From the NCBI RefSeq assembly GCF_041320275.1, contig NZ_CP162023.1:3968001-4032000 (forward strand): a stretch of DNA of 64,000 bases. Reading direction: 5' to 3'. Positions 1-64,000 of this stretch are shown piece by piece; the stretch's first letter is position 1; the number at the start of each line of letters is the position of its first letter. The position numbers and the translations under genes were made by a program. This DNA is from Mumia sp. Pv4-285. Lineage in GTDB: Bacteria > Actinomycetota > Actinomycetes > Propionibacteriales > Nocardioidaceae. The notes below the pieces were generated by a model. That model did not search any database and was not told where the DNA came from. It saw nothing but the letters and a program-made list of their open reading frames with translations.

Positions 1-545
1 ACCGCGTTGCCGGCCGCGAGGGCGTACGCGATGGAGCCCATCGGCGTGAACACGGGGTAGTTCCACGGTCCGATCACACCGACGACGCCGAGCGCCTTGT
101 ACTCGATCGTGGCCTTCTGGTTGACCATGAGCAGGCCTGGCGAGACCGTCCGACGGCCGAGCAGCTTCTTGGCGTGCCCGGCGGCCCAGGCGATGTGGTC
201 AATCGCCAGACCGATCTCGAGCACGGCGTCGCTGTGCGGCTTGCCGGTCTCGGCGTGGACGACGTCCGCGAGCTGGTGGATGCGACGCGTGATGACGCCC
301 TTCCAGCGGCCGAGGACCTCCTTGCGACCGTCGTAGCCGATCTCGGACCACCACTGCGACGCGATGCGCGCCCGCTCGACGGCGGCGTCGACCTCGTCCG
401 GGGTGGTCAGCGGGTACGTGCCGACGACGTCGCCCGTCGCGGGGCTCAGCGAGTCGAACGTCGTCGGGGCTGCCGCGTTGTCGTCGGACTGCGCCGCCCT
501 CTTGCGCGAGCGGCTGGTCTTCGGCATCGGGCTCGTCGTCGCCAT
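1..545 (-). CDS. Aldehyde dehydrogenase, N-terminal part (cut by left window edge)
   Basis: The reverse strand is open from the ATG at 545 to the window edge, giving the first 181 residues of an NAD(P)-dependent aldehyde dehydrogenase. A good ribosome site (CGGAGGACGAG) precedes the ATG. After a Lys/Arg-rich N-terminus the protein shows family features: SPATGDVVGTYPL, the helix with ETGKPHSDA, and the substrate/cofactor region GVVGVIGPWNYPVFTP. The last stretch is typical of succinate-semialdehyde-type enzymes, but the catalytic Cys and Glu lie outside the window, so the substrate cannot be assigned. It is divergent from the hydrolase at 680. Confidence 0.9.
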   Translation of the reverse strand, partial: MATTSPMPKTSRSRKRAAQSDDNAAAPTTFDSLSPATGDVVGTYPLTTPDEVDAAVERARIASQWWSEIGYDGRKEVLGRWKGVITRRIHQLADVVHAETGKPHSDAVLEIGLAIDHIAWAAGHAKKLLGRRTVSPGLLMVNQKATIEYKALGVVGVIGPWNYPVFTPMGSIAYALAAGNA

Positions 546-594
546 CTCGTCCTCCGGGGGTCTGTGATGCGGGGCACAAAGCCTTTCCGGGGAA

Positions 595-612
595 GCCTAC
601 TGCTCGGTAGCC
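595..612. promoter_or_regulatory. Dyad CTAC-N6-GTAG in divergent intergenic region
   Basis: The sequence GCCTACTGCTCGGTAGCC is an 18-nt near-palindrome with CTAC and GTAG arms six bases apart. It lies between the divergent aldehyde dehydrogenase and hydrolase genes. On the minus strand it abuts TAGGCT, a possible -10 box. The same CTAC-N6-GTAG core occurs in front of the TetR gene at 13409-13431. Operator function is inference only. Confidence 0.25.
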
Positions 613-679
613 AGCGACGACAGATCCTCCTGCCCGGCATGACGCGATGAATTCGACCCGCACCCGCGGTCGTACAGGC

Positions 680-1513
680 ATGAGCGCCGATCCCGGAGCA
701 GCCCATTCCGTCGTCACGTCCTCCGACGGCACCAGGATCGCCTGCACACGCCGCGGCTCGGGGCCACCGGTCGTCCTCGTCGACGGTGCCCTGGCCTGCT
801 CGCGCACCGACCCCGGACGAGACCTCGCCGTGGCACTCGCGGCGTCGTTCACGGTGTACGACTACGACCGTCGCGGGCGCGGCGAGAGCACCGACACCCC
901 GCCGTACGCCCCGCGCCGCGAGGTCGAGGACCTGGCCGCCGTCGTTGCTGCGGCAGGGCCCGGTGCATGCGTGTTCGGGCAGTCCGCGGGGGCCGCACTG
1001 GCCTTGGAGGCGGCCGCGTCGGGGATGCCGGTGCGCCGACTTGCCACGTACGAACCTCCCTACACCGGAGAGTTCCTGGGGTCCGCGGACATCAGGCGCT
1101 CCCGCAACGGGCTGGAGGCGACCCTCGCCGACGACGACCGCGGGCCGTGCCGGTACGGCGACGCCGTCGCGATGCTGATGACGCTCGCGGGGATGCCCAA
1201 GGAGATGGTCACCCTCGCGCGACGGACGCCGGTGTGGCAGGAGTACGAGGCGCTCGCGCCCACCATCGCGTACGACCTCGCGCTGCTCGGTGACGGCATC
1301 GTGCCGCGACAGCGGTTCGAGGCGATCGACGTGCCGACGCTGGTCCTCGACGGAGCGGCGAGTCCCGAGCTGCTGCGTCGTCCGTCGCGGATCGTGGCGT
1401 GCGTCGTCCGCGCCGCGGAGTATCGCTCGCTCCGCGACCAGACCCACGACGTGGACCCGGCGGTGCTGGCACCGGTGCTCACGGACTGGTTCGCGGGGGG
1501 GCCTGTGACCTAG
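680..1513 (+). CDS. Alpha/beta hydrolase
   Basis: A 277-residue alpha/beta-hydrolase-fold protein. It shows the oxyanion region GSGPPVVLVDGA, the strand FTVYDYDRRGRGES, and a nucleophile elbow FGQSAG with Ser as the likely catalytic residue. A C-terminal acid (VLDGAASPE) and a His in QTHDVD complete a plausible triad. I chose the ATG at 680 because the 11 residues before it, from an ATG at 647, look unlike the family; neither start has a strong ribosome site. Substrate unknown. Its TAG stop shares the tetranucleotide CTAG with the stop of the convergent gene at 1510. Confidence 0.85.
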   Translation: MSADPGAAHSVVTSSDGTRIACTRRGSGPPVVLVDGALACSRTDPGRDLAVALAASFTVYDYDRRGRGESTDTPPYAPRREVEDLAAVVAAAGPGACVFGQSAGAALALEAAASGMPVRRLATYEPPYTGEFLGSADIRRSRNGLEATLADDDRGPCRYGDAVAMLMTLAGMPKEMVTLARRTPVWQEYEALAPTIAYDLALLGDGIVPRQRFEAIDVPTLVLDGAASPELLRRPSRIVACVVRAAEYRSLRDQTHDVDPAVLAPVLTDWFAGGPVT

Positions 1514-3138
1514 GACGACGCGGACGCCACCGCTCCCGCGGCCACCGCCGGCGGCAGCGTACGGCCGAGCATGAGGTCGACGGCCTTCTCGCCGACCATG
1601 ATCGTGGGCGCGTTCGTGTTGCCTCGCGGAACCATCGGCATGACCGACGCGTCGACGACGCGCAGCCCTTCGACCCCGCGCACGCGCAGCTCCGGGTCGA
1701 CCACCGACGCCTCGCCGGACCCCATCGCGCACGTGCCGACCGGGTGGTACAGCGTCTGGGTCTGCGCCCGGATGTGCTCGACGAGCTCGGCGTCGGTGGG
1801 GACGGCACCGCGGGTCCTCGGCATCCACAGGTCGACGAGGAACCGCGCGAGCGGCCCGGACGACACCGTGTCGAGGACCCGGCGTGCGCCGGCCAGCATC
1901 GCGTCCAGGTCGGTCTGGTCGTCGTAGTACGCGGCGTCGATCGCCGGGTGCCACGTCGGATCGGCCGAGCGCAGGCGCAGCGACCCGCGGCTCGCGACGT
2001 TGACCAGGGTGGGCGCCGCGGTGAACATCTGCGCCTTCGCCTCTCGAAGCCCGTTGTCGTAGAACCCCGCCGGCGCCACGTGGACCTGGAGGTCCGGCGC
2101 CGGGAGTCCGTCACGGCTGGTGAAGAATCCGCCGGCCTCACCGATGTTGGAGGCCAGCGGACCCTTGCCGGTCGCCTTCCACCGCATCAGGTTGCCGAGG
2201 TTGCTCGCCTGCGCGAGGTCGGTCGTACCGCGCGTGGTCCAGATCAGCGGCAGCGCAGGGTGGTCGTGGAGGTTCGCGCCGACGCCGGGCAGGTCGGTGA
2301 CCACGTCGATGCCGTGCTCCCGCAGATGGGCGGCGGGACCGATCCCCGACAGCATCAGCAGCTGCGGGCTGTTGACCGCTCCGCCGGACAGCACGACCTC
2401 ACGCTCGGCCCGCGCGACCTGCTCGGCCCCGGCCACGGCGTACGCGACCCCAGCGGCGCGGCCGCCCTCGACGACGACACGGGTCGCCAGCGCCCCGGTG
2501 ACCACGGTGAGGTTGGGGCGGTCGAGCGCGGGCCGGAGGTACGCGTCGGCGACCGACCAGCGCCGACCCTTGCGGCACGTCACCTGGTAGAGCCCCGCAC
2601 CTTCCTGCGCGGCCCCGTTGAAGTCGTCGGTGCGGTCGAAGCCCGAGCCCACCGCCGAGTCGACCCAGGCCTGGCTCAGCTCGTGGGTGAAGACACGGTC
2701 CTCGACCCGCAGCGGGCCGTCGGTGCCGTGGTACGGCCCGGCGAGACGAGTGTTGCCCTCGGCGCGGACGAAGTACGGAAGGACGTCCTCGTAGCCCCAC
2801 CCCGCGGCGCCGTACGCGTCGCGCCAGGTGTCGTAGTCGTAGGCGTTGCCGCGGATGTAGATCATCGCGTTCATCGACGAGCAGCCACCGAGCGCCTTCA
2901 TGCGGGGCCAGTACGCCCGGCGACCGTGCAGCTGCTTCTGCTCCGTGGTCGAGTAGTTCCAGTCCCAGCGGGTCTTGAACAGGCTCGAGAAGGCGGCGGG
3001 GATCGTGATCTCGTCGGCATCGGCCTCTGGCCCTGCCTCCAGGAGGAGGACGGTCACGGACGGGTCCTCGGTGAGCCGCGACGCGACCACCGCTCCGGCG
3101 CTTCCCGCGCCCACCACCACGTAGTCGTAGGACGTCAT
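1510..3138 (-). CDS. GMC family FAD-dependent oxidoreductase
   Basis: A 542-residue glucose-methanol-choline oxidoreductase, similar in architecture to choline and alcohol dehydrogenases. The N-terminus carries the FAD dinucleotide motif YDYVVVGAGSAGAVVASRL. GGCSSMNAMIYIRG is the first GMC signature and SGGAVNSPQLLMLSGIG the second. The C-terminal half holds YHPVGTCAMG, with the usual active-site His, and a second conserved region near NTNAPTIMVGEKA. The ATG at 3138 gives the FAD motif its usual position; upstream in-frame starts only add non-family residues. It diverges from the fatty acid synthase, so the operator at 3229-3276 could also act on it. Substrate unknown. Confidence 0.9.
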   Translation of the reverse strand: MTSYDYVVVGAGSAGAVVASRLTEDPSVTVLLLEAGPEADADEITIPAAFSSLFKTRWDWNYSTTEQKQLHGRRAYWPRMKALGGCSSMNAMIYIRGNAYDYDTWRDAYGAAGWGYEDVLPYFVRAEGNTRLAGPYHGTDGPLRVEDRVFTHELSQAWVDSAVGSGFDRTDDFNGAAQEGAGLYQVTCRKGRRWSVADAYLRPALDRPNLTVVTGALATRVVVEGGRAAGVAYAVAGAEQVARAEREVVLSGGAVNSPQLLMLSGIGPAAHLREHGIDVVTDLPGVGANLHDHPALPLIWTTRGTTDLAQASNLGNLMRWKATGKGPLASNIGEAGGFFTSRDGLPAPDLQVHVAPAGFYDNGLREAKAQMFTAAPTLVNVASRGSLRLRSADPTWHPAIDAAYYDDQTDLDAMLAGARRVLDTVSSGPLARFLVDLWMPRTRGAVPTDAELVEHIRAQTQTLYHPVGTCAMGSGEASVVDPELRVRGVEGLRVVDASVMPMVPRGNTNAPTIMVGEKAVDLMLGRTLPPAVAAGAVASASS

Positions 3139-3146
3139 GCGCGGAA

Positions 3147-3157
3147 GTGTGACACAC
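3147..3157. promoter_or_regulatory. 11-nt palindrome upstream of the GMC oxidoreductase
   Basis: GTGTG-A-CACAC is a perfect inverted repeat nine bases before the GMC oxidoreductase start. Its position suits a repressor site for that gene. It is short and the role is inferred. Confidence 0.25.
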
Positions 3158-3228
3158 CTCATAACAAGAGGCCCCGATCTCCTGGGATCGCGCGAGCAAG
3201 GCGGGCCTGGTAGCGCTCCCAGTGACGC

Positions 3229-3276
3229 AAAACATGAGGCATGCCTCACGAAAATGTTGAGGCATCCCTCATGTTT
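3229..3276. promoter_or_regulatory. Paired TGAGG-N4-CCTCA operator in front of FAS-I
   Basis: Two copies of a 14-nt palindrome lie in the divergent region before the fatty acid synthase: TGAGGCATGCCTCA at 3235-3248 and TGAGGCATCCCTCA at 3258-3271. They are 23 bp apart, about two helical turns. The outer flanks AAAACATGAGG (3229-3239) and CCTCATGTTT (3267-3276) form a larger dyad. An almost identical double site occurs before the acyl-CoA carboxylase gene at 15214-15268. A weak -35/-10 pair (TTGAGG at 3257, CATGAT at 3281, spacer 18) overlaps the second copy. Known biology: fatty acid genes of other actinobacteria are under TetR-type regulators such as FasR. That this is such a site is inference. 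Confidence 0.7.
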
Positions 3277-3330
3277 GAGTCATGATGAGTGCGGCCACGA
3301 CCGCGCACCACCAGGAAGCTCGAGGGACTC

Positions 3331-6300
3331 GTGACGATCATCGACACCCCGACCACCCGGACGACGACGCACGACCACCGCACCCGGCTGGTCGATGCAC
3401 TCAACGACGCGACTCCGTACGCGATCGCGTTCGGCGGCCAGGGCAGTCCATGGCTCGAGCCGCTCAGCGACCTGCTTCGGACCTATGCGCTAGGTCCCCA
3501 GCTCCACGCGGTCTGCGCCGCGGCCGAGACACGGCTCGCGCCGGTCCAGGCGGAACTCGCCCGGATCCCGCTGCCGTTCCAGCCGCTCGCCTGGGCGGAC
3601 GCCCTCGCAGTAGCCGAGTCGGCAGCCGCCGACGAGGAGTCGACGGCACCCGACACGGACGTGCTCACGCAGCCCGCCGTGTCGGTGCCCGGCATCCTCC
3701 TCGCCCAGCTCGCCGGCATCGAGGCCGTGCGGCTGCAGGGTCTCGACCTCGCGAACCACGCTCCGACCGCGGTCGTCAGCCACTCGCAGGGCGTCCTGGC
3801 GGCTGAGACGCTCGCCGGCCGCTCGGCCTCGGACGTCCTCGCCGTCGCGCGCCTCGTGGGTGCGGCGATCCAGCTCACCGCTCAGCGCCGTGGCCTGCTC
3901 GGCGACACGATGCTCGCGGTCCGCCGCGTCGACCCGGCCGAGGTCACCGTCCTCCTCGCCGAGGTGGACGGCGTCGACGTGGACGTCGCTCTTCGCAACG
4001 GGCGCCGTACGGTCGTCCTCAGCGGCCCGGCCGAGGACCTCGCCACGGTCCGCCGTCACCTCGAGCGCGAGGCCGAGGCCCAAGCCGCCCGTCGCGAGCG
4101 CAAGGCCACCGGCGGTACGCCGTTCTCCCCGGTGTTCGAGGTGCTCGAGCCGCGCGCCGCGTTCCACCACCACGGGCTCAGCGAAGCCGGCGACCTCGTC
4201 GCGGACTGGGCGGCCGTGTGCGGCCTCGACCCGGAGTGGGCACGCGACGTCGCGACCCGCGCCGTGATCGCGCCCGGAGACTGGGTCCGCGACCTCGAAG
4301 GCGCCCTCGACAGCGGTGCCGAGTGGATCCTCGACCTCGGTCCGGGCAACCTCGCGTCCCTGCTCGCCGAGTACGAGGCCACCGCCCGCGGTGTCGGGCT
4401 CGTCGCCCCGGCCACGCGCCAGGGCCAGCGGATCCTGACCACGCCCGGCGCCGCGCCCCGCCGTGCCGCTGCGTGGTCCTCGTACGCCCCCAAGCCCGTC
4501 ACCCTCCCGGACGGACGCACGGTCCTGGAGACGAGCTTCACCCGCCTCACCGGCCGCTCCCCCATCCTCCTGGCCGGCATGACGCCCACCACGGTCGACG
4601 CTCCCATCGTCGCGGCTGCGGCCAACGCCGGCTTCTGGTCCGAGCTCGCCGGCGGCGGACAGGTCACCGAGGGCATCTTCGCCGACCGGATCGAGGAGCT
4701 CACGGGACTCCTCGAGCCGGGCCGTACGTTCGCGTTCAACGCGCTCTACCTCGACCCGTACCTGTGGAAGATGCAGCTCGGGCAGCAGCGCCTCGTCCAG
4801 CGCGCGCGGGCCAACGGCGCCGCGGTGGACGCGGTCGTGGTCAGCGCCGGCATCCCGGAGCTCCCGGACGCCGTCGCTCTCGTCGAGGAGCTCCGCGACG
4901 CGGGCATCTCGTACGTCGTCTTCAAGCCCGGCACGGTGAAGCAGATCCGCGAGGTGCTCGCGATCGCCCGCGAGGCCGCGCCGATCCCGATCGTCGTGCA
5001 CGTCGAGGGCGGCAAGGCTGGCGGGCACCACTCGTGGGAGGACCTGGACGACCTCCTCCTCACCACGTACGCCCAGCTGCGCGCCCAGGACAACGTCGTC
5101 GTCTGCGTCGGCGGAGGCATCGGGACGCCGGAGGCCGCGTCGGCCTACCTGACCGGCGCCTGGGCCCGCCGCCACGGCTACCCGGCGATGCCGCTCGACG
5201 GCATCCTCGTCGGCACCGCCGCGATGGCGACGCGCGAGGCGACCACCTCGCCGCAGGTCAAGCAGATGCTCGTCGACACCCCCGGGACTCCCGACTGGGT
5301 CGGAGCGGGCCGTGCCGACGCCGGCATGGCGTCGGGCCGCAGCCAGCTCGGCGCGGACATCCACGAGATCGACAACGCCGCCTCGCGCGCCGGACGCATC
5401 CTCGACGAGGTGGCCGGCGACGCCGAGGCCGTCGCGAAGCGCCGCGACGAGATCGTCGCCGCGATCGCACCGACCGCCAAGCCGTACTTCGGCGACGTCG
5501 AGGACATGACGTACGCCGGCTGGCTGGCGCGCTACGCCGACCTCGCCGGTGCCGAGCCGGGCGAGAACGAGATCACCGGCGCCGGAGCCGAGAACTGGCT
5601 CGACGTGACGCTGCGCGACCGCTTCCACGCGATGCTCCAGCGCGCCGAGGCCCGCCTCGCAGCCGAGGACCACGGCGAGATCACGACGCTGTACCCCGAT
5701 GCCGACGCCGCCGACGACCCGTACGCCGCGATCGGGGCCCTCCTGGCCGCGTACCCGCACGCCACCGAGGTGACCCTCCACCCGGCCGACGTCGCATACT
5801 TCGTCGAGGTCTGCCGCCGTCCCGGCAAGCCCGTGCCGTTCGTGCCGGTGCTCGACGGCGACGTACGCCGCTGGTACCGCTCCGACTCCCTCTGGCAGGC
5901 CCACGACGCCCGCTACCCCGCCGACGCCGTCTGCATCATCCCGGGGCCTGTCGCCGTCGGCGGCATCACCCGCGTCGACGAGCCGGTCGCGGACCTCCTG
6001 CGCCGCTTCGAGGACGAGACCGTGGACGACGTCCTCACCGCGGGCGCCCTCGCCTCGCGCGTCGCCGGCCGCCGCCGGGTCGACGCCGCCGACGACCTCC
6101 TCGGTCTCGTGCTCGCCGCACCCGACGTGAGCTGGGCGGGCCGCACGGTCCGCAACCCCGTCCACCGCCTCGGCGTGGACTGGGTCATCGTCGACCCGAG
6201 CCGCGCCGAGCACGCCGAGACCGGCGCCGTCCTGTTCACCGACGGCGACGACGCCGTGCTCGAGGTGCCGCTCGGCGGCAGCCGGTCGCTGTCGGTCCGG

Positions 6301-9300
6301 ATCGAGATCGCGGACGCTGCATCGGGCGGCGCACCGATCGTGACCGCCGAGAGCGCCGTCACGGCGATGCGCAGCCTCGTCGGTGTCGCGGCCGGCGGCA
6401 ACCTTCCGCAGGCCGCCGACGGAATCGCCCGTACGACCGCGACCTGGTCCGGCGACCTCGGTGCCGACCACTCCGCCGTCACGGGCGGTCCCGCCGCCCG
6501 CGGCAGCCGCCCGGCGCCCGACGCGCTCGTCGGTCTGGCCTGGTCGTCGGTGTTCGCCGTCCTCGCCGACACCCACGTCCCCGGGAGCGACCTCTCCGTC
6601 GTCGAGGGCATGCTCGACCTGGTCCACCTCGACCACGCGATCCAGCTCGTCGGCGAGCTGCCGACCGCGAAGACCGCGCTCGCCGTCGAGGCACGCCTCG
6701 CCGGCGTCGAGGATGCCGGAGTCGGCCGTGTCGTCACCATCGACGTCACCATCACGACGGAGTCCGGCGACGCCGTCGCGACGCTGCGCGAGCGGTTCGC
6801 GATCCGCGGCCGCAACGGTGCCGCCGACCTCACCGACCCCGCCGTCGCCGGCGGCGCGGCACGCGGGCCGGTGACCGACACCTCGCGCCGTACCCGCGCC
6901 TCGGTGTCCGTCGTCGCCCCGACCGACCTGTCCGCGTTCGCCGCGGTCACCGGCGACCACAACCCGATCCACACCAGCGTCGCCGCAGCACGCCTCGCCG
7001 GCCTCGGCGACCCGATCGTGCACGGCATGTGGCTCTCGGCCGCGGCTCAGCAGATGCTCGTCGGTCGCCACATCGACGGCTGGACCACCCGGTTCCTCGC
7101 ACCCGTGCGGCCAGGAGCGACCGTCGACCTTGCCGCCGTCCGGACCGGCCTCGACGCCGGTGCCGAGATCGTCGAGGTCACCGGTCGCAGCGAGGGCGAG
7201 CTCGTGCTCGCCGCCACCGCCCGCATCGCACCCCCGCGCACCGCGTACGCGTTCCCGGGACAGGGCATCCAGCACGCCGGGATGGGCATGGCGGGCTACC
7301 GCCGCAGCAAGGCCGCGCGCGAGATCTGGGACCGGGCCGACGCCCACACCCGCGAAGCGCTCGGCTTCTCCATCCTGACCGTCGTGCAGGAGAACCCGAC
7401 GGTCATCGTCGCCGACGGCGTCACGCACAAGCACCCGGACGGCGTCCTGTTCCTCACGCAGTTCACGCAGGTCGCGATGGCCGTCCTCGGGTCGGCGCAG
7501 ATCGCCGAGCTCCGCGAGGCCGGCGCGTTCGTCGACGACGCGGTGCTGGCAGGCCACTCGGTCGGCGAGTACAACGCACTCTCGGCCGTCTCCGGCGTGA
7601 TCAGCCTGGAGGCCGTGATCGAGGTCGTGTTCCAGCGCGGCTCGGTCATGCACACGCTCGTGCCCCGCGACGCCGAGGGCCGCAGCGACTACCGGCTCGC
7701 GGCGATCCGCCCGAGCCAGATCGGCCTCGACGACGCTGAGGTCACGCCGTTCGTCGACCGGATCGCGCAGGAGTCCGGCGAGTTCCTCGAGATCGTGAAC
7801 TACAACCTGCGCGGCTCGCAGTACGCGATCGCCGGCTCCGTCAAGGGCCTGGAGATCCTCGAGGCCGAGATCGCGCGCCGACGGGCCGAGTTCGGCGGCA
7901 AGGCCGCCTTCATCCTGGTCCCCGGCATCGACGTGCCGTTCCACTCCAGCGTCCTCCGCGGCGGCGTGCCGGACTTCCGGGCCCGTCTCGAGGAGCTGCT
8001 GCCCGAGACGATCGATCCCTCGATCCTGCTCGGACGCTACGTCCCGAACCTCGTCCCGTGGCCGTTCACCCTCGACCGTGCGTTCGTCGCGGAGATCGCC
8101 TCGACGGTGCCGTCCGCACCGCTCGAAGAGGTCCTCGCCGACTACGACGCCTGGGCGGCGACGCCCGGCCGTCTCGCGCGCCGACTGCTCGTCGAGCTGC
8201 TCGCGTGGCAGTTCGCGAGCCCGGTCCGCTGGATCGAGACCCAGGACCTGATGTTCGGCGACCTGGGCGTTGAGCGCTTCGTGGAGATCGGTGTCGCCAA
8301 CGCACCGACCGTCGCGAACCTCGCGTCGTCGACCCTCAAGCTGCCGACCGCCCCCGAGCGGACCATCGAGGTCCTCAACATCGAGCGCGAGTCCGGCTCG
8401 GTGTTCGCGACCGACACCGACCCGGAGCCGGCAGCGACGGAGGAGCCCGCTCCCGCACAGACCGCCGGTGCAGCGGCGGCACCCTCCGCCGCCGCCGCAC
8501 CGGCACCCAGCGCCGCACCCAGCGCCGACCGCCCCGCCGACCTCACGTTCGACGCGGCGGACGCGACCACGGTGCTGCTCGCGTGGTGGACCAAGATGCG
8601 CCTCGACCAGATCGGCACGGCCGACTCGATCGAGTCGCTGTGCGACGGCGCGTCGTCGCGGCGCAACCAGCTGCTCGTCGATCTCGGCGGCGAGCTGTCG
8701 CTCGGCGCGATCGACGGCGCCGCCGACGCCGACATCCCGACGCTCTCCGGACAGGTCAAGGGCCTCGCCCGCTCGTACAAGCCGTTCGGCCCCGTGCTCT
8801 CGAGCGCGCTCGGCGACCACCTCACGAAGGTGCTCGGCCCGACGGGCAAGCGGCAGGCGGCGATCGCAGACCGCGTCACCGGCGTCTGGCAGCTCGGCCC
8901 CGGCTGGGCGAGCCACGTCACCGCCGAGCTGGCGCTGGCGACGCGTGATGGCAGCAGCGTGCGTGGTGGCAGCTTCGGCGACCTGGACGCTCCGTCCAGC
9001 GCCGCCGACTTCGACGCCGCCGTCGACGCCGGTGTCCAGTCGGTGGCCGCACGCCGCGGCATCGCCGTGGCGCTCCCCAGCGCGGGCGGAGCCGACGTCA
9101 CCGTCGACGCCGCGGCCCTGGGCGAGATCACCGCCGGCATCACCGGCCCCGACGGGGTGCTCGCCTCCACGGCGCGCCACCTCCTCAAGACGCTGGGCCT
9201 CGCCGAGACCTCGGCCGTCTCGACCACCGACACCGCAGACGCCGCGGCCCTCGCCCAGGTCGAGGCGGAGCTCGGGACCGACTGGGGGCGCCTCACCGCG

Positions 9301-12300
9301 CCCGCGTTCGACGCACGCCGTGCACTGCTGCTCGACGACCGGTGGGCCAGCGCCCGCGAGGACGTCGCCCGCATCGCCGCCGGCGGCACCGTGGCGGCCA
9401 CGCCGGAGTCGTTCACCGGCACCGGCGAGGACGTCGCGGCACAGGCCCGCTGGTGGGCCGCGCGCACGGAGGACGCTGCACTCGCCGACCGCCTCACCGC
9501 GATCGCCGACGCGGCGACCGACACCGCCGCGGGCGCCTGGACCGACGAGGTCGCCGTCGTCACCGGTGCGAGCGCCGGCTCGATCGCGTCCGCCGTCGTC
9601 GGGCGCCTGCTGTCGGGTGGCGCGACGGTCGTCGCGACCACCTCGCGGCTCGACCAGCCCAAGCTGCGGGCGTACAAGGAGCTCTACCGCACCCACGCCC
9701 GCGCCGGTGCGCGCCTGTGGGTCCTGCCCGCCAACCTCGCGTCGTTCGCCGACGTCGACGCGCTCGCGTCGTGGGTGACCGAGGAGCAGACCAGCACCGC
9801 AGGCGGCACCACCACGGTGACCAAGCCGGCGCTGACGCCGACCCTCCTGTTCCCGTTCGCGGCCGGCCGGGTCGCGGGCGACATGACCGAGGTCGGTGCC
9901 CGCTCCGAGGTCGACATGCGGATCCTGGTGTGGTCGGTGGAGCGCCTCGTCGCGACCCTCGGCACCACCGGACGCGCACACGACCTCGCCTCCACGCTGC
10001 ACGTCGTCCTGCCGGGCTCCCCCAACCGCGGCATGTTCGGCGGCGACGGGGCGTACGGCGAGGCCAAGGCCTCGCTCGACGCGATGGTCGCGCGGTGGTC
10101 TGCCGAGGCGACCTGGAGCGAGCGCGTCACGCTCGTGCACGCGATCATCGGCTGGGTCCGCGGGACCGGGCTGATGGGCGGCAACGACCCGCTGGTCGAA
10201 GCCGTCGAGCGCGTCGGTGTCCGCACGTGGTCCACCGACGAGATGGCAGAGGAGCTCCTCGGGCTGGCGTCGGTCGAAGCTCGGGCTGAGGCACGAACGG
10301 CTCCCCTCACTGCTGACCTGACCGGCGGGCTCGGCGAGACCGACCTCGATCTCGCCGCGCTGGCCCGTGAGGCTTCGGAGGGTCTCGATCGCTCCGCGCC
10401 TCGCCCAGCGGGTGAGGAAGCGGCGATCGCCGCTCTCGCGCCGTCGCCGGCCCAGCTGCCCAAGCGGCCGAAGGTCTCGTGGCCCAGCACCACCGCCCGC
10501 CCCGAGGACCTCGTGGTCATCGTCGGTGCCGGTGAGCTCGGTCCGTTCGGCTCGGCACGCACCCGCTTCGAGTACGAGGTATCCGAGGAGCTCTCGGCCG
10601 CGGGCGTGCTCGAGCTCGCCTGGTCGACCGGGCTGATCGCCTGGGACGACAACGGCGGCTGGTACGACGTCGAGGCCGGCGACGCGGTCTCCGAGGCCGA
10701 GATCCACGAGCGCTACCACGACGTGGTCGTCGAGCGGTGCGGCATCCGGCGCTACGCCGACGACGGCGCGCTGGTCGACACCTCGACGCCGCTGCTCGCC
10801 CGTGCCTACCTCGACGACGACATCACGTTCTCCGTCGGCTCCGAGGCTGCGGCCAGGGCGATGTACGACGCCGACCCCGACCGTACGGTCATCGCACCGG
10901 GCGGCGACGGCGACTGGACCGTGACCCGCAAGGCCGGCACCGAGATCCGCGTCCCGCGGCGCCTCGCGCTGACCCGTACGATCGGCGGCCAGATCCCGAC
11001 CGGCTTCGACCCCGCGGTGTGGGGCGTGCCCGCCGAGATGCTCGAGTCGCTCGACCGTGTCGCGGTCTGGAACCTCGTCTGCACCGTGGACGCGTTCCTC
11101 TCCAGCGGCTTCAGCCCGGCGGAGCTCATGCGCTGGGTCCACCCGGCCGCGGTCGCCAGCACGCAGGGCACCGGCATGGGCGGCATGACGTCGATGCGCT
11201 CGCTCTACATCGACACGCTCCTCGGCGAGGCGAAGCAGAACGACATCCTCCAGGAGGCGCTGCCGAACGTCATCGCGGCGCACGTCATGCAGTCGTACGT
11301 CGGTGGCTACGGCGCGATGATCCACCCGGTCGCCGCCTGCGCGACGAGCGCGGTGTCGGTCGAGGAGGGTGCGGACAAGATCCGCCTCGGCAAGGCCGAC
11401 TTCGTGGTCGCCGGCGGGTTCGACGACCTGTCGACGGAGGGCATCGTGGGCTTCGCCGACATGTCCGCGACGGCCGACTCGGGCACGATGCTCGCCAAGG
11501 GCATCGACCCGCGCTTCGTCAGCCGCGCCAACGACCGTCGCCGTGGCGGCTTCGTCGAGAGCCAGGGAGGCGGCACGATCCTCCTCGCACGCGGCGACGT
11601 CGCGCTCCGGATGGGCCTCCCCGTCCTGGGTGTGGTCGCGTACGCCGGGTCCTTCGCCGACGGCGTCCACACGTCGATCCCCGCTCCGGGACTCGGCGCT
11701 CTGGCAGCGGCTCGCGGCGGCGCCCAGTCGCCGCTGGCCCGCGGGCTCGCCGCTCTCGGCCTCGGCGCGGACGACGTCGCGGTGGTGTCGAAGCACGACA
11801 CCTCGACCGCGGCGAACGACCCCAACGAGTCCGAGCTGCACGAGCGGATCGCGGCGTCGCTGGGCCGATCGGACGGCAACCCGCTGTTCGTGGTCTCGCA
11901 GAAGACGCTCACGGGGCACTCGAAGGGCGGGGCGGCCGCGTTCCAGATGATCGGGCTCTGCCAGGTCCTCGGGGCGCAGGTGCTGCCGCCCAACCGCAGC
12001 CTCGACTGCGTCGACGACGTCCTCGACGAGAACCCGCACCTGGTGTGGCTGCGCGAGGCGCTCGAGGCTCCCGCCCCGATGCGCGCCGGGCTGGTCACGA
12101 GCCTCGGGTTCGGCCACGTCGCCGCGCTCGTCGCGATCGCCCACCCGGAGGCGTTCCTGGCGACGCTCGACGCGACGCAGCGCGAGGAGTACGAGCGGGC
12201 GGCACGCGCCCGTGAGGTCTCGGGCCGGCTGCGCCTCGTCCGGGCGATGTACGGCGGTCCTGCGCCGTACCAGCGCCCGGTCGGACGCCGCCTCGGTGAC

Positions 12301-12378
12301 TCCGGCGTCCGCGAGCGGGAGGCGTCGATCCTCCTCGACCCGCAGGCGCGGCTGGGCAAGGACGGCATCTACTCGTGA
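3331..12378 (+). CDS. fas: Type I fatty acid synthase (multidomain FAS-I)
   Basis: A 3015-residue FAS-I that makes long-chain acyl-CoA from acetyl- and malonyl-CoA in the cytosol, close to the length of mycobacterial FAS-I. Domain order is the actinobacterial one. Acetyltransferase: SHSQG, Ser152. FMN enoyl reductase: about 400-730, LLAGMTPTT and HVEGGKAGGHHSW. Hot-dog dehydratase: GDHNPIH near 1208-1214. Malonyl/palmitoyl transferase: GHSVG, Ser1410. An Ala/Pro linker then leads to the ACP, with the phosphopantetheine Ser probably 1775 in DGASSRRNQ. Ketoreductase: VVTGASAGS near 2076, Tyr2242 and Lys2246. Ketosynthase: Cys2670, His2822, His2863. The GTG at 3331 follows [10 protein letters not shown]-like repeat lies in the linker near residue 2351. 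The stop overlaps acpS. Confidence 0.97.
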   Translation: MTIIDTPTTRTTTHDHRTRLVDALNDATPYAIAFGGQGSPWLEPLSDLLRTYALGPQLHAVCAAAETRLAPVQAELARIPLPFQPLAWADALAVAESAAADEESTAPDTDVLTQPAVSVPGILLAQLAGIEAVRLQGLDLANHAPTAVVSHSQGVLAAETLAGRSASDVLAVARLVGAAIQLTAQRRGLLGDTMLAVRRVDPAEVTVLLAEVDGVDVDVALRNGRRTVVLSGPAEDLATVRRHLEREAEAQAARRERKATGGTPFSPVFEVLEPRAAFHHHGLSEAGDLVADWAAVCGLDPEWARDVATRAVIAPGDWVRDLEGALDSGAEWILDLGPGNLASLLAEYEATARGVGLVAPATRQGQRILTTPGAAPRRAAAWSSYAPKPVTLPDGRTVLETSFTRLTGRSPILLAGMTPTTVDAPIVAAAANAGFWSELAGGGQVTEGIFADRIEELTGLLEPGRTFAFNALYLDPYLWKMQLGQQRLVQRARANGAAVDAVVVSAGIPELPDAVALVEELRDAGISYVVFKPGTVKQIREVLAIAREAAPIPIVVHVEGGKAGGHHSWEDLDDLLLTTYAQLRAQDNVVVCVGGGIGTPEAASAYLTGAWARRHGYPAMPLDGILVGTAAMATREATTSPQVKQMLVDTPGTPDWVGAGRADAGMASGRSQLGADIHEIDNAASRAGRILDEVAGDAEAVAKRRDEIVAAIAPTAKPYFGDVEDMTYAGWLARYADLAGAEPGENEITGAGAENWLDVTLRDRFHAMLQRAEARLAAEDHGEITTLYPDADAADDPYAAIGALLAAYPHATEVTLHPADVAYFVEVCRRPGKPVPFVPVLDGDVRRWYRSDSLWQAHDARYPADAVCIIPGPVAVGGITRVDEPVADLLRRFEDETVDDVLTAGALASRVAGRRRVDAADDLLGLVLAAPDVSWAGRTVRNPVHRLGVDWVIVDPSRAEHAETGAVLFTDGDDAVLEVPLGGSRSLSVRIEIADAASGGAPIVTAESAVTAMRSLVGVAAGGNLPQAADGIARTTATWSGDLGADHSAVTGGPAARGSRPAPDALVGLAWSSVFAVLADTHVPGSDLSVVEGMLDLVHLDHAIQLVGELPTAKTALAVEARLAGVEDAGVGRVVTIDVTITTESGDAVATLRERFAIRGRNGAADLTDPAVAGGAARGPVTDTSRRTRASVSVVAPTDLSAFAAVTGDHNPIHTSVAAARLAGLGDPIVHGMWLSAAAQQMLVGRHIDGWTTRFLAPVRPGATVDLAAVRTGLDAGAEIVEVTGRSEGELVLAATARIAPPRTAYAFPGQGIQHAGMGMAGYRRSKAAREIWDRADAHTREALGFSILTVVQENPTVIVADGVTHKHPDGVLFLTQFTQVAMAVLGSAQIAELREAGAFVDDAVLAGHSVGEYNALSAVSGVISLEAVIEVVFQRGSVMHTLVPRDAEGRSDYRLAAIRPSQIGLDDAEVTPFVDRIAQESGEFLEIVNYNLRGSQYAIAGSVKGLEILEAEIARRRAEFGGKAAFILVPGIDVPFHSSVLRGGVPDFRARLEELLPETIDPSILLGRYVPNLVPWPFTLDRAFVAEIASTVPSAPLEEVLADYDAWAATPGRLARRLLVELLAWQFASPVRWIETQDLMFGDLGVERFVEIGVANAPTVANLASSTLKLPTAPERTIEVLNIERESGSVFATDTDPEPAATEEPAPAQTAGAAAAPSAAAAPAPSAAPSADRPADLTFDAADATTVLLAWWTKMRLDQIGTADSIESLCDGASSRRNQLLVDLGGELSLGAIDGAADADIPTLSGQVKGLARSYKPFGPVLSSALGDHLTKVLGPTGKRQAAIADRVTGVWQLGPGWASHVTAELALATRDGSSVRGGSFGDLDAPSSAADFDAAVDAGVQSVAARRGIAVALPSAGGADVTVDAAALGEITAGITGPDGVLASTARHLLKTLGLAETSAVSTTDTADAAALAQVEAELGTDWGRLTAPAFDARRALLLDDRWASAREDVARIAAGGTVAATPESFTGTGEDVAAQARWWAARTEDAALADRLTAIADAATDTAAGAWTDEVAVVTGASAGSIASAVVGRLLSGGATVVATTSRLDQPKLRAYKELYRTHARAGARLWVLPANLASFADVDALASWVTEEQTSTAGGTTTVTKPALTPTLLFPFAAGRVAGDMTEVGARSEVDMRILVWSVERLVATLGTTGRAHDLASTLHVVLPGSPNRGMFGGDGAYGEAKASLDAMVARWSAEATWSERVTLVHAIIGWVRGTGLMGGNDPLVEAVERVGVRTWSTDEMAEELLGLASVEARAEARTAPLTADLTGGLGETDLDLAALAREASEGLDRSAPRPAGEEAAIAALAPSPAQLPKRPKVSWPSTTARPEDLVVIVGAGELGPFGSARTRFEYEVSEELSAAGVLELAWSTGLIAWDDNGGWYDVEAGDAVSEAEIHERYHDVVVERCGIRRYADDGALVDTSTPLLARAYLDDDITFSVGSEAAARAMYDADPDRTVIAPGGDGDWTVTRKAGTEIRVPRRLALTRTIGGQIPTGFDPAVWGVPAEMLESLDRVAVWNLVCTVDAFLSSGFSPAELMRWVHPAAVASTQGTGMGGMTSMRSLYIDTLLGEAKQNDILQEALPNVIAAHVMQSYVGGYGAMIHPVAACATSAVSVEEGADKIRLGKADFVVAGGFDDLSTEGIVGFADMSATADSGTMLAKGIDPRFVSRANDRRRGGFVESQGGGTILLARGDVALRMGLPVLGVVAYAGSFADGVHTSIPAPGLGALAAARGGAQSPLARGLAALGLGADDVAVVSKHDTSTAANDPNESELHERIAASLGRSDGNPLFVVSQKTLTGHSKGGAAAFQMIGLCQVLGAQVLPPNRSLDCVDDVLDENPHLVWLREALEAPAPMRAGLVTSLGFGHVAALVAIAHPEAFLATLDATQREEYERAARAREVSGRLRLVRAMYGGPAPYQRPVGRRLGDSGVREREASILLDPQARLGKDGIYS
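10381..10412. repeat. REP-like 32-bp repeat inside the FAS-I coding sequence
   Basis: These 32 bases match the intergenic copy at 28271-28302 with only two differences. Here the repeat is translated in frame (SEGLDRSAPRPAG) in the linker between ketoreductase and ketosynthase domains. Its arms (GGTC...GACC-like, CGA/TCG) form an imperfect hairpin. It resembles short palindromic repeats scattered through many actinobacterial genomes. Confidence 0.6.
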
Positions 12379-12767
12379 GCGTGATCGGCGTGGGCGTGGA
12401 CCTGGTCCACGTCCCGTCGTTCGCTGAACAGCTGGCTCAGCCGGGCACCCGGTTCGAGGAGATGTTCACCCCCGGCGAGCGAGGTGACGCAGCGGACGGT
12501 CCTGCCGACCGTACGCGTCACCTCGCCGCCCGGTGGGCGGCCAAGGAGGCCGTCGTGAAGGCCTGGTCGGCGTCCCTGCACGGCTCGCCACCGGTGGTCG
12601 AGGAGTCGAAGGCCCTGGCGGCGATCGAGGTCGTCAAGGACCTCTGGGGCCGTCCGCGGATCGCGCTGCACTCGCCGGTGTCGACGCACCTCGACGCGGG
12701 GCGGCTGCACGTCTCGCTGTCGCACGACGGCGACTACGCGATCGCGTACGTCGTCCTCACCGCCTGA
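12375..12767 (+). CDS. acpS: Holo-[acyl-carrier-protein] synthase
   Basis: A 130-residue AcpS-type phosphopantetheinyl transferase. It moves 4'-phosphopantetheine from CoA to the ACP Ser of the neighbouring synthase. IGVGVDLVHV holds the Mg-binding Asp and RWAAKEAVVKAW is the second signature with the metal-binding Glu. The GTG start overlaps the fas stop as GTGA, so the two are translationally coupled, matching the fas-acpS pairing known in actinobacteria where FAS-I lacks its own transferase domain. Confidence 0.96.
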   Translation: MSVIGVGVDLVHVPSFAEQLAQPGTRFEEMFTPGERGDAADGPADRTRHLAARWAAKEAVVKAWSASLHGSPPVVEESKALAAIEVVKDLWGRPRIALHSPVSTHLDAGRLHVSLSHDGDYAIAYVVLTA

Positions 12768-12780
12768 GCGCGATCGCGCG

Positions 12781-13404
12781 TCAGCCGGCCTGCTCGGCCG
12801 CCAGCAGGTAGGAGCCGAGGAGTCGCTTGAGCTCGATCACGGCCTCGGCGTGCTCCTGGCCGTCGCGGATCGAGAAGTTGAGCATCGAGTACGCGACGTG
12901 GACGAGGACCTCGGCGACGATCTTGCGGCGACCCCGCGGCGTACGGGGCGTCAGGGGCGCGAGAACGCCCGCCACGTCGACCGCCAGCTCGCGCTCGGTG
13001 ACGGCGGCCGTCGCACGCGTCGCCGGGGTGGACTGGACCGCGTGCCACACGGCACGGCGCGACGGGTCTGTCACCCAGAGGGCGGCGATGTGGTCCACGA
13101 GCTGGTCGAGGAGCCGCAGCCAGTCGAGCGTCGGCAGCGCGGCGGCCAGTCTCGCGAGCTCGGCGCGGACGGCCACGACGTCCTGGCGGTCGAGCTCGCA
13201 GACGACGACGTACTTGTTCTGGAAGAACTGGTAGATGGTGCCGATCGGGATGCCTGCGCGGCTGGCGACCTCCTCGAGCGTGAACGACTCGAAGCCCACG
13301 TCGAGCAGCAGGTCACGGGACGTCTGCAGGATCAGGTCGAACTTCTTCTGGCTCCGCTCCTGCGTCGGGCGGCGCCGAGGTTCGAGGATCTCCACGGTCG
13401 TCAC
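12781..13404 (-). CDS. TetR family transcriptional regulator
   Basis: A 207-residue TetR repressor. The N-terminal helix-turn-helix reads FTLEEVASRAGIPIGTIYQFFQNKY; the rest is a helical ligand domain of unknown specificity. GTG at 13404 is chosen because a TAGGGT box ends six bases upstream, as expected for a leaderless mRNA; an alternative GTG at 13395 would place GAGGT as a ribosome site. It converges on fas-acpS and lies between the two gene sets that share the TGAGG-N4-CCTCA operator, so it is a candidate fatty acid regulator. Its own promoter dyad (13409-13431) is a different sequence, which argues for caution. Confidence 0.9.
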   Translation of the reverse strand: MTTVEILEPRRRPTQERSQKKFDLILQTSRDLLLDVGFESFTLEEVASRAGIPIGTIYQFFQNKYVVVCELDRQDVVAVRAELARLAAALPTLDWLRLLDQLVDHIAALWVTDPSRRAVWHAVQSTPATRATAAVTERELAVDVAGVLAPLTPRTPRGRRKIVAEVLVHVAYSMLNFSIRDGQEHAEAVIELKRLLGSYLLAAEQAG

Positions 13405-13408
13405 ACCT

Positions 13409-13431
13409 CAACCCTACCGATGCGTAGGTTG
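13409..13431. promoter_or_regulatory. Dyad over the TetR gene promoter (probable autoregulatory operator)
   Basis: CAACC(C)TAC-cgatgc-GTAGGTTG is an inverted repeat with one extra base in the left arm. It covers the predicted -10 box TAGGGT (13411-13416, minus strand) of the TetR gene, whose GTG follows six bases later. TetR repressors commonly bind such dyads to control themselves; binding here is inferred. Confidence 0.5.
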
Positions 13432-13483
13432 TGTTCGCTGGCACATTCGTCCGGTTGACACCGCGAGTTGCGGGCCGTGGACC

Positions 13484-13518
13484 GGCGCGGCACGGCTCGT
13501 GGAGAGCCGTGCCGCGCC
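13484..13518 (-). terminator. Hairpin terminator after the subtilase gene
   Basis: A perfect 15-bp inverted repeat (GGCGCGGCACGGCTC and its complement) with a 5-nt loop lies 14 bases after the subtilase stop. There is no T-tract, as is usual for actinobacterial hairpin terminators. It also separates that gene from the TetR gene. Confidence 0.7.
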
Positions 13519-13532
13519 GTCCTCGAATGGGA

Positions 13533-15050
13533 TCAGCGACCCTGGGTGGCGTCCAGGGCGTCGACGAGACCGTCGCCGAAGAAGCCGTTGTACGCGGCGT
13601 CGCCGGTGCAACGGACGTCGCTCGGGCACGGCTTGTCGTCGGCCTGCGCGCGCACCATCGCGACGAGCTCGGCCGGCGACGCGTCAGGGTGCGACGACGC
13701 GAGGAGCGCCAGCACGCCCGCGACATGCGGCGAGGCCATGGACGTGCCGGACTTGAGCCCGTAGCCGCCGTTGAGGACGGTCGACAGGATCCGGCTCCCC
13801 GGTGCTGCCACGTCGATCACGCCGTCGCCGTAGTTGGAGAAGCTCGACTTGGCTCCCGCCTGGTCGGTCGAGGCGACCGTCACGACACCCGGGAGCTCGG
13901 CCGGGATGTCCTCGCAGCCCGCGTCGATCGGACGCGTCACCGGAGTGGTGTCGTTCGGGCTGGTCGCGTCCGTCGTCTTGTTGGCGAGGTCGTAGTTCGA
14001 GTTGCCGGCTGCGGCAGCGCTCACGACGCCCTTGCGCTCGGAGTACGAGACGGCCCGGCGGACGGCTTCCTTGGCCGCGGCCTGGTCCGGGTCGTTGCTG
14101 CACCAGAACATCCACGGATCGACGTAGTAGCTGTTGTTCGTCACGTCGACGCCGTGCTGGGCGGCCCACACGAACCCGCAGATCGCGTACTCGGGGTAGA
14201 TGAACCCGTCGTCGTCGACGACCTTGATCGAGCTCATCCGGACGTTCGGAGCGACTCCGACGATGCCGACGCCGTTCTTGGCCGCGGCGATCGTCCCGGC
14301 CACGTGCGTCCCGTGGTCGCTGGTCGTCGGGATCCAGGCGGCGCGGCTGGTGTCCGGCACCCCGTACGAGGTGCAGCCGACCGAGTTCTGCGCGTCCAGG
14401 TTGGGCGCGAGGTCGGGGTGCGTGTCGTCGATGCCGCTGTCGAGCACGCCGACGGTGACGTCGCGGCTGCCGTCGCTGGCGACGTCTGCCTTGATCTGGG
14501 TCATGTCCCACTGCTGCGACTCGAGCGGGTCGGGGGCGACCTCGGTCGCCGAGACGCCCTGCCGGATCTCGAAGGCCGAGCGGCTCTCGGCGTCGCGCGC
14601 CAGCGAGCGTCGCTGCGGCGCGGCGGCGGCCTCCGGTGTCTTGACGGCTGCCGTGCGCGTCGCGCCGACGGACTGGACGGCGCCGCCCTTCGCGACCTCC
14701 GCGACGTCCTGACGGAACGAGCCGGACGTGGAGTGCGCGACGACCACGCCGATCTCGGGCCAGGACTGGACGACCGTGCCGCCGGCGTCGCGCACCGCAC
14801 GCTCGGCGAGGCGGGTCTGGCCGGGGTTCGCCTTGGTGTTGACGACGTAGCTCATGAGGACGCCGTCGGCGACCGGGGTCGCGGCTGCCACGGCGGGGGC
14901 CGTGGGAGCGGGCGCAGCGGAGGCGGCGGGTGCGACCGCGCCCGTCGTGAGCGCTGCGGCGACGAGCCCGATGCCGCTCAGCACTGTCGCTGCGAGGGGC
15001 CGCCGAGATCGGCGCCGGGGGCCTGGGGGGAATGCTGCCGAACTGACCAT
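13533..15050 (-). CDS. Secreted S8 family serine protease (subtilase)
   Basis: A 505-residue subtilisin-like protease. A signal peptide with basic residues PRRRSRRPL and a hydrophobic core ends near AASA-AP. A propeptide region follows (about 45-150). The triad is Asp in VLDSGIDDTHPDL near 203, His in DHGTHVAGT near 247 and Ser in SGTSMASPHVAG near 435. ATG at 15050 places the signal peptide correctly and has GGAGG about ten bases upstream. The protein ends after the catalytic domain with no wall anchor, so it is probably released outside the cell. It is divergent from the carboxylase gene, and the intervening operator could also affect it. Confidence 0.92.
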   Translation of the reverse strand: MVSSAAFPPGPRRRSRRPLAATVLSGIGLVAAALTTGAVAPAASAAPAPTAPAVAAATPVADGVLMSYVVNTKANPGQTRLAERAVRDAGGTVVQSWPEIGVVVAHSTSGSFRQDVAEVAKGGAVQSVGATRTAAVKTPEAAAAPQRRSLARDAESRSAFEIRQGVSATEVAPDPLESQQWDMTQIKADVASDGSRDVTVGVLDSGIDDTHPDLAPNLDAQNSVGCTSYGVPDTSRAAWIPTTSDHGTHVAGTIAAAKNGVGIVGVAPNVRMSSIKVVDDDGFIYPEYAICGFVWAAQHGVDVTNNSYYVDPWMFWCSNDPDQAAAKEAVRRAVSYSERKGVVSAAAAGNSNYDLANKTTDATSPNDTTPVTRPIDAGCEDIPAELPGVVTVASTDQAGAKSSFSNYGDGVIDVAAPGSRILSTVLNGGYGLKSGTSMASPHVAGVLALLASSHPDASPAELVAMVRAQADDKPCPSDVRCTGDAAYNGFFGDGLVDALDATQGR

Positions 15051-15208
15051 GGGGTGTTGACCTCCACTGCTGTCGGCCCGCGGCAGACCGCGCTGCGCCT
15101 GTGAGCGAGAGCGGGCGTCCGGGGGAACTGATTGTGTTCGGCAACCGTAGACCGCACACCGCCGATGCGCTGGTCGCGGCTGAGACCCAGAACACGTCCC
15201 GCCCCGGC

Positions 15209-15268
15209 TTGACAAAACATGAGGCACCCCTCATCTTTGAAGGAGTCCTGAGGCTTCCCTCATGTTTT
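15209..15268 (+). promoter_or_regulatory. Promoter and paired TGAGG-N4-CCTCA operator of the carboxylase gene
   Basis: TTGACA at 15209-15214 is a consensus -35 box. Directly behind it TGAGGCACCCCTCA (15220-15233) fills the spacer, and TGAGGCTTCCCTCA lies at 15249-15262, just before the ribosome site AGGAG (15269-15273). The flanks AAAACATGAGG and CCTCATGTTTT are inverted copies of each other and match the FAS-I operator at 3229-3276. Spacing here is 29 bp against 23 bp there. The -10 box is weak (about 15232-15237). A protein on the first copy would block RNA polymerase. Confidence 0.7.
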
Positions 15269-15279
15269 AGGAGACCGAG

Positions 15280-16785
15280 TTGACCACGATCAACACGGAG
15301 ACCGCAACCTCCGACCACCGCGCACGTCTCGCCCACCGCCGCCAGGAGCGGTTCCGTCGGGTCGAGCCGCGCGGACGCCGCGAGTACACCGCTCGCGAGC
15401 GTGCCGAGATGCTCGTCGACGCCGGCTCCTTCGTCGAGATGAGCCCGATGCGCGTCGACAGCAACGGCAACGGCGCCGGCGTGGTCATCGGCTGGGGCCG
15501 CGTCGACGGCCGCGGAGTCGTCATCGCCAGCCACGACGCCGCCGTCGCGTCCGGGGCCATCGGCGCCGTGTTCGCCGAGACCGTGCAGAAGGCGCAGCGG
15601 TTCGCCATCGACAAGGGCTACCCGATCGTCTACATCAACGACTCCGGCGGCGCCCGCATCCACGACGGCATCTACGCGCTGCACGGCTGCGGCGGCATCT
15701 TCGCGCTGAACGTCGAGGCTCAGAAGCGCGTCCCCCAGATCTCCCTGATCCTCGGCCCGTGCGCCGGCGCCGCCGCGTACTCCCCCGCGCTCACCGACTG
15801 GACGATCATGGTCCGCGAGCAGGGCCAGATGTTCCTCACCGGTCCCGACATCGTCAAGGCGACCACGGGCGAGGACGCGAGCGCCGAGGAGATCGGCGGC
15901 TCGGTCATGCACACCGAGGTCAGCGGTGTCGCGCACCTCGAGGTCACCAACGAGTCCGAGGCGTTCCACGCGACCCGCCTGCTCCTCTCGTACCTCCCGT
16001 CCCACGTCGGCGGCCCGATGCCGCTCGTCGCACCGCGGCGACCCGACGCGGTGGCTGCCGAGCGTCTCCCGTACGTCGTCCCGGACAAGGCCAGCGTCGT
16101 CTTCGACATGCACGCCGTGATCGACGGCGTGCTGGATGCCGGGCCTCGTCTGGAGCTCATGCCGGCGCACGCCCCCAGCGTGCTCACGCTGTTCGGTCAC
16201 ATCGACGGTCGCCCCGTCGGCGTGCTGGCCAACCAGCCGGCGTCGCGCGGCGGAGTCCTCGACGCGAAGTCGTCGGTCAAGGCCGCCCGCTTCATCGAGT
16301 TCTGCGGCCGCTTCGGACTGCCCGTGGTGACGTTCGTGGACGTGCCCGGCTTCCTCCCCGGCACCGTCGAGGAGTCCCGCGGAGTCATCACGCACGGCGC
16401 CAAGCTGCTCAAGGCGTACGTCGAGACGACTGCGCCCGTGCTGACGGTCGTGGTCCGCAAGGCGTACGGCGGCGCGTACATCGCCATGGGCTCGGCGTCG
16501 CTCGGCGCGGACTACTCCTGGGCCTGGTCGGGCGCGGAGATCGCGGTGATGGGCCCCGGCGGCGCCGTCGCGCTGCTGCACCGCCGCGCCCTGCGCGACG
16601 CAGACGACCCGGAGGCGCTCCGTGACGAGCTCGCCGCCGACTACCGCGAGAACGTCGCTCGCCCGTACGTCGCCGCCGAGGCAGGCATCCTCGACGACGT
16701 GATCCTCCCCGAGGAGACGCGCGACCGGCTCGTCGACGCGCTCGCGACGCTGGGCTTCGAGAGTGGGGCCGATGTACGCCGCTAG
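15280..16785 (+). CDS. Acyl-CoA carboxylase carboxyltransferase (beta) subunit
   Basis: A 501-residue biotin-dependent carboxyltransferase with N and C halves (crotonase folds). It would transfer CO2 from carboxybiotin to acetyl-CoA or a longer acyl-CoA, supplying malonyl-CoA to FAS-I. INDSGGARIHDGI forms the first oxyanion site and RKAYGGAYIAMGS the second; FVDVPGFLPGTVEE is also characteristic. The start is TTG at 15280, six bases after AGGAG. The biotin carboxylase (alpha) subunit is not in the window. The shared operator with FAS-I supports a fatty-acid role; propionyl-CoA carboxylase activity cannot be excluded. Confidence 0.93.
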   Translation: MTTINTETATSDHRARLAHRRQERFRRVEPRGRREYTARERAEMLVDAGSFVEMSPMRVDSNGNGAGVVIGWGRVDGRGVVIASHDAAVASGAIGAVFAETVQKAQRFAIDKGYPIVYINDSGGARIHDGIYALHGCGGIFALNVEAQKRVPQISLILGPCAGAAAYSPALTDWTIMVREQGQMFLTGPDIVKATTGEDASAEEIGGSVMHTEVSGVAHLEVTNESEAFHATRLLLSYLPSHVGGPMPLVAPRRPDAVAAERLPYVVPDKASVVFDMHAVIDGVLDAGPRLELMPAHAPSVLTLFGHIDGRPVGVLANQPASRGGVLDAKSSVKAARFIEFCGRFGLPVVTFVDVPGFLPGTVEESRGVITHGAKLLKAYVETTAPVLTVVVRKAYGGAYIAMGSASLGADYSWAWSGAEIAVMGPGGAVALLHRRALRDADDPEALRDELAADYRENVARPYVAAEAGILDDVILPEETRDRLVDALATLGFESGADVRR

Positions 16786-16981
16786 GGCCGAGATCGTCGG
16801 GAACGTCTGGCGGCTGAACGCGCAGGAGGGCGACCACGTCGCGGCGGGAGACGTCGTGGCGGTGCTGGAGACCATGAAGATGGAGATCCCGGTGCTCGCG
16901 GGCGAGGGCGGCACGGTCCGCCTGCACGTCCGCGAGGGCCAGATCGTGCAGGAGGGCGACGTCATCGCCGAGATCGGCTGA
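16772..16981 (+). CDS. Small free-standing biotinyl (biotin carboxyl carrier) protein
   Basis: A 69-residue protein consisting only of a biotinyl domain. ETMKMEIPV holds the biotin-accepting Lys in the classic MKM motif, with a hairpin partner repeat EGDHVAAG / EGQIVQEG. It overlaps the carboxylase gene by 14 bases and is surely co-translated. In most actinobacteria the carrier domain is fused to the biotin carboxylase subunit; short separate biotinyl proteins such as mycobacterial TB7.3 are the closest parallel. It may serve the neighbouring carboxyltransferase as mobile carrier. Confidence 0.9.
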   Translation: MYAARAEIVGNVWRLNAQEGDHVAAGDVVAVLETMKMEIPVLAGEGGTVRLHVREGQIVQEGDVIAEIG

Positions 16982-17016
16982 CGTCCCTCGGCATCCGAGG
17001 CGTCTCGTGATAGGAC

Positions 17017-17030
17017 GTGATCAGGGTCAC
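17017..17030. promoter_or_regulatory. CRP-like site GTGA-N6-TCAC upstream of acyl-CoA synthetase
   Basis: GTGATCAGGGTCAC fits the core of CRP-family operators and lies 38 bases before the acyl-CoA synthetase start. A small hairpin (CCTCGG-cat-CCGAGG, 16986-17000) precedes it and might attenuate read-through from the carboxylase genes. An eight-base core is easily met by chance. Confidence 0.3.
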
Positions 17031-17068
17031 TCTCCCTGCGTCCCGGCCCCGATCGTACGAGGTGCTCG

Positions 17069-18601
17069 ATGTTCTTCCCGCTCACCGTCCGCGACTTCCT
17101 CGACCGTGCCGTCACGGTCTATCCCGACCGCGTCGCGGTGGTGGACGAGCCCGACCAGCCGGCGCCGTCGTGGGGCGAGGTCACGTACGCCGAGCTGGGC
17201 CGCCGGGCCCGTTCACAGGCTGCCTACCTCGACACGCTCGGGGTGGCGCAGGGCGCGCGGGTCGCGATCGTCTCGCAGAACGCCGCACGCCTGCTGACGT
17301 CGTTCTTCGGGGTCTCCGGGTGGGGGCGCATCCTGGTCCCGGTGAACTTCCGGCTCGCGGCGGCCGAGGTGAAGTACATCGTCGAGCACAGCGGCGCCGA
17401 GGTCCTGCTGGTCGACCCGGAGGTGCGGTCGCTGCTCGACACGGTCACCGCGAAGCACACCTTCGTCGTCGGCGAGGACGACGAACCGATGTGGACGACC
17501 ACTGCGGAACCGCAGCCCTGGGACGGCGACGAGAGTGCGACCGCGACGATCAACTACACCTCCGGTACGACCGCGCGACCGAAGGGCGTCCAGCTCACCC
17601 ACCGCAACCTGTGGACCAACGCGAGCATCTTCGGCTGGCAGGCCGGCGTGAGCGACCGCGACGTCTATCTCCACACGCTGCCGATGTTCCACGCGAACGG
17701 CTGGGGCATGCCGTACGCCGTCACCGGCATGGGCGGCCGGCACGTCGTGATCCGCAAGATCGACGGCACGGAGATCCTGCGACGGGTCGAGCAGCACGGC
17801 GTCACCTTCATGTGCGCGGCGCCTGCCGTCGTCCAGGCCGTTCTCGACGCGGCGAAGACCTGGGACGGCGAGGTTCCCGGGCGTGACCGCGTCCGGATCA
17901 TCGTCGCCGGCGCACCGCCACCGACCCGGACGATCGAGCGTGTCCGCGGCGAGCTCGGCTGGGAGTTCATCCAGATCTACGGCCTCACCGAGACCGCCCC
18001 GCTCCTCACGATGAGCCGGATGCGCGAGGAGTGGGAGGGCCTGGAGCCGCTGGAGCAGGCTCGGCTGCTGGGTCGCGCCGGCGCGCCGGCCGTCGGCGTA
18101 CGCATCATGGTGGACGACGGCGGTGAGGTCCTCGCGCAGTCCAACCACAACCTCGAGGCCTACTGGGAGAACCCGGAGGCGACCGCCGCGTCGCTGGAGG
18201 GCGGCTGGTTCCACACCGGCGACGGCGGCACGTTCGAGGACGGCCACCTCACGATCGCCGACCGCAAGAAGGACGTCATCATCTCCGGCGGCGAGAACGT
18301 GACGTCGATCGAGGTCGAGGACGCGCTCATGCTGCACCCTGCCGTACGCGAGGTCGCCGTCATCGGCATCCCCGACGAGAAGTGGGGCGAGCTCGTGACG
18401 GCCCTCGTCGTCGTGGACCCCGAGGCCGGCGAGGTGTCGGCGGAGGACCTCATCACGCACACGCGCCAGCACCTGGCGGGCTACAAGTGCCCCAAGCGCA
18501 TCGAGTTCCGCGACGAGCTGGCACGTACGGCGACGGGCAAGCTGCAGAAGTTCAAGCTGCGCGCACCGTACTGGGAGGGCCACGAGCGCCAGGTCAACTA
18601 G
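17069..18601 (+). CDS. Fatty-acyl-CoA synthetase (AMP-forming)
   Basis: A 510-residue member of the ANL adenylate-forming family. It would activate a fatty or other carboxylic acid with ATP and CoA. Motifs are in order: NYTSGTTARPKGV (phosphate loop), GLTETAPLL, HTGDGGTFEDGHLTIADRKK and RTATGKLQKFKLR, with the C-terminal catalytic Lys. The ATG has ACGAGG upstream. It follows the carboxylase genes by 87 bases and converges with the ferredoxin-reductase gene, sharing CTAG at the stops. The placement suggests recycling of free fatty acids; chain length is unknown. Confidence 0.92.
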   Translation: MFFPLTVRDFLDRAVTVYPDRVAVVDEPDQPAPSWGEVTYAELGRRARSQAAYLDTLGVAQGARVAIVSQNAARLLTSFFGVSGWGRILVPVNFRLAAAEVKYIVEHSGAEVLLVDPEVRSLLDTVTAKHTFVVGEDDEPMWTTTAEPQPWDGDESATATINYTSGTTARPKGVQLTHRNLWTNASIFGWQAGVSDRDVYLHTLPMFHANGWGMPYAVTGMGGRHVVIRKIDGTEILRRVEQHGVTFMCAAPAVVQAVLDAAKTWDGEVPGRDRVRIIVAGAPPPTRTIERVRGELGWEFIQIYGLTETAPLLTMSRMREEWEGLEPLEQARLLGRAGAPAVGVRIMVDDGGEVLAQSNHNLEAYWENPEATAASLEGGWFHTGDGGTFEDGHLTIADRKKDVIISGGENVTSIEVEDALMLHPAVREVAVIGIPDEKWGELVTALVVVDPEAGEVSAEDLITHTRQHLAGYKCPKRIEFRDELARTATGKLQKFKLRAPYWEGHERQVN

Positions 18602-20229
18602 CGTCGGCGGCCCAGCCACCGCCCGGTCGGCGCCGCCACGGCGAGCAGCTCGGGCACCGTCGCGAGCTTGCGACGGGGACGACCGACCGCCGCACCAGCG
18701 ACCCGCTCGGCCCGGTCGATGGCGCGCATCCGTCGCAGTCCGACCACGTCCTTGCGGTGCCAGCGCAGCAGCGCCGTGAAGTCGCGCGCCGAGCTGGACG
18801 GGACCGGCAGACGGTCGGCCGACGCGTCCTCGATCAGGGCCTCGACGGTCTCCTGGGCGCAGGCGCGGTTGGCGCCGATCCCGCCGCGGGAGCCTCGCTT
18901 GATCCACCCGACGACGTACGTCCCGGGGATCGGATCGCCCGACGCGTCGAGGACGCGGCCGCGGTCGTTCGGCACCGTGTGCGTCGTCGGGTCGAACGGC
19001 AGGCCGGGGACTGGTGCCCCTCGGTAGCCGATCGCCCGCACGACCAGCCCGGTCGCGATCTCGCCACCCGTCGTGCGGACGCCGGTCACGGCGACGTCGC
19101 CCTCGAGGGAGACGGGAGCGGTCCAGAAGGCGAGCACGACCCGCTTGCCCGGCGCGGGCTGGGCGGACCAGTCGACGGCGACGCGCGGGACGTCGCGCAG
19201 CATCGCCGCCTTCGTGCCCGTCTGGGCGCCGTCGACGACCTCGGTCGTACGAGGGTCCTCCTCGACGAGGAGGTCGACGCCCGGGATCGACCGCATGCCG
19301 ACGAGCTCCGAGCGTGAGTACGCCGCGTCCTCGGGTCCCCGGCGCCCGAGGACGACGACCTCGCGCACGGCGCTGCGGCGGAGCACGTCGAGCGCGTGGT
19401 CGGCGATGTCGGTGCGCGCGAGCTCGTCGGGATCGGTGAGGAGGACCCGCGCGACGTCGAGCGCCACGTTGCCGTTGCCCACCACGACGACCCGCTCCGA
19501 GGAGAGGTCGACGTCGTCGTGGTCACGGTCCGGCTGTGCGTTGTACCAGGCGACGACGTCCGTCGCCGACACGCTCCCGGCGAGATCCTCACCGGGGATG
19601 CCGAGCACCTTGTCCTGCGCGGCACCGACCGCGTACACGACGGCATGGTGGTGGTCGAGGAGCTCCTGGTGCGTGACGTCCTTGCCGACCTCGACGTTGA
19701 GCTGCACGGAGACCCGCAGGTGGTCGTACGTCCAGGCGAACGTGTCCTCGATGCGCTTGGTCTCCGGGTGGTCGGGAGCGACACCGGAGCGCAGGAGCCC
19801 GCCGGCGACGGGAAGCCGGTCGATCATCGTGAGGCGGGCGGGCGAGCTCATGAGCAGCGACCGCGCGGCGTACGCGGCCGACGGGCCGGTGCCGACGACG
19901 GCGACACGCAGCTCGCCGAACCCTTGCGGGACGGTCCTCGGGAACGTCAGCGCGTCCCACGTGACCGACTCGGGGTGCGTCTCGTAGTACTCGCGATTGA
20001 GGTCGGCGAAGACGGTGTCGGGTCCGCGAAGGAGGTCGACAGGCGCGATCGCGCCCACCGGGCAGGCGTCGGCGCAGGCTCCGCAGTCGATGCACGTGTC
20101 GGGGTCGATGAACACCATCTCGACCGACCCGGCCTCGCGCTCCTCCGGCGTCGGGTGGATGCAGTTGACGGGGCAGACCGAGACGCAGGTGGCGTCGTTG
20201 CAGCAGCTCTGCGTGACGGCGTAGGCCAT
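18598..20229 (-). CDS. fprB: Ferredoxin fused to ferredoxin-NADP reductase (FprB type)
   Basis: A 543-residue two-part redox protein. Residues 1-65 are a bacterial ferredoxin with two cluster motifs: Cys9, Cys10, Cys15, Cys19, Cys23 and Cys46, Cys49, Cys52, Cys56. From about 105 it is an adrenodoxin-reductase-like flavoprotein with FAD motif VAVVGTGPSAAYAARSL and NADPH motif VVVGNGNVALDVARVLL, ending with GWIKRGSRGGIGANRACA. The ATG has GAGGCTCG upstream. It lies 11 bases after the diiron oxygenase and probably feeds it electrons from NADPH. The order matches mycobacterial FprB. Confidence 0.92.
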   Translation of the reverse strand: MAYAVTQSCCNDATCVSVCPVNCIHPTPEEREAGSVEMVFIDPDTCIDCGACADACPVGAIAPVDLLRGPDTVFADLNREYYETHPESVTWDALTFPRTVPQGFGELRVAVVGTGPSAAYAARSLLMSSPARLTMIDRLPVAGGLLRSGVAPDHPETKRIEDTFAWTYDHLRVSVQLNVEVGKDVTHQELLDHHHAVVYAVGAAQDKVLGIPGEDLAGSVSATDVVAWYNAQPDRDHDDVDLSSERVVVVGNGNVALDVARVLLTDPDELARTDIADHALDVLRRSAVREVVVLGRRGPEDAAYSRSELVGMRSIPGVDLLVEEDPRTTEVVDGAQTGTKAAMLRDVPRVAVDWSAQPAPGKRVVLAFWTAPVSLEGDVAVTGVRTTGGEIATGLVVRAIGYRGAPVPGLPFDPTTHTVPNDRGRVLDASGDPIPGTYVVGWIKRGSRGGIGANRACAQETVEALIEDASADRLPVPSSSARDFTALLRWHRKDVVGLRRMRAIDRAERVAGAAVGRPRRKLATVPELLAVAAPTGRWLGRRR

Positions 20230-20240
20230 GGGGTCGAGCC

Positions 20241-21149
20241 TCAGATCATGTCGACGGACTGGTAGATCGGCATCACGCGCTTGGTGAGCAGACCGCAGTC
20301 GGCGAGGAAGTCCATCAGGTGCACGCACGACAGGCGCATCATGGCCTTGCGGTGCTGGTTGTTCTTGGCCTCGTCGACGGCTCGCTGCTTGTCGAGGCCG
20401 GCGTTCGCGTACACCTCGGGGCTGACCATCGCGCTGGCGATGACCCACGCCGCGACCGCGAAGAGGTACGCAGACGACTCGCGCCGGAACCTGCCGGCAT
20501 GCTGCAGGCTGTGCCTGATCTCGGCGCGCGCGAACTTCATGTGGCGAGACTCCTCGACCACGTGGATCTTGCTCGTGCTGCGGACGATGTGGACGACGTT
20601 CTCGCCTCGCATCCAGTCGCGCTGCATGACGTCGAGGATCTCCTCGGCGATGAGGATCGGGCCGTACGCCTGCTCGGCGCGGCCGATCGACTTCAGCAGG
20701 CGCGCGGCCTCGACGGTCGCGCGGGGCGGGAGGTACTGCGGGACGCCGAGGACGTCGCACGTCCGCGCGAACATCAACGAGTGGCGGCACTCGTCGGCAA
20801 TCTCGGTGAGGGCGAAACGGAACTCGGTGTTGGCCGGGTTCTTGGCGTACTGGTCGCGGAGGATGAGCTGCTGCAGCATCATCTCGAACCAGATGCCGGT
20901 CTGCATGATCGAGCCGACCTCGTGGCGCGTGAGGGCGACGCGCTGCTCCTCGCTCATCTCGTCCCACAGGCGGGTGCCGTAGAGGGTGCTCCACTCGGGG
21001 TTCAGACCGTAGTGATCGTCCGGGATCGGCTCGTCCCACCGCACCTCGACGTTCGGGTCGTACGACAGCTCGGCGGACGACTCGAGCAGACGTGCGGTGA
21101 TGTCGTCGATCGTGGCGGTCTCACGGAACGCTACGGCTGCGACGGTCAT
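20241..21149 (-). CDS. AurF-like diiron oxygenase
   Basis: A 302-residue helical protein of the AurF / p-aminobenzoate N-oxygenase family. Iron ligands can be placed: Glu89 (WFE), Glu120-x-x-His123 (ADECRH), Glu169/170 (AEE) and Glu200-x-x-His203 (EESRH). Known members oxidise amines; many actinobacterial paralogues have no known substrate. The ATG at 21149 has a strong GGAGGGG. Promoter and operator lie just upstream (21185-21212), and the ferredoxin reductase follows directly, making a self-contained monooxygenase operon. No biosynthetic cluster surrounds it, so the substrate is open. Confidence 0.88.
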   Translation of the reverse strand: MTVAAVAFRETATIDDITARLLESSAELSYDPNVEVRWDEPIPDDHYGLNPEWSTLYGTRLWDEMSEEQRVALTRHEVGSIMQTGIWFEMMLQQLILRDQYAKNPANTEFRFALTEIADECRHSLMFARTCDVLGVPQYLPPRATVEAARLLKSIGRAEQAYGPILIAEEILDVMQRDWMRGENVVHIVRSTSKIHVVEESRHMKFARAEIRHSLQHAGRFRRESSAYLFAVAAWVIASAMVSPEVYANAGLDKQRAVDEAKNNQHRKAMMRLSCVHLMDFLADCGLLTKRVMPIYQSVDMI

Positions 21150-21184
21150 GGCCCCTCCAGGTCTCCGCTGACGTGACGGATGCC

Positions 21185-21212
21185 ATGTTACATCGTCGAT
21201 GTCTTAATGCAA
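21185..21212 (-). promoter_or_regulatory. Promoter with embedded palindrome for the diiron oxygenase operon
   Basis: On the minus strand TTGCAT (21207-21212) and TAACAT (21185-21190) form a -35/-10 pair with a 16-base spacer. Inside lies the perfect 13-nt palindrome ACATCG-A-CGATGT (21190-21202). A regulator bound there would cover the promoter. The site sits directly after the menD stop, so the operon is likely controlled apart from menCD. Confidence 0.6.
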
Positions 21213-22940
21213 CCGCGCTGCCCTACGAATCTGAAGGTCGATCTCCCGGCGGTCAGCACGGTCGACACGGGCCTCGACGACACGCAGCCCGTCGGCTGCT
21301 GCGAGCGCTTCCTCCAGCTCGTCCGACGTGGTGACCAGGCGGTGCACCACGCCCATCGCGCGGCAGAGCTTGCCGATGCTGACGGCGGTCGGCGTGGCAA
21401 AGACCCTCTCGAACGCGGCAGCGTACGGGGCGTCGCCCTGCTCCAGGGTCGCGAAGATACTCCCGCCGTTGTCGGAGACCACCACGACCGTGAGCTCCGG
21501 CTCGGGCTCCGACCGCCCCGTCACGAGGCCGTTGCTGTCGTGCAGGAATGTCAGGTCTCCCATCAGCGCCAGTGTCCCTTCGTCCGAGCGGCGCCCGAGG
21601 GCCGCTCCGACGGCGGTTGACACCATCCCGTCGATGCCGGCGAGCCCGCGGTTGGCGGTGATCATCCGCCGCTGTCCCACCGGGTACGGCACGGCCATCA
21701 GGTCGAGGTCACGGATGGGGCTTGAGGACCCGACCACGAGCTGGCCGCCTGGCGGGACGTCCTGCGAGACGATGCGGGCGACCTGCCAGCCGTTCAACGG
21801 CGGCGTGAACACCGGGAAGCCCATCGCGGACGTCAGCCCCGGTGCGGGGGCCAGCACGATCTCCTCGACCGCCGCCAGCGTCGCCGCGTCAGCACGCTTC
21901 CACTGGTCGAACCACGCGGACTCGTCGCGCGCCTCGGCCCGCACGGCGGCATACACAGCAGACACGCGGTTCCCAGGATCGGTGTACGGCGCTGAGCCGA
22001 CGGCAACCACGTCGACGTCGTCGCGCGAGAGCAGCCGTGAGATCGGCCTCGAGAGCGTCGGATGGCCGAAGACGACGACCCGCTCGATCCGGTCGGCAAG
22101 CTCGGGAAGCCCCAGCAGCAGCCGGTACGTCGCGATGGGGGAGGTGCCGTTGCGCGCTCCCGAGGACGGCTCGGCGAGCAACGGCCACGCCGCCTCCTCG
22201 GCCAGCATCCGCGCTGCCGGACCTGCGTCGTCGCCGGCGACCACGACCGTACGCGGGCCGAGCGGCAGGGTGGAAGCCGGCTCGGGAGTCACCGGAGCCG
22301 GGCGCCGCCACGGGGCACCGTCCGGCCGCCCCGCCAGCGCTGCGGGGAGTGGACCGTCGACGTCCTCGGCGTCGGGTACGAGGGGCTCTCGGAACGCCAC
22401 ATTCAGGTGGACCGGCCCACCAGCGGGGCGGGCGATCGGGCCTTCACCCGTACGACCGACCGCCGCCCCCACGACCCGCGCGACGACCGCGCGCCAGGCC
22501 GCCGCGCTCGCCGGCACGACCTCGGGTGCCGCCACCTCGACGTACGCCCGGACCGCGTCGCCGTACAGCTTCACCTGGTCGGTCGTCTGGTTCGCCTCGG
22601 TGCCGCGCAGCTCCGTCGGGCGGTCGGCGGTGATCGCGATCAAGGGGACACGCGCATGCGAGGCCTCGAGGATCGCGGGATGCAGGTTGGCCGCCGCGGT
22701 GCCCGAGGTGGTCACCACGGGGACGGGCCGGTGCGACCCCTTCGCGAGCCCGAGAGCCAGGAAGGCCGCGCTGCGTTCGTCGATCCGCACGTGGAGACGA
22801 AGCTCGCCGCGGGCGTCGGCGGCATGCAGCGCCAGCGCCAGCGCCGCCGAGCGCGAACCCGGCGAGAGCACGACCTCGCGGACGCCCGAGCGGACGAGCT
22901 CGTCGACGAGGACCCGGCCGAGCGCCGTCGAGGGGTTCAT
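21204..22940 (-). CDS. menD: 2-succinyl-5-enolpyruvyl-6-hydroxy-3-cyclohexene-1-carboxylate synthase
   Basis: A 578-residue thiamine-diphosphate enzyme of menaquinone synthesis that joins 2-oxoglutarate and isochorismate. SPGSRSAALALAL near the N-terminus and the catalytic-Glu region HVRIDERSAAFLALG are typical of MenD; ADRPTELRGTEANQTTDQ follows. The ThDP/Mg motif is GDLTFLHDSNGL. The ATG overlaps the menC stop as ATGA, so menC and menD are coupled. Confidence 0.96.
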   Translation of the reverse strand: MNPSTALGRVLVDELVRSGVREVVLSPGSRSAALALALHAADARGELRLHVRIDERSAAFLALGLAKGSHRPVPVVTTSGTAAANLHPAILEASHARVPLIAITADRPTELRGTEANQTTDQVKLYGDAVRAYVEVAAPEVVPASAAAWRAVVARVVGAAVGRTGEGPIARPAGGPVHLNVAFREPLVPDAEDVDGPLPAALAGRPDGAPWRRPAPVTPEPASTLPLGPRTVVVAGDDAGPAARMLAEEAAWPLLAEPSSGARNGTSPIATYRLLLGLPELADRIERVVVFGHPTLSRPISRLLSRDDVDVVAVGSAPYTDPGNRVSAVYAAVRAEARDESAWFDQWKRADAATLAAVEEIVLAPAPGLTSAMGFPVFTPPLNGWQVARIVSQDVPPGGQLVVGSSSPIRDLDLMAVPYPVGQRRMITANRGLAGIDGMVSTAVGAALGRRSDEGTLALMGDLTFLHDSNGLVTGRSEPEPELTVVVVSDNGGSIFATLEQGDAPYAAAFERVFATPTAVSIGKLCRAMGVVHRLVTTSDELEEALAAADGLRVVEARVDRADRREIDLQIRRAARLH

Positions 22941-23902
22941 CGCCCCACCGCCGGGACCGCGCGCAGCTCGTCCAGCCGGACGGCCCAGCGGGCCGCCAGG
23001 TCGGGATCCGGCTCCGTCGCGAGGAAGGCGGCAGACGGCCCCGGGCGTACGACCGGGAGCGCTCCGCCGCGAGGGAGGAGCGGCTCGTCGACCACGTCAC
23101 GCTCGAGCAGGGACACCGTCCCGAGCCCGCAGGCGTACGGCAGGTCGGGCAGGGCCGCGGCGAGCGCGACGCCCGCAGCGATGCCGACCGACGTCTCGAG
23201 GGCGCTGGACACCACGACCGGAAGTCCGATGCGCTCCGCGATCTCCAGACAGGCCGCGACACCGCCGAGCGGCTGCACCTTGAGGACGGCCACGTCGGCA
23301 GCCTCGAGCTCGGCGACCCGGTACGGGTCCTCGGAGCGGCGGATCGACTCGTCGGCAGCGATCGGCACGTGGGTGCGCCGCCGGAGCGCGGCCAGCTCCT
23401 CGACGGTGGGGCACGGCTGCTCGGCGTACTCCAGGCCTCCCGCCGCACGGTCGAGGACGGCGAGCGCGGCGTACGCCTCGTCGACCGACCAGGCCCCGTT
23501 GGCGTCGACCCGCACGGCGCCGCCGGGGCCGAGCGCGTCACGGACGGCCGCGACCCTCGCCTCGTCGTCGGTGAGGGTCTGACCGGGCTCGGCGACCTTG
23601 ACCTTCGCCGTACGGCAGCCGTGTCCCCCGCGCACGATCGCTTGCGCCGCCTCGGGTCCGACCGCGGGCACGGTGCAGTTCACCGGAACCGTGTCGCGCA
23701 GCGGCGTCGGCCACGGGCGTACGGCGTCGGCGACCGCTGCGTCGTACCAGGGGCGTGATGCGACCTCGTCGTAGTCCCAGAACGGGCTGAGCTCGACCCA
23801 GCCCGTCTCCCCCTGCGCCAGCAGGCCCTCACGCACGGTGATCCCGCGGAAGCGGGTCCGCATCGGCGTCGAGTACGGGAGCCAGGCGAGGGATTCGTTC
23901 AC
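22937..23902 (-). CDS. menC: o-Succinylbenzoate synthase
   Basis: A 321-residue enolase-superfamily enzyme that dehydrates SHCHC to o-succinylbenzoate in menaquinone synthesis. The catalytic Lys lies in AKVKVAE, metal ligands are Asp in VDANGAWS, Glu in EYAEQPC and Asp in IAADESI, and the second Lys is in VLKVQPLGG. The start is GTG at 23902. A TACCGT box seven bases before it indicates a leaderless transcript. It forms an operon with menD. Confidence 0.94.
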   Translation of the reverse strand: MNESLAWLPYSTPMRTRFRGITVREGLLAQGETGWVELSPFWDYDEVASRPWYDAAVADAVRPWPTPLRDTVPVNCTVPAVGPEAAQAIVRGGHGCRTAKVKVAEPGQTLTDDEARVAAVRDALGPGGAVRVDANGAWSVDEAYAALAVLDRAAGGLEYAEQPCPTVEELAALRRRTHVPIAADESIRRSEDPYRVAELEAADVAVLKVQPLGGVAACLEIAERIGLPVVVSSALETSVGIAAGVALAAALPDLPYACGLGTVSLLERDVVDEPLLPRGGALPVVRPGPSAAFLATEPDPDLAARWAVRLDELRAVPAVGR

Positions 23903-23909
23903 GTCCGCA

Positions 23910-23915
23910 ACGGTA
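23910..23915 (-). promoter_or_regulatory. -10 box for leaderless menC
   Basis: TACCGT on the minus strand, then seven bases, then the menC GTG at 23902. No clear -35 box. Confidence 0.4.
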
Positions 23916-23927
23916 TCCCGAGACCGC

Positions 23928-24860
23928 TCAGCCCTCCGGGAACACCGTGGCCCAGTCCCTCTTCACGCTCACCACGGTGAACCCGTGGGAGCCGGCCGCG
24001 GCGAGCGCATCCTCGGCACCGGCGTCGTACGGCTCGTCGCCGCGGCCCGAGTCGTCGTCGTGGTGCACGAGCAGGCTGAGGCTGCACGGATGCTTCTGGA
24101 CGAACCGCAGCATGTCGACGTCGCCGTTGGAGTTGCCGACGGCCAGGAGCGGGCGACGGCCGGTGCGTGACCAGATCCGGATCGGCTTCTGCGGGCCGTC
24201 GTCCATGAAGTCGAGCGCCGACCCGAACCGCACCTCGTTCGTGTCGGCGTCGTAGGTCAGCCCGAAGGCCGACCCGATCACGTGCTCGGGAGGGATGCCG
24301 TAGTAGTCGACCGTCATCGGACGCATGAAGTCGCGCTCACCGCCGGAGACGACGTAGCAGGTGAACCCGTGCGACTCCAGGTAGCGCAGCAGCTCGACCA
24401 TCGGTTGGTAGACGGCCAGCCGGTACGGACGGTGGAGGGTCAGGTGCTCGGCGTCGCGGTAGAACGCAGCAACGGACTCCTCGTACGCCTCGACGCTCTG
24501 GTGCGCCGTCGACTGGAGGATCGCCCCGATCATCGTCTTGAGGTCCGTGTCGTCGCCGGCGTAGTGCTTGTCGACCGCACCTCCCAGCCATGCCAGGTCC
24601 CCGCTGACGGCAGCGGCGTACGGCTGCCGCTCGGCGAGCGCCGGGTCCGCGTTCGCGGCCGCCGCCCACTGCATCACGATGTAGTGCAGCTGCGTCGGCA
24701 TCGGCTTCTCGGTCCACAGCGTGCCGTCGTTGTCGAAGACCGCGACCCGGTCCTCCTCGGGCACCGCGCCGGGCCCGGTGGTGACGGCCGCGACGAACTG
24801 GGTGATCGCGGAACGCGGTGACCCCTCGCGCCAGGACGGCAGCACCTCTCGTGGCGTCAT
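23928..24860 (-). CDS. HAD family phosphatase
   Basis: A 310-residue haloacid-dehalogenase-fold phosphatase. Motif I is FDNDGTLW with nucleophile Asp43 and general acid Asp45; motif II is CYVVSGG; motif IV is LAVGNSNGDVDML. It resembles SerB-like phosphatases but has a large cap (about 60-190), and no substrate can be named. The ATG follows GGGAGCG. It is divergent from the formylglycine-generating enzyme by 47 bases. Confidence 0.85.
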   Translation of the reverse strand: MTPREVLPSWREGSPRSAITQFVAAVTTGPGAVPEEDRVAVFDNDGTLWTEKPMPTQLHYIVMQWAAAANADPALAERQPYAAAVSGDLAWLGGAVDKHYAGDDTDLKTMIGAILQSTAHQSVEAYEESVAAFYRDAEHLTLHRPYRLAVYQPMVELLRYLESHGFTCYVVSGGERDFMRPMTVDYYGIPPEHVIGSAFGLTYDADTNEVRFGSALDFMDDGPQKPIRIWSRTGRRPLLAVGNSNGDVDMLRFVQKHPCSLSLLVHHDDDSGRGDEPYDAGAEDALAAAGSHGFTVVSVKRDWATVFPEG

Positions 24861-24894
24861 CTCGCTCCCAGCCTCGTCGATGTGTCCACGACGA

Positions 24895-24900
24895 TACGCT
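24895..24900 (+). promoter_or_regulatory. -10 box for the leaderless formylglycine-generating enzyme gene
   Basis: TACGCT followed by seven bases and the ATG at 24908. There is no good ribosome site, which fits a leaderless mRNA. Confidence 0.45.
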
Positions 24901-24907
24901 GACGGCC

Positions 24908-25804
24908 ATGGCAGCCAGGCATGACACGGAGCTGGTTCCGGGCGGTTCGCTCCTGCAGGGAAGCACCGACTTCTACCCGGAGGAGCAGCCCGTACGCCAG
25001 GTCGAGGTCGGCCCGCTGCGGGTGATGCGGCACACGGTGACCACGACGCAGTTCCGGCGGTTCGTCAAGGACACCGGCCACGTCACCGTGGCGGAGAAGT
25101 CGCCCGATCCGGCCGACTTCCCCGACGCCGATCCCGCCGATCTCGTGCCGGGGTCGCTCGTGTTCACCCCCACCGCCGGCCCCGTGCCGCTCGACGACTG
25201 GCAGCGCTGGTGGCGCTGGCAGCCCGGAGCCGACTGGCGGCACCCCGAGGGGCCCGGCAGCAACCTCGACGGCCGCGACAAGCACCCCGTGATCCACGTG
25301 GCGCACGAGGACGCGCTCGCGTACGCCGCGTGGGCAGGGATGCGGCTGCCCACCGAGGCGGAGTGGGAGTGGGCGGCCCGTGGTGGCCTGGTGGGAGCCC
25401 GATACACCTGGGGCGAGGAGTTCATGCCGAAGGGCCGCGTCATGGCCAACACCTGGCACGGCGAGTTCCCCTGGCGCAACGACATCCCCAAGAAGCACGG
25501 CATGACCACCCCGGTGGGGAGCTATGCCCCGAACGGCTACGGGCTCTTCGACATGGCCGGCAACGTGTGGGAGTGGACGAGCTCGCCGTGGTCCACCTCG
25601 CACGCCGAGCTGCCGGTGGCGAGCTGCTGTGCGCCGGTCGCGCCGTCCGCGCCCGCCGCTGAAGGGACGCGGTTCGTCTCGAAGGGCGGGTCGCACCTGT
25701 GTGCACCGTCGTACTGCCACCGCTACCGTCCCGCAGCGCGTCAGGGCCAGGAGGTCCACAGCACGACCGGCCACCTCGGCTTCCGCTGCGTCGCCGACGC
25801 CTGA
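24908..25804 (+). CDS. Formylglycine-generating enzyme (SUMF1 family)
   Basis: A 298-residue FGE-sulfatase domain protein. It would oxidise the Cys of a CxPxR motif in a type I sulfatase or related hydrolase to formylglycine. RLPTEAEWEWAARGG and GYGLFDMAGNVWEWTSS are family signatures. Cys265 and Cys270 in GGSHLCAPSYCHRY match the copper-binding active-site pair of S. coelicolor FGE, so it should be active. No sulfatase is in this window; the target must lie elsewhere. The ATG at 24908 follows a leaderless-type -10 box. Confidence 0.93.
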   Translation: MAARHDTELVPGGSLLQGSTDFYPEEQPVRQVEVGPLRVMRHTVTTTQFRRFVKDTGHVTVAEKSPDPADFPDADPADLVPGSLVFTPTAGPVPLDDWQRWWRWQPGADWRHPEGPGSNLDGRDKHPVIHVAHEDALAYAAWAGMRLPTEAEWEWAARGGLVGARYTWGEEFMPKGRVMANTWHGEFPWRNDIPKKHGMTTPVGSYAPNGYGLFDMAGNVWEWTSSPWSTSHAELPVASCCAPVAPSAPAAEGTRFVSKGGSHLCAPSYCHRYRPAARQGQEVHSTTGHLGFRCVADA

Positions 25805-25806
25805 GG

Positions 25807-26877
25807 TCAGGCCTCGGCCAGCGCGCGTACGGCCTGGCGGTCGATCTTGCCGTGGTCCAGCAGCGGGATCGCGTCGACGATGACGACGCGACGGGGCGCC
25901 CAGCTGCGCGGCAGGCCCGCAGCCTCGACCGCGTCCCGCAGCGCCGCCACGCCCGCCGGGGTGCCGGCGACCACGGCGACGACCAGCTGCCCCCACTCCG
26001 GGTCGGGCACGCCGACGACCACGGCGTCCACGACGCCGTCGGCACCGCGCAGTGCCGCAGCGACCCGCGGGAGCACGACGTTGACGCCGCCGGAGATCAC
26101 GACGTCGTCAGTGCGGCCGAGCACCTGGAGCCTCCCGTCGGCGTCGAGGCGTCCGAGGTCGTGGGTCCGTAGCCACCCGTCGCGCAACGCTTCGTCGGTC
26201 GCCTCACGGTCGCCGTCGTACCCGTCGAACAGCACCGGCCCGGTGAGCCACACTCGATGCTCGACGTCGATACGGAGGCCGACTCCGTCGAGCGGCACGC
26301 CGTCGTACACGCAGCCACCCGAGGTCTCGCTCATCCCGTAGGTCCGGACGACCCGAACGCCGGCGTCGGCGGCGCGAGCGCGCAACGCCGGGTCGAGCGC
26401 AGCGCCGCCGACGAGAACGGCGTCGAGCGTGGCAAGGACGTCGAGTCGGCCGGACTCGGCGAGCCGGTGCAGCTGGGTCGGGACGAGCGAGGCGTACGTC
26501 CGCTCCCCTGTCATCGCGGCGACCGCCTCCTCGAGCCCGACGTGCTCCGCGGTCACCACCGGGGCGGATCCGGAGAGGATCGACCGTGCGATCACCTGCA
26601 CTCCGGCCACGTACTGCGGCGGGAGGTCCAGGAGCCACTGCCCTGGCCCGCCCAGCCGCGCGTGGGTGGCGTGCGCGCTGGACGTGATCGCCCGCCGCGA
26701 GAGCAGCACGTCCTTCGGGCGCCCGGTGGATCCTGACGTCCGGATGACCAGCGGCGCGGGATCGGCGTCCGCCGCGAGCCAGCCGCGCAACGCCGCCTCC
26801 ACCTCGGGCGGCGTCCCGCTCACCGGTCGCAACGCGGCCGCCGTCGACTGCGCGCTGGTCTCCACATCGTCCGTCAC
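25807..26877 (-). CDS. menE: o-Succinylbenzoate-CoA ligase
   Basis: A 356-residue, short ANL-family ligase that makes OSB-CoA in menaquinone synthesis; the length is normal for actinobacterial MenE. It shows IRTSGSTGRPKDV, the MenE-like TYGMSETSGGCVYDG, HDLGRLDADGRLQVLGRTDDVVISGG and a C-terminal HGKIDRQAV with the catalytic Lys. GTG at 26877 is preferred because TAGCGT lies seven bases upstream. It is ten bases behind the DUF222-HNH gene and converges with the formylglycine-generating enzyme gene; both stops lie in the palindrome GCCTGAGGTCAGGC. Confidence 0.92.
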   Translation of the reverse strand: MTDDVETSAQSTAAALRPVSGTPPEVEAALRGWLAADADPAPLVIRTSGSTGRPKDVLLSRRAITSSAHATHARLGGPGQWLLDLPPQYVAGVQVIARSILSGSAPVVTAEHVGLEEAVAAMTGERTYASLVPTQLHRLAESGRLDVLATLDAVLVGGAALDPALRARAADAGVRVVRTYGMSETSGGCVYDGVPLDGVGLRIDVEHRVWLTGPVLFDGYDGDREATDEALRDGWLRTHDLGRLDADGRLQVLGRTDDVVISGGVNVVLPRVAAALRGADGVVDAVVVGVPDPEWGQLVVAVVAGTPAGVAALRDAVEAAGLPRSWAPRRVVIVDAIPLLDHGKIDRQAVRALAEA

Positions 26878-26884
26878 GCCCTCC

Positions 26885-26890
26885 ACGCTA
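26885..26890 (-). promoter_or_regulatory. -10 box for leaderless menE
   Basis: TAGCGT then seven bases then GTG at 26877. The first three bases of the box (TAG) are also the stop codon of the upstream HNH gene. Confidence 0.45.
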
Positions 26891-28198
26891 ACCGGGCGCG
26901 GCCGCGTGCAGATCGACGAGTCGCTTGAGGTGACCCTCGAGGCGTGATGCGGGAGAGTCGGCTGTGACAGGCGCCGTCGGCTCCGCCGGATCTGCTGACA
27001 CGCGCTCGGTGGCGACGACGCGACCTGACGGAAGACGCCAGGGGTGATCGGGCCCGTCCCGGGTGGTCGGGACGAGATAGCCGTGTGACTTGAGCTGGTG
27101 ATGGCGTCGGCACAGCGGCCAGATGTTGCCGCCGGAGGTGTCACCCCGTGGCCACGGGACGCGGTGGTCGAGGTCGCACCGCTCGGCGGGGACCGTGCAG
27201 CCGGGAGCCTGGCAGACCCCGTCGCGCAGCCGGACGGCGCGGGCCAGCAGGTCGGGGGCGAACCGCCCGAGGTAGGTGTGGTCCAGCGTCCGACCCGCCC
27301 GGTCGTTGAGCAGGCGGTGCCAGAACAGGTTGGCGCTCGCGAAGCCGGCCAGGAGATCACGCAGCTCCTGCGCGGGGACCACCCACGCCCCGTCCGACGA
27401 CACCACAGGCTCGTCGGACTCACCCGCCAACGCCTCGGCCGTCATCACCACGGCGACGTCGACCGACGGGCGTACGGCGGGAGTCTCGTCGGCCGTCGCG
27501 TGGAGGCCTGTCGTCCACGCCACGAGAAGATCGGCGCGCTTCTGCGCGAGCGTACGAGGGGCGGGGTCGGCTGCGGGGTCCTGGGCGTCGGCCAGGCGGC
27601 CGGCCTCTCGCCTCAGTCGCGCGTCGATGGTCGCGGCCTGCAGCGTCGGAAGCAGCGCCCACAGCTCGGACATGCCGTCGTCGCCGTGCTGCACCCGCAC
27701 CTGCCGGTCCTCACGGCCGCGCGCGGCACGGTCGGCGAGAACGTCGGGCTCCGCCCGTGCCACGAACCGCCGCAGCCACGCGCGCAGCTCGGATGCGGTG
27801 TGCGACGACGCGTAGGCGACGACCGAAGCATCGAGCCGCACGACCGACGCCTCGCGCTCCAGTCGCGCGAGCGCCTCGGCGACGAGATGCACGCGGTAGC
27901 CGTCGAGCCGCCCCTCGCCGTGCGCCGCCCACACCGTCGGCAGACGGTCGCGGACGTCGCGCGCCTCGCTCAGCCGCGACCGCAGCTGACCCTCGGAGAG
28001 CCGGGTGGCGACGGCGATCTCCATCCGGGCCGCACGCACATGCAGCTGCCGCTGGAGGGCGGAGCCCAGCGTGGCCGCTTCACGGTGTGCGGCGTCGTCG
28101 GCAGCCAGCAGCGCCGCCAGCTCCTCCGCCTCGGCGGCAGCACGACGCCGGGCCACCTCGGTGAGGTGGCCCGGGTCGTACCCGCCGATCGACGTCAT
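26888..28198 (-). CDS. DUF222 / HNH endonuclease-domain protein (13E12 repeat family)
   Basis: A 436-residue protein with a long helical DUF222 region (about 1-320) and a C-terminal HNH nuclease fold: CQAPGCTVPAERCDLDHRVPW, then NIWPLCRRHHQLKSH. The zinc-type Cys pairs and catalytic His are intact. These multicopy actinobacterial proteins have no settled role; a mobile or selfish nature is suspected. It sits between menE and menA and breaks up the menaquinone genes. The ATG follows TAGCGT by six bases. Confidence 0.9.
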   Translation of the reverse strand: MTSIGGYDPGHLTEVARRRAAAEAEELAALLAADDAAHREAATLGSALQRQLHVRAARMEIAVATRLSEGQLRSRLSEARDVRDRLPTVWAAHGEGRLDGYRVHLVAEALARLEREASVVRLDASVVAYASSHTASELRAWLRRFVARAEPDVLADRAARGREDRQVRVQHGDDGMSELWALLPTLQAATIDARLRREAGRLADAQDPAADPAPRTLAQKRADLLVAWTTGLHATADETPAVRPSVDVAVVMTAEALAGESDEPVVSSDGAWVVPAQELRDLLAGFASANLFWHRLLNDRAGRTLDHTYLGRFAPDLLARAVRLRDGVCQAPGCTVPAERCDLDHRVPWPRGDTSGGNIWPLCRRHHQLKSHGYLVPTTRDGPDHPWRLPSGRVVATERVSADPAEPTAPVTADSPASRLEGHLKRLVDLHAAAPG

Positions 28199-28204
28199 GC
28201 CACC

Positions 28205-28210
28205 ACGCTA
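28205..28210 (-). promoter_or_regulatory. -10 box for the leaderless DUF222-HNH gene
   Basis: TAGCGT, six bases, ATG at 28198. The 15 bases TAGCGTGGTGGCATG are identical at the ABC ATPase start (43929-43943). Confidence 0.45.
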
Positions 28211-28270
28211 GGGACTCCCACTGACACCGGCGGGGCGGCGTGACAGGGGTGGTTTCTCGGCGGAGGGAGG

Positions 28271-28302
28271 GGTCTCGATCGCTTCGCGCCTCGACCAGCG
28301 GG
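28271..28302. repeat. REP-like 32-bp repeat, intergenic copy
   Basis: It differs from the copy inside the fatty acid synthase (10381-10412) at two of 32 positions. It contains an imperfect dyad with outer arms GGTC and GACC and lies between the divergent DUF222-HNH and menA genes. Confidence 0.6.
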
Positions 28303-28361
28303 GAACCGGCGGGTGGGAGGCGACGACGGGCGAAAGCGTGCGGGTGACAGGATGGGCGGTC

Positions 28362-29234
28362 GTGGCAACAGCATCGCAGTGGATCGCAGGAGCACGCCCC
28401 CGTACGCTCCCCGCCGCCGTCGCACCGGTGGTCGCAGGCACGGGCGCGGCCGTCTTCGCCGACGGCGCCGTGTGGTGGAAGGCGGTCGTCTGCCTGTTCC
28501 TGTCGCTCGCACTGCAGATCGGCGTGAACTACGCCAACGACTACTCCGACGGCGTCAAGGGGACCGACGACGACCGGGTCGGTCCGATGCGGCTCGTCGG
28601 CTCGGGCGCTGCGAGCGCCGGCGCAGTGAAGCGCGCCGCGTTCGTCTGCTTCGGCGTCGGTGCCGCGCTCGGCCTCGTGCTCGCGGCGACCTCGGGCTGG
28701 TGGCTGATGGTCGTCGGCGTCGCCGCGATCGCGGCCGCCTGGTTCTACACCGGCGGCTCGACGCCGTACGGCTACCGAGCGCTGGGCGAGGTCAGCGTCT
28801 TCGTGTTCTTCGGGCTGGTGGCCGTGCTCGGGACGACCTACGTGCAGGTCGGCGCGTTCACGTGGCCGAGCCTCGCCGCGGCGATCGGCGTCGGCTCGCT
28901 GGCGTGCGCGATCCTCGTCGCCAACAACCTCCGCGACATCCCGACCGACACGGTCAGCGGCAAGCGCACGCTGGCCGTGGTGCTCGGCGACCGGCGGTCG
29001 CGGATCTTCTTCGTCGCGCTCATGGTCGTCGCCCTGCTCACGGTCTGGTGGCTGGCGTCCTACACGCCGTCGGCGCTGTTCGGCCTGCTGGCGTTCCCGT
29101 GGGCACTGCGCGCGGCGACTCCGGTCGCCCGCGGCGACAAGGGGCTGGCCCTGCTCCCGACGCTCCGCGACACCGGTCTTGCCGAGCTGGTCTACGCCGT
29201 GGGCATCGCGGTAGGCCTCGCCGTCGGCGCCTGA
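28362..29234 (+). CDS. menA: 1,4-Dihydroxy-2-naphthoate polyprenyltransferase
   Basis: A 290-residue integral membrane UbiA-family prenyltransferase that attaches the isoprenoid chain in menaquinone synthesis. Eight or so hydrophobic segments are visible. The first Asp-rich motif is NYANDYSDGVKGTDDD and the second is NNLRDIPTDTVSGK; both bind the prenyl diphosphate through Mg. GTG at 28362 is preferred (AGGA eight bases upstream); a GTG at 28338 would add eight residues. It ends in a possible bidirectional terminator. Confidence 0.94.
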   Translation: MATASQWIAGARPRTLPAAVAPVVAGTGAAVFADGAVWWKAVVCLFLSLALQIGVNYANDYSDGVKGTDDDRVGPMRLVGSGAASAGAVKRAAFVCFGVGAALGLVLAATSGWWLMVVGVAAIAAAWFYTGGSTPYGYRALGEVSVFVFFGLVAVLGTTYVQVGAFTWPSLAAAIGVGSLACAILVANNLRDIPTDTVSGKRTLAVVLGDRRSRIFFVALMVVALLTVWWLASYTPSALFGLLAFPWALRAATPVARGDKGLALLPTLRDTGLAELVYAVGIAVGLAVGA

Positions 29235-29253
29235 GCCGCCGCCTCACGGCTCA
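29232..29253. terminator. Bidirectional hairpin between menA and hemerythrin genes
   Basis: TGAGCCG and CGGCTCA form a 7-bp stem with an 8-base loop. It contains the menA TGA and the hemerythrin-gene stop, so it could end both convergent transcripts. No T-tract. Confidence 0.45.
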
Positions 29254-29802
29254 CTCGTCGTCGTCGAGCAGTCCGGCCTTCTCGGCACGCGCGACGATGG
29301 CACGCACGTTCTCGATCCGACCGCAGTCCGCGTCGATCTGAGCGTTGCGCTCCCGCGCGAAGGCCTCCCCGAGCGCGAGCCGGGACCGTTCCGCGACACC
29401 CTCACGGGCCGGGTTGAGGATCGTGAGCTCTTCCTCGGTCAGGTGGTGGTTGACCACCCGCGCCAGCTCTTCGACCGCGTCGTCGAACGTCGGGGTGTCG
29501 GTGCCCTTCAGCTCGAGCACGGTCAGCAGCGCCTCGTTGCCCTCGGCGTGCTCCTCCTCGCCGTGCTCCTCCTCGTGCGCGCCGATGGCGTCCCGACGGC
29601 GCAGCGTCGGATAGACCTCCTTCTCCTCCGCCTCCGCGTGCGCGACGTGCAGCGCGGCGAACGCCCGGCGCACGGCGTCGCGGTCGGAGCTGGCGTCACG
29701 CAGCTGCCGCAGCAGGTCCTCGAACCGACGGTGGTCGTCGAGGATGAGGTCGATGACGTCCCCGGAGACCGGACGTCCGAGATCGATGGCTGAGGTAGGC
29801 AT
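29251..29802 (-). CDS. Hemerythrin HHE-domain protein
   Basis: A 183-residue four-helix protein with a non-haem diiron site. Ligands can be seen in DDHRRFEDLL, HVAHAEAEEKEVYP, HEEEHGEEEHAE and NHHLTEEELTILNP. Members bind oxygen, nitric oxide or iron or help with oxidative stress. The central stretch is unusually rich in Glu and His. The ATG follows TAGGTT by six bases, so the mRNA is probably leaderless. Confidence 0.92.
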   Translation of the reverse strand: MPTSAIDLGRPVSGDVIDLILDDHRRFEDLLRQLRDASSDRDAVRRAFAALHVAHAEAEEKEVYPTLRRRDAIGAHEEEHGEEEHAEGNEALLTVLELKGTDTPTFDDAVEELARVVNHHLTEEELTILNPAREGVAERSRLALGEAFARERNAQIDADCGRIENVRAIVARAEKAGLLDDDE

Positions 29803-29808
29803 AGGCCC

Positions 29809-29814
29809 AACCTA
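29809..29814 (-). promoter_or_regulatory. -10 box for the leaderless hemerythrin gene
   Basis: TAGGTT, six bases, ATG at 29802; no clear -35 box. Confidence 0.45.
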
Positions 29815-29908
29815 CGAGCCCGCCGCCCGATCTGCGGATCGCGAGGACGTCGTCTGACTCTCACCTCGCCGTCACCGTCCGTTCGCCCCGGCTCGACAGC
29901 GTGGGGGC

Positions 29909-31501
29909 ATGACTGAGACCTCACCCGATCCCCGCGTCGGCCGCCGCACCCTGCTCCGCGGCGCTGCCGTCGTCGGCGCCGGTGCCGTCGTCCTCGGCTC
30001 CGGCGCCGCCTCCTCCGCCACTGCCCGTACGACCTCCGCCCCGGCGCTCGTCCGCAGCGGGCGACCGACCCTCACCCACGGCGTCCAGGCCGGCGACGTC
30101 CTCACGCGGGAGGCGACGCTCTGGTCGCGCGCCGACCGCCCGTCGCGCCTGGTCGCCGAGATCTCGCGCGACCGCTCGTTCCGCCGAGCCGTCACCGTAC
30201 GAGGACCGGTCGTCACGCCCGAGACGGACTTCACCGGCCGGTTCACCGTACGAGGACTCCCGTCCGGGGCCGACCTCCACTACCGCGTCCGCGCCGTCGA
30301 CCTCCGCGACCCGCGCCGCAGCAGCGCACCCGAGACGGGGCGTCTGCGCACGGCGTCGCAGCGCGGCGACGACATCCGCTTCCAGTGGTCCGGCGACATC
30401 GCCGGACAGGGCTGGGGCGTGAACCCGGCGTACGGGGGCTTCCGCATCGTCGACGCGATGCAACGTCGCAACCCCGACTTCTTCCTGTCCAGCGGCGACA
30501 ACGTGTACGCCGACGGTCCGGTCGCCGAGACGGTGACGCTGCCCGACGGCACGCTGTGGCGCAACGTCGTGATCGAGGAGAAGACGAAGGTCGCCGAGAC
30601 GCTCGACGAGTTCCGCGGCCAGTTCAAGTACAACCTGCTCGCCGACAACTGGCGCCGGTACCTTGCCAGCACGCCGATCGTGACGCAGTGGGACGACCAC
30701 GAGGTCACGAACAACTGGTACCCGGGCGAGATCCTGACCGACGCCCGCTACACCGAGAAGCGCGTCGACGTGCTCGCCGCGCGCGGGCAGCAGGCCTTCC
30801 ACGAGTACATGCCGGTCGCACCGCTCTCACCCGACCCGGACGGTCGCCTCTACCGCGTGCTGCACCTCGGGCCCCTGCTCGACGTGTTCGTCCTGGACAT
30901 GCGCACGCACAAGGACGCCAACACCGTCGACACCGAGACGCAGCGCGACGGCGGGGTCCTCGGGCAGACGCAGACGCGGTGGCTCATCCGTGAGCTCGAG
31001 CGGTCGCGGGCCACCTGGAAGGTGATCGCCGCCGATCTCCCGATCGGGCTCGTCGTCCCGGACGGCGGCCTGCAGGAGGGCCTCGCACAAGGCGATCCGG
31101 GTGCACCGCTGGGTCGCGAGCTCGACATCGCACCGGTCCTCACCGCGCTGAAGCGGGCCGGGATCCGCAACCACGTCTGGCTGACCGCCGACGTCCACTA
31201 CACCGCCGCGCACCACTACTCGCCGGACCGTGCGGCGTACCAGGAGTTCGACCCGTTCTGGGAGTTCGTCTCCGGCCCGCTCAACGCGGGCGCGTTCGGC
31301 CCCAACGCGCTCGACGCCACCTTCGGACCGAGGGCCGAGTTCGTGGCGGCACCGCCGCGGGCCAACACCTCGCCGGCCGAGGGGTTCCAGTTCTTCGGCG
31401 AGGTCGAGATCGACGGCCGGTCCGAGGAGCTGACCGTCACGCTGCGCGACGTCGACGGGGCGGCACTGTTCACCAAGACCCTGGTGCCCCACCGACGCTA
31501 G
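29909..31501 (+). CDS. phoD: Alkaline phosphatase D (PhoD family), Tat-exported
   Basis: A 530-residue PhoD-type phosphodiesterase/phosphatase. The N-terminus is a twin-arginine signal (GRRTLLRGAAVVGAGAVVLG), so it is exported folded. An N-terminal Ig-like PhoD domain precedes the metallophosphatase core: WSGDIAGQGWG, FFLSSGDNVYADG, QWDDHEVTNNWYPG and WLTADVHYTAAHHY hold the Fe/Ca ligands. It would release phosphate from extracytoplasmic esters, and is often induced by phosphate starvation, though no PHO box was recognised. The dienelactone hydrolase gene follows by 16 bases. Confidence 0.93.
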   Translation: MTETSPDPRVGRRTLLRGAAVVGAGAVVLGSGAASSATARTTSAPALVRSGRPTLTHGVQAGDVLTREATLWSRADRPSRLVAEISRDRSFRRAVTVRGPVVTPETDFTGRFTVRGLPSGADLHYRVRAVDLRDPRRSSAPETGRLRTASQRGDDIRFQWSGDIAGQGWGVNPAYGGFRIVDAMQRRNPDFFLSSGDNVYADGPVAETVTLPDGTLWRNVVIEEKTKVAETLDEFRGQFKYNLLADNWRRYLASTPIVTQWDDHEVTNNWYPGEILTDARYTEKRVDVLAARGQQAFHEYMPVAPLSPDPDGRLYRVLHLGPLLDVFVLDMRTHKDANTVDTETQRDGGVLGQTQTRWLIRELERSRATWKVIAADLPIGLVVPDGGLQEGLAQGDPGAPLGRELDIAPVLTALKRAGIRNHVWLTADVHYTAAHHYSPDRAAYQEFDPFWEFVSGPLNAGAFGPNALDATFGPRAEFVAAPPRANTSPAEGFQFFGEVEIDGRSEELTVTLRDVDGAALFTKTLVPHRR

Positions 31502-31505
31502 GCCC

Positions 31506-31511
31506 TAACGT
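31506..31511 (+). promoter_or_regulatory. -10 box for the leaderless dienelactone hydrolase gene
   Basis: TAACGT, six bases, ATG at 31518, directly after the phoD stop. Confidence 0.4.
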
Positions 31512-31517
31512 GTCGCC

Positions 31518-32240
31518 ATGCCCGACGTCGACCTGAGCCGCAGCGGCGCCCGCGACACGTCCCGCGCCCTGCGCGGCTACCTGGCCGAGCCCACCACCCC
31601 CGGTCCATGGCCGGGGGTGGTGCTCATCCACGAGGCGTTCGGCCTCGTCCCCACCATGCGTCGGCATGCGGACAAGCTCGCCGAGATGGGCTACGCGACC
31701 CTCGCCGTCGACCTCTACAGCGACGGCGGCGCGCGACGGTGTCTCGTCTCGACCGCCCGCGCGTTCTCCACCGGCAATGGCCGCGCGTTCGCCGACATCG
31801 ACGCGGCGCGCGGGTGGTTGATCGACCGCGAGATCACCAACGGCAAGATCGGCGTGATCGGCTTCTGCCTCGGCGGCGGCTTCGCGATCCTCGTGGCCGG
31901 TCGCGGCGGGTACGACGCGGCGGCGGTCAACTACGGCGTGATCCCGAAGGACCTCGACGAGGCGGTCGTCGGCTCGTGCCCGGTGGTCGCGACGTACGGG
32001 ACCAAGGACCGCGTCGTGCGCCACGGAGCCGAGCGGCTCGAGGAGGCGCTGACCCGTGCGGATGTGGACCACGACGTCACCGTGTACGCCGGCGCCGGCC
32101 ACGCCTTCCTCAACGACGAGGACGCCGGTCCACGCGTCCTTCGCCCGGTGATGCGCGTCGCGGGCATCGGCCCCGACCCCGAGGCGACCCCGCAGGCGTG
32201 GGAGCGCATCGGCGCGTTCTTCGACAAGCACCTCGGCTGA
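31518..32240 (+). CDS. Dienelactone hydrolase family protein
   Basis: A 240-residue alpha/beta hydrolase of the dienelactone hydrolase family. The nucleophile is Cys in GFCLGGGFA, the acid Asp in GTKDRVVRHG and the base His in YAGAGHAFLNDE. The opening GYLAEPTTPGPWPGVVLIHEAFGL is typical. Substrate unknown; no aromatic degradation genes are nearby. It may be a general carboxymethylenebutenolidase-like esterase. Confidence 0.9.
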   Translation: MPDVDLSRSGARDTSRALRGYLAEPTTPGPWPGVVLIHEAFGLVPTMRRHADKLAEMGYATLAVDLYSDGGARRCLVSTARAFSTGNGRAFADIDAARGWLIDREITNGKIGVIGFCLGGGFAILVAGRGGYDAAAVNYGVIPKDLDEAVVGSCPVVATYGTKDRVVRHGAERLEEALTRADVDHDVTVYAGAGHAFLNDEDAGPRVLRPVMRVAGIGPDPEATPQAWERIGAFFDKHLG

Positions 32241-32249
32241 TCGTCCGGG

Positions 32250-32867
32250 TCAGACAGCCGCACGCCGGCGTGATGCCCGCACGCGTTCGATCGGTGCCTG
32301 CAGCAGGAGGATGAGGAGCGGGTACGCCCCCTGGTCAGGGAAGGCCAGCGCCAGTGCCAGCACGACCACGAGCAGGACGACGGTCACGATCCCCGAGGGT
32401 GTGCTCTCTCGCCAGGTCCGGTTCTCGTCGGTGTCGTGCAAGAGCTCCGGATGGCGGCGTCCCCACAACCCCGTGGCCACGAGAGCCAGGACAGCGACGA
32501 GCAGTGACGCGACGTAGGCGGCGACGGCGCCGTCGAGGTCCTCCCTGGCCGCGATCAGCTGCGTCGTGAAGGGCAGCAGGACGATCGTCAGGAGCCACAC
32601 GAAGTGGGTCGAGACGAGCGTGCGGTCGTACGTCGCGAAGTGCTCCATCAGCGCGTGGTGGTCACGCCAGAGGACCCAGATGACGACGAAGCTGATCGCG
32701 AACCCGACGAACGCGTCGTCGTGGTCGCGGACGAGGCCGGCGACGCTCGACGCGTCGTCCGTGTCCGACACGATCTCGACCAGCGGCAGGACGAGAAGGG
32801 TCAGCGCGATCGCCACCACGGCGTCGCTGAACGCGAGAAGTCGGTCGAGGCCGTGTTCGGACCGCAT
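32250..32867 (-). CDS. TMEM175 family (DUF1211) potassium channel-like membrane protein
   Basis: A 205-residue protein with six hydrophobic segments. The first, RLLAFSDAVVAIALTLLVLP, carries the FSD motif that lines the pore of bacterial TMEM175 potassium channels. The length is that of one bacterial subunit. Potassium leak channel activity is inferred from family membership. Confidence 0.85.
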   Translation of the reverse strand: MRSEHGLDRLLAFSDAVVAIALTLLVLPLVEIVSDTDDASSVAGLVRDHDDAFVGFAISFVVIWVLWRDHHALMEHFATYDRTLVSTHFVWLLTIVLLPFTTQLIAAREDLDGAVAAYVASLLVAVLALVATGLWGRRHPELLHDTDENRTWRESTPSGIVTVVLLVVVLALALAFPDQGAYPLLILLLQAPIERVRASRRRAAV

Positions 32868-32910
32868 GGCGACCAGTGTCGCAGCGCCGCGGCAGGCGCG
32901 CCCGCACCGA

Positions 32911-33795
32911 TCAGGCGGGTACGACCAGTCGGAGCGCCTTCGGCAGGATGCGGACCGTGACCGGCAGCACCCCGAGCTCGTCCCCGTCGAGGCCGAGCGG
33001 GACCGGTCGGTCGGTCTCGATCGTGACGCTCGTCGTCCGGAGCACCTCGACGGCGTCGCGCTCGACGTGACGGCCGGTCTTGGCCTCGTTCATGTACGCC
33101 GCCATGTTGCGTCGGCCGAGCCCGTCGGTGCGGGCGATCAGCAGGTCGATGAGACCGTCGTCGACCTCGGCGGACGGCACGATCTTGAGCCCGTGCCCGT
33201 ACCCCCCCGAGTTGGCCGCGATCACGCTGTGCGCGCGTACGGTGCGGGTGCCGTGGTCGGTCGTGAGGGTGAAGGTCGGCGCCCGCCAGGTGATCATCGC
33301 GACCGGACCGGCGGCGCGGTAGGCGAAGACCGGTGGGAACCGGCGCATCCGGTTGATCAGCTGCGTCGCCCGCGAGTCGACGCCGACGTAGACGTTGCCC
33401 GGGATCACGACGCCGTCGGCGTCCATCACGTCGACGGCGCGGACGTGGCCGCCGAGCAGCACCGCCGCGACGCTCGCGGGGTCGTCCGGGATGCCGACCT
33501 TGTGGGCGAAGTCGTTGCCGCGCCCTGCGGGGACGATCGCCATGGTGCCCTCGCCCGCGACGACGCCACCGGCCACGTCGCGCACCATGCCGTCTCCGCC
33601 GACCGCCACCACCACGCGGCCCGAACGCGCCAGGTCGGCCGCCGCGGCGGCGGCGTGCTGCGCACTCTCCGTGACGACCGTCGCGACCTCGGCACCGGCG
33701 TCACGCAGCCGCTGGGAGACCGCCTCCCAGGCGTCAGGCGCATGCCGCTGGCCGGAGATCGGGTTCACGAGCGCGGTGAACGCGGCCGCGGTCAC
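32911..33795 (-). CDS. Diacylglycerol kinase-family lipid kinase
   Basis: A 294-residue DAGK-catalytic-domain protein. It has ALVNPISGQRH, the nucleotide-binding VVAVGGDGMVRDVAGG and IVPAGRGNDFA, and a C-terminal beta domain. It would phosphorylate diacylglycerol or a related lipid with ATP. The GTG at 33795 overlaps the stop of the flavoprotein gene (GTGA), so the two are coupled and probably share a lipid pathway. Confidence 0.92.
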   Translation of the reverse strand: MTAAAFTALVNPISGQRHAPDAWEAVSQRLRDAGAEVATVVTESAQHAAAAAADLARSGRVVVAVGGDGMVRDVAGGVVAGEGTMAIVPAGRGNDFAHKVGIPDDPASVAAVLLGGHVRAVDVMDADGVVIPGNVYVGVDSRATQLINRMRRFPPVFAYRAAGPVAMITWRAPTFTLTTDHGTRTVRAHSVIAANSGGYGHGLKIVPSAEVDDGLIDLLIARTDGLGRRNMAAYMNEAKTGRHVERDAVEVLRTTSVTIETDRPVPLGLDGDELGVLPVTVRILPKALRLVVPA

Positions 33796-35396
33796 CGCGC
33801 CACCAGGACGCCCGGGTTCAGCACACCGGTCGGATCGAGCGTTGCCTTCACAGCGCGCAGGATATCCCTCCCGAGCGGTCCGATCTCCTCGTCGTACGTG
33901 TCGCGGTGGTCGGTGCCGACGCCGTGGTGGTGGCTGATCGCAGCACCGGCGCGTCGGATCGCGGCGTTCGCGGCCGCCTTGGCCTCGGCCCACTGGCCGA
34001 GCGCGTCCTCGCCCTGGGCGCACGCGACCGTGAAGTACAGCGACGCGCCGGTCTCGTACACGTGCGAGACGTGGCAGAGCACGATCGCGGGCGTCCCCTG
34101 CGCTCCCAGCGATGCCTGGACCGCCTCGGTCACGGCGGCCTTGAGGCGTGCGACGTTCGACCACCACGTGACGGTCTCGAGCGTCTCGACGAACGCGCCC
34201 GCGTCGAGCAGCGGGTCGCGCAGGTACGGCCCGTGGAAACGCCCGGTCCGCCACCTCTCGCCCGCGTCGGTCCCGACGGCGACGCCGCCGCACTCCTCGA
34301 TGACGGCGCTGGCGGCGGCGCGCCGGGACGCGACGTCGTCGGGCTCGCCCTCGTACCCGGTGATCGCGAGGCAGCCGGACGCCTCCCCGGTCGGCCCGCC
34401 CGACGGGTCGGAGAGGTTGATCGCGGTCTCCGCCTCGTCGGACAGACGCAGCACGGTCGGCAGCGGGCCGTCCTGCGCGAGCCGCCGGAGGGCCTCGGCG
34501 CCGGACTCGAACGACGGGAACCGCCACCCCTCGAAGACGCGCTCGCGCGGCACGCGGCGCAGCCGGACGGTGACGGACGTGATCACGCCGAACGCTCCTT
34601 CCGAACCGAGCACGAGCTGACGCAGGTCGGGACCCGCCGCGGACTGCGGCGCGGTGCCGATCTCGAGGGTGCCGCGCGGTGTCGCGACGACGAGACCGAC
34701 GACCATGTCGTCGAAGCGCCCGTAGCCGGCCGACGACTGACCGGCCGAGCGCGCCGCCGCGTAACCGCCGATCGAGGCACCCTCGTACGACTGCGGGAAG
34801 TGTCCGAGCGTGTATCCCTCGGCCTGCAGCAGCTCCTCGGCGCGCGGACCGCGCATCCCCGCCTGCAGCGTCGCGGTGCGTGAGACCACGTCGAGCACGA
34901 CCAGGGCGTCCAGGCGGGCGAGGTCGAGCGCGACGACGCCGGCGAACCCGGCGCGGTCGGGGGCGAGCCCGCCCACGACCGACGTGCCACCCGAGTACGG
35001 CACGACGGCGACGTGCGCGTCGGCGCAGACCTGCAGCACGGCGACCACCTCGTCGTGCGAGCCCGGGCGGACGACGAGGTCGGGCGCGTCGCCCGCGTCG
35101 CCCGCACGCATCTTGAGGATGTCGGGCGTCGACCACCCGCGGGTGTGGCGCAGGCGGTCGTGCGCCGCGTCGCTGACGTGGGCCGGCCCGACCGCGGCGG
35201 CCAGCGCCGTACGCGCCTCGTCCGGTACGACGACGTCGGGGAGCGCGACGTCCTGCAGGTCGACCGGCGCCCGGCCCGGCCGGATGCCGAGCGCGTCGAG
35301 GGCTGCCTGGGTCGCTGCGGGGAGCGTGATCGCGTGCTCCGGATTGCCCCACCGGTCCGGTGCGAAGTCCACCACCGGGACGTCCGTCTCAGACAT
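33792..35396 (-). CDS. FAD-linked oxidase, alkyldihydroxyacetonephosphate synthase-like
   Basis: A 534-residue VAO-fold flavoprotein. The FAD-binding half has VVRPGSHDEVVAVLQ, PYSGGTSVVGGL and QSYEGASIGGYAAARSAGQ; the C-terminal half has the SHHHGVGTDHR stretch that in alkyl-DHAP synthase provides the catalytic His run. That enzyme swaps the acyl chain of acyl-DHAP for a fatty alcohol to form the ether bond. Whether this homologue makes ether lipids is open. ATG at 35396 has GGAG six bases upstream. It is divergent from the TetR gene and coupled to the lipid kinase. Confidence 0.9.
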   Translation of the reverse strand: MSETDVPVVDFAPDRWGNPEHAITLPAATQAALDALGIRPGRAPVDLQDVALPDVVVPDEARTALAAAVGPAHVSDAAHDRLRHTRGWSTPDILKMRAGDAGDAPDLVVRPGSHDEVVAVLQVCADAHVAVVPYSGGTSVVGGLAPDRAGFAGVVALDLARLDALVVLDVVSRTATLQAGMRGPRAEELLQAEGYTLGHFPQSYEGASIGGYAAARSAGQSSAGYGRFDDMVVGLVVATPRGTLEIGTAPQSAAGPDLRQLVLGSEGAFGVITSVTVRLRRVPRERVFEGWRFPSFESGAEALRRLAQDGPLPTVLRLSDEAETAINLSDPSGGPTGEASGCLAITGYEGEPDDVASRRAAASAVIEECGGVAVGTDAGERWRTGRFHGPYLRDPLLDAGAFVETLETVTWWSNVARLKAAVTEAVQASLGAQGTPAIVLCHVSHVYETGASLYFTVACAQGEDALGQWAEAKAAANAAIRRAGAAISHHHGVGTDHRDTYDEEIGPLGRDILRAVKATLDPTGVLNPGVLVAR

Positions 35397-35425
35397 TCGC
35401 CGCTCCGTTCTCGACCTGCGTTGTC

Positions 35426-35441
35426 GTGTACAGTTGAACAC
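35426..35441. promoter_or_regulatory. Candidate operator between flavoprotein and TetR genes
   Basis: GTGTACAGTTGAACAC is palindromic at 12 of 16 positions and overlaps TACAGT (35429-35434), a possible -10 box of the TetR gene. It lies in the 48-bp divergent gap, where a TetR regulator typically controls both directions. Confidence 0.4.
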
Positions 35442-35444
35442 ATC

Positions 35445-36110
35445 ATGTCCAAACGTTTCAATGGTGGTGCCGGCTCGGACCTCGAGCGCCTCCGCGCCCG
35501 CCCGGCCGACGCCGGCAACGCCATCCCCGAGGACCGCATCCTCGACGCGGTCGCCGGCGGGCTCCTCGAGCACGGACTCGACCGGCTGACGATGGCCGAG
35601 ATCGCGACCCGCGCGGGCGTCGCCCGAGCGACCCTCTACCGGCGCTGGGAGAACGTACGCTCCGCCGTCGCCGCGCTGCTCACCCGCGAGTGGGTCGCCG
35701 TCATCGCCGAGGCCAACCGTGAGGAGATCACGGTCGGCCGCGACCGCCTCGTCGACGCCGTCGTCCGCACCGTCGCGATGATCCGCGTCCACCCGGTGCA
35801 GCAGGCGATCATCGAGTCCGACCCGGAGTTCCTCGTCCCCTACGTCTTCCAGCGCATGGGCCGCACGAGCACGCACGTCGTCCAGGTGCTCGAGAACGGC
35901 ATCCGCGAGGGGCACGCGGACGGTTCGATCCGCCCTCTCGACGTCGCGCTGCAGGCCCGTACGGTCCTGCTGCTCGCCTGGTCGTTCGTCATCACCGCAC
36001 CCATGGTGACGGGCTCGACCGGTGGCCCCGGGCCCGTCCTCGCCGAGCTCGACGGCCAGCTCGCCGTCGCCCTCGACCGCTACCTCGCTCCCGACCTCTC
36101 CCAGGACTGA
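35445..36110 (+). CDS. TetR family transcriptional regulator
   Basis: A 221-residue TetR protein. The HTH is LTMAEIATRAGVARATLYRRWENVRS near residues 45-70; the remainder is a helical effector domain. The ATG at 35445 lies close behind the dyad at 35426-35441. It is divergent from the flavoprotein-lipid kinase pair and four bases upstream of glpD, so it probably governs this glycerolipid cluster. Confidence 0.9.
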   Translation: MSKRFNGGAGSDLERLRARPADAGNAIPEDRILDAVAGGLLEHGLDRLTMAEIATRAGVARATLYRRWENVRSAVAALLTREWVAVIAEANREEITVGRDRLVDAVVRTVAMIRVHPVQQAIIESDPEFLVPYVFQRMGRTSTHVVQVLENGIREGHADGSIRPLDVALQARTVLLLAWSFVITAPMVTGSTGGPGPVLAELDGQLAVALDRYLAPDLSQD

Positions 36111-36114
36111 CTCG

Positions 36115-37644
36115 ATGCCCTCAGCCTCCTCGTCCCTGAACGCCACGCGACGCGAGCGTGACCTCGACGACCTCGCCGGTGGTGGCGTCGTCGACCTGCT
36201 CGTCGTCGGCGGAGGCGTCACCGGCGCCGGGGTCGCGCTCGACGCGGCGTCGCGCGGGCTCTCCGTGGTCCTGGTGGACAAGCACGACCTGGCCTTCGGC
36301 ACGAGCCGCTGGAGCTCCAAGCTCGTCCACGGCGGCCTGCGCTACCTCGCGACAGGCCACGTCGGCATCGCGTACGAGAGCGCCCACGAACGCGCGATCC
36401 TCATCGAGCGCACGGCTCCCCACCTCGTACGGGCGCTCCCCAACGTCTTCCCGCTCACGGAGTCGGTCAGCCACCGGACGGCAGCGATGATCCGCGCCGG
36501 GCAGCTCGCCGGGGACACCCTGCGCCGCGCGGCCGGGACGTCCAACGCGATCCTCCCGCGCTCCCGACGCGTGTCGGGCATGGAGGTGCGCCGCTACGCG
36601 CCGACCGTTCGGGCGGAAGGACTCCGCGGTGGGCTCGTCTTCTGGGACGGCCAGCTCGTCGACGACGTCCGCCTCGTGGTCGCCCTCGCCCGCACCGCCG
36701 CCTCGCTCGGCGCACGGGTCCTGACCCGTACGGCGGCGGTCGAGGTCAGCGGCACCGGCGCCCTGCTGCGCGACGAGCTGACCGGGTCGACCCTGCAGGT
36801 CGACGCCCGGATGGTCGTCAACGCCGCAGGCGTGTGGGCGGGCACGCTCGCCGACGGCATCACCATGCGCCCCAGCCGCGGCACCCACCTCGTCGTGCGC
36901 GACGAGACGCTCGGCGGTCTGACGGGGGCGCTCAACCTGCCGGTCCCGGGCACCTCCTCCCGTTTCATCCTCGTCCTCCCCGCCGGCGACGGCCGCGTCT
37001 ACATCGGGCTGACCGACGAGGAGGTGCACGGCGAGATCCCCGACGTCCCGACGGCGAGCGAGGACGAGATCACCTTCCTCCTGGAGACGGTCTCGCTGTC
37101 GCTCCAACGCCCGCTCACCCGCGACGACGTCATCGGCACGTTCTCAGGGCTGCGCCCGCTGCTCGACGCCGGCGAGGGCGAGACGTCCGACCTCTCCCGC
37201 AAGCACGTGGTGCTCACCGGCGACGACGGCCTGGTCAGCGTGGTCGGCGGCAAGCTCACGACGTACCGACGGATGGCCGAGGACGCCGTGGACGCCGCGC
37301 TGACCGCGTCCGGCCGCAGCGCAGGGCCCTGCCGTACGACGAACCTGCCGCTCGTCGGCTCCGCGGACCGGGCGACCCTCGGCGGGATCGTCGCACCAGC
37401 CCGACTCGTCGCCCGGTACGGCACCGAGGCCACCGACGTCGTCGCCGAGGCGGGCGGCGACCGGTCGCTGCTCGAGCCCCTCGCACCGCACGTCCCGACC
37501 GTGCCCGCGGAGCTGCGCTGGGCCGTACGCCACGAGGGCGCGCTCGACGTCGACGACCTGCTCGACCGCCGTACGCGCGTCGGCCTGGTCGCCGCCGACC
37601 GTGAGCTCGCGCTCCCCTTCGCCGAGGCCGCCCTCAGCCGGTGA
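36115..37644 (+). CDS. glpD: Glycerol-3-phosphate dehydrogenase (FAD, quinone-linked)
   Basis: A 509-residue FAD enzyme that oxidises glycerol-3-phosphate to DHAP at the membrane and passes electrons to menaquinone. It has the FAD motif [21 protein letters not shown], the GlpD signature [18 protein letters not shown], and [14 protein letters not shown]. Its C-terminal domain is shorter than in E. coli GlpD. ATG at 36115 is four bases after the TetR stop, with AGGA nine bases ahead. The last 11 bases overlap the convergent PLP-enzyme gene. Confidence 0.93.
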
Positions 37645-38716
37645 AGCGGCCGGTCTCCTCGAGCTCGGCGAGCACGGCCTCGTACGGCGTGAGGTCGAGA
37701 CCGTGCTCGGCGACCCACGCGTCGTCGTAGTACGTCGAGACGTAGCGGTCGCCCGAGTCGCACAGCAGCGTCACCACGCTCCCGGTCTCGCCCGCCGCCC
37801 GCATGCGCTCGATCACGGTCAGCGCACCCCACATGTTCGTGCCCGTGGAGCCGCCGACGCTGCGCCCGAGGCGTCGGCTGCACCAGCGCATCGCGGCGAT
37901 CGACGCGGCGTCGGGAACGCGCACCATGTCGTCGATGACGCCGCCGACGAACGACGGCTCCACGCGCGGGCGGCCGATGCCCTCGATCCGCGAGGCCGCA
38001 CCCGTCGTGTAGTCGGACGTGTCGAGGTCCCACCCGTCGAGGAAGGCCGAGTTCTCCGGATCGGCGACCATCACCCTCGTCACGTGCCGGCGGTAGCGGA
38101 CGTAGCGCCCGATCGTGGCCGACGTCCCACCGGTGCCGGCGCTGACCACGACCCACGCGGGGACGGGGTGCCGCTCCTTCTCGAGCTGCGCGAAGATCGA
38201 CTCGGCGATGTTGTTGTTGCCGCGCCAGTCGGTCGCGCGTTCGGCGAAGGTGAACTGGTCCATGTAGTGGCCGCCGCACTCGCGCGCGAGCCGCGCAGCC
38301 TCGGCGTACATGTCGGGGGCCTCGTCCACGAAGTGGCACCGCCCTCCGTACCACTCGATGAGCGCGATCTTGCGCGCGCTGGTGCTCCGCGGCATCACCG
38401 CGACGAACGGGACGCCGATGAGACGTGCGAAGTACGCCTCGCTGATCGCGGTCGAGCCGCTCGACGCCTCGACGATCGTCGTGCCGGGCCCGACCCAGCC
38501 GTTGCAGAGCGCGTAGAGGAAGAGCGAGCGGGCGAGCCGGTGCTTCAGCGAGCCGGTCGGGTGGATGGACTCGTCCTTCAGGTACAGCTCGATGCCGGGG
38601 CCACCCGGCAGCGGGAAGACGTGCAGGTGCGTGTCCGCGCTCCGGTTGGCGTCGGCGTCGACACGTCGGATCGCCTCATCGACCCAGGAGCGACGCTGCG
38701 GATCCGATCGGGGCAC
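37634..38716 (-). CDS. PLP-dependent cysteine desulfhydrase-like enzyme (Cds1 family)
   Basis: A 360-residue fold-type II PLP enzyme of the cysteine synthase family. The PLP Lys is in [13 protein letters not shown], the substrate loop is [14 protein letters not shown] and the phosphate loop is [14 protein letters not shown]. The C-terminal [14 protein letters not shown] is typical of the branch containing mycobacterial Cds1, which releases H2S, pyruvate and ammonia from cysteine. The GTG start lacks a ribosome site and lies six bases after the DUF4229 gene, so coupling is likely. A cysteine or cystathionine synthase role is possible. Confidence 0.87.
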
Positions 38717-38722
38717 GAGGGG

Positions 38723-38989
38723 TCAGTCCACGTCCTCGGCGCTGCGGGCCGCCTCGTACCGCTCGTGCATCTTGTCGGCGCGCGCCTTCATCGACAGCGC
38801 CACCTCGTCGCGCATGTGGCGCAGCAGGAACAACGACGCGACCGCGGAGATCGCCAGCGCGATGAGCGCCACCCACAGCCCCGTCACCGAGTTCCACTCG
38901 AGCCAGATCGACGACACCAGGCCGACGACGACGAACGCCACGAGGAAGAATCCGAGCCGGGCGAGGGTGTAACGGAGGAACGCACTCAC
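38723..38989 (-). CDS. DUF4229 small membrane protein
   Basis: An 88-residue protein with two hydrophobic segments (about 5-28 and 36-58) and a charged, helical C-terminal tail, matching the DUF4229 family. Function unknown. TACCCT ends six bases before its GTG, so it is probably leaderless. It is the first gene of a pair with the PLP enzyme. Confidence 0.82.
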   Translation of the reverse strand: MSAFLRYTLARLGFFLVAFVVVGLVSSIWLEWNSVTGLWVALIALAISAVASLFLLRHMRDEVALSMKARADKMHERYEAARSAEDVD

Positions 38990-38995
38990 GCTCCG

Positions 38996-39001
38996 AGGGT
39001 A
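38996..39001 (-). promoter_or_regulatory. -10 box for the leaderless DUF4229 gene
   Basis: TACCCT, six bases, GTG at 38989. Confidence 0.4.
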
Positions 39002-39024
39002 CCCGGAGGCGGCACACGCGACGC

Positions 39025-40623
39025 CTACGGACCGTCGGTCGGGTCGTCCGACGGCGGTGGGGGCAGCGCGTTGCCGTCGTCGGTGGGCTCAGGCGTCTGC
39101 GTCGTCGGCGGCGGCGTGGTCGTCGGAGCCGTCGTCGGCTCGGTCGTCGGCGGCGTGGTCGTCGGAGCCGTCGTCGGCTCGGTCGTCGGCGGCGTGGTCG
39201 TCGGAGCCGTCGTCGGGTCCGTGGTCGGCGGTGTCGTCTCCGTCGGTTCCGACGTCGCCGTCGTGGTCGGCTCGGTCGTCGCTGACGGCGTCACCTCGGA
39301 CGGTGTCGGCGTCGGCGTCGGCGTCGGGTCGTCGGTGGGCCGCTCGGGATCGTCGACGCTGGCCAGCACCAGCCAGACCGCGGCGACGGCAGCCACGACC
39401 ACCAGGGCGACCACGATCCACGGGGCCCTCTTCGCCCACGGCGACGGCTCGGCCGCGGCTGCGGCTCCGGCGCCCTCAGTCGCGTCCCCGGCGCCGGCTG
39501 CGTCCCCGGGGTCGGTTGCGGGGTCCGCGGCGGCGTCGGCAGTCTCGGTCTCGGGACCGACGGCGTCCAGCGGGGCTGTGCCGGGCTCTGCGGCCTGCGC
39601 CGCGCCCGCACCGGCGAGCCCGGCGGCTGCGCCCGCGGCTGCGGCGACCCCTGCACCGCCGACTGCCGCCGCGATCGTGGGGTCGTCCTCGACCGCAGGA
39701 GCACCGACGACCGTGGCGTCGCCTTCAGGGTCGGGCACGGTGACACCCGCAGCCGTCAGGACGGCCGCGACGTCGCGACCGTCACGCACCGCCCGCAGCG
39801 CGGCGGCCGCACCCGCGGCGTCCGGGCGCTCGTCGGGGTCGCGGCGCGTCATCGCCCCGAGCGCGAGCGCCCACCCGTCGCCGAGCTCGGCCGGGATGCG
39901 CGGCGGACGGTGGAGACGGGCGGACAACGTCTCGACCCGGCTGCCCGGGAAGGCCTCCTCCCCCGTCAGCGCCTCGAGCAGCACGAGCCCCAGCGCGTAG
40001 ACGTCGGCCCGCGGACCGACCTCGTCCAGGACGGCCTGCTCCGGGCTCAGGTAGCGCGCCGTGCCGACGAGGAGGTCCGGCGAGGTGAGCCGGGTGCCCT
40101 CGAGGTAGCGGGAGACGCCGAAGTCGGTGAGCTTGACCTGGTACGAACCGTCTCCCTGCTCGACGAGCATCGCGTTGGACGGCTTGATGTCGCGGTGGAC
40201 GACTCCCGCCTCGTGGATGGCGGCGAGCGCATCACCGAGCTGTGCACCGATGTCGGCCACCACCACCGGCGCCATCGCGCCGTCCACCAGCACGCGGCTC
40301 AGCGTCTTGCCGGGGACGAACTCCATGACGAGGTACGGGTTGTCCGAGCTCGGCTGGACGTCGAAGACCGTCACGACGCCGGGGTGCGACACGCCGGCCC
40401 CGATCTTGGCCTCCATCTCGTGCCGGCGCAGCGCGTCCTCGACCTCGACGCCCGCCTCGGCCCGCATCATCTTCACCGCGACCGTGCGCCCGAGGACCTC
40501 GTCCCTGGCCCGGTAGACGTCGGCCATGCCCCCTCGCCCGACGAGTGCCAACAGACGGTAGCGCCCGTCGACGAGCTCGCCGACCCGGTCGTTCGCCGAC
40601 TCCGACATCGAGCGCGGACCCAC
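39025..40623 (-). CDS. Membrane Ser/Thr protein kinase (PknB-like) with Pro/Thr-rich outer tail
   Basis: A 532-residue Hanks-type kinase. The glycine loop is LVGRGGMADVY, the ATP Lys is in VAVKMMRA, the catalytic loop is VVHRDIKPSN, the Mg motif DFG follows, and the activation segment is GTARYLSPEQA. An Ala-rich linker leads to one transmembrane helix (WIVVALVVVAAVAAVWLVLA), then an outer tail of Thr/Pro repeats instead of PASTA domains. GTG at 40623 is used (GAGGAG just upstream); an ATG at 40608 is possible. The outer tail could contact the cell wall. Confidence 0.92.
   Translation of the reverse strand: MGPRSMSESANDRVGELVDGRYRLLALVGRGGMADVYRARDEVLGRTVAVKMMRAEAGVEVEDALRRHEMEAKIGAGVSHPGVVTVFDVQPSSDNPYLVMEFVPGKTLSRVLVDGAMAPVVVADIGAQLGDALAAIHEAGVVHRDIKPSNAMLVEQGDGSYQVKLTDFGVSRYLEGTRLTSPDLLVGTARYLSPEQAVLDEVGPRADVYALGLVLLEALTGEEAFPGSRVETLSARLHRPPRIPAELGDGWALALGAMTRRDPDERPDAAGAAAALRAVRDGRDVAAVLTAAGVTVPDPEGDATVVGAPAVEDDPTIAAAVGGAGVAAAAGAAAGLAGAGAAQAAEPGTAPLDAVGPETETADAAADPATDPGDAAGAGDATEGAGAAAAAEPSPWAKRAPWIVVALVVVAAVAAVWLVLASVDDPERPTDDPTPTPTPTPSEVTPSATTEPTTTATSEPTETTPPTTDPTTAPTTTPPTTEPTTAPTTTPPTTEPTTAPTTTPPPTTQTPEPTDDGNALPPPPSDDPTDGP
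39113..39216. repeat. 39-bp tandem repeat in the kinase tail
   Basis: Three successive units of 39 bp starting at 39113, 39152 and 39191, the last incomplete. Each encodes 13 residues of the pattern TTEPTTAPTTTPP. The copies are nearly identical at DNA level, so the number is likely to vary between strains. Confidence 0.8.
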
Positions 40624-40634
40624 CTCTCCTCGTC

Positions 40635-40666
40635 AGGAGGCCACCGTCGCACGACGATGGCCTCCT
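40635..40666 (-). terminator. Hairpin between ABC permease and kinase genes
   Basis: AGGAGGCCA-c-CGTC-GCAC-GACG-a-TGGCCTCCT forms a stem of 13 pairs with one C-A mismatch. It follows the permease stop by about 55 bases and lies before the kinase ribosome site, so it probably ends the ABC transporter transcript. Confidence 0.6.
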
Positions 40667-40719
40667 CCATTGTGAAGGGTCGATGGGTACGAGGCGAACA
40701 TGACTCCTGGTGGGCGGCG

Positions 40720-43152
40720 TCAGAGCATCGCGATCCCCTCGGCAGGCGCGACACGCGCCGCCCGGCGGGCCGGCAGGACCGATGCGAGCAGCCCCGTCGC
40801 GGTCGCGGCGACGAGCACCACGGCCACCTGAAGCCACGGCACCGTGAACGCGAGGTCGTCGATCAGGCCTTCCGTCAGCGACCGCACCCCGAGCCAGGCG
40901 AACGTCCCGCCGAGGGCGGTCCCGATCACCGCCGCCACCCCCGCCATGAGCAGCGCCTCGGCTGCCATCGTGCCGCGGAGCCCGCGCCGGGTGAGGCCGA
41001 GCGCCCGGAGCAGGGCGTTCTCGCGGGACCGCTCCAGCACGGAGAGGCTGAGCGTCCCCGCCATGCCGACCACCGCGATCAGGACCGCGACGGCCAGCAG
41101 ACCGACTGTGACGGCCAGCATCACGTCCATCTGGAGCGTGATCCAGGACCGCTGCGCCAGGCTCCCTGCGACGGTGGCCCCGACCGGGTCGGCGATCGCG
41201 GCCACGTCCGCGAGGACCTGCTCGCCGGACGCCCCGTCCGCTCCGCGCGCCCACACCGCGCGCGGGGCGACGGTGGCGCCGAGCTCGGCCAGGACGCCCG
41301 GCCCCACCAGGGCGACCTCGCCGAGCGATCCACCCCACCGCGGTCGTACGTCGACCTCGCCGGAGGGAGTCCGCAGGCGCGACGACGCCCCGAACGAGAG
41401 GTCCGCCGCGTCGGCGAGCTCGCCGCCCACGACCAGCTGACCGCTGCGCGGCAGGGCCTGCCCGCCGTGCAGGACCGCGGCAGCCTCCGGACCGACCTCG
41501 AGGACCAGGACACGACGGCCGTCCAGGTCGACGTCGGCTCCCGGCAGCGTCGCGACCGCGTCGACCCCCTCGACGTCGGCGACGCGGTCCTCGACCTCGG
41601 GAGCGAGCGGTGCCTCGGTCGCGACGACCGCCGCGTCGAGGGCGTAGTCGCGGTCGAGCTCGCCGTCGACCGTCGTGCGCAGCGACGCCGTACCGACGAC
41701 CACCATCGTGATGAGGGTGACGCCCACCAGGAGCGCGGTCGCCGTCGACGCCGTACGTCGCGGGTTTCGGACGACGTTCGCGGAGGCGAGCCGCCCCGCG
41801 ACGCCGGTCGATGCGACGACCGGACCGGCGAGCCGGAGCAGGGCCGGCACCACGAGCGGTGCCAGGACCACGACGCCGAGGAACGCCGCCATGCCCCCGG
41901 CGAGCCCGACGACGAGGAGGTCACCCGTCCCGACCACGAGACCTGCCGCGCCCAGCGCGAGCAGTACGGTGCCGAGCACGACGCGGACACGGCCGGGTCG
42001 ACCGGTCAGCCCCGTCGTCTCGTGGGGCCGGAGCGCTTCGAGCGGGGCGACGCGCGCGATGCGTCGCACCGGCAGCACGGTCGCGCCGACCGCGGCGAGG
42101 ACGCCGATGACGAACGGCACGACGACCCCCGCCGGAGTCACCGACACCGCCCCGAGCGCCAGCCCGGACCCCGACGCCTTCAACGCGGCCACCGCACCGA
42201 GCCCGAGCATCCACCCGAGCAGGACGCCGGTCGCCGCCGCTCCTGCCCCGAGCACCACCGACTCGAACCGGAGCGCCCGCACGATCTGGCGGCGTGTGGC
42301 TCCCACGCAGCGCAGCAGCGCGAGCTCGCGGCGGCGTTGAGCCAGGACGATCGTGATGGTGTTGGCGATCACCAGGGTGCCGACGAACGCCGCGATGGCG
42401 GCGAACACGAGGACGAGGCGCTGCAGGACGTCCACGTCCTTGGTCGCCTCCAGGATCGTGGTGTCCACCCAGGAGTCACGGTCGACGACCGTGTGCGTCC
42501 CGCCAGATCCCAGGGCGGTGTCGAGGGATGCCGTGACCGTGTCCATGGAGGCGTCGGCGTCCGTGCGTACCGACACGTCGACCGGCAGCAGCGCGTCGCC
42601 GAGCCGGGACGCGACCGCCTCCGACACGTAGACCGACGCACCTAGCGCGCCACTGGGGCTCCCCGAGAATCCGGTCACGACGACCCGCTCGCCCTCCAGC
42701 TCCGCGACGTCGCCGATCGCGACGCCGTACCGCTCGGCGCTCGACCGCGCCATCATCGCCTCGTCCGGTCGCCGCGGCGCCGTGCCCTCGACGACCTCCT
42801 GCCACCGCAGGTCCGCGTCCGCTGCGAGCGTGCCGACGCTCATCATGCGGGCGCCGGACCCGGCCGCCACGTCGACGTACCCCGTCGCGTTCACGACGGC
42901 GGCGTCCACTCCGTCGACCTCCCGGACCGCTTGCCCGAACCGGTCGGCTTCTCCGCGGTCGTCCGACGACACGTCGACGACGAGGTCGGTACCGGCGTAC
43001 TGCGCCACGACGTCGGCCCGCAGACCGTCACGCGCCGCGCCGCTCAGCGCGTTGACCGCGACCATGAACGCCACCGCCATCACGATCGCGGCGGCCGCCG
43101 TCACGTACCGGCGGGAATGGGCCCGCAGCGAGCCCCACAGGACGGTACGCAT
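40720..43152 (-). CDS. ABC transporter permease (FtsX/MacB family, two FtsX modules)
   Basis: An 810-residue permease with an N-terminal transmembrane helix, a large extracytoplasmic domain (about 45-245), a first FtsX block of three to four helices (about 250-490), a second outer domain and a C-terminal FtsX block ending ARRAARVAPAEGIAML. The layout matches actinobacterial export or signalling MacB-like transporters. Its ATG shares one base with the ATPase stop (TGATG). Substrate unknown; a lipid, peptide or antibiotic is typical. Confidence 0.92.
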   Translation of the reverse strand: MRTVLWGSLRAHSRRYVTAAAAIVMAVAFMVAVNALSGAARDGLRADVVAQYAGTDLVVDVSSDDRGEADRFGQAVREVDGVDAAVVNATGYVDVAAGSGARMMSVGTLAADADLRWQEVVEGTAPRRPDEAMMARSSAERYGVAIGDVAELEGERVVVTGFSGSPSGALGASVYVSEAVASRLGDALLPVDVSVRTDADASMDTVTASLDTALGSGGTHTVVDRDSWVDTTILEATKDVDVLQRLVLVFAAIAAFVGTLVIANTITIVLAQRRRELALLRCVGATRRQIVRALRFESVVLGAGAAATGVLLGWMLGLGAVAALKASGSGLALGAVSVTPAGVVVPFVIGVLAAVGATVLPVRRIARVAPLEALRPHETTGLTGRPGRVRVVLGTVLLALGAAGLVVGTGDLLVVGLAGGMAAFLGVVVLAPLVVPALLRLAGPVVASTGVAGRLASANVVRNPRRTASTATALLVGVTLITMVVVGTASLRTTVDGELDRDYALDAAVVATEAPLAPEVEDRVADVEGVDAVATLPGADVDLDGRRVLVLEVGPEAAAVLHGGQALPRSGQLVVGGELADAADLSFGASSRLRTPSGEVDVRPRWGGSLGEVALVGPGVLAELGATVAPRAVWARGADGASGEQVLADVAAIADPVGATVAGSLAQRSWITLQMDVMLAVTVGLLAVAVLIAVVGMAGTLSLSVLERSRENALLRALGLTRRGLRGTMAAEALLMAGVAAVIGTALGGTFAWLGVRSLTEGLIDDLAFTVPWLQVAVVLVAATATGLLASVLPARRAARVAPAEGIAML

Positions 43153-43931
43153 CAGCCACCCAGCCCGGCGATCGCAGCGACGACGTCCTCAGGGCTCGGC
43201 CGGTCGAGGGTCCCCGCCAGCCGCCCGTCGCGCAGGAGCACCACGCGGTCCGCGTACGCGGCAGCCGTCGGCTCGTGCGTGACCATCACGACCGTCTGAC
43301 CGAGCTCGTCGACCGAGCGCCGCAGGAACCCGAGCACCTCCCCGCTCGAGCGGCTGTCGAGGTTGCCGGTCGGCTCGTCGGCGAACACCACGTCCGGCGA
43401 CGAGAGGAGCGCGCGCGCGATCGCGACCCGCTGCTGCTGCCCTCCGGACAGCTCCGACGGGCGGTGGGAGAGCCGGTCGGCGAGACCCAGGACGTCGACG
43501 AGCGTGTCGAGACGGTCCCAGTCGGGGTCGCGGCCGGCGAGGTCGAGCGGCAGCACGATGTTCTGCCGCGCGGTGAGGGTCGGGAGCAGGTTGAAGGCCT
43601 GGAAGACGAAGCCGACGTGCTCGCGCCGGAATCGCGTGAGCGCGGTGTCGTCGAGGTCGGCGAGCGCGACCCCCGCGACCTCGACCGCTCCCGAGGTGGG
43701 GGTGTCGAGGCCCGCGAGGCAGTGCATGAGCGTCGACTTGCCGGAGCCCGACGGCCCCATGATCGCCGTGAGCCGCGCCCGTTCGACATCGAGGTCGACG
43801 CCGTTGAGCGCGCGGACCTCCGCGTGCCCGCGGCCGTACGTCTTGGTCAGGTCGCGGGTGCGGGCGGCGACCGTCGAGGTGGGTGTCGCGGCGGCTGCTC
43901 CGCCGAGCGAGGGTGCAGGGATCGTTGCCAT
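43152..43931 (-). CDS. ABC transporter ATP-binding protein (LolD/MacB type)
   Basis: A 259-residue ATPase. Walker A is GPSGSGKSTL, the signature is LSGGQQQRVAIARAL, Walker B is VVFADEPTG and the switch His lies in VMVTHEPTAA. It drives the FtsX-type permease that follows. It starts 97 bases after the two-component genes, and TAGCGT six bases before the ATG marks its own leaderless promoter. Confidence 0.95.
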   Translation of the reverse strand: MATIPAPSLGGAAAATPTSTVAARTRDLTKTYGRGHAEVRALNGVDLDVERARLTAIMGPSGSGKSTLMHCLAGLDTPTSGAVEVAGVALADLDDTALTRFRREHVGFVFQAFNLLPTLTARQNIVLPLDLAGRDPDWDRLDTLVDVLGLADRLSHRPSELSGGQQQRVAIARALLSSPDVVFADEPTGNLDSRSSGEVLGFLRRSVDELGQTVVMVTHEPTAAAYADRVVLLRDGRLAGTLDRPSPEDVVAAIAGLGG

Positions 43932-43937
43932 GCCACC

Positions 43938-43943
43938 ACGCTA
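43938..43943 (-). promoter_or_regulatory. -10 box for the leaderless ABC ATPase gene
   Basis: TAGCGT, six bases, ATG at 43931. A 14-bp palindrome CTCGCGGCCGCGAG (43984-43997) lies about 40 bases further upstream and could be a response-regulator site. Confidence 0.45.
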
Positions 43944-44028
43944 GGAACGAGGAGGCACCGCGGGCGTCGACCTGCGGGCCGGTCTCGCGGCCGCGAGGTC
44001 ATACCGTGGTCGGACGTCGCGGGACCGG

Positions 44029-44724
44029 TCAGCTCGCGGGCCGCACGAGCCCGGCGTCGTACGCGAGGACGACGAGCTGGACCCGGTCGCGGCTGCCGGT
44101 CTTCGAGAGCAGCCTCCCCACGTGGGTCTTCACGGTCGGCTCGGCCACCACGAGGCGCGCGGCGATCTCCGGGTTGGTCAGGCCCTGCGCCACGAGGAGC
44201 AGCACCTCCCGTTCCCGGTCCGTGAGCGCCGCCAGCCTCGGCTCGGCCGGCGGCGTGGCACCCGGGAGCTGGTCGGCGAACCGCTCGAGCAGCCGCCGGG
44301 TCGCACTCGGGGCCACCACCGCCTCGCCGCGGTGGACGTCACGGATCGCGGCGAGCAGCACCTCGGGCGGCGTGTCCTTGAGCAGGAACGCCGACGCACC
44401 TGCGCGCAGGCCGTTGTGGACGTACTCGTCGAGGTCGAACGTCGTCAGGACCACGATGCGCGCGGTGATGCCGCGTCGGGTGAGCGCCCGTGTCGCGGCG
44501 ACGCCGTCGAGCCGGGGCATGCGTACGTCCATGAGCACGACGTCGGCGGTCGTCACCGAGAGCCGCTCCACCGCTTCGAGACCGTCGGCAGCCTCGCCGA
44601 CCACCTCCATGTCCGGCTGCGAGTCCACGAGCATCCGGAACCCGGCGCGTACGAGCTGCTGGTCGTCGACGAGGAACACCCTGAGGGGGCGGGTCCTCAC
44701 CACGTCGTCGTGCGGTGTGGTCAC
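44029..44724 (-). CDS. NarL/LuxR family response regulator
   Basis: A 231-residue response regulator. The receiver domain has the acidic pair in FLVDDQQ, phospho-acceptor Asp66 in VVLMDVRMP, and Lys in FLLKDTPPE. The C-terminal LuxR HTH reads LTDREREVLLLVAQGLTNPEIAARLVVAEPT. The GTG overlaps the kinase stop (GTGA). It probably controls the adjacent ABC transporter. Confidence 0.95.
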   Translation of the reverse strand: MTTPHDDVVRTRPLRVFLVDDQQLVRAGFRMLVDSQPDMEVVGEAADGLEAVERLSVTTADVVLMDVRMPRLDGVAATRALTRRGITARIVVLTTFDLDEYVHNGLRAGASAFLLKDTPPEVLLAAIRDVHRGEAVVAPSATRRLLERFADQLPGATPPAEPRLAALTDREREVLLLVAQGLTNPEIAARLVVAEPTVKTHVGRLLSKTGSRDRVQLVVLAYDAGLVRPAS

Positions 44725-45950
44725 TTCGCCTCCGGGCCGTACGGGATGTGGGCCTCCACCCGGAACCCGCCACCGCTGAGCGGGCCCGCCTCAACGGTGC
44801 CGTCGTGGATCGCGATGCGCTCGCGGATGCCTCGGATGCCGTGCCCGCCCGGCGGCACGGTCGTCGCGACGGCGGGGACGGCGCTCGCTCCGGCGCTCGC
44901 TCCGGCCGGGCCGGCCGGAAGACCGCGGGACCCCCCGTCGTCCTCGACCCGGACGAGGACGTGGTCGCCTGCCACGGTCAGCTGGACCCGTGCCCGGACG
45001 TCCGGACCCGCGTGCTTCAGCGTGTTGGTGAGCGCCTCCTGCACGACGCGGTACACCGTGAGACCCGACGCCGTGTCGACGCGTCTCGGATCCCCGTGGG
45101 CCTCGATGCGGACGTCGAGCCCGCTCTCGCGGACCTGCTCGATCAGCGTCGGGACGTCCGCAGCGGTCGGCATCGGCGCCCGCGACGTCGCACCGTCGCC
45201 GGAGTCGTCCTCGTCGCGGAGCAGCCCGAGAAGTCTCCGCATCTCCGCCAGCGACTGGCGAGAGGTCCGCGAGATCGTCTCCAGCGTCTCGGTCGCCACC
45301 TCGGGGCGGGTGCGCGACGCGTACAGGGCACCGTCGGCCTGCACGACGATCACGGACAGGCTGTGCGCGACGACGTCGTGCATCTCGCGCGCGATGCGGG
45401 CACGCTCGGCGGCAGCCGCGATCTGTGCCTGCTGGGCGGCGTCGCGCTCGAGCTGACGGGCCCGCTCCTCGAGCCCTGCGACGTAGTCGCGCCGGGTGCG
45501 CAGGTAGGCCCCGAACGCCCACGGAGCGAGCACGACCAGGCTCATCATCACGACGGTGGCGATCTCGTTGACGTCGGGCGAGACGCGGTACCAGTCGATC
45601 GTCGAGAGCACGGCCCCCAGGAGGCCGACACCGAGACCCGCCCGACGGGCCCACACCGGGCCGTACGCCGCGATCGCGTACAGCGAGAACAGCAGCGCCA
45701 CGTCGCCGTAGAGCGGCACATCGGTGAGGACCAGCTGCCCCGCCAGCAGGACGGCGACCGCGGCGAACGAGGCGACCGGCGCCGTACGCCGCCAGGCCAA
45801 CGGGACGAAGATGACGATCTGGTACGCGGCGTCGCTGCGCATGGAGCCGTCGAACAGCGCGAACGGGACCAGCGGGAGTGCCAGCGCACAGGCGAGAACC
45901 ACGTCCATCGCGAACGGGTGCGCGCGCGTCCACGCCGTCAGGGTCCTCAC
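44721..45950 (-). CDS. Sensor histidine kinase (HisKA_3 family)
   Basis: A 409-residue membrane kinase with about four to five N-terminal transmembrane segments and little outer loop, as in sensors of membrane stress. The dimerisation helix carries phospho-acceptor His191 in REMHDVVAHSLSV; the C-terminal ATPase has DVRARVQLTV and GGHGIRGIRERI. The start is GTG at 45950, six bases after TACCCT. It is the partner of the response regulator that overlaps its stop. Confidence 0.94.
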   Translation of the reverse strand: MRTLTAWTRAHPFAMDVVLACALALPLVPFALFDGSMRSDAAYQIVIFVPLAWRRTAPVASFAAVAVLLAGQLVLTDVPLYGDVALLFSLYAIAAYGPVWARRAGLGVGLLGAVLSTIDWYRVSPDVNEIATVVMMSLVVLAPWAFGAYLRTRRDYVAGLEERARQLERDAAQQAQIAAAAERARIAREMHDVVAHSLSVIVVQADGALYASRTRPEVATETLETISRTSRQSLAEMRRLLGLLRDEDDSGDGATSRAPMPTAADVPTLIEQVRESGLDVRIEAHGDPRRVDTASGLTVYRVVQEALTNTLKHAGPDVRARVQLTVAGDHVLVRVEDDGGSRGLPAGPAGASAGASAVPAVATTVPPGGHGIRGIRERIAIHDGTVEAGPLSGGGFRVEAHIPYGPEAK

Positions 45951-45956
45951 CCCGCC

Positions 45957-45962
45957 AGGGTA
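45957..45962 (-). promoter_or_regulatory. -10 box for the leaderless histidine kinase gene
   Basis: TACCCT, six bases, GTG at 45950. Confidence 0.4.
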
Positions 45963-46022
45963 TGCGCCGATCCGGTGCCGCCCATCAGACCACGGTCGGA
46001 TCTGCGACCCGTGGTGGACGGG

Positions 46023-46988
46023 TCAGCCGATCAGCCGGGCGAGCACGTCGGGGTCGATGTTGGCTCCCGAGGCGATCGCCACGGCGGTCCCGTCCCCCAC
46101 GTCGACCCGGTCGTGGAGGAGCGCTGCCGCAGCCACCGCTCCGCTCGCCTCCACGACGAGCCGCGAGCCGCGGACGACCGTCCCGACAGCGGTCAGGATG
46201 TCGTCGTCGGACACCGTGACCACGTCGTCGACGAAGGCGGTGATGTGGTCCCAGTTGAGCAGGCCGACCGAGTCCGTCCGGAGTCCGTCGGCCACCGTCC
46301 GCTGCGTGTCGGCGACCGGCCACACCCGCCGCTCACCGGCCGCCCAGCCCTCGGCGAGGTCGCCGGCGAGCTCCGGCTCGACCGCCACGACGCGCACGTC
46401 GGGTCGCAGGGCCTTCACCGCTGCCGCGATGCCGCTGACGAGGCCGCCGCCGCTGACCGGGACCACGACCACGTCGAGGTCGGGTACCTGCTCGACGACC
46501 TCCAGCCCGACCGTCCCCTGGCCGGCGATCACCCGGGCGTCGTCGTACGGCGGGATCAGCTCGGCGCCGGTGTCGGAGGCGATCTGCTCGGCCCGCTGGA
46601 GACGCTCCGCGGCCGGGACCCGGACGATCTCGGCGCCCCACCGCGCGGTCGCCGCGACCTTGATGTCCGGCGCGGAGTCGGGGATGACGATGATGGCCTG
46701 GACGCCGGCGGCCCTGGCCGCGTAGGCGACGGCCTGTGCATGGTTGCCGGACGAGTGGGTCACCACACCGGCACGCCGCTGCTCGTCGTCGAGGAGCGCG
46801 ATCGCGTTGGTCGCGCCCCTGAGCTTGAACGCGCCCGTCGGCTGGAGCCCCTCGGCCTTCAGCAGGAACGGCACCGACCCGTCGGCGGCCACGAGCGGCA
46901 CCACGGGGGTGCGCAGGCAGCTCGACGCGATGCGCTCGGCGGCGGCGCGGACGTCGTCGAGGGAGACGAGGGCACGGGAGTCGCTCAT
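46023..46988 (-). CDS. Threonine/serine dehydratase-like PLP enzyme
   Basis: A 321-residue fold-type II PLP enzyme. The PLP Lys is in PTGAFKLRGATNA, the substrate loop is THSSGNHAQAVAYAA and the phosphate loop is VPVSGGGLVSG. It lacks the C-terminal ACT domain of biosynthetic IlvA, so it resembles catabolic threonine/serine deaminase or serine racemase. TAGGGT ends six bases before the ATG. Confidence 0.9.
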   Translation of the reverse strand: MSDSRALVSLDDVRAAAERIASSCLRTPVVPLVAADGSVPFLLKAEGLQPTGAFKLRGATNAIALLDDEQRRAGVVTHSSGNHAQAVAYAARAAGVQAIIVIPDSAPDIKVAATARWGAEIVRVPAAERLQRAEQIASDTGAELIPPYDDARVIAGQGTVGLEVVEQVPDLDVVVVPVSGGGLVSGIAAAVKALRPDVRVVAVEPELAGDLAEGWAAGERRVWPVADTQRTVADGLRTDSVGLLNWDHITAFVDDVVTVSDDDILTAVGTVVRGSRLVVEASGAVAAAALLHDRVDVGDGTAVAIASGANIDPDVLARLIG

Positions 46989-46994
46989 GCACCC

Positions 46995-47000
46995 ACCCTA
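46995..47000 (-). promoter_or_regulatory. -10 box for the leaderless dehydratase gene
   Basis: TAGGGT, six bases, ATG at 46988. It is arranged back to back with an identical box for the gene at 47050. Confidence 0.45.
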
Positions 47001-47037
47001 GGTCCGCTGACGGGCCCCGCCGCTTCGTGCGCGCAGG

Positions 47038-47043
47038 TAGGGT
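47038..47043 (+). promoter_or_regulatory. -10 box for the leaderless small membrane protein gene
   Basis: TAGGGT, six bases, ATG at 47050. Confidence 0.45.
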
Positions 47044-47049
47044 GAAGTC

Positions 47050-47307
47050 ATGGGGAAGGCGATACCGATCATCATCGTCATCGCGCTCGCGGTGTACGCC
47101 CTCTTCGACGTCATCGCCACGCCGCGCGACCGCGTCCGCTACCTGCCGAAGCCGCTGTGGGTCTTGGTGGTCCTGATCCCGGCGCTCGGCGTCGCGGCCT
47201 GGCTCGTGTTCGGCAAGGTCCGCACCAAGCCGGCCGGTCCCCCGCGCCCGCAGCGCCCGTTCGCCCGGGGTCCCGACGACGACCCTGACTTCCTGCGCGG
47301 CCTCTGA
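47050..47307 (+). CDS. PLDc N-terminal-domain small membrane protein
   Basis: An 85-residue protein with two transmembrane helices (about 4-22 and 36-56). The spacing of ALFDVIATPRDRVRYLPKPLWVL matches the phospholipase-D-nuclease N-terminal domain, which is only a membrane anchor; no catalytic HKD motif is present. The tail is Pro/Arg-rich and ends DDDPDFLRGL. Function unknown. Confidence 0.82.
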   Translation: MGKAIPIIIVIALAVYALFDVIATPRDRVRYLPKPLWVLVVLIPALGVAAWLVFGKVRTKPAGPPRPQRPFARGPDDDPDFLRGL

Positions 47308-47319
47308 GCCGGACGCGGC

Positions 47320-48291
47320 CTACTTCGCGTACGAGTGCAGGCCGGGGAAGAACAGGTTGACGCCGACGAAGTTGAACAGGAACGTGGCGAAAGCGACCAG
47401 GGACAGGATGGCCGCAGCCTTCCCCTTCCAGCCGGCGGTCGCGCGGGCGTGGAGGTATCCGGCGTAGGCGACCCAGGTGATGAACGCCCAGACCTCCTTC
47501 GGGTCCCAGCCCCACGGGCGACCCCACGCGTGCTCGGCCCAGATCGGGCCGGAGATCAGCGCCGCGAACGTCCAGACCGGGAACGAGAATGCCGTCACAC
47601 GGTATGCGAGCTGGTCCATCGACGCCGCGCTCGGCAGCCGCCCCAGGTAGCCCTTCGCGCCGCCACGGGCGTCGGCGCGGGTCCGGACCAGGTAGAGAAC
47701 CGAGGCGCCGGCCCCGACGAGGAAGCCGGCTCCGGCGACCATCGCGGAGATGACGTGGATGACCAGCCAGTACGAGTCGAGGGCCGGCACGAGCGGACCG
47801 GCCGGGACGTACACGGTCATCGACAGCCCGAGCACCACGACGGAGAACCCGAGCACGATCGGCGCGAGCCACTGGACCCTCAGCAGTGCGACCATCACGA
47901 GGTAGCCACCGAGCACGACGCAGATCCCGGTGATCGAGAACTCGTACATGTTGCCCCACGGGACCCGCTCGGCGGCGAGGCCGCGAGTCACCACGGCCGC
48001 GAGCAGGACGAGGAACCCGAGCACGGTCAGCGAGAACGCGATCCGACCGAAGAGGTCGGAGCGCTCCTCGGCGGCCTCACCCTCGGCTGCCGAGGGCGAG
48101 ATCGCCGGGGTGGCGCCACTCGAGCCCCCACCCACCAGCGCGGGCTCCGCCGCGGCCACGGCACGCTCGACGCGGACCGCCTTCGACCCGAAGGCCCACT
48201 GCGCCACCGAGGCCAGCCAGGCCAGCGCCAGGACGGCCGTCGCCGCTGCGACGGCATCGTTGGAGAAGTTCGCCCAGTCCTCGAGTGTCAT
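47320..48291 (-). CDS. ccsB: Cytochrome c biogenesis protein CcsB (ResC)
   Basis: A 323-residue polytopic protein of system II cytochrome c maturation, which with ResB moves haem across the membrane and attaches it to apocytochrome. The haem-handling WWD-like stretch is visible as WAEHAWGRPWGWDPKEVWAF, and conserved His lie in VIHVISAM and near the C-terminus. The ATG overlaps the resB stop (ATGA). Confidence 0.94.
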   Translation of the reverse strand: MTLEDWANFSNDAVAAATAVLALAWLASVAQWAFGSKAVRVERAVAAAEPALVGGGSSGATPAISPSAAEGEAAEERSDLFGRIAFSLTVLGFLVLLAAVVTRGLAAERVPWGNMYEFSITGICVVLGGYLVMVALLRVQWLAPIVLGFSVVVLGLSMTVYVPAGPLVPALDSYWLVIHVISAMVAGAGFLVGAGASVLYLVRTRADARGGAKGYLGRLPSAASMDQLAYRVTAFSFPVWTFAALISGPIWAEHAWGRPWGWDPKEVWAFITWVAYAGYLHARATAGWKGKAAAILSLVAFATFLFNFVGVNLFFPGLHSYAK

Positions 48292-49967
48292 GCCTGGTCC
48301 TTAGTCGGCGCAGTCTTAGTCGGCGCGGTCTCAGTCGGTGTCTCCGACGCCGTGTCGTAGTCGGTTTCAGTATGCCCCGTGCGTTCCGCGAGCCGTGCAG
48401 CCAGGTCGTCGACGCTCTGCGCGACGTCGCTGCGTGGCACTCGGTCGAGCGCCGCGATCTCCACCACGGTCACCCCGTCCTCACGCCGCCGCGCGCGGAC
48501 CCACGTACGACGTGGGCGGATCGTCAGCGACAGGACCAGCCCGATCACACCGATGGAGACGCCCCACAGAGGGATCATCACGCCCGGCTGCGCGCTGAAC
48601 TGGAACCGCGCGAACTGCCGCAGCTCCACGAACTCGATCGACCCCTTGCCGTCGGGCAGCGACACCGTCTGACCGGGTGTCAGCATGATCCGCAGGGGCT
48701 TGCCGTCGTCGCCCGTCAGCTGCGTCAGCTCGTCCTTGTCCAGGACGTAGACCGACTGCGACTCACCGTTGTCGAGCCCCAGGTCGCCGTAGTAGGCGAA
48801 GAGCCCGAGCAGCGGGTTCGCGGCGCCAGGATGGGCCGAAACCGGGATCTCGTCGTCACCGAACGAGACCGCCGTCGGGAGGAAGAAGCCCTGGAACCCG
48901 AGCTGCTCCGGCCTCGCCTCGGGCACCTTGACGACACCGTTCGACGTGTACGTCGCGTCCGCCGGCAGGAACGGCACAGCATCCTCGAAAACCACACGTC
49001 CTCGCCCGTCGCGGACGCGGATCACCGGGGCGTACCCCGAGCCGACGAGGTACGCGGAGGCGCCGTCGACGCGCAGCGGGTGGTTGACCTTCACCTCGAA
49101 GGGTCGCGGGTCCTCGCCCGGCGCGTCGGTCACGGCGCCGGTCGCGACGAAGCTGCGGGGCGCGCCGCGTTGCGGGCCGTCGAGCTCGAACGTCGCGTCG
49201 AGGTCGTCGAGGGTCAGCGAGAACGGCGGCAGGTCGTCGGTGTCGAACAGCCCGCCCGACGTGAACTCGTCGAACTGGGTGAGCGTGTTGGAGAAGCCCT
49301 TGCCCTCGGCCACGATCGCGCTGCCGCGGTAGCCGAGCAGGCTCATCGAGGCGACGCCGACGAGCACCACCGTGAGGCTCACGTGGAACACGAGGTTGCC
49401 GAACTCGCGCAGGTAGCCCTTCTCGGCGCGGACCTCTCCGGCCACCACCGCGCCGGCGTCGTCGGTCTCGGTGACGGTGTCCTTGCGGGCCCAGCCGATC
49501 GTGCCGCCGGCGGCGGTGAGCACGGACCCGACGTCGTCGGTGGTCTCGTACGTCGCCGAGGCCGGCAGCCGGGAGAAGTTGCGCGGCGCCTTCGGCGGAC
49601 GGGCCCGCAGCGCCCGCGCGTAGACGCCGACCCGCGGGATGATGCAGCCGATCAGCGAGATCATCAGGAGGATGTAGATCGCGCTGAACCACACCGACGT
49701 GTAGACGTGGAACGCGCCGAGCCTGTCGAGGACGGGCGCGAGGTCGGGGTGGCGCTCGAAGTACGCCTGGACCGCCCGCTGGTCGACCGAGCGCTGCGGC
49801 ACGATCGAGCCCGGGACTGCGGCGAGCGCGAGCAGCAGCAGCAGGAACAGCGCCGTGCGCATGGACGTCAGCTGACGCCACGCCCAGCGCACGGTCTCCA
49901 CCAGCGAGAGCGCCGGCGCCGCGCCGCCACGGCCCTTCTTGGTCGGGGCCCGTCGATCGTCGGCCAT
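48288..49967 (-). CDS. resB: Cytochrome c biogenesis protein ResB
   Basis: A 559-residue ResB homologue. Three N-terminal membrane helices (TALFLLLLLALAAVPGSIVPQ begins the first) precede a large outer domain (about 210-455) and a last helix near 465-485 before a cytoplasmic tail. It pairs with CcsB as the haem-lyase complex. ATG at 49967 shares a base with the ccdA stop. Confidence 0.93.
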   Translation of the reverse strand: MADDRRAPTKKGRGGAAPALSLVETVRWAWRQLTSMRTALFLLLLLALAAVPGSIVPQRSVDQRAVQAYFERHPDLAPVLDRLGAFHVYTSVWFSAIYILLMISLIGCIIPRVGVYARALRARPPKAPRNFSRLPASATYETTDDVGSVLTAAGGTIGWARKDTVTETDDAGAVVAGEVRAEKGYLREFGNLVFHVSLTVVLVGVASMSLLGYRGSAIVAEGKGFSNTLTQFDEFTSGGLFDTDDLPPFSLTLDDLDATFELDGPQRGAPRSFVATGAVTDAPGEDPRPFEVKVNHPLRVDGASAYLVGSGYAPVIRVRDGRGRVVFEDAVPFLPADATYTSNGVVKVPEARPEQLGFQGFFLPTAVSFGDDEIPVSAHPGAANPLLGLFAYYGDLGLDNGESQSVYVLDKDELTQLTGDDGKPLRIMLTPGQTVSLPDGKGSIEFVELRQFARFQFSAQPGVMIPLWGVSIGVIGLVLSLTIRPRRTWVRARRREDGVTVVEIAALDRVPRSDVAQSVDDLAARLAERTGHTETDYDTASETPTETAPTKTAPTKDQA

Positions 49968-50728
49968 CACACCACCGTCTCGAACGTGCCGGCCCACGAG
50001 GTGAGCCGGATCATCAGCTCGCTCCACAGACCCGTCACCAGGAGCACGCCGACGACGACGAGCAGGCCGCCGCCGACCAGCGAGATCGCGCGCTGGTGCC
50101 GACGCACCCACATCGTGGCCCGGGCGAAACGGCTGAACGCCAGCGCCGCGAGCAGGAACGGGATGCCGAGGCCGAGGCAGTAGATGAAGGTGAGGAATGC
50201 GCCTCGCCCCGCCGTGCCCTCGCCGTACGCGAGGGTCAGGACGGCACCGAGCGCGGGGCCGATGCAGGGGGTCCACCCGATCGCGAAGAGCACGCCGAGC
50301 AGCGGCGCGACCGCGAGCCCGACCGACGGGACGGCGTGGATGCGCACGTCGCGCTGCATCCACGGCACGAAGCCCATGAACGCGAGACCGAGCAGGATCA
50401 CGACGATGCCCATGACGATCGTGATCGGACGCTCGTACTCGCGCAGCTCCAGGCCGATCGACCCGAACAACACGCCGTACGAGACGAACACGGCACTGAA
50501 GCCGAGCACGAACAGCAGGGCCCCTGCCAGCAGGCGACCCCGCTGACGCGCCGTCTTCTGGTCGTCGGCGACCTCGGCCGCGGTCATCCCCGAGACGTAC
50601 GACAGGTAGCCGGGCAGCAGCGGCACGACGCACGGAGAGAAGAAGGAGACGAGCCCCGCGAGGAGTGCGACCGCGGCGGCGACCAGCAAGGATCCCGAGA
50701 GGACGGTCTCCTGGACCCACTCATTCAT
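49967..50728 (-). CDS. ccdA: Thiol-disulfide transporter CcdA (DsbD-like)
   Basis: A 253-residue membrane protein with six helices. SFFSPCVVPLLPGYLSYVSG and IGWTPCIGPALGAVL carry the two redox Cys that relay electrons from cytoplasmic thioredoxin to outer thioredoxin-like proteins, here TlpA/ResA. ATG at 50728 has GGAG eight bases upstream and lies inside the end of the tlpA gene; a GTG at 50740 is possible. Confidence 0.93.
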   Translation of the reverse strand: MNEWVQETVLSGSLLVAAAVALLAGLVSFFSPCVVPLLPGYLSYVSGMTAAEVADDQKTARQRGRLLAGALLFVLGFSAVFVSYGVLFGSIGLELREYERPITIVMGIVVILLGLAFMGFVPWMQRDVRIHAVPSVGLAVAPLLGVLFAIGWTPCIGPALGAVLTLAYGEGTAGRGAFLTFIYCLGLGIPFLLAALAFSRFARATMWVRRHQRAISLVGGGLLVVVGVLLVTGLWSELMIRLTSWAGTFETVV

Positions 50729-51317
50729 CGCCGGCTCCACCGCCGCTCGCGTCCTCGATCAGACCCCGCAGGGTCGGCTCGGAGATCGACCCGAGCATGC
50801 GCGCGGCGACCGTGCCGTCGGGGGCGATGACCCACGTCGTCGGCACGGCCATCGACGGGAGGCTGTCGCGGAAGCCGAGCACGGCCTGCCCCGTACGATC
50901 GTAGATCGACGGGTAGGTGATGCCGAAGTTCTCGTCGTACGCGAGCGCCGCCGCGCGCGAGTCTCGGATGTTGATGCCGAGGAACTGCACGTCGTCGCCG
51001 GACTCGGCGTCGACCGCGGCGAACGCCGGGGCCTCGACGCGGCAGTCGGCGCACCACGACCCCCACACGTTGACCACGACGGTCTTGCCCGCGAAGTCCG
51101 AGAGCGCGACCTGGTCGCCGTCGAGCGTCTCTCCGGACAGCTCGGGCGCCGGCTCACGCTCGGACACCTCCGGGACCGTGATGCTCCCGTCCCCGGCCAC
51201 GTAGCCCCCTGTCGTCTCGTCCGCCTGCGTCGACGACGAGCAGCCGGCGAGCAGCACCACCGCGGCAGCGGAGGCGAGCAGACGCACGCCGAGACGACGG
51301 GAGGCGCGGGGGATCAT
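50721..51317 (-). CDS. TlpA/ResA-type thioredoxin lipoprotein
   Basis: A 198-residue membrane-anchored thioredoxin. Lipobox LLAGC sets Cys26 as the lipidated residue. The active site is WCADC (Cys89, Cys92), with the cis-Pro in AVPTTWV. It should reduce apocytochrome c haem-binding Cys using electrons from CcdA. The ATG overlaps the histidine phosphatase stop (ATGA). Confidence 0.93.
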   Translation of the reverse strand: MIPRASRRLGVRLLASAAAVVLLAGCSSSTQADETTGGYVAGDGSITVPEVSEREPAPELSGETLDGDQVALSDFAGKTVVVNVWGSWCADCRVEAPAFAAVDAESGDDVQFLGINIRDSRAAALAYDENFGITYPSIYDRTGQAVLGFRDSLPSMAVPTTWVIAPDGTVAARMLGSISEPTLRGLIEDASGGGAGDE

Positions 51318-51970
51318 GCGCCGCCGACGAACTTCTTGCGGAGCTTCGCGGGGATCAGGTCGCCGGCCGGCTCGTTGTAGGCGACGGCGACCGGCACGTC
51401 GCCGTCGTACGTCACCGAGGTCACGCTCGCCAGCGAGCACTGGCGCCGGCGGGGGTCGTGGAGGTAGCGGCGCCGCTCGACGGTGAGCCGCGCGACCCAC
51501 ACCGGGAGCTGGTGCGACACGATCACGGCCTCGCGCCCCCGTGCGGCGTCGCGGGCGTCGGCCATCGCCGCGAACATGCGGGCTGCGATCTCCTTGTAGG
51601 GCTCGCCCCACGACGGCTTCGACGGGTTGCGCAGCCTCCACCAGACCCCTGGGTGCCGCAACGAGCCGTCGCCGACGCCGAACGTCTTGCCCTCGAACTG
51701 GTTGCCGGCCTCGATCACGCGGGGATCGGTCATCACGCTGAGCCCGAGCGTCTTGGCGATCGGCTCCATCGTCTCCTGGGCCCGCTCGAGCGGGGACGCG
51801 ACGAGGTGCGCGACGTCCGCCTCGGCGAAGAACTCGGCTCCACGCTCGGCCATCTGGCGACCCAGGTCCGAGAGGTGGTAGTCGGGAAGCCGCCCGTAGA
51901 GCACGCCTGCGGGGTTGTGCACCTCGCCGTGCCGCATCAGGTGGACGATGGTGCGGTCGCTGTGGGTCAT
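51314..51970 (-). CDS. Histidine phosphatase family protein (phosphoglycerate mutase-like)
   Basis: A 218-residue histidine phosphatase. The phospho-His is in LMRHGEVHN, partner residues are in ASPLERAQET and the second His is in VIVSHQLPVWV. The substrate is unknown. It is embedded in the hemL-tlpA-ccdA-resB-ccsB run and coupled at its stop, an arrangement seen in other actinobacteria. The ATG follows GAGGAC. Confidence 0.9.
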   Translation of the reverse strand: MTHSDRTIVHLMRHGEVHNPAGVLYGRLPDYHLSDLGRQMAERGAEFFAEADVAHLVASPLERAQETMEPIAKTLGLSVMTDPRVIEAGNQFEGKTFGVGDGSLRHPGVWWRLRNPSKPSWGEPYKEIAARMFAAMADARDAARGREAVIVSHQLPVWVARLTVERRRYLHDPRRRQCSLASVTSVTYDGDVPVAVAYNEPAGDLIPAKLRKKFVGGA

Positions 51971-51996
51971 GTCCTCATTGTCTCCGGTCGCGCTGA

Positions 51997-53310
51997 TCAG
52001 GGCCGCACGGCCTGCGCGGCAGCCCGCGCAGCCGGAGCGAGGGCCTGCTCGATCGTCTCGAGAGCGTCGCCGTCGAGGGCGTCGGAGACGAACCAGGCCT
52101 CGAACGCGCTCGGCGGGAGGTAGACACCGTGGTCGAGCATCGCGTGGAAGAACGCCTTGTAGGCGGCGGGACTCTGATCCTGGGCGTCGGAGAAGCTCAC
52201 GACGGGCTCGGTGCGGCCGAGGAAGACGCTGAAGAGGTTGCCGGCACTCTGCACGACGTGGGGTACGCCGGCGGCGTCCAGCGCCTTCGCAGCGAGGCTC
52301 TGGATCGTGGCCGCCAACGAGTCGAGGTGGGCGTACACGTCGTCCGTCGCGAGCCGCAGCGTGGTGAGGCCGGCGGTCGTGGCGACGGGGTTGCCCGAGA
52401 GCGTCCCAGCCTGGTAGACCGGCCCCTCCGGCGCGAGCTGGCGCATGATCTCCTCGCGCCCGCCGAAGGCCGCGGCAGGGAACCCGCCGCCCATGACCTT
52501 GCCGAACGTCATGAGGTCTGGAGCCCAGCCCTCCTGCGCACCGTCGAGGCCCCAGTGGCCGCTGCGGCTGACGCGGAAGCCGGTCATCACCTCGTCGGAG
52601 ACGAACAGCGCACCGTGCTCGCGGCAGGTCTGCGCCAGGAAGGCGTTGAAGCCCGGGAGCGGCGGGACCGCGCCCATGTTGCCCGGCGCCGCCTCGGTGA
52701 TCACGCAGGCGATCTGCGACCCGTGCTCGGCGAACGCGGCAGCCACGGCCTCGCGGTCGTTGTACGGGAGAACGAGGGTCTGCGACGTCGAGGCGGACGG
52801 GATGCCGGGAGTGCCGGGGAGCCCGAACGTGACGACGCCGGAGCCCGCCTCGACCAGGAGGGCGTCCACGTGCCCGTGGTAGCACCCGGCGAACTTCACC
52901 ACGAGGTCGCGGCCCGTCCAGCCGCGGGCGAGACGGATGGCGGACATCGTCGCCTCGGTGCCCGACGACACCATGCGGACCAGGTCGACGGGGGTACGAG
53001 AGACGATCTCCTCCGCGAGCGCGACCTCGGGCTCGCTCGGCGTACCGAAGGAGGTGCCGCGGGTCGCGGCCTCACGGACGGCCTCGATGACCTCGGGGTG
53101 GGCGTGGCCGAGCAGCATCGGGCCCCACGACGCCACGAGGTCGACGTACTGGTTGCCGTCGACGTCGGTCAGGGTCGACCCGGACCCCTCACGCATGAAC
53201 CGCGGCGTGCCGCCGACGGCGCGGAAGGCACGTACGGGCGAGTTCACGCCACCGGGCGACACCGCACGAGCACGCTCGAACAGCTGCTGGGAGATCTCGG
53301 ATCCTGACAC
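51997..53310 (-). CDS. hemL: Glutamate-1-semialdehyde 2,1-aminomutase
   Basis: A 437-residue PLP enzyme that converts glutamate-1-semialdehyde to 5-aminolevulinate, the second step of C5 haem synthesis after Hem[17 protein letters not shown] and the PLP Lys271 in [19 protein letters not shown] are typical. The start is GTG at 53310; its ribosome site GGGGAG lies in the 3' arm of a perfect hairpin (53315-53349), implying translational control. It heads the cytochrome c maturation run. Confidence 0.95.
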
Positions 53311-53314
53311 CCGA

Positions 53315-53360
53315 CCATTCTCCCCGACCGCCCAAGTCGGGGAGAATGGGGATGAACGTA
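53315..53360 (-). promoter_or_regulatory. hemL promoter and ribosome-site-sequestering hairpin
   Basis: On the minus strand TACGTT (53355-53360) is a -10 box whose start point would fall near 53348. From there the RNA folds CCATTCTCCCCGAC, loop TTGGGCG, GTCGGGGAGAATGG: 14 perfect base pairs. The only ribosome site, GGGGAG, is in the second arm, and GTG follows four bases after the stem. The leader is therefore almost nothing but this hairpin. Confidence 0.6.
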
Positions 53361-53440
53361 TGAAGTCGAGGCGAACGTCTGGCGCAAAGGCCCCCGAGAA
53401 CCCCGGTCCGGCCTACGGTGGAGTTCCAATGTCTGAGAGT

Positions 53441-53460
53441 GGTGGCTAGAACGCGCCACC
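53441..53460. other. Small hairpin upstream of the lytic transglycosylase promoter
   Basis: GGTGGC and GCCACC with an 8-base loop form a 6-bp stem. It lies between the divergent hemL and transglycosylase promoters; role unknown. Confidence 0.25.
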
Positions 53461-53470
53461 TCGCTTAGGG

Positions 53471-53499
53471 TTGACGGAGCACCCGCGGTGTCACAACCT
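53471..53499 (+). promoter_or_regulatory. Candidate promoter of the lytic transglycosylase gene
   Basis: TTGACG at 53471-53476 and CAACCT at 53494-53499 are spaced by 17 bases. TAGGGT at 53466-53471 is an alternative -10 box. Confidence 0.35.
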
Positions 53500-53548
53500 G
53501 TCGCGGCAGACCTTTATGAGTTCGGGCTCACAGGAGTTGATCGACGAG

Positions 53549-54823
53549 ATGGCGATTCACGGTCGCAAGGTGGGTTCCTCCACCAAGCGCACGAGCTGGT
53601 GGCAGACCGCCGCCGCCCTCGTCCCGTGCGCCATGATCGCCGGGGCCTGGGGTGCGGCCGTCGCGATGCCCGGTCAGGTGAGCCCCGTCGACAGCGCCGC
53701 CTACAGCGCGTACGCCGAGGAGTCGCCCGAGGTCCCCGTCACCGGACCGCAGCTGGAGGTCTCTCCCCTGCAGGACCCGGTCGAGCAGCAGTCCAAGAGC
53801 AACCTGCTGACCCCCGCCGCGCTCCCGAACGCGCCCTCCGACATCCCCACGCCCGCTCTCCTCGCCTACCAGCGCGCGGCCAGCGTCATGGCGGCCACCA
53901 AGCCCGAGTGCAAGCTGACGTGGCCGCTCCTCGCCGCGATCGGCCGGGTGGAGTCCAACCACGGCCAGTTCGGCGGCGCCACCGTCACGAGCACGGGTGC
54001 CACCACCCGCGCCATCATCGGCATCCCGCTCGACGGCACCAACAACACCGCCACCATCGCCGACACCGACAAGGGCGCGTGGGACGGCGACACGAAGTGG
54101 GACCGCGCGGTCGGTCCGATGCAGTTCATCCCGTCCACCTGGGCATCGGTCGGTGTCGACGCGGACGGTGACGGCAAGTCCGACCCCAACAACATCAACG
54201 ACGCGGCGCTGGGCGCAGCCGTCTACCTCTGCGTCGGTGGGCACGACCTCAGCACGGACGTCGGCGCGCGGGCTGCCCTGCTCTCCTACAACCGATCCAC
54301 CGCCTACGCCGACCAGGTGCTGACGATCGCCAGGTCGTACGCGACGTCGAACCCGCTCGCTGTGCTTCCGGGCTTCCCGTACCCGACGACCCCGGGCGCC
54401 CCGCTCGGCCCGATCGGGACGCAGCCGCCGCTCGGCTCGGTGCCCGGCGGCCCCGGAGCCGGCGGTTCGCAGCCGACCCCGCTGGCCGTCATCGGCATCG
54501 AGAAGCCCCCGACGCCCGCGCCGGTGGACGAGGGCGGCCTGGTGACGAAGCCGACACCGAAGCCCACCAAGCCGACTCCGACGAAGCCGACCAAGCCGAC
54601 TCCGACGAAGCCCACGACGCCGACACCCACGCCGACGGATCCCACGACTACCCCGACTCCGACGCCGACGGATCCCACGACTACCCCGACTCCGACCGAG
54701 CCGAGCCCGACGCCGGACCCGACTCCGACGGAGCCCACCGGAGAGCCGACGCCTTCGGATCCGACGGACACGACCGAGCCCACGCCGCCGAGCCCGTCAC
54801 CGACGGGTCCGACGATCTCCTGA
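53549..54823 (+). CDS. Lytic transglycosylase with Pro/Thr-rich C-terminal tail
   Basis: A 424-residue exported protein. One hydrophobic signal/anchor segment (WWQTAAALVPCAMIAGAWGAAVA) is followed by a spacer, then an SLT-like muramidase domain (about 100-265) with catalytic Glu in AAIGRVESNHGQFGG and the GPMQFIPSTWASVG signature. The last 130 residues are low-complexity Pro/Thr/Lys repeats that may span the wall. ATG at 53549 puts the signal at the N-terminus; AGGAG is about 12 bases away. It would cleave peptidoglycan glycan strands. Confidence 0.9.
   Translation: MAIHGRKVGSSTKRTSWWQTAAALVPCAMIAGAWGAAVAMPGQVSPVDSAAYSAYAEESPEVPVTGPQLEVSPLQDPVEQQSKSNLLTPAALPNAPSDIPTPALLAYQRAASVMAATKPECKLTWPLLAAIGRVESNHGQFGGATVTSTGATTRAIIGIPLDGTNNTATIADTDKGAWDGDTKWDRAVGPMQFIPSTWASVGVDADGDGKSDPNNINDAALGAAVYLCVGGHDLSTDVGARAALLSYNRSTAYADQVLTIARSYATSNPLAVLPGFPYPTTPGAPLGPIGTQPPLGSVPGGPGAGGSQPTPLAVIGIEKPPTPAPVDEGGLVTKPTPKPTKPTPTKPTKPTPTKPTTPTPTPTDPTTTPTPTPTDPTTTPTPTEPSPTPDPTPTEPTGEPTPSDPTDTTEPTPPSPSPTGPTIS
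54631..54696. repeat. 33-bp tandem repeat in the transglycosylase tail
   Basis: Two near-identical 33-bp units start at 54631 and 54664 and encode TPTDPTTTPTP-type residues. Confidence 0.7.
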
Positions 54824-54828
54824 GCTGA

Positions 54829-55806
54829 TCAGCGCGCGAGGCGCGCGGCGTACTCGCTCGCCCAGTAGGTGAGGACGATGTCGGCGCCCGCGCGGCGGAT
54901 CGACAGCAGGGTCTCCGCGATCGCCGCGTCCCTGTCGATCCAACCCTTGGCGGCGGCAGCCTCGACCATCGAGTACTCGCCGGAGATGTTGTACGCGGCG
55001 ACCGGCACGTCGACGGCCGCGCGCACGGAGGCGACGACGTCGAGGAAGCCCATCGCGGGCTTGACCATCACGACGTCGGCGCCCTCGGCCACGTCCAGCG
55101 CGACCTCGCGCAGCGCCTCGCGGCCGTTGGCGGGGTCCTGCTGGTACGTGCGGCGGTCGCCCTGCAGCGACGACGAGACAGCCTCGCGGAAGGGGCCGTA
55201 GAACGCGGAGGCGTACTTCGCCGCGTAGGCGAGCACGCTCGTGTCCGTGAACCCGGCGCCGTCCAGAGCGCGCCGGATCACGCCGACCTGCCCGTCCATC
55301 ATGCCGCTCGGGCCGACCATGTGGGCCCCGGCCTGGGCCTGGGCGAGCGCCATCGCGGCGTACACCTCGAGTGTCGCGTCGTTGTCGACGCGGCCCTGCT
55401 GGTCCAGGACGCCGCAGTGCCCATGGTCGGTGAACTCGTCGAGACAGAGGTCGGACATCACGACCAGCGCGTCACCCACCTCGGCACGGGCGTCGCGGAT
55501 CGCGACGTTGAGGATGCCGTCCTCGGCGAGGGCCCCGGAGCCGGTGGCGTCCTTGCGCTCGGGGACACCGAACAGCATCACCCCGCCGAGCCCGAGCTCG
55601 GCAGCCTCCGCGACGGCCTTGCGGGCCGAGTCGCGGGTGTGCTGCACGACTCCGGGCATGCTGGCGATCGGGCGCGGCTCGGTCAGGCCCTCGGCGACGA
55701 ACATCGGCAGCACCAGGCTGCGCACCTCGACCGACGTCTCGGACACCAGCCGACGCATCGCCGGCGTGGTGCGGAGCCGACGCGGCCTGACCTCTCCGAA
55801 CCCCAT
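54829..55806 (-). CDS. hemB: Porphobilinogen synthase (delta-aminolevulinate dehydratase)
   Basis: A 325-residue enzyme that condenses two 5-aminolevulinates to porphobilinogen. Schiff-base Lys residues are in [19 protein letters not shown] and [13 protein letters not shown]. The metal region [14 protein letters not shown] has few Cys, as in Mg-dependent forms. It begins two bases after the hemD stop with GGAGGAG inside that gene, so it is the last gene of the rex-hem operon. Confidence 0.96.
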
Positions 55807-55808
55807 CG

Positions 55809-57485
55809 TCAGCTCCTCCGGCGCGAGCCCTTGGTCCGCTGCGACGGCTTCGTCACCGGGTCGCCGGCGTCGATCATCGTCTGGCGGCGCTGGGCACCGA
55901 AGTCTGCCAGCGCGTCGGCGAGGGTGTCGGCCGACGGCGACGGGGCGACCACGTCGACGCGGAGGCCGTGCTCCTCGGCCGTCTGCGCCGTGGCGGGGCC
56001 GATGCAGGCGATCACGGTGGACGCGTGCGGCTTGCCGGCGATGCCGACGAGGTTGCGCACCGTCGAGCTCGACGTGAACACGACCGCGTCGAACTTGCCC
56101 GACTTGATCGCCTCACGCGTCGGCGCCGGCGGCGGCGCGGCGCGCACGGTGCGGTAGGCGGTGACGTCGTCGACCTCCCACCCGAGCTCGATCAGACCGG
56201 CCACGAGCTGCTCCGTGGCGATGTCGGCCCGCGGCAGGAACACGCGGTTGATCGGGTCGAGGAGCTCGTCGTACGGCGGCCACTCCTCGAGCAGCCCCCG
56301 CGAGGACTGCTCCCCGTCCGGGACGAGGTCGGGGCGGATGCCCCACGCGCTGATCGCCTCGGCGGTCTTCTCGCCGACCGCCGCGACCTTGAGCCCGGAG
56401 AACGCGCGGGCGTCCAGGCCGTACTCGTCGAACTTCTCGCGGACGGCCTTGACGGCGTTGACGCTGGTGAACGCGACCCACTCGTAGCGGCCCTCGACGA
56501 GACCACGGACGGCCTTGTCCATCTGCTGCGGGTTGCGCGGGGGCTCCACGGAGATCGTCGGGACCTCCTCCGAGACCGCGCCGTAGCCGCGGAGGCGGTT
56601 GGCGAGCGTCGCTGCCTGCTCCTTGGTGCGCGGGACGAGCACGCGCCACCCGAAGAGCGGCTTCGTCTCGAACCACGACAGCGTGTCGCGCAGGTCCACG
56701 ACGTCACCGATGACCGTGACAGCGGGCGGGGCCATCTTGGCGGCCTTCGCGTCCGCCGCGATCGCGTCGAGCGTGGACACGAGGGTCGACTGCTCGGTCG
56801 TCGTGCCGACGCGGGTCATGGCGACCGGCGTCTTCGGGTCGCGGCCCGCCTCGATGAGGCCGTTCGCGACGTCCTTGATCGTGTTGACCGCGCTGAGCAG
56901 GACGAGCGTCTGGTCGCCGGCGTACGGCGCCCAGTCGACCTTCGTCTCGCCCATCCGGATCACGGCGACCTCGCGGTGGGTGCGCGTGGTCAGCGGGACA
57001 CCGGCGTAGGTGGGGACCGCCGACGCCGAGGACACGCCGGGAACGATCTCGAACGAGATGTTGGCCTTGTCGCACGCCTGGGCCTCCTCGGGCCCCGACG
57101 CGAAGGTGAAGGGGTCGCCGACCAGCAGGCGGACGACGTTCTTGCCGCGCTTGGCGTGCTTGACGACGAGCCGGCCACGGGCGGCGGGGGTCAGGACGCC
57201 CCCGTCCTCACCGTGGCCGCCCTCGACGACCTCGACGCCCTCGCGTACGAGGTGCGCCTGGTCCGCGGACTCGATGATGACGACGTCAGCGGCGTCGAGG
57301 AGCTCCTTGGCGCGCACGGTGAGCAGGCTGGCGTCACCAGGGCCGGCGCCGACGAAGCTGACGTGCCCGATCGGCCGCGTGGCAGCGATCGGGGTCGCGC
57401 CGTCGGCAGCCGCGGCAGGCGCGGCCTGCTCCGGCTCGGTCACCTTGCGGTTGCGGGTGGCGGTGGTGGTGCTCACGGTTCTCAT
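55809..57485 (-). CDS. hemD: Uroporphyrinogen-III C-methyltransferase / uroporphyrinogen-III synthase fusion
   Basis: A 558-residue bifunctional protein. Residues about 40-290 are an SAM-dependent CobA-type methyltransferase ([31 protein letters not shown]). Residues about 300-545 are HemD, which closes and flips ring D of hydroxymethylbilane ([22 protein letters not shown]). The fusion sends product both to haem and sirohaem. ATG at 57485 overlaps the stop of a mini-ORF; GTG at 57476 has a better spaced GAGGA and is an alternative. Confidence 0.95.
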
Positions 57486-57532
57486 TCCTCGTCTGCCTCT
57501 GGCATGTTGGGCTCACGGGGGTCGGTGGTCAT
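57482..57532 (-). CDS. Possible 16-codon coupling ORF between hemC and hemD
   Basis: An ATG at 57532 overlaps the hemC stop as ATGA, and its TGA (57484-57482) overlaps the hemD ATG in the same way. The 16-residue product [16 protein letters not shown] is acidic and resembles nothing known. It could carry ribosomes from hemC to hemD, or be chance. Low confidence as a protein. Confidence 0.3.
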   Translation of the reverse strand: MTTDPREPNMPEADEE

Positions 57533-58452
57533 GGGGCTGTGGCTCGCATCAGCGAGTCCGCACCCTCGGCGATCATCTCGGCAGCGAGACGTTCGCCGAT
57601 CCCGATCGGGTCCTGGACGGACCCGGTCGCGGACAGTCGGATGGACGGTGCGCCGGAGGGATCTCCGACAAAGGCCCGCAACCACAGCTGAAGGGATCCG
57701 TCGTCGTCGACGACCTCGGCCCACGCCCCCACGGGGGCCGAGCAACCCGCCTCGAGCGAGGCGAGAAGGCTGCGTTCTGCGGTGACGGCGGCGCGGGTGG
57801 CGTCGTCGTCGAGGCGGGCGAGCAGCCCGGCGACCTCGCGGTCGTCGGAACGGCACTCGCACGCCAAGGCGCCCTGCCCGGGGGCCGGGAGCACCTGGAG
57901 CGGGTCGAGGAGCTCGGTCGCCTCTTCGATCCTGCCAAGCCGACGCAAACCGGCTGCGGCGAGCACGACGGCGTCGAGCTCGCCATCACGGACCTTGGCG
58001 ATCCGCGTGTCTACGTTGCCGCGCAGTCCGACGACCTCGATCCCGAGGCCGAGCGCGTTGAGCTGGGCGGCACGGCGCGGGGAGCCCGTGCCGACGCGAG
58101 AGCCGACCGGGAGCTCCCCGAGGGTCAGGCCGTCGCGAGCGATGACCGCGTCTCGCGGGTCGACGCGCGGGGGCATGGCTGCGAGGAGGATGCCGTCGGC
58201 AGGAGCGGTCGGCAGGTCCTTCAGCGAGTGCACCGCGACGTCGACCTCGCCGGCGAGGAGGGCGTCTCGGAGCGCCGACACGAAGACGCCCGTGCCCCCG
58301 ATCTCGGCGAGCGGACGCGTGCTGCGGTCGCCCTCGGTCGACACGGTGACGAGCTCGGTCTCGACGCCCGTCAGCTCCGTCAGCAGGGCGGCGACCTGGG
58401 AGGACTGGGTGGTGGCGAGCGCGCTCGCCCGGGTCCCGACACGGAGCGTCAT
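57529..58452 (-). CDS. hemC: Hydroxymethylbilane synthase
   Basis: A 307-residue enzyme that polymerises four porphobilinogens. Cofactor-binding Cys237 is in LEAGCSAPVGAWAE; VHSLKDLPT carries the catalytic Asp region and GTGSPRRAAQL the anion-binding Arg pair. The ATG overlaps the hemA stop (ATGA). Confidence 0.96.
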   Translation of the reverse strand: MTLRVGTRASALATTQSSQVAALLTELTGVETELVTVSTEGDRSTRPLAEIGGTGVFVSALRDALLAGEVDVAVHSLKDLPTAPADGILLAAMPPRVDPRDAVIARDGLTLGELPVGSRVGTGSPRRAAQLNALGLGIEVVGLRGNVDTRIAKVRDGELDAVVLAAAGLRRLGRIEEATELLDPLQVLPAPGQGALACECRSDDREVAGLLARLDDDATRAAVTAERSLLASLEAGCSAPVGAWAEVVDDDGSLQLWLRAFVGDPSGAPSIRLSATGSVQDPIGIGERLAAEMIAEGADSLMRATAP

Positions 58453-59768
58453 GCGGGGTCACCCCCGGACGTGGAGCGGGCGCGTTCGACCGCGCTCACG
58501 GCGTCGACCGTGGCGGGGTCGAGGGCGAACAGGTCGGCGAGCGCGTTCGCGTACGTCAGCGCGTCGGGCCGCCCTGCCATCTCCTTGATGCGGACGGTGG
58601 GCTGGTGGAGCAGCTTGTCGGCGACGCGGCGCACGGTCTGGCGCAGCTCGGCGACGACCTGCGGGTCGACGTCGCGCAAGCGCCCCTCGAGGCGCTCGAG
58701 CTCGGCGTCGACGACCGACGTGGCCATCGAGCGCAGCGCGACGACGGTCGGTGTCACCTTCGCGGCGTGCCGCGCCGAGAGGAATGACGAGACCTCGTCG
58801 GCGACGATCCCGCGTACGGCCTCGACGTCCGCGGCGCCGTGCTCGTCGGTGAGCATCGCCTGGAGCTCTGCGAGCCCGAGGACCATCACGCCCGGCAGGT
58901 CCGCGACCTCCTCCTCGATGTCGCGAGGAAGGGCCAGGTCCACGAGGACGTACGGCGTGGTCCGGCTCGCGATCGCCGAGCGCACCTGGTCGGTCCTGAT
59001 GACGGTGCCGGTGGCGCCCGTGCAGGAGATCACCAGGTCGGCGTCGGCCAGCGCGGCGGACAGGTCCGCCCAGCGGACAGCGGTGCCGCCGACGGACTCG
59101 GCGAGCCGCTCGGCCGTCGTATCGGTGCGGTTGGCGACGGCCACGCTCGCGACACCGCGGCGCGCCGCCGTCGTGGCTGCCAGCGCCGCCATGGCACCGG
59201 CGCCGACGACGAGCACCCGCATGTCCTCCAGCCGGTGACCGGAACGCGCCACCGCCTCGAGGGAGGCCGCCACCAACGAGGGCCCGGCCTTGTCGATGTC
59301 GGTCTCGGCGTGGCCGCGCTTGGCGATGCGGAGGGCCTGCTGGAACAGCAGGTTGAGGGCTGGACCGACGGTGGCGTCGTCCTGGCCGCGTTGCAGCGCC
59401 GTACGGACCTGGCCGAGGATCTGGCTCTCGCCGACGACCATCGAGTCGAGACCGGAGGCGACCGAGAACAGGTGGGCGACCGCTGCGTCGTCGTAGTGGA
59501 CGTAGATGTGACGGAGCAGGTCGGTGCGGGTGAGGCCGGAGTGCTCGACCAGGAGCTCCGAGATGTCCTCCACCGAGCCGTGGAAACGGTCCGCCTCCAC
59601 ATAGATCTCGACGCGGTTGCAGGTCGACACGACCAGCGACTCGCTGACGTGGTCGGCGTCGAGCGCGTGGTGCGCGACCTTGGCGACCGCGTCGCCGTCC
59701 AGCGCGACGCGCTCGAGGACGGAGACCGGGGCACTTCGGTGGGAGACACCGACGACGAGGACGCTCAC
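58449..59768 (-). CDS. hemA: Glutamyl-tRNA reductase
   Basis: A 439-residue enzyme that reduces Glu-tRNA to glutamate-1-semialdehyde with NADPH, the first step of haem synthesis. Nucleophile Cys50 is in VVSTCNRVEIY; VGESQILGQV and the NADPH site VLVVGAGAMAAL follow, with a C-terminal dimerisation helix. GTG at 59768 overlaps the rex stop (GTGA), linking haem synthesis to redox sensing. Confidence 0.96.
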   Translation of the reverse strand: MSVLVVGVSHRSAPVSVLERVALDGDAVAKVAHHALDADHVSESLVVSTCNRVEIYVEADRFHGSVEDISELLVEHSGLTRTDLLRHIYVHYDDAAVAHLFSVASGLDSMVVGESQILGQVRTALQRGQDDATVGPALNLLFQQALRIAKRGHAETDIDKAGPSLVAASLEAVARSGHRLEDMRVLVVGAGAMAALAATTAARRGVASVAVANRTDTTAERLAESVGGTAVRWADLSAALADADLVISCTGATGTVIRTDQVRSAIASRTTPYVLVDLALPRDIEEEVADLPGVMVLGLAELQAMLTDEHGAADVEAVRGIVADEVSSFLSARHAAKVTPTVVALRSMATSVVDAELERLEGRLRDVDPQVVAELRQTVRRVADKLLHQPTVRIKEMAGRPDALTYANALADLFALDPATVDAVSAVERARSTSGGDPA

Positions 59769-60463
59769 GACTCGACCACCTCCTCGCTCTGGACGAGGGG
59801 CGGTCGCTTGCGCTGCTCGTGGTAGGCCAGGATCTGCAGCTCGATCGAGAGGTCGACCTTCCGGACGTCGACGCCCGCGGGGACGGTCAGGACGGCGGGC
59901 GCGAAGTTGAGGATGCTCGTGACACCGGAGGCCACGAGCCGGTCGGCGACCCCCTGGGCTGCGTCACCAGGGGTCGCGATGACGCCGATCGAGCAGCCTC
60001 GCTCGCGGACCACCTGGTCGAGGTCGTCGATGTGTGCGATGGCGAGGTCGCCGTGCATCTCGCCGACGCGGGAGGCGTCGCCGTCGACGAGAGCGACGAT
60101 CCGGAACCCGCGCGAGCGGAAACCCCCGTAGTTGGAGAGGGCCTGGCCCAGGTTGCCGATGCCGATGATGACGACGGCCCAGTCCTGGTTGACGCCGATC
60201 TCGCGGGCGATCTGGTAGCGGAGGTACTCCACGTCGTAGCCCACACCACGGGTGCCATAGGATCCGAGGTACGAGAGATCCTTGCGGAGCTTCGCGGAGT
60301 TCACACCCGCTGCGGTGGCGAGCTGCTCGGAGGAGACCGTACGCAGGCCCGACTCGCCGAGCGCCGTCAGCGCCCGGAGGTACACCGGGAGTCGCGCCAC
60401 CGTCGCCTCGGGGATCCCCGACGACACGGGGCGGCCGTTGGCCTGCGCTCGCAGCTGGTTCAC
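59765..60463 (-). CDS. rex: Redox-sensing transcriptional repressor Rex
   Basis: A 232-residue Rex protein: an N-terminal winged helix (TVSSEQLATAAGVNSAKLRKDLSYLG) and a Rossmann domain (VVIIGIGNLGQAL) that senses the NADH/NAD ratio. It represses respiration genes when NADH is low relative to NAD. GTG at 60463 has AGGAG five bases upstream. It heads the rex-hemACDB operon known from Streptomyces, and a Rex-like operator covers its promoter. Confidence 0.96.
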   Translation of the reverse strand: MNQLRAQANGRPVSSGIPEATVARLPVYLRALTALGESGLRTVSSEQLATAAGVNSAKLRKDLSYLGSYGTRGVGYDVEYLRYQIAREIGVNQDWAVVIIGIGNLGQALSNYGGFRSRGFRIVALVDGDASRVGEMHGDLAIAHIDDLDQVVRERGCSIGVIATPGDAAQGVADRLVASGVTSILNFAPAVLTVPAGVDVRKVDLSIELQILAYHEQRKRPPLVQSEEVVES

Positions 60464-60533
60464 ATTGCTCCTGGCACCGCGGTGCGGATCCGGAAGTTAC
60501 TGGGGGGTTAACGCCGGTCGACCCGGCGCATCC

Positions 60534-60562
60534 ACTGTAAGAGCTTGTGAACGTGAGAACAA
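60534..60562 (-). promoter_or_regulatory. rex promoter with Rex operator
   Basis: On the plus strand TTGTGAACGTGAGAACAA (60545-60562) has a perfect left half of the Rex box (TTGTGAAC) and a degenerate right half. On the minus strand TTGTTC (60557-60562) and TACAGT (60534-60539), spacer 17, form the promoter, so the operator covers the -35 box and most of the spacer. This fits autoregulation as in Streptomyces. Confidence 0.65.
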
Positions 60563-60584
60563 AATCGAGCAGTGCCCTCCGCGA

Positions 60585-60598
60585 GTGACTCGGGTCAC
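60585..60598. promoter_or_regulatory. CRP-like site GTGA-N6-TCAC upstream of rex
   Basis: GTGACTCGGGTCAC lies 23 bases upstream of the rex -35 box and overlaps the glutaredoxin stop. The same core occurs at 17017-17030. Weak evidence. Confidence 0.3.
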
Positions 60599-60849
60599 CC
60601 CAGGGCGCGACGCAACCGCGTCGGGTCGACCCTCCAGAAGTCGTGCTGACGGCCGTCGACGAACGTGACGGGGATCTGCTCCCCGTACGTCCGCATCAGC
60701 TCCGCATCGCCGCTGATGTCCACCTCCCGCCACGCCTGGCCGAGCTCGTCGCACACCTGCGCGACCAGCGCGACCGCGTCCTCGCAGAGGTGACACCCAG
60801 GCTTGCTGTAGACGACGACGCGCGCCGCCTCGTCGGGTCCGGTGGTCAT
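60595..60849 (-). CDS. Glutaredoxin-like protein
   Basis: An 84-residue thioredoxin-fold protein with active site SKPGCHLCEDA (Cys19, Cys22) and the cis-Pro in IPVTFVDG. The CHLC-type motif marks the small glutaredoxin-like (DUF836) group; partner unknown. The ATG overlaps the upstream ligase stop (ATGA). It precedes rex by 131 bases on the same strand. Confidence 0.9.
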   Translation of the reverse strand: MTTGPDEAARVVVYSKPGCHLCEDAVALVAQVCDELGQAWREVDISGDAELMRTYGEQIPVTFVDGRQHDFWRVDPTRLRRALG

Positions 60850-62399
60850 TGCAGTCCCAGCACTCCTCGCCGTGCCTCCGCCGCGCGGAGGCGGCTCTTG
60901 GAGATCTCGCCCGTCGTGGTGTGCGGGAGCGAGTCGGCCACGACGATCTCACGCGGCACCTTGAACCGGGCGAGCCGCCCGCGAGCGAACTCGCGGAGCC
61001 CCTCGGCGAACGCCTCCGGATCGTCGACGCCCCGGGAAGGGACGACGTACGCCCTCACGGCCTCGCCGGTCTCGCGGTCCTCGACGCCGACGACCGCGAC
61101 CTCCGCGATCCCCGGCGCATCGGCGAGCACCTCCTCGACCTCGCGAGGAAACACGTTGAAGCCGGACACGATGACGAGCTCACGGAGCCGGTCGACCAGC
61201 GTGAGGTCGCCGTCGGCGTCCAAGATGCCGATGTCGCCCGTCGCGAACCAACCGTCCTCGTCCGGACCGCCCGCGCCGTCCGGCCAGAACCCGCTGAGCA
61301 GGTTGGGGCCGCGCAGCCAGATCTCTCCCGGGTCTCCGAGCTCGGAGTCGGCGCCGTCCTTGTCGACCAGCCGGAGCTCGAGTCCGGCCACGGGAGCGCC
61401 GACGGATCCTGGCTTGGTGGGCCGGCCGAGCGTCGTGGTCACCACGGGTGCGGCCTCCGTGAGGCCGTACCCCTGCTGCAGCTGGTGCCCTGCGGTGGTG
61501 CTGAACTCCTCGACGAGGTCCGGCTCGATGGGGGCCGCGCCGCTCAGGACGACACGGACGTCGGCCAGTGCGGCCTGGACACCGGGGCGGCCGCTCCAGG
61601 CCACGACGACCGGCGGCGCGACCGGGACGACCGTCACCCTCTCGCGAGCCACGACGTCGAGCGTGCTCTGTGGGTCGAAGCGGTCGACGAGGACCGAGGT
61701 CGCCCCCTGCCGGACCGCCTGGATCAGCACGGCGCTCAGCGCGAACACGTGGAAGAGCGGCAGCATGACGACCACGACGTCGTCGGGACGGATCGCGGGC
61801 GGGTCGATGGCAGCGACCTGGTCGAGGTTCGCGAGCAGGGCCCGGTGGCTGAGCACGACGATGCGCTGCTCGGTGGACGTGCCCGACGTCGACATCAGCA
61901 GCGCGGTGGCCTCGGGGTCCTGCGGCGCGGGCGGGAGGCCGCGAGGCCCAGGGCTCACCTGCAGGATGTCGGCGAACGACCGGACCGAGCCGGACGTCTC
62001 CGTACCGTCGGCCGCGCCCGCGACCACCGTGAGCAGGCCGGCGCGCGCGAACAACGGAGCCCAGTCGGGGTCGCAGACCACCACGCGTACGCCGGTCGTC
62101 GCGCACAGCGCAGCGACCTCGTCGTGCGGCGCACGGGGGTTGGCGGGAACCACGACGAGCCCGAGACGCAGCGCGGCGAAGCAGACGACCGGTAGCTCGA
62201 TCCGGTTGGAGAGGACGAGCGCGACGCGCTGCCCGGCGACCAGACCCTGGGCCGACAACCACGCCGCCGCCCGCGAGACCTGCGCGTCGAACGCGGCCCA
62301 CGTCAGGGTGCGGCGCGGGCCGTATCCCTCCACGAACGCCACGCCGTCCGGGGTCCGCTCTGCCTGCTGCCGGACAAGCTCCGCGACGTTCACCGTCAT
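60846..62399 (-). CDS. AMP-dependent acyl-CoA synthetase/ligase
   Basis: A 517-residue ANL-family ligase. Motifs: LLMSTSGTSTEQRIVVLSHR (phosphate loop, with TEQ in place of the usual PK), QGYGLTEAAPVV, FATGDIGILDADGDLTLVDR and a C-terminal TTTGEISKSRLR. The loop departs from the usual SGTTGxPKG, so kinetics may differ. Substrate unknown, probably a fatty acid. ATG at 62399 has no clear ribosome site. Confidence 0.88.
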   Translation of the reverse strand: MTVNVAELVRQQAERTPDGVAFVEGYGPRRTLTWAAFDAQVSRAAAWLSAQGLVAGQRVALVLSNRIELPVVCFAALRLGLVVVPANPRAPHDEVAALCATTGVRVVVCDPDWAPLFARAGLLTVVAGAADGTETSGSVRSFADILQVSPGPRGLPPAPQDPEATALLMSTSGTSTEQRIVVLSHRALLANLDQVAAIDPPAIRPDDVVVVMLPLFHVFALSAVLIQAVRQGATSVLVDRFDPQSTLDVVARERVTVVPVAPPVVVAWSGRPGVQAALADVRVVLSGAAPIEPDLVEEFSTTAGHQLQQGYGLTEAAPVVTTTLGRPTKPGSVGAPVAGLELRLVDKDGADSELGDPGEIWLRGPNLLSGFWPDGAGGPDEDGWFATGDIGILDADGDLTLVDRLRELVIVSGFNVFPREVEEVLADAPGIAEVAVVGVEDRETGEAVRAYVVPSRGVDDPEAFAEGLREFARGRLARFKVPREIVVADSLPHTTTGEISKSRLRAAEARRGVLGLQ

Positions 62400-62449
62400 G
62401 GCGACGAGTCTGGCACAGCAGAGTCTCCGTGCAAGGTCGCGTGCCTCGG

Positions 62450-62455
62450 TAGGCT
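62450..62455 (+). promoter_or_regulatory. -10 box for the leaderless HAD-IB gene
   Basis: TAGGCT, seven bases, GTG at 62463. Confidence 0.4.
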
Positions 62456-62462
62456 CACCCCC

Positions 62463-63356
62463 GTGGACCCACACGAGTACCACCGGCCGCGCAACCCCCG
62501 CGCACGCAACCTCCGCGCACGCTCGATGCTGGCGGGCGAGGCGTCCGCTGCGGCCGCCGAGGTCGAGAACGCGTTCGCGGTCCCGCCGGACACGACCGCC
62601 GCCGCGTTCTTCGACGTCGACAACACGGTCATGCAGGGCGCCTCGCTGTTCCATCTGGCTCGCGGACTCTACAAGCGGAAGTTCTTCACGACCGGCGAGC
62701 TCGCGAGCGCTGCCTGGAAGCAGGCCTACTTCCGGTTCGCCGGGGTCGAGGACCCGGAGCACGTCGAGTCCGCGCGGGCCGCCGCGCTCACGTTCATCGC
62801 CGGCCACCCGGTCAGCGAGCTCGAGCTGGTCGGCAACGAGATCTTCGACGAGACGATGGCCGGCCGGATCTGGCCGGGCACCCGCGCGCTCGCCCAGATG
62901 CACCTGGACGAGGGTCAGCAGGTCTGGCTCGTCACCGCGGCGCCCGTCGAGATCGCGCGGATCATCGCACGCCGGCTCGGCCTGACCGGTGCACTGGGGA
63001 CGGTCGCGGAGTCGGTCGACGGCGTCTACACCGGACGGCTCGTCGGCGACATGCTTCACGGTCCGGCGAAGGCCGAGGCGGTCGTCGCGCTTGCGCGGCA
63101 GGAGGGGTTCGACCTCGCCCGCTGCTCGGCGTACTCCGACTCGTCCAACGACCTCCCGATGCTCTCGCTCGTCGGACACCCCTGCGCGGTCAACCCGGAC
63201 TCCCGTCTGCGCGACCACGCACGGCGCAGCGGGTGGGAGATCCACGACTACCGGACCGGGCGCAAAGCGGCGAAGGCCGGGATGCTCGGTGCCGCCGTCG
63301 CCGGGGCGCTCACCGGCGCGGCTCTCGCCGTCGCACGAGCCCGCCGGGTCAGATGA
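62463..63356 (+). CDS. HAD-IB family hydrolase (SerB-like)
   Basis: A 297-residue HAD phosphatase. Motif I FFDVDNTVMQGAS, motif II LVTAAPVEIAR and motif IV YSDSSNDLPML are clear, with the HAD-IB Asn following the second Asp. A C-terminal Ala-rich hydrophobic stretch (AGMLGAAVAGALTGAALAVA) may touch the membrane. Such proteins often stand beside or are fused to PlsC acyltransferases, as here (convergent, 8-bp overlap), suggesting phospholipid metabolism. GTG at 62463 is supported by the -10 box; an ATG at 62526 is possible. Confidence 0.88.
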   Translation: MDPHEYHRPRNPRARNLRARSMLAGEASAAAAEVENAFAVPPDTTAAAFFDVDNTVMQGASLFHLARGLYKRKFFTTGELASAAWKQAYFRFAGVEDPEHVESARAAALTFIAGHPVSELELVGNEIFDETMAGRIWPGTRALAQMHLDEGQQVWLVTAAPVEIARIIARRLGLTGALGTVAESVDGVYTGRLVGDMLHGPAKAEAVVALARQEGFDLARCSAYSDSSNDLPMLSLVGHPCAVNPDSRLRDHARRSGWEIHDYRTGRKAAKAGMLGAAVAGALTGAALAVARARRVR

Positions 63357-64000
63357 AGGGGTGGCCGCGGTCGACGAGGAGCGCGTACAACGTCTGCTGG
63401 ATCGTCTCCCGCACCTGGTCGGTCACGTTGAAGACGAGCATCGGGTCGTCCGCGGCCTCGGGCGGGTACGCGTCCGTCCGGACGGGCTCCCCGAACTCGA
63501 TGATCCACTTGCTCGGCAGCGGGATCATCCCGAGCGGGCCGAGCCACGGGAAGAACGGGGTGATCGGCACGTACGGGATCCCGAGCAGGCGGGCCAGCGA
63601 CGGGACGTTGCCGACGAGCGGATAGATCTCCTCGGCGCCGACGATCGACACCGGGACGATCGGCACGCCGGCACGCATCGCCGCCGAGACGAACCCGCCC
63701 CGGCCGAAGCGCTGCAGCTTGTAGCGCTCGCTGTACGGCTTGCCGATGCCCTTGAAGCCCTCCGGCCAGACACCGACGATGTGCCCGTCGCCGAGCAGCC
63801 GTTCGGCGTCCTCGTTGCAGGCCAGCGTGGCGCCCATCTTGCGGGCGAGCTCGCCGACGAAGGGCAGGTCGAACACGAGGTCGGCGCCGAGCAGCCGGAG
63901 CGTACGGTGCGCGTGGTCGTTGACGGTCAGCATCGTCATCAGGGCGTCGACCGGGACGGTGCCGGAGTGGTTCGCGACCACGAGCGCGCCACCGTCGGAC
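63349..64000 (-). CDS. Lysophospholipid (1-acylglycerol-3-phosphate) acyltransferase, partial
   Basis: The C-terminal 216 or so residues of a PlsC-family acyltransferase; the N-terminus lies beyond the right edge. The catalytic motif reads NHSGTVPVD, a variant of NHxxxxD, and GVWPEGFKGIGKPY is the second acyltransferase block. It would acylate a lysophospholipid using acyl-CoA, the product line of the fatty acid synthase. True start not visible. Confidence 0.9.
   Translation of the reverse strand, partial: SDGGALVVANHSGTVPVDALMTMLTVNDHAHRTLRLLGADLVFDLPFVGELARKMGATLACNEDAERLLGDGHIVGVWPEGFKGIGKPYSERYKLQRFGRGGFVSAAMRAGVPIVPVSIVGAEEIYPLVGNVPSLARLLGIPYVPITPFFPWLGPLGMIPLPSKWIIEFGEPVRTDAYPPEAADDPMLVFNVTDQVRETIQQTLYALLVDRGHPFI

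Follow-up and report, generated by a model that had tools for sequence, protein, structure and literature searches.

The four TGAGG-N4-CCTCA palindromes of the window (the whole 64,000-nucleotide stretch analysed in this study) very probably form paired operators of the fasO type, bound by a FasR of the Corynebacterium kind, a putative TetR repressor encoded at 12781-13404 on the reverse strand beside fas-acpS. As judged from sequence comparison, the regulon is likely to be of a known kind, that of FasR and fasO in Corynebacterium, with its variation lying in the doubled, symmetric operators and in one added likely target, a malic enzyme. The features concerned are listed below by position in the window.

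1510-3141, reverse strand: GMC (choline-dehydrogenase-like) oxidoreductase gene, divergent to fas, possible regulon member (Pfam; relatives)
3235-3248: fas operator, distal copy (TGAGGCATGCCTCA); exact match, matrix score 27.0 bits
3257-3262, forward strand: putative -35 box TTGAGG of fas, formed by the left half-site of the operator (comparison of fas promoters)
3258-3271: fas operator, proximal copy (TGAGGCATCCCTCA); exact match, 34.4 bits, 23 bp from the distal copy
3281-3286, forward strand: putative -10 box CATGAT of fas
3331-12378, forward strand: fas, type I fatty acid synthase (Pfam); probable GTG start at 3331 judged from relatives, longest open reading frame from 3289
12375-12767, forward strand: acpS, 4'-phosphopantetheinyl transferase (Pfam ACPS)
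12781-13404, reverse strand: tetR, proposed to encode the cognate regulator (orthologue of Corynebacterium-type FasR, TetR_C_22; sequence comparison and gene context)
13533-15047, reverse strand: subtilase-type protease, probably outside the regulon, start codon uncertain (Pfam; gene order in G057)
15209-15214, forward strand: TTGACA, likely -35 box of accD (sequence; relatives)
15220-15233: acc operator, first copy (TGAGGCACCCCTCA), inside the putative promoter spacer; exact match, 35.8 bits
15232-15237, forward strand: putative -10 box CATCTT of accD, 17 bp from TTGACA
15249-15262: acc operator, second copy (TGAGGCTTCCCTCA), just 5' of an AGGAG ribosome site; exact match, 23.7 bits
15280-16785, forward strand: accD, acyl-CoA carboxylase carboxyltransferase subunit (Pfam Carboxyl_trans)

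Operator palindromes in the window and the genome

The initial annotation had reported four exact palindromes at these positions, common outer flanks on both pairs (AAAACATGAGG...CCTCATGTTT) and a third palindrome placed directly behind TTGACA, all of which hold. With up to one mismatch allowed, the window has six matches, compared with 1.62 ± 1.12 in shuffled versions, and none of 100 shuffles reaches six. The 4.65 Mb genome contains eight exact single sites and three matches to the reversed pattern; a scan with up to three mismatches gives 12 and five, respectively. The exact paired pattern occurs twice in the genome, both times in the window, and the reversed pairing does not occur. Scored with a weight matrix that was built from the exact pairs of a different genus (g20, loci L011-L040) and left the window out, the four window sites reach 23.7-35.8 bits, whereas no other position in the 64 kb exceeds -1.6. 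The consensus is aaAcaTGAGGaattCCTCAtgTtt, in which the core is perfect because exact cores were selected.

The initial annotation had named frequent matches outside promoters, or lack of conservation at fas orthologues, as evidence that would count against its regulon; instead, five of the eight exact genomic sites precede fas, accD or the malic enzyme gene, while three (L003, L005, and L010) look like chance occurrences, with matrix scores of -6.7 to -8.8. These three probably accidental sites are what could be said for regarding the window palindromes too as a product of chance in an AT-richer promoter stretch, but the probability of this is negligible. Exact pairs are present in 36 of the 245 sampled genomes of the family and reversed-pattern pairs in none, and four simulations that matched the genome in length and the window in dinucleotide make-up yielded one to five single sites each but no pairs. 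Because the pairs are unique genome-wide, never reversed in the 245 genomes and never simulated, a chance origin can be taken as already refuted; the four palindromes are real and not accidental.

Genome-wide scans revealed no further strong site beyond those at fas, accD, and the malic enzyme gene. Two weaker candidates, a one-sided operator-like site of 15.4 bits that covers the ATG of a 495-aa open reading frame without a Pfam match (L212, G000:C1:2405675-2405694) and a site of 9.4 bits before an M14 carboxypeptidase gene (L216), are not claimed as operators because the reversed pattern also matches in that range.

Conservation of the operator pairs and their promoters

Six genomes of the window's own genus were examined, and each has a pair at fas and another at accD; in G057 both pairs contain one site with a single mismatch. 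Among the 30 g20 loci (L011-L040), a pair lies at fas in 11 and at accD in 19. The start-to-start spacing at fas is 23 bp in each of the 11 exact g20 pairs, while the acc pairs are spaced by 27-29 bp in g20 and 29-30 bp in the own genus. Relatedness of the genomes means that such matches do not count as independent observations.

Two further kinds of palindrome were seen near the operators. Of the 19 g20 accD loci, 17 have a second palindrome, CTAAGCAAGCGCTTA(G), beyond the acc operator, and its appearance suggests a binding site for a different TetR regulator (L011, L014-L019, L021-L023, L025, L026, L029, L034, and L037-L039). In two loci from large genomes of family f5, genus g58 (L051 and L052), two extra TGAGG...TCATGTTT palindromes lie upstream of the conserved fas operator.

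Comparison of fas promoters suggests that the proximal operator contributes a -35 box, since its left half-site gives TTGAGG or ATGAGG and an xAxxxT box follows 17-18 bp on. At accD, TTGACA precedes the first operator in six of six own-genus genomes (window included), and in 16 of 19 g20 acc promoters TATAGT lies 17-18 bp after the half-site of the first operator.

Since both pairs are in divergent regions, the initial annotation had allowed that the secreted protease and the GMC oxidoreductase could also belong to the regulon. The protease is probably not a member, because in G057 accD and tetR are adjacent and divergent, the 255 bp that separate them contain no protease gene, and the operator pair is kept. 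The GMC oxidoreductase is a possible member: it is divergent to fas in six of six own-genus genomes, at a variable distance from the operators, and no GMC match was found in the 1.5 kb upstream of fas in any of eight g20 loci.

The candidate regulator

The initial annotation had proposed a dedicated regulon linking malonyl-CoA supply with FAS-I, probably under a TetR regulator to be sought among purified candidates. The conserved pairs and a co-occurring TetR gene support such a regulon, and no hunt for the regulator is needed, since the window itself encodes a strong candidate. An orthologue of this TetR protein is present in 34 of the 36 pair-bearing genomes of the family, and the remaining two genomes are drafts that are 71% and 82% complete. 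Over the whole family sample the orthologue is found in 64 of 245 genomes, 30 of which have no exact pair; among the minority of these that were read, three (G019, G048, and G073) have one-mismatch sites at fas. The association of TetR gene and pair has a Fisher probability of 1.4e-21, which ignores relatedness and is descriptive only.

The window protein is 49-54% identical to ten Corynebacterium TetR proteins (E 2.5e-64 or lower). Its probable equivalence to C. glutamicum FasR is judged from gene neighbours and the motif. S20N is a derepressing mutation in C. glutamicum, according to the available text of PMC7316851; Ser18 of the window protein, which may be the corresponding residue, is invariant in 18 aligned sequences.

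In an AlphaFold model with a mean pLDDT of 89.5, the best fold match is DesT with palmitoyl-CoA, and M. tuberculosis FasR and FadR with acyl-CoA are within the first 50 matches. The DesT structures (PDB 3lsj, 3lsp) contain palmitoyl-CoA or, in complex with DNA, oleoyl-CoA; DesT is 18-20% identical to the window protein and has other target genes. The match is in keeping with acyl-CoA sensing but is not proof of it, as such similarity is common to many TetR proteins.

Comparison of named fas loci

Upstream of fas, the form TGA-N6-CCTCA or TGAGG-N6-TCA occurs in 18 of 20 Corynebacterium loci, the other two having it with one mismatch, and in six of six loci from Rhodococcus, Rhodococcoides, Nocardia, and Williamsia. 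This amounts to 24 of 26 non-mycobacterial loci, versus none of 51 Mycobacterium-type loci. Among loci with at least 1.3 kb past fas, a TetR orthologue lies behind fas in 11 of 15 from Corynebacterium and five of six from the Rhodococcus, Rhodococcoides, Nocardia, and Williamsia group, compared with none of 46 Mycobacterium-type loci, in which about 3 kb was covered. In five of the 21 non-mycobacterial loci no TetR gene was found in the 2.8-3.1 kb downstream of fas. The two contrasts have Fisher probabilities of 5.9e-18 and 1.8e-11, which again ignore relatedness and serve as description only. Three loci of unspecified actinobacteria (L118, L121, and L140; operator in none) were left out of the taxon counts.

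These counts bear on whether the neighbouring TetR protein might be a bystander, conserved for other reasons, with some third regulator binding the sites. Co-occurrence of TetR gene and operator could follow simply from FAS-I, which is present in the same genomes. Mycobacteria, however, keep FAS-I and have neither the operator upstream of fas nor the TetR gene close behind it, and elsewhere the operator is found at tetR itself: immediately before tetR in L279 and, as a pair in which one site has one mismatch, in the divergent gap between tetR and accD in L281. A bystander role is decidedly unlikely on this evidence. In another locus with divergent accD and tetR (L280, G227) no site with up to one mismatch was found in the stretch examined, and in the genome of the window tetR itself lacks an operator.

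The first protein considered as the regulator was another one, the orthologue of Rv3208, which is the FasR of M. tuberculosis. Its gene lies at a different place in the genome, L041:1851-2489 on the reverse strand, beside DUF3107; the product matches 6o6p with E 1.2e-53, has an HTH stretch (VSKPVLYQHF) identical to that of the M. tuberculosis protein, and matches the NCBIfam FasR model with E 4.5e-72, although below its cut-off (242 of 330 bits). This protein was set aside because its published site differs, being a 25-mer that, as given in the available text of PMC7382501, does not contain TGAGG-N4-CCTCA. The distribution of the sites agrees with this: of the 51 Mycobacterium-type loci, 45 have CGTAGAACT, a core of the M. 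tuberculosis site, in front of fas, whereas the 26 others all lack it there, a taxon pattern opposite to that of TGA-N6-CCTCA. Neither strand of the window contains CGTAGAACT. It is thus very unlikely that the Rv3208-type protein binds the window sites.

The window TetR matches 6o6p at residues 8-67 only, the HTH part (E 0.0033), and so is not the orthologue of Rv3208. The two proteins have a TetR fold in common, the control of fas-acpS of FAS-I that Rv3208 exerts is also proposed for the window protein, and with the Corynebacterium regulator they share a name; Rv3208 differs in that it recognises another DNA site and is an activator. By these sequence comparisons, the two TetR regulators called FasR are not orthologues, and in the 77 named loci their motifs are mutually exclusive in front of fas.

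Relationship to FasR and fasO of Corynebacterium

The FasR/fasO system of C. glutamicum was reportedly described by Nickel et al. in 2010. The initial annotation had not recognised TGAGG-N4-CCTCA as a described operator; the motif is in fact the fasO-type operator known from Corynebacterium FasR, here doubled and more symmetric. It is not new, because Corynebacterium has TGAC-N5-CCTCA upstream of fas and over accD1-like start codons. A literature search with the letters of the motif gave nothing of use among the matches listed.

The accD1 product of C. glutamicum starts with MTISSPL. In 14 of 30 accD-type Corynebacterium loci, from 14 of 17 genomes, the motif starts at the in-frame ATG of an accD-type gene, mostly one that encodes MTISSP; the three genomes without it there (G694, G735, and G752) each have an accD copy outside the set compared. 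The gene order in C. alimapuense is fas-acpS-tetR-peroxiredoxin, and that in C. glutamicum is presumably fasA-acpS-fasR-bcp.

A TetR orthologue is present in only 77 of 151 sampled Corynebacterium genomes. In nine of 30 Corynebacterium tetR loci (L175-L182 and L188), a fasO-like site starts at the ATG of a 156-158 aa open reading frame upstream of tetR. This frame looks like the peroxiredoxin gene, and the position of the site suggests autoregulation of a two-gene unit.

According to the available text of PMC6460773, C. glutamicum FasR represses accBC, accD1, fasA, and fasB, and its site at accD1 (fasO) overlaps the accD1 open reading frame. The C. glutamicum genes are numbered Cgl2490 (fasR) and Cgl2495 (fas-IA) in the text available from PMC8637627, so they are close neighbours. 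The window resembles the C. glutamicum system in having a TetR regulator, operators at both fas and the carboxyltransferase gene, and the regulator gene near fas. The sampled Corynebacterium loci share the CCTCA half-site and A/T flanks, and the site over an accD1-like start matches the published overlap. A difference is the number of sites: here both promoters contain a pair of complete palindromes, with a spacing of 23 bp at fas and 27-30 bp at acc, whereas a single site, with the left half mostly eroded, is present in 18 of the 20 sampled fas promoters of Corynebacterium. Streptomyces coelicolor FasR resembles the present regulator in name and pathway only, as it acts on fasII genes and is described as orthologous to MabR rather than to a TetR protein (available text of PMC5541348).

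Malic enzyme as a probable further target

Outside the window, an exact operator precedes the gene for an ACT-domain malic enzyme (C1:589506-590900), which was beyond the reach of the initial annotation, confined as it was to the window. A survey of 24 hand-picked genomes found the ACT-type enzyme in 16 and only a paralogue in the other eight. The site is exact in six of six own-genus genomes and begins 39-55 bp upstream of where the protein match starts. Of ten ACT-type enzymes outside the genus, four have a site of 14.7-32.6 bits and six do not; in these six of the 16 (L253, L255, L257, and L260-L262) the site is absent or broken. The best score among ten paralogue loci, used as a control, is 7.3 bits. 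The malic enzyme is thus a likely extra member of the regulon, and it could supply the NADPH consumed by FAS-I. In C. glutamicum, by contrast, the malic enzyme gene is repressed by MalR (available text of PMC8637627); no statement that FasR controls malic enzyme was found in the available text of PMC8637627 and PMC4064979, which name MalR or are silent.

Proposed mechanism

Two dimers of the regulator would bind each operator pair, covering the promoters of fas-acpS and accD. Because protein on sites that overlap the promoter boxes would block RNA polymerase, initiation would be prevented at both promoters and the genes repressed. Long-chain acyl-CoA, the end product of FAS-I, would be expected to act with the repressor, as it is given as the effector of C. 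glutamicum FasR in the available text of PMC7851686 and PMC7316851. The single operator before the malic enzyme gene would place reducing power under the same switch.

The protein might instead activate transcription from these sites, the role that FasR has at fas in mycobacteria, and the distal fas operator, upstream of the putative -35 box, has a position frequent for activators. The other fas site and the two acc sites, however, overlap the putative promoter or start region, an arrangement suited to repression, and C. glutamicum FasR is a repressor in the available text of PMC6460773 and PMC7316851. Activation is accordingly unlikely, and repression is the preferred sense of the switch.

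Significance

An unnamed motif has become a testable regulon with a candidate protein. The Corynebacterium-type FasR would be extended to a second family of FAS-I bacteria, with malic enzyme added as a metabolic target. On balance, we lean towards a wider reading in which FasR of the own genus would be one switch for all inputs of FAS-I, namely malonyl-CoA through accD, fas-acpS itself, and reducing power through the ACT-domain malic enzyme, acting at paired operators of which one half-site also serves fas as its -35 box. On this reading, mycobacteria would have lost this ancestral switch and replaced it with the unrelated Rv3208-type FasR. That the two regulators named FasR do not appear to be orthologues matters both for annotation and for the engineering of malonyl-CoA supply.
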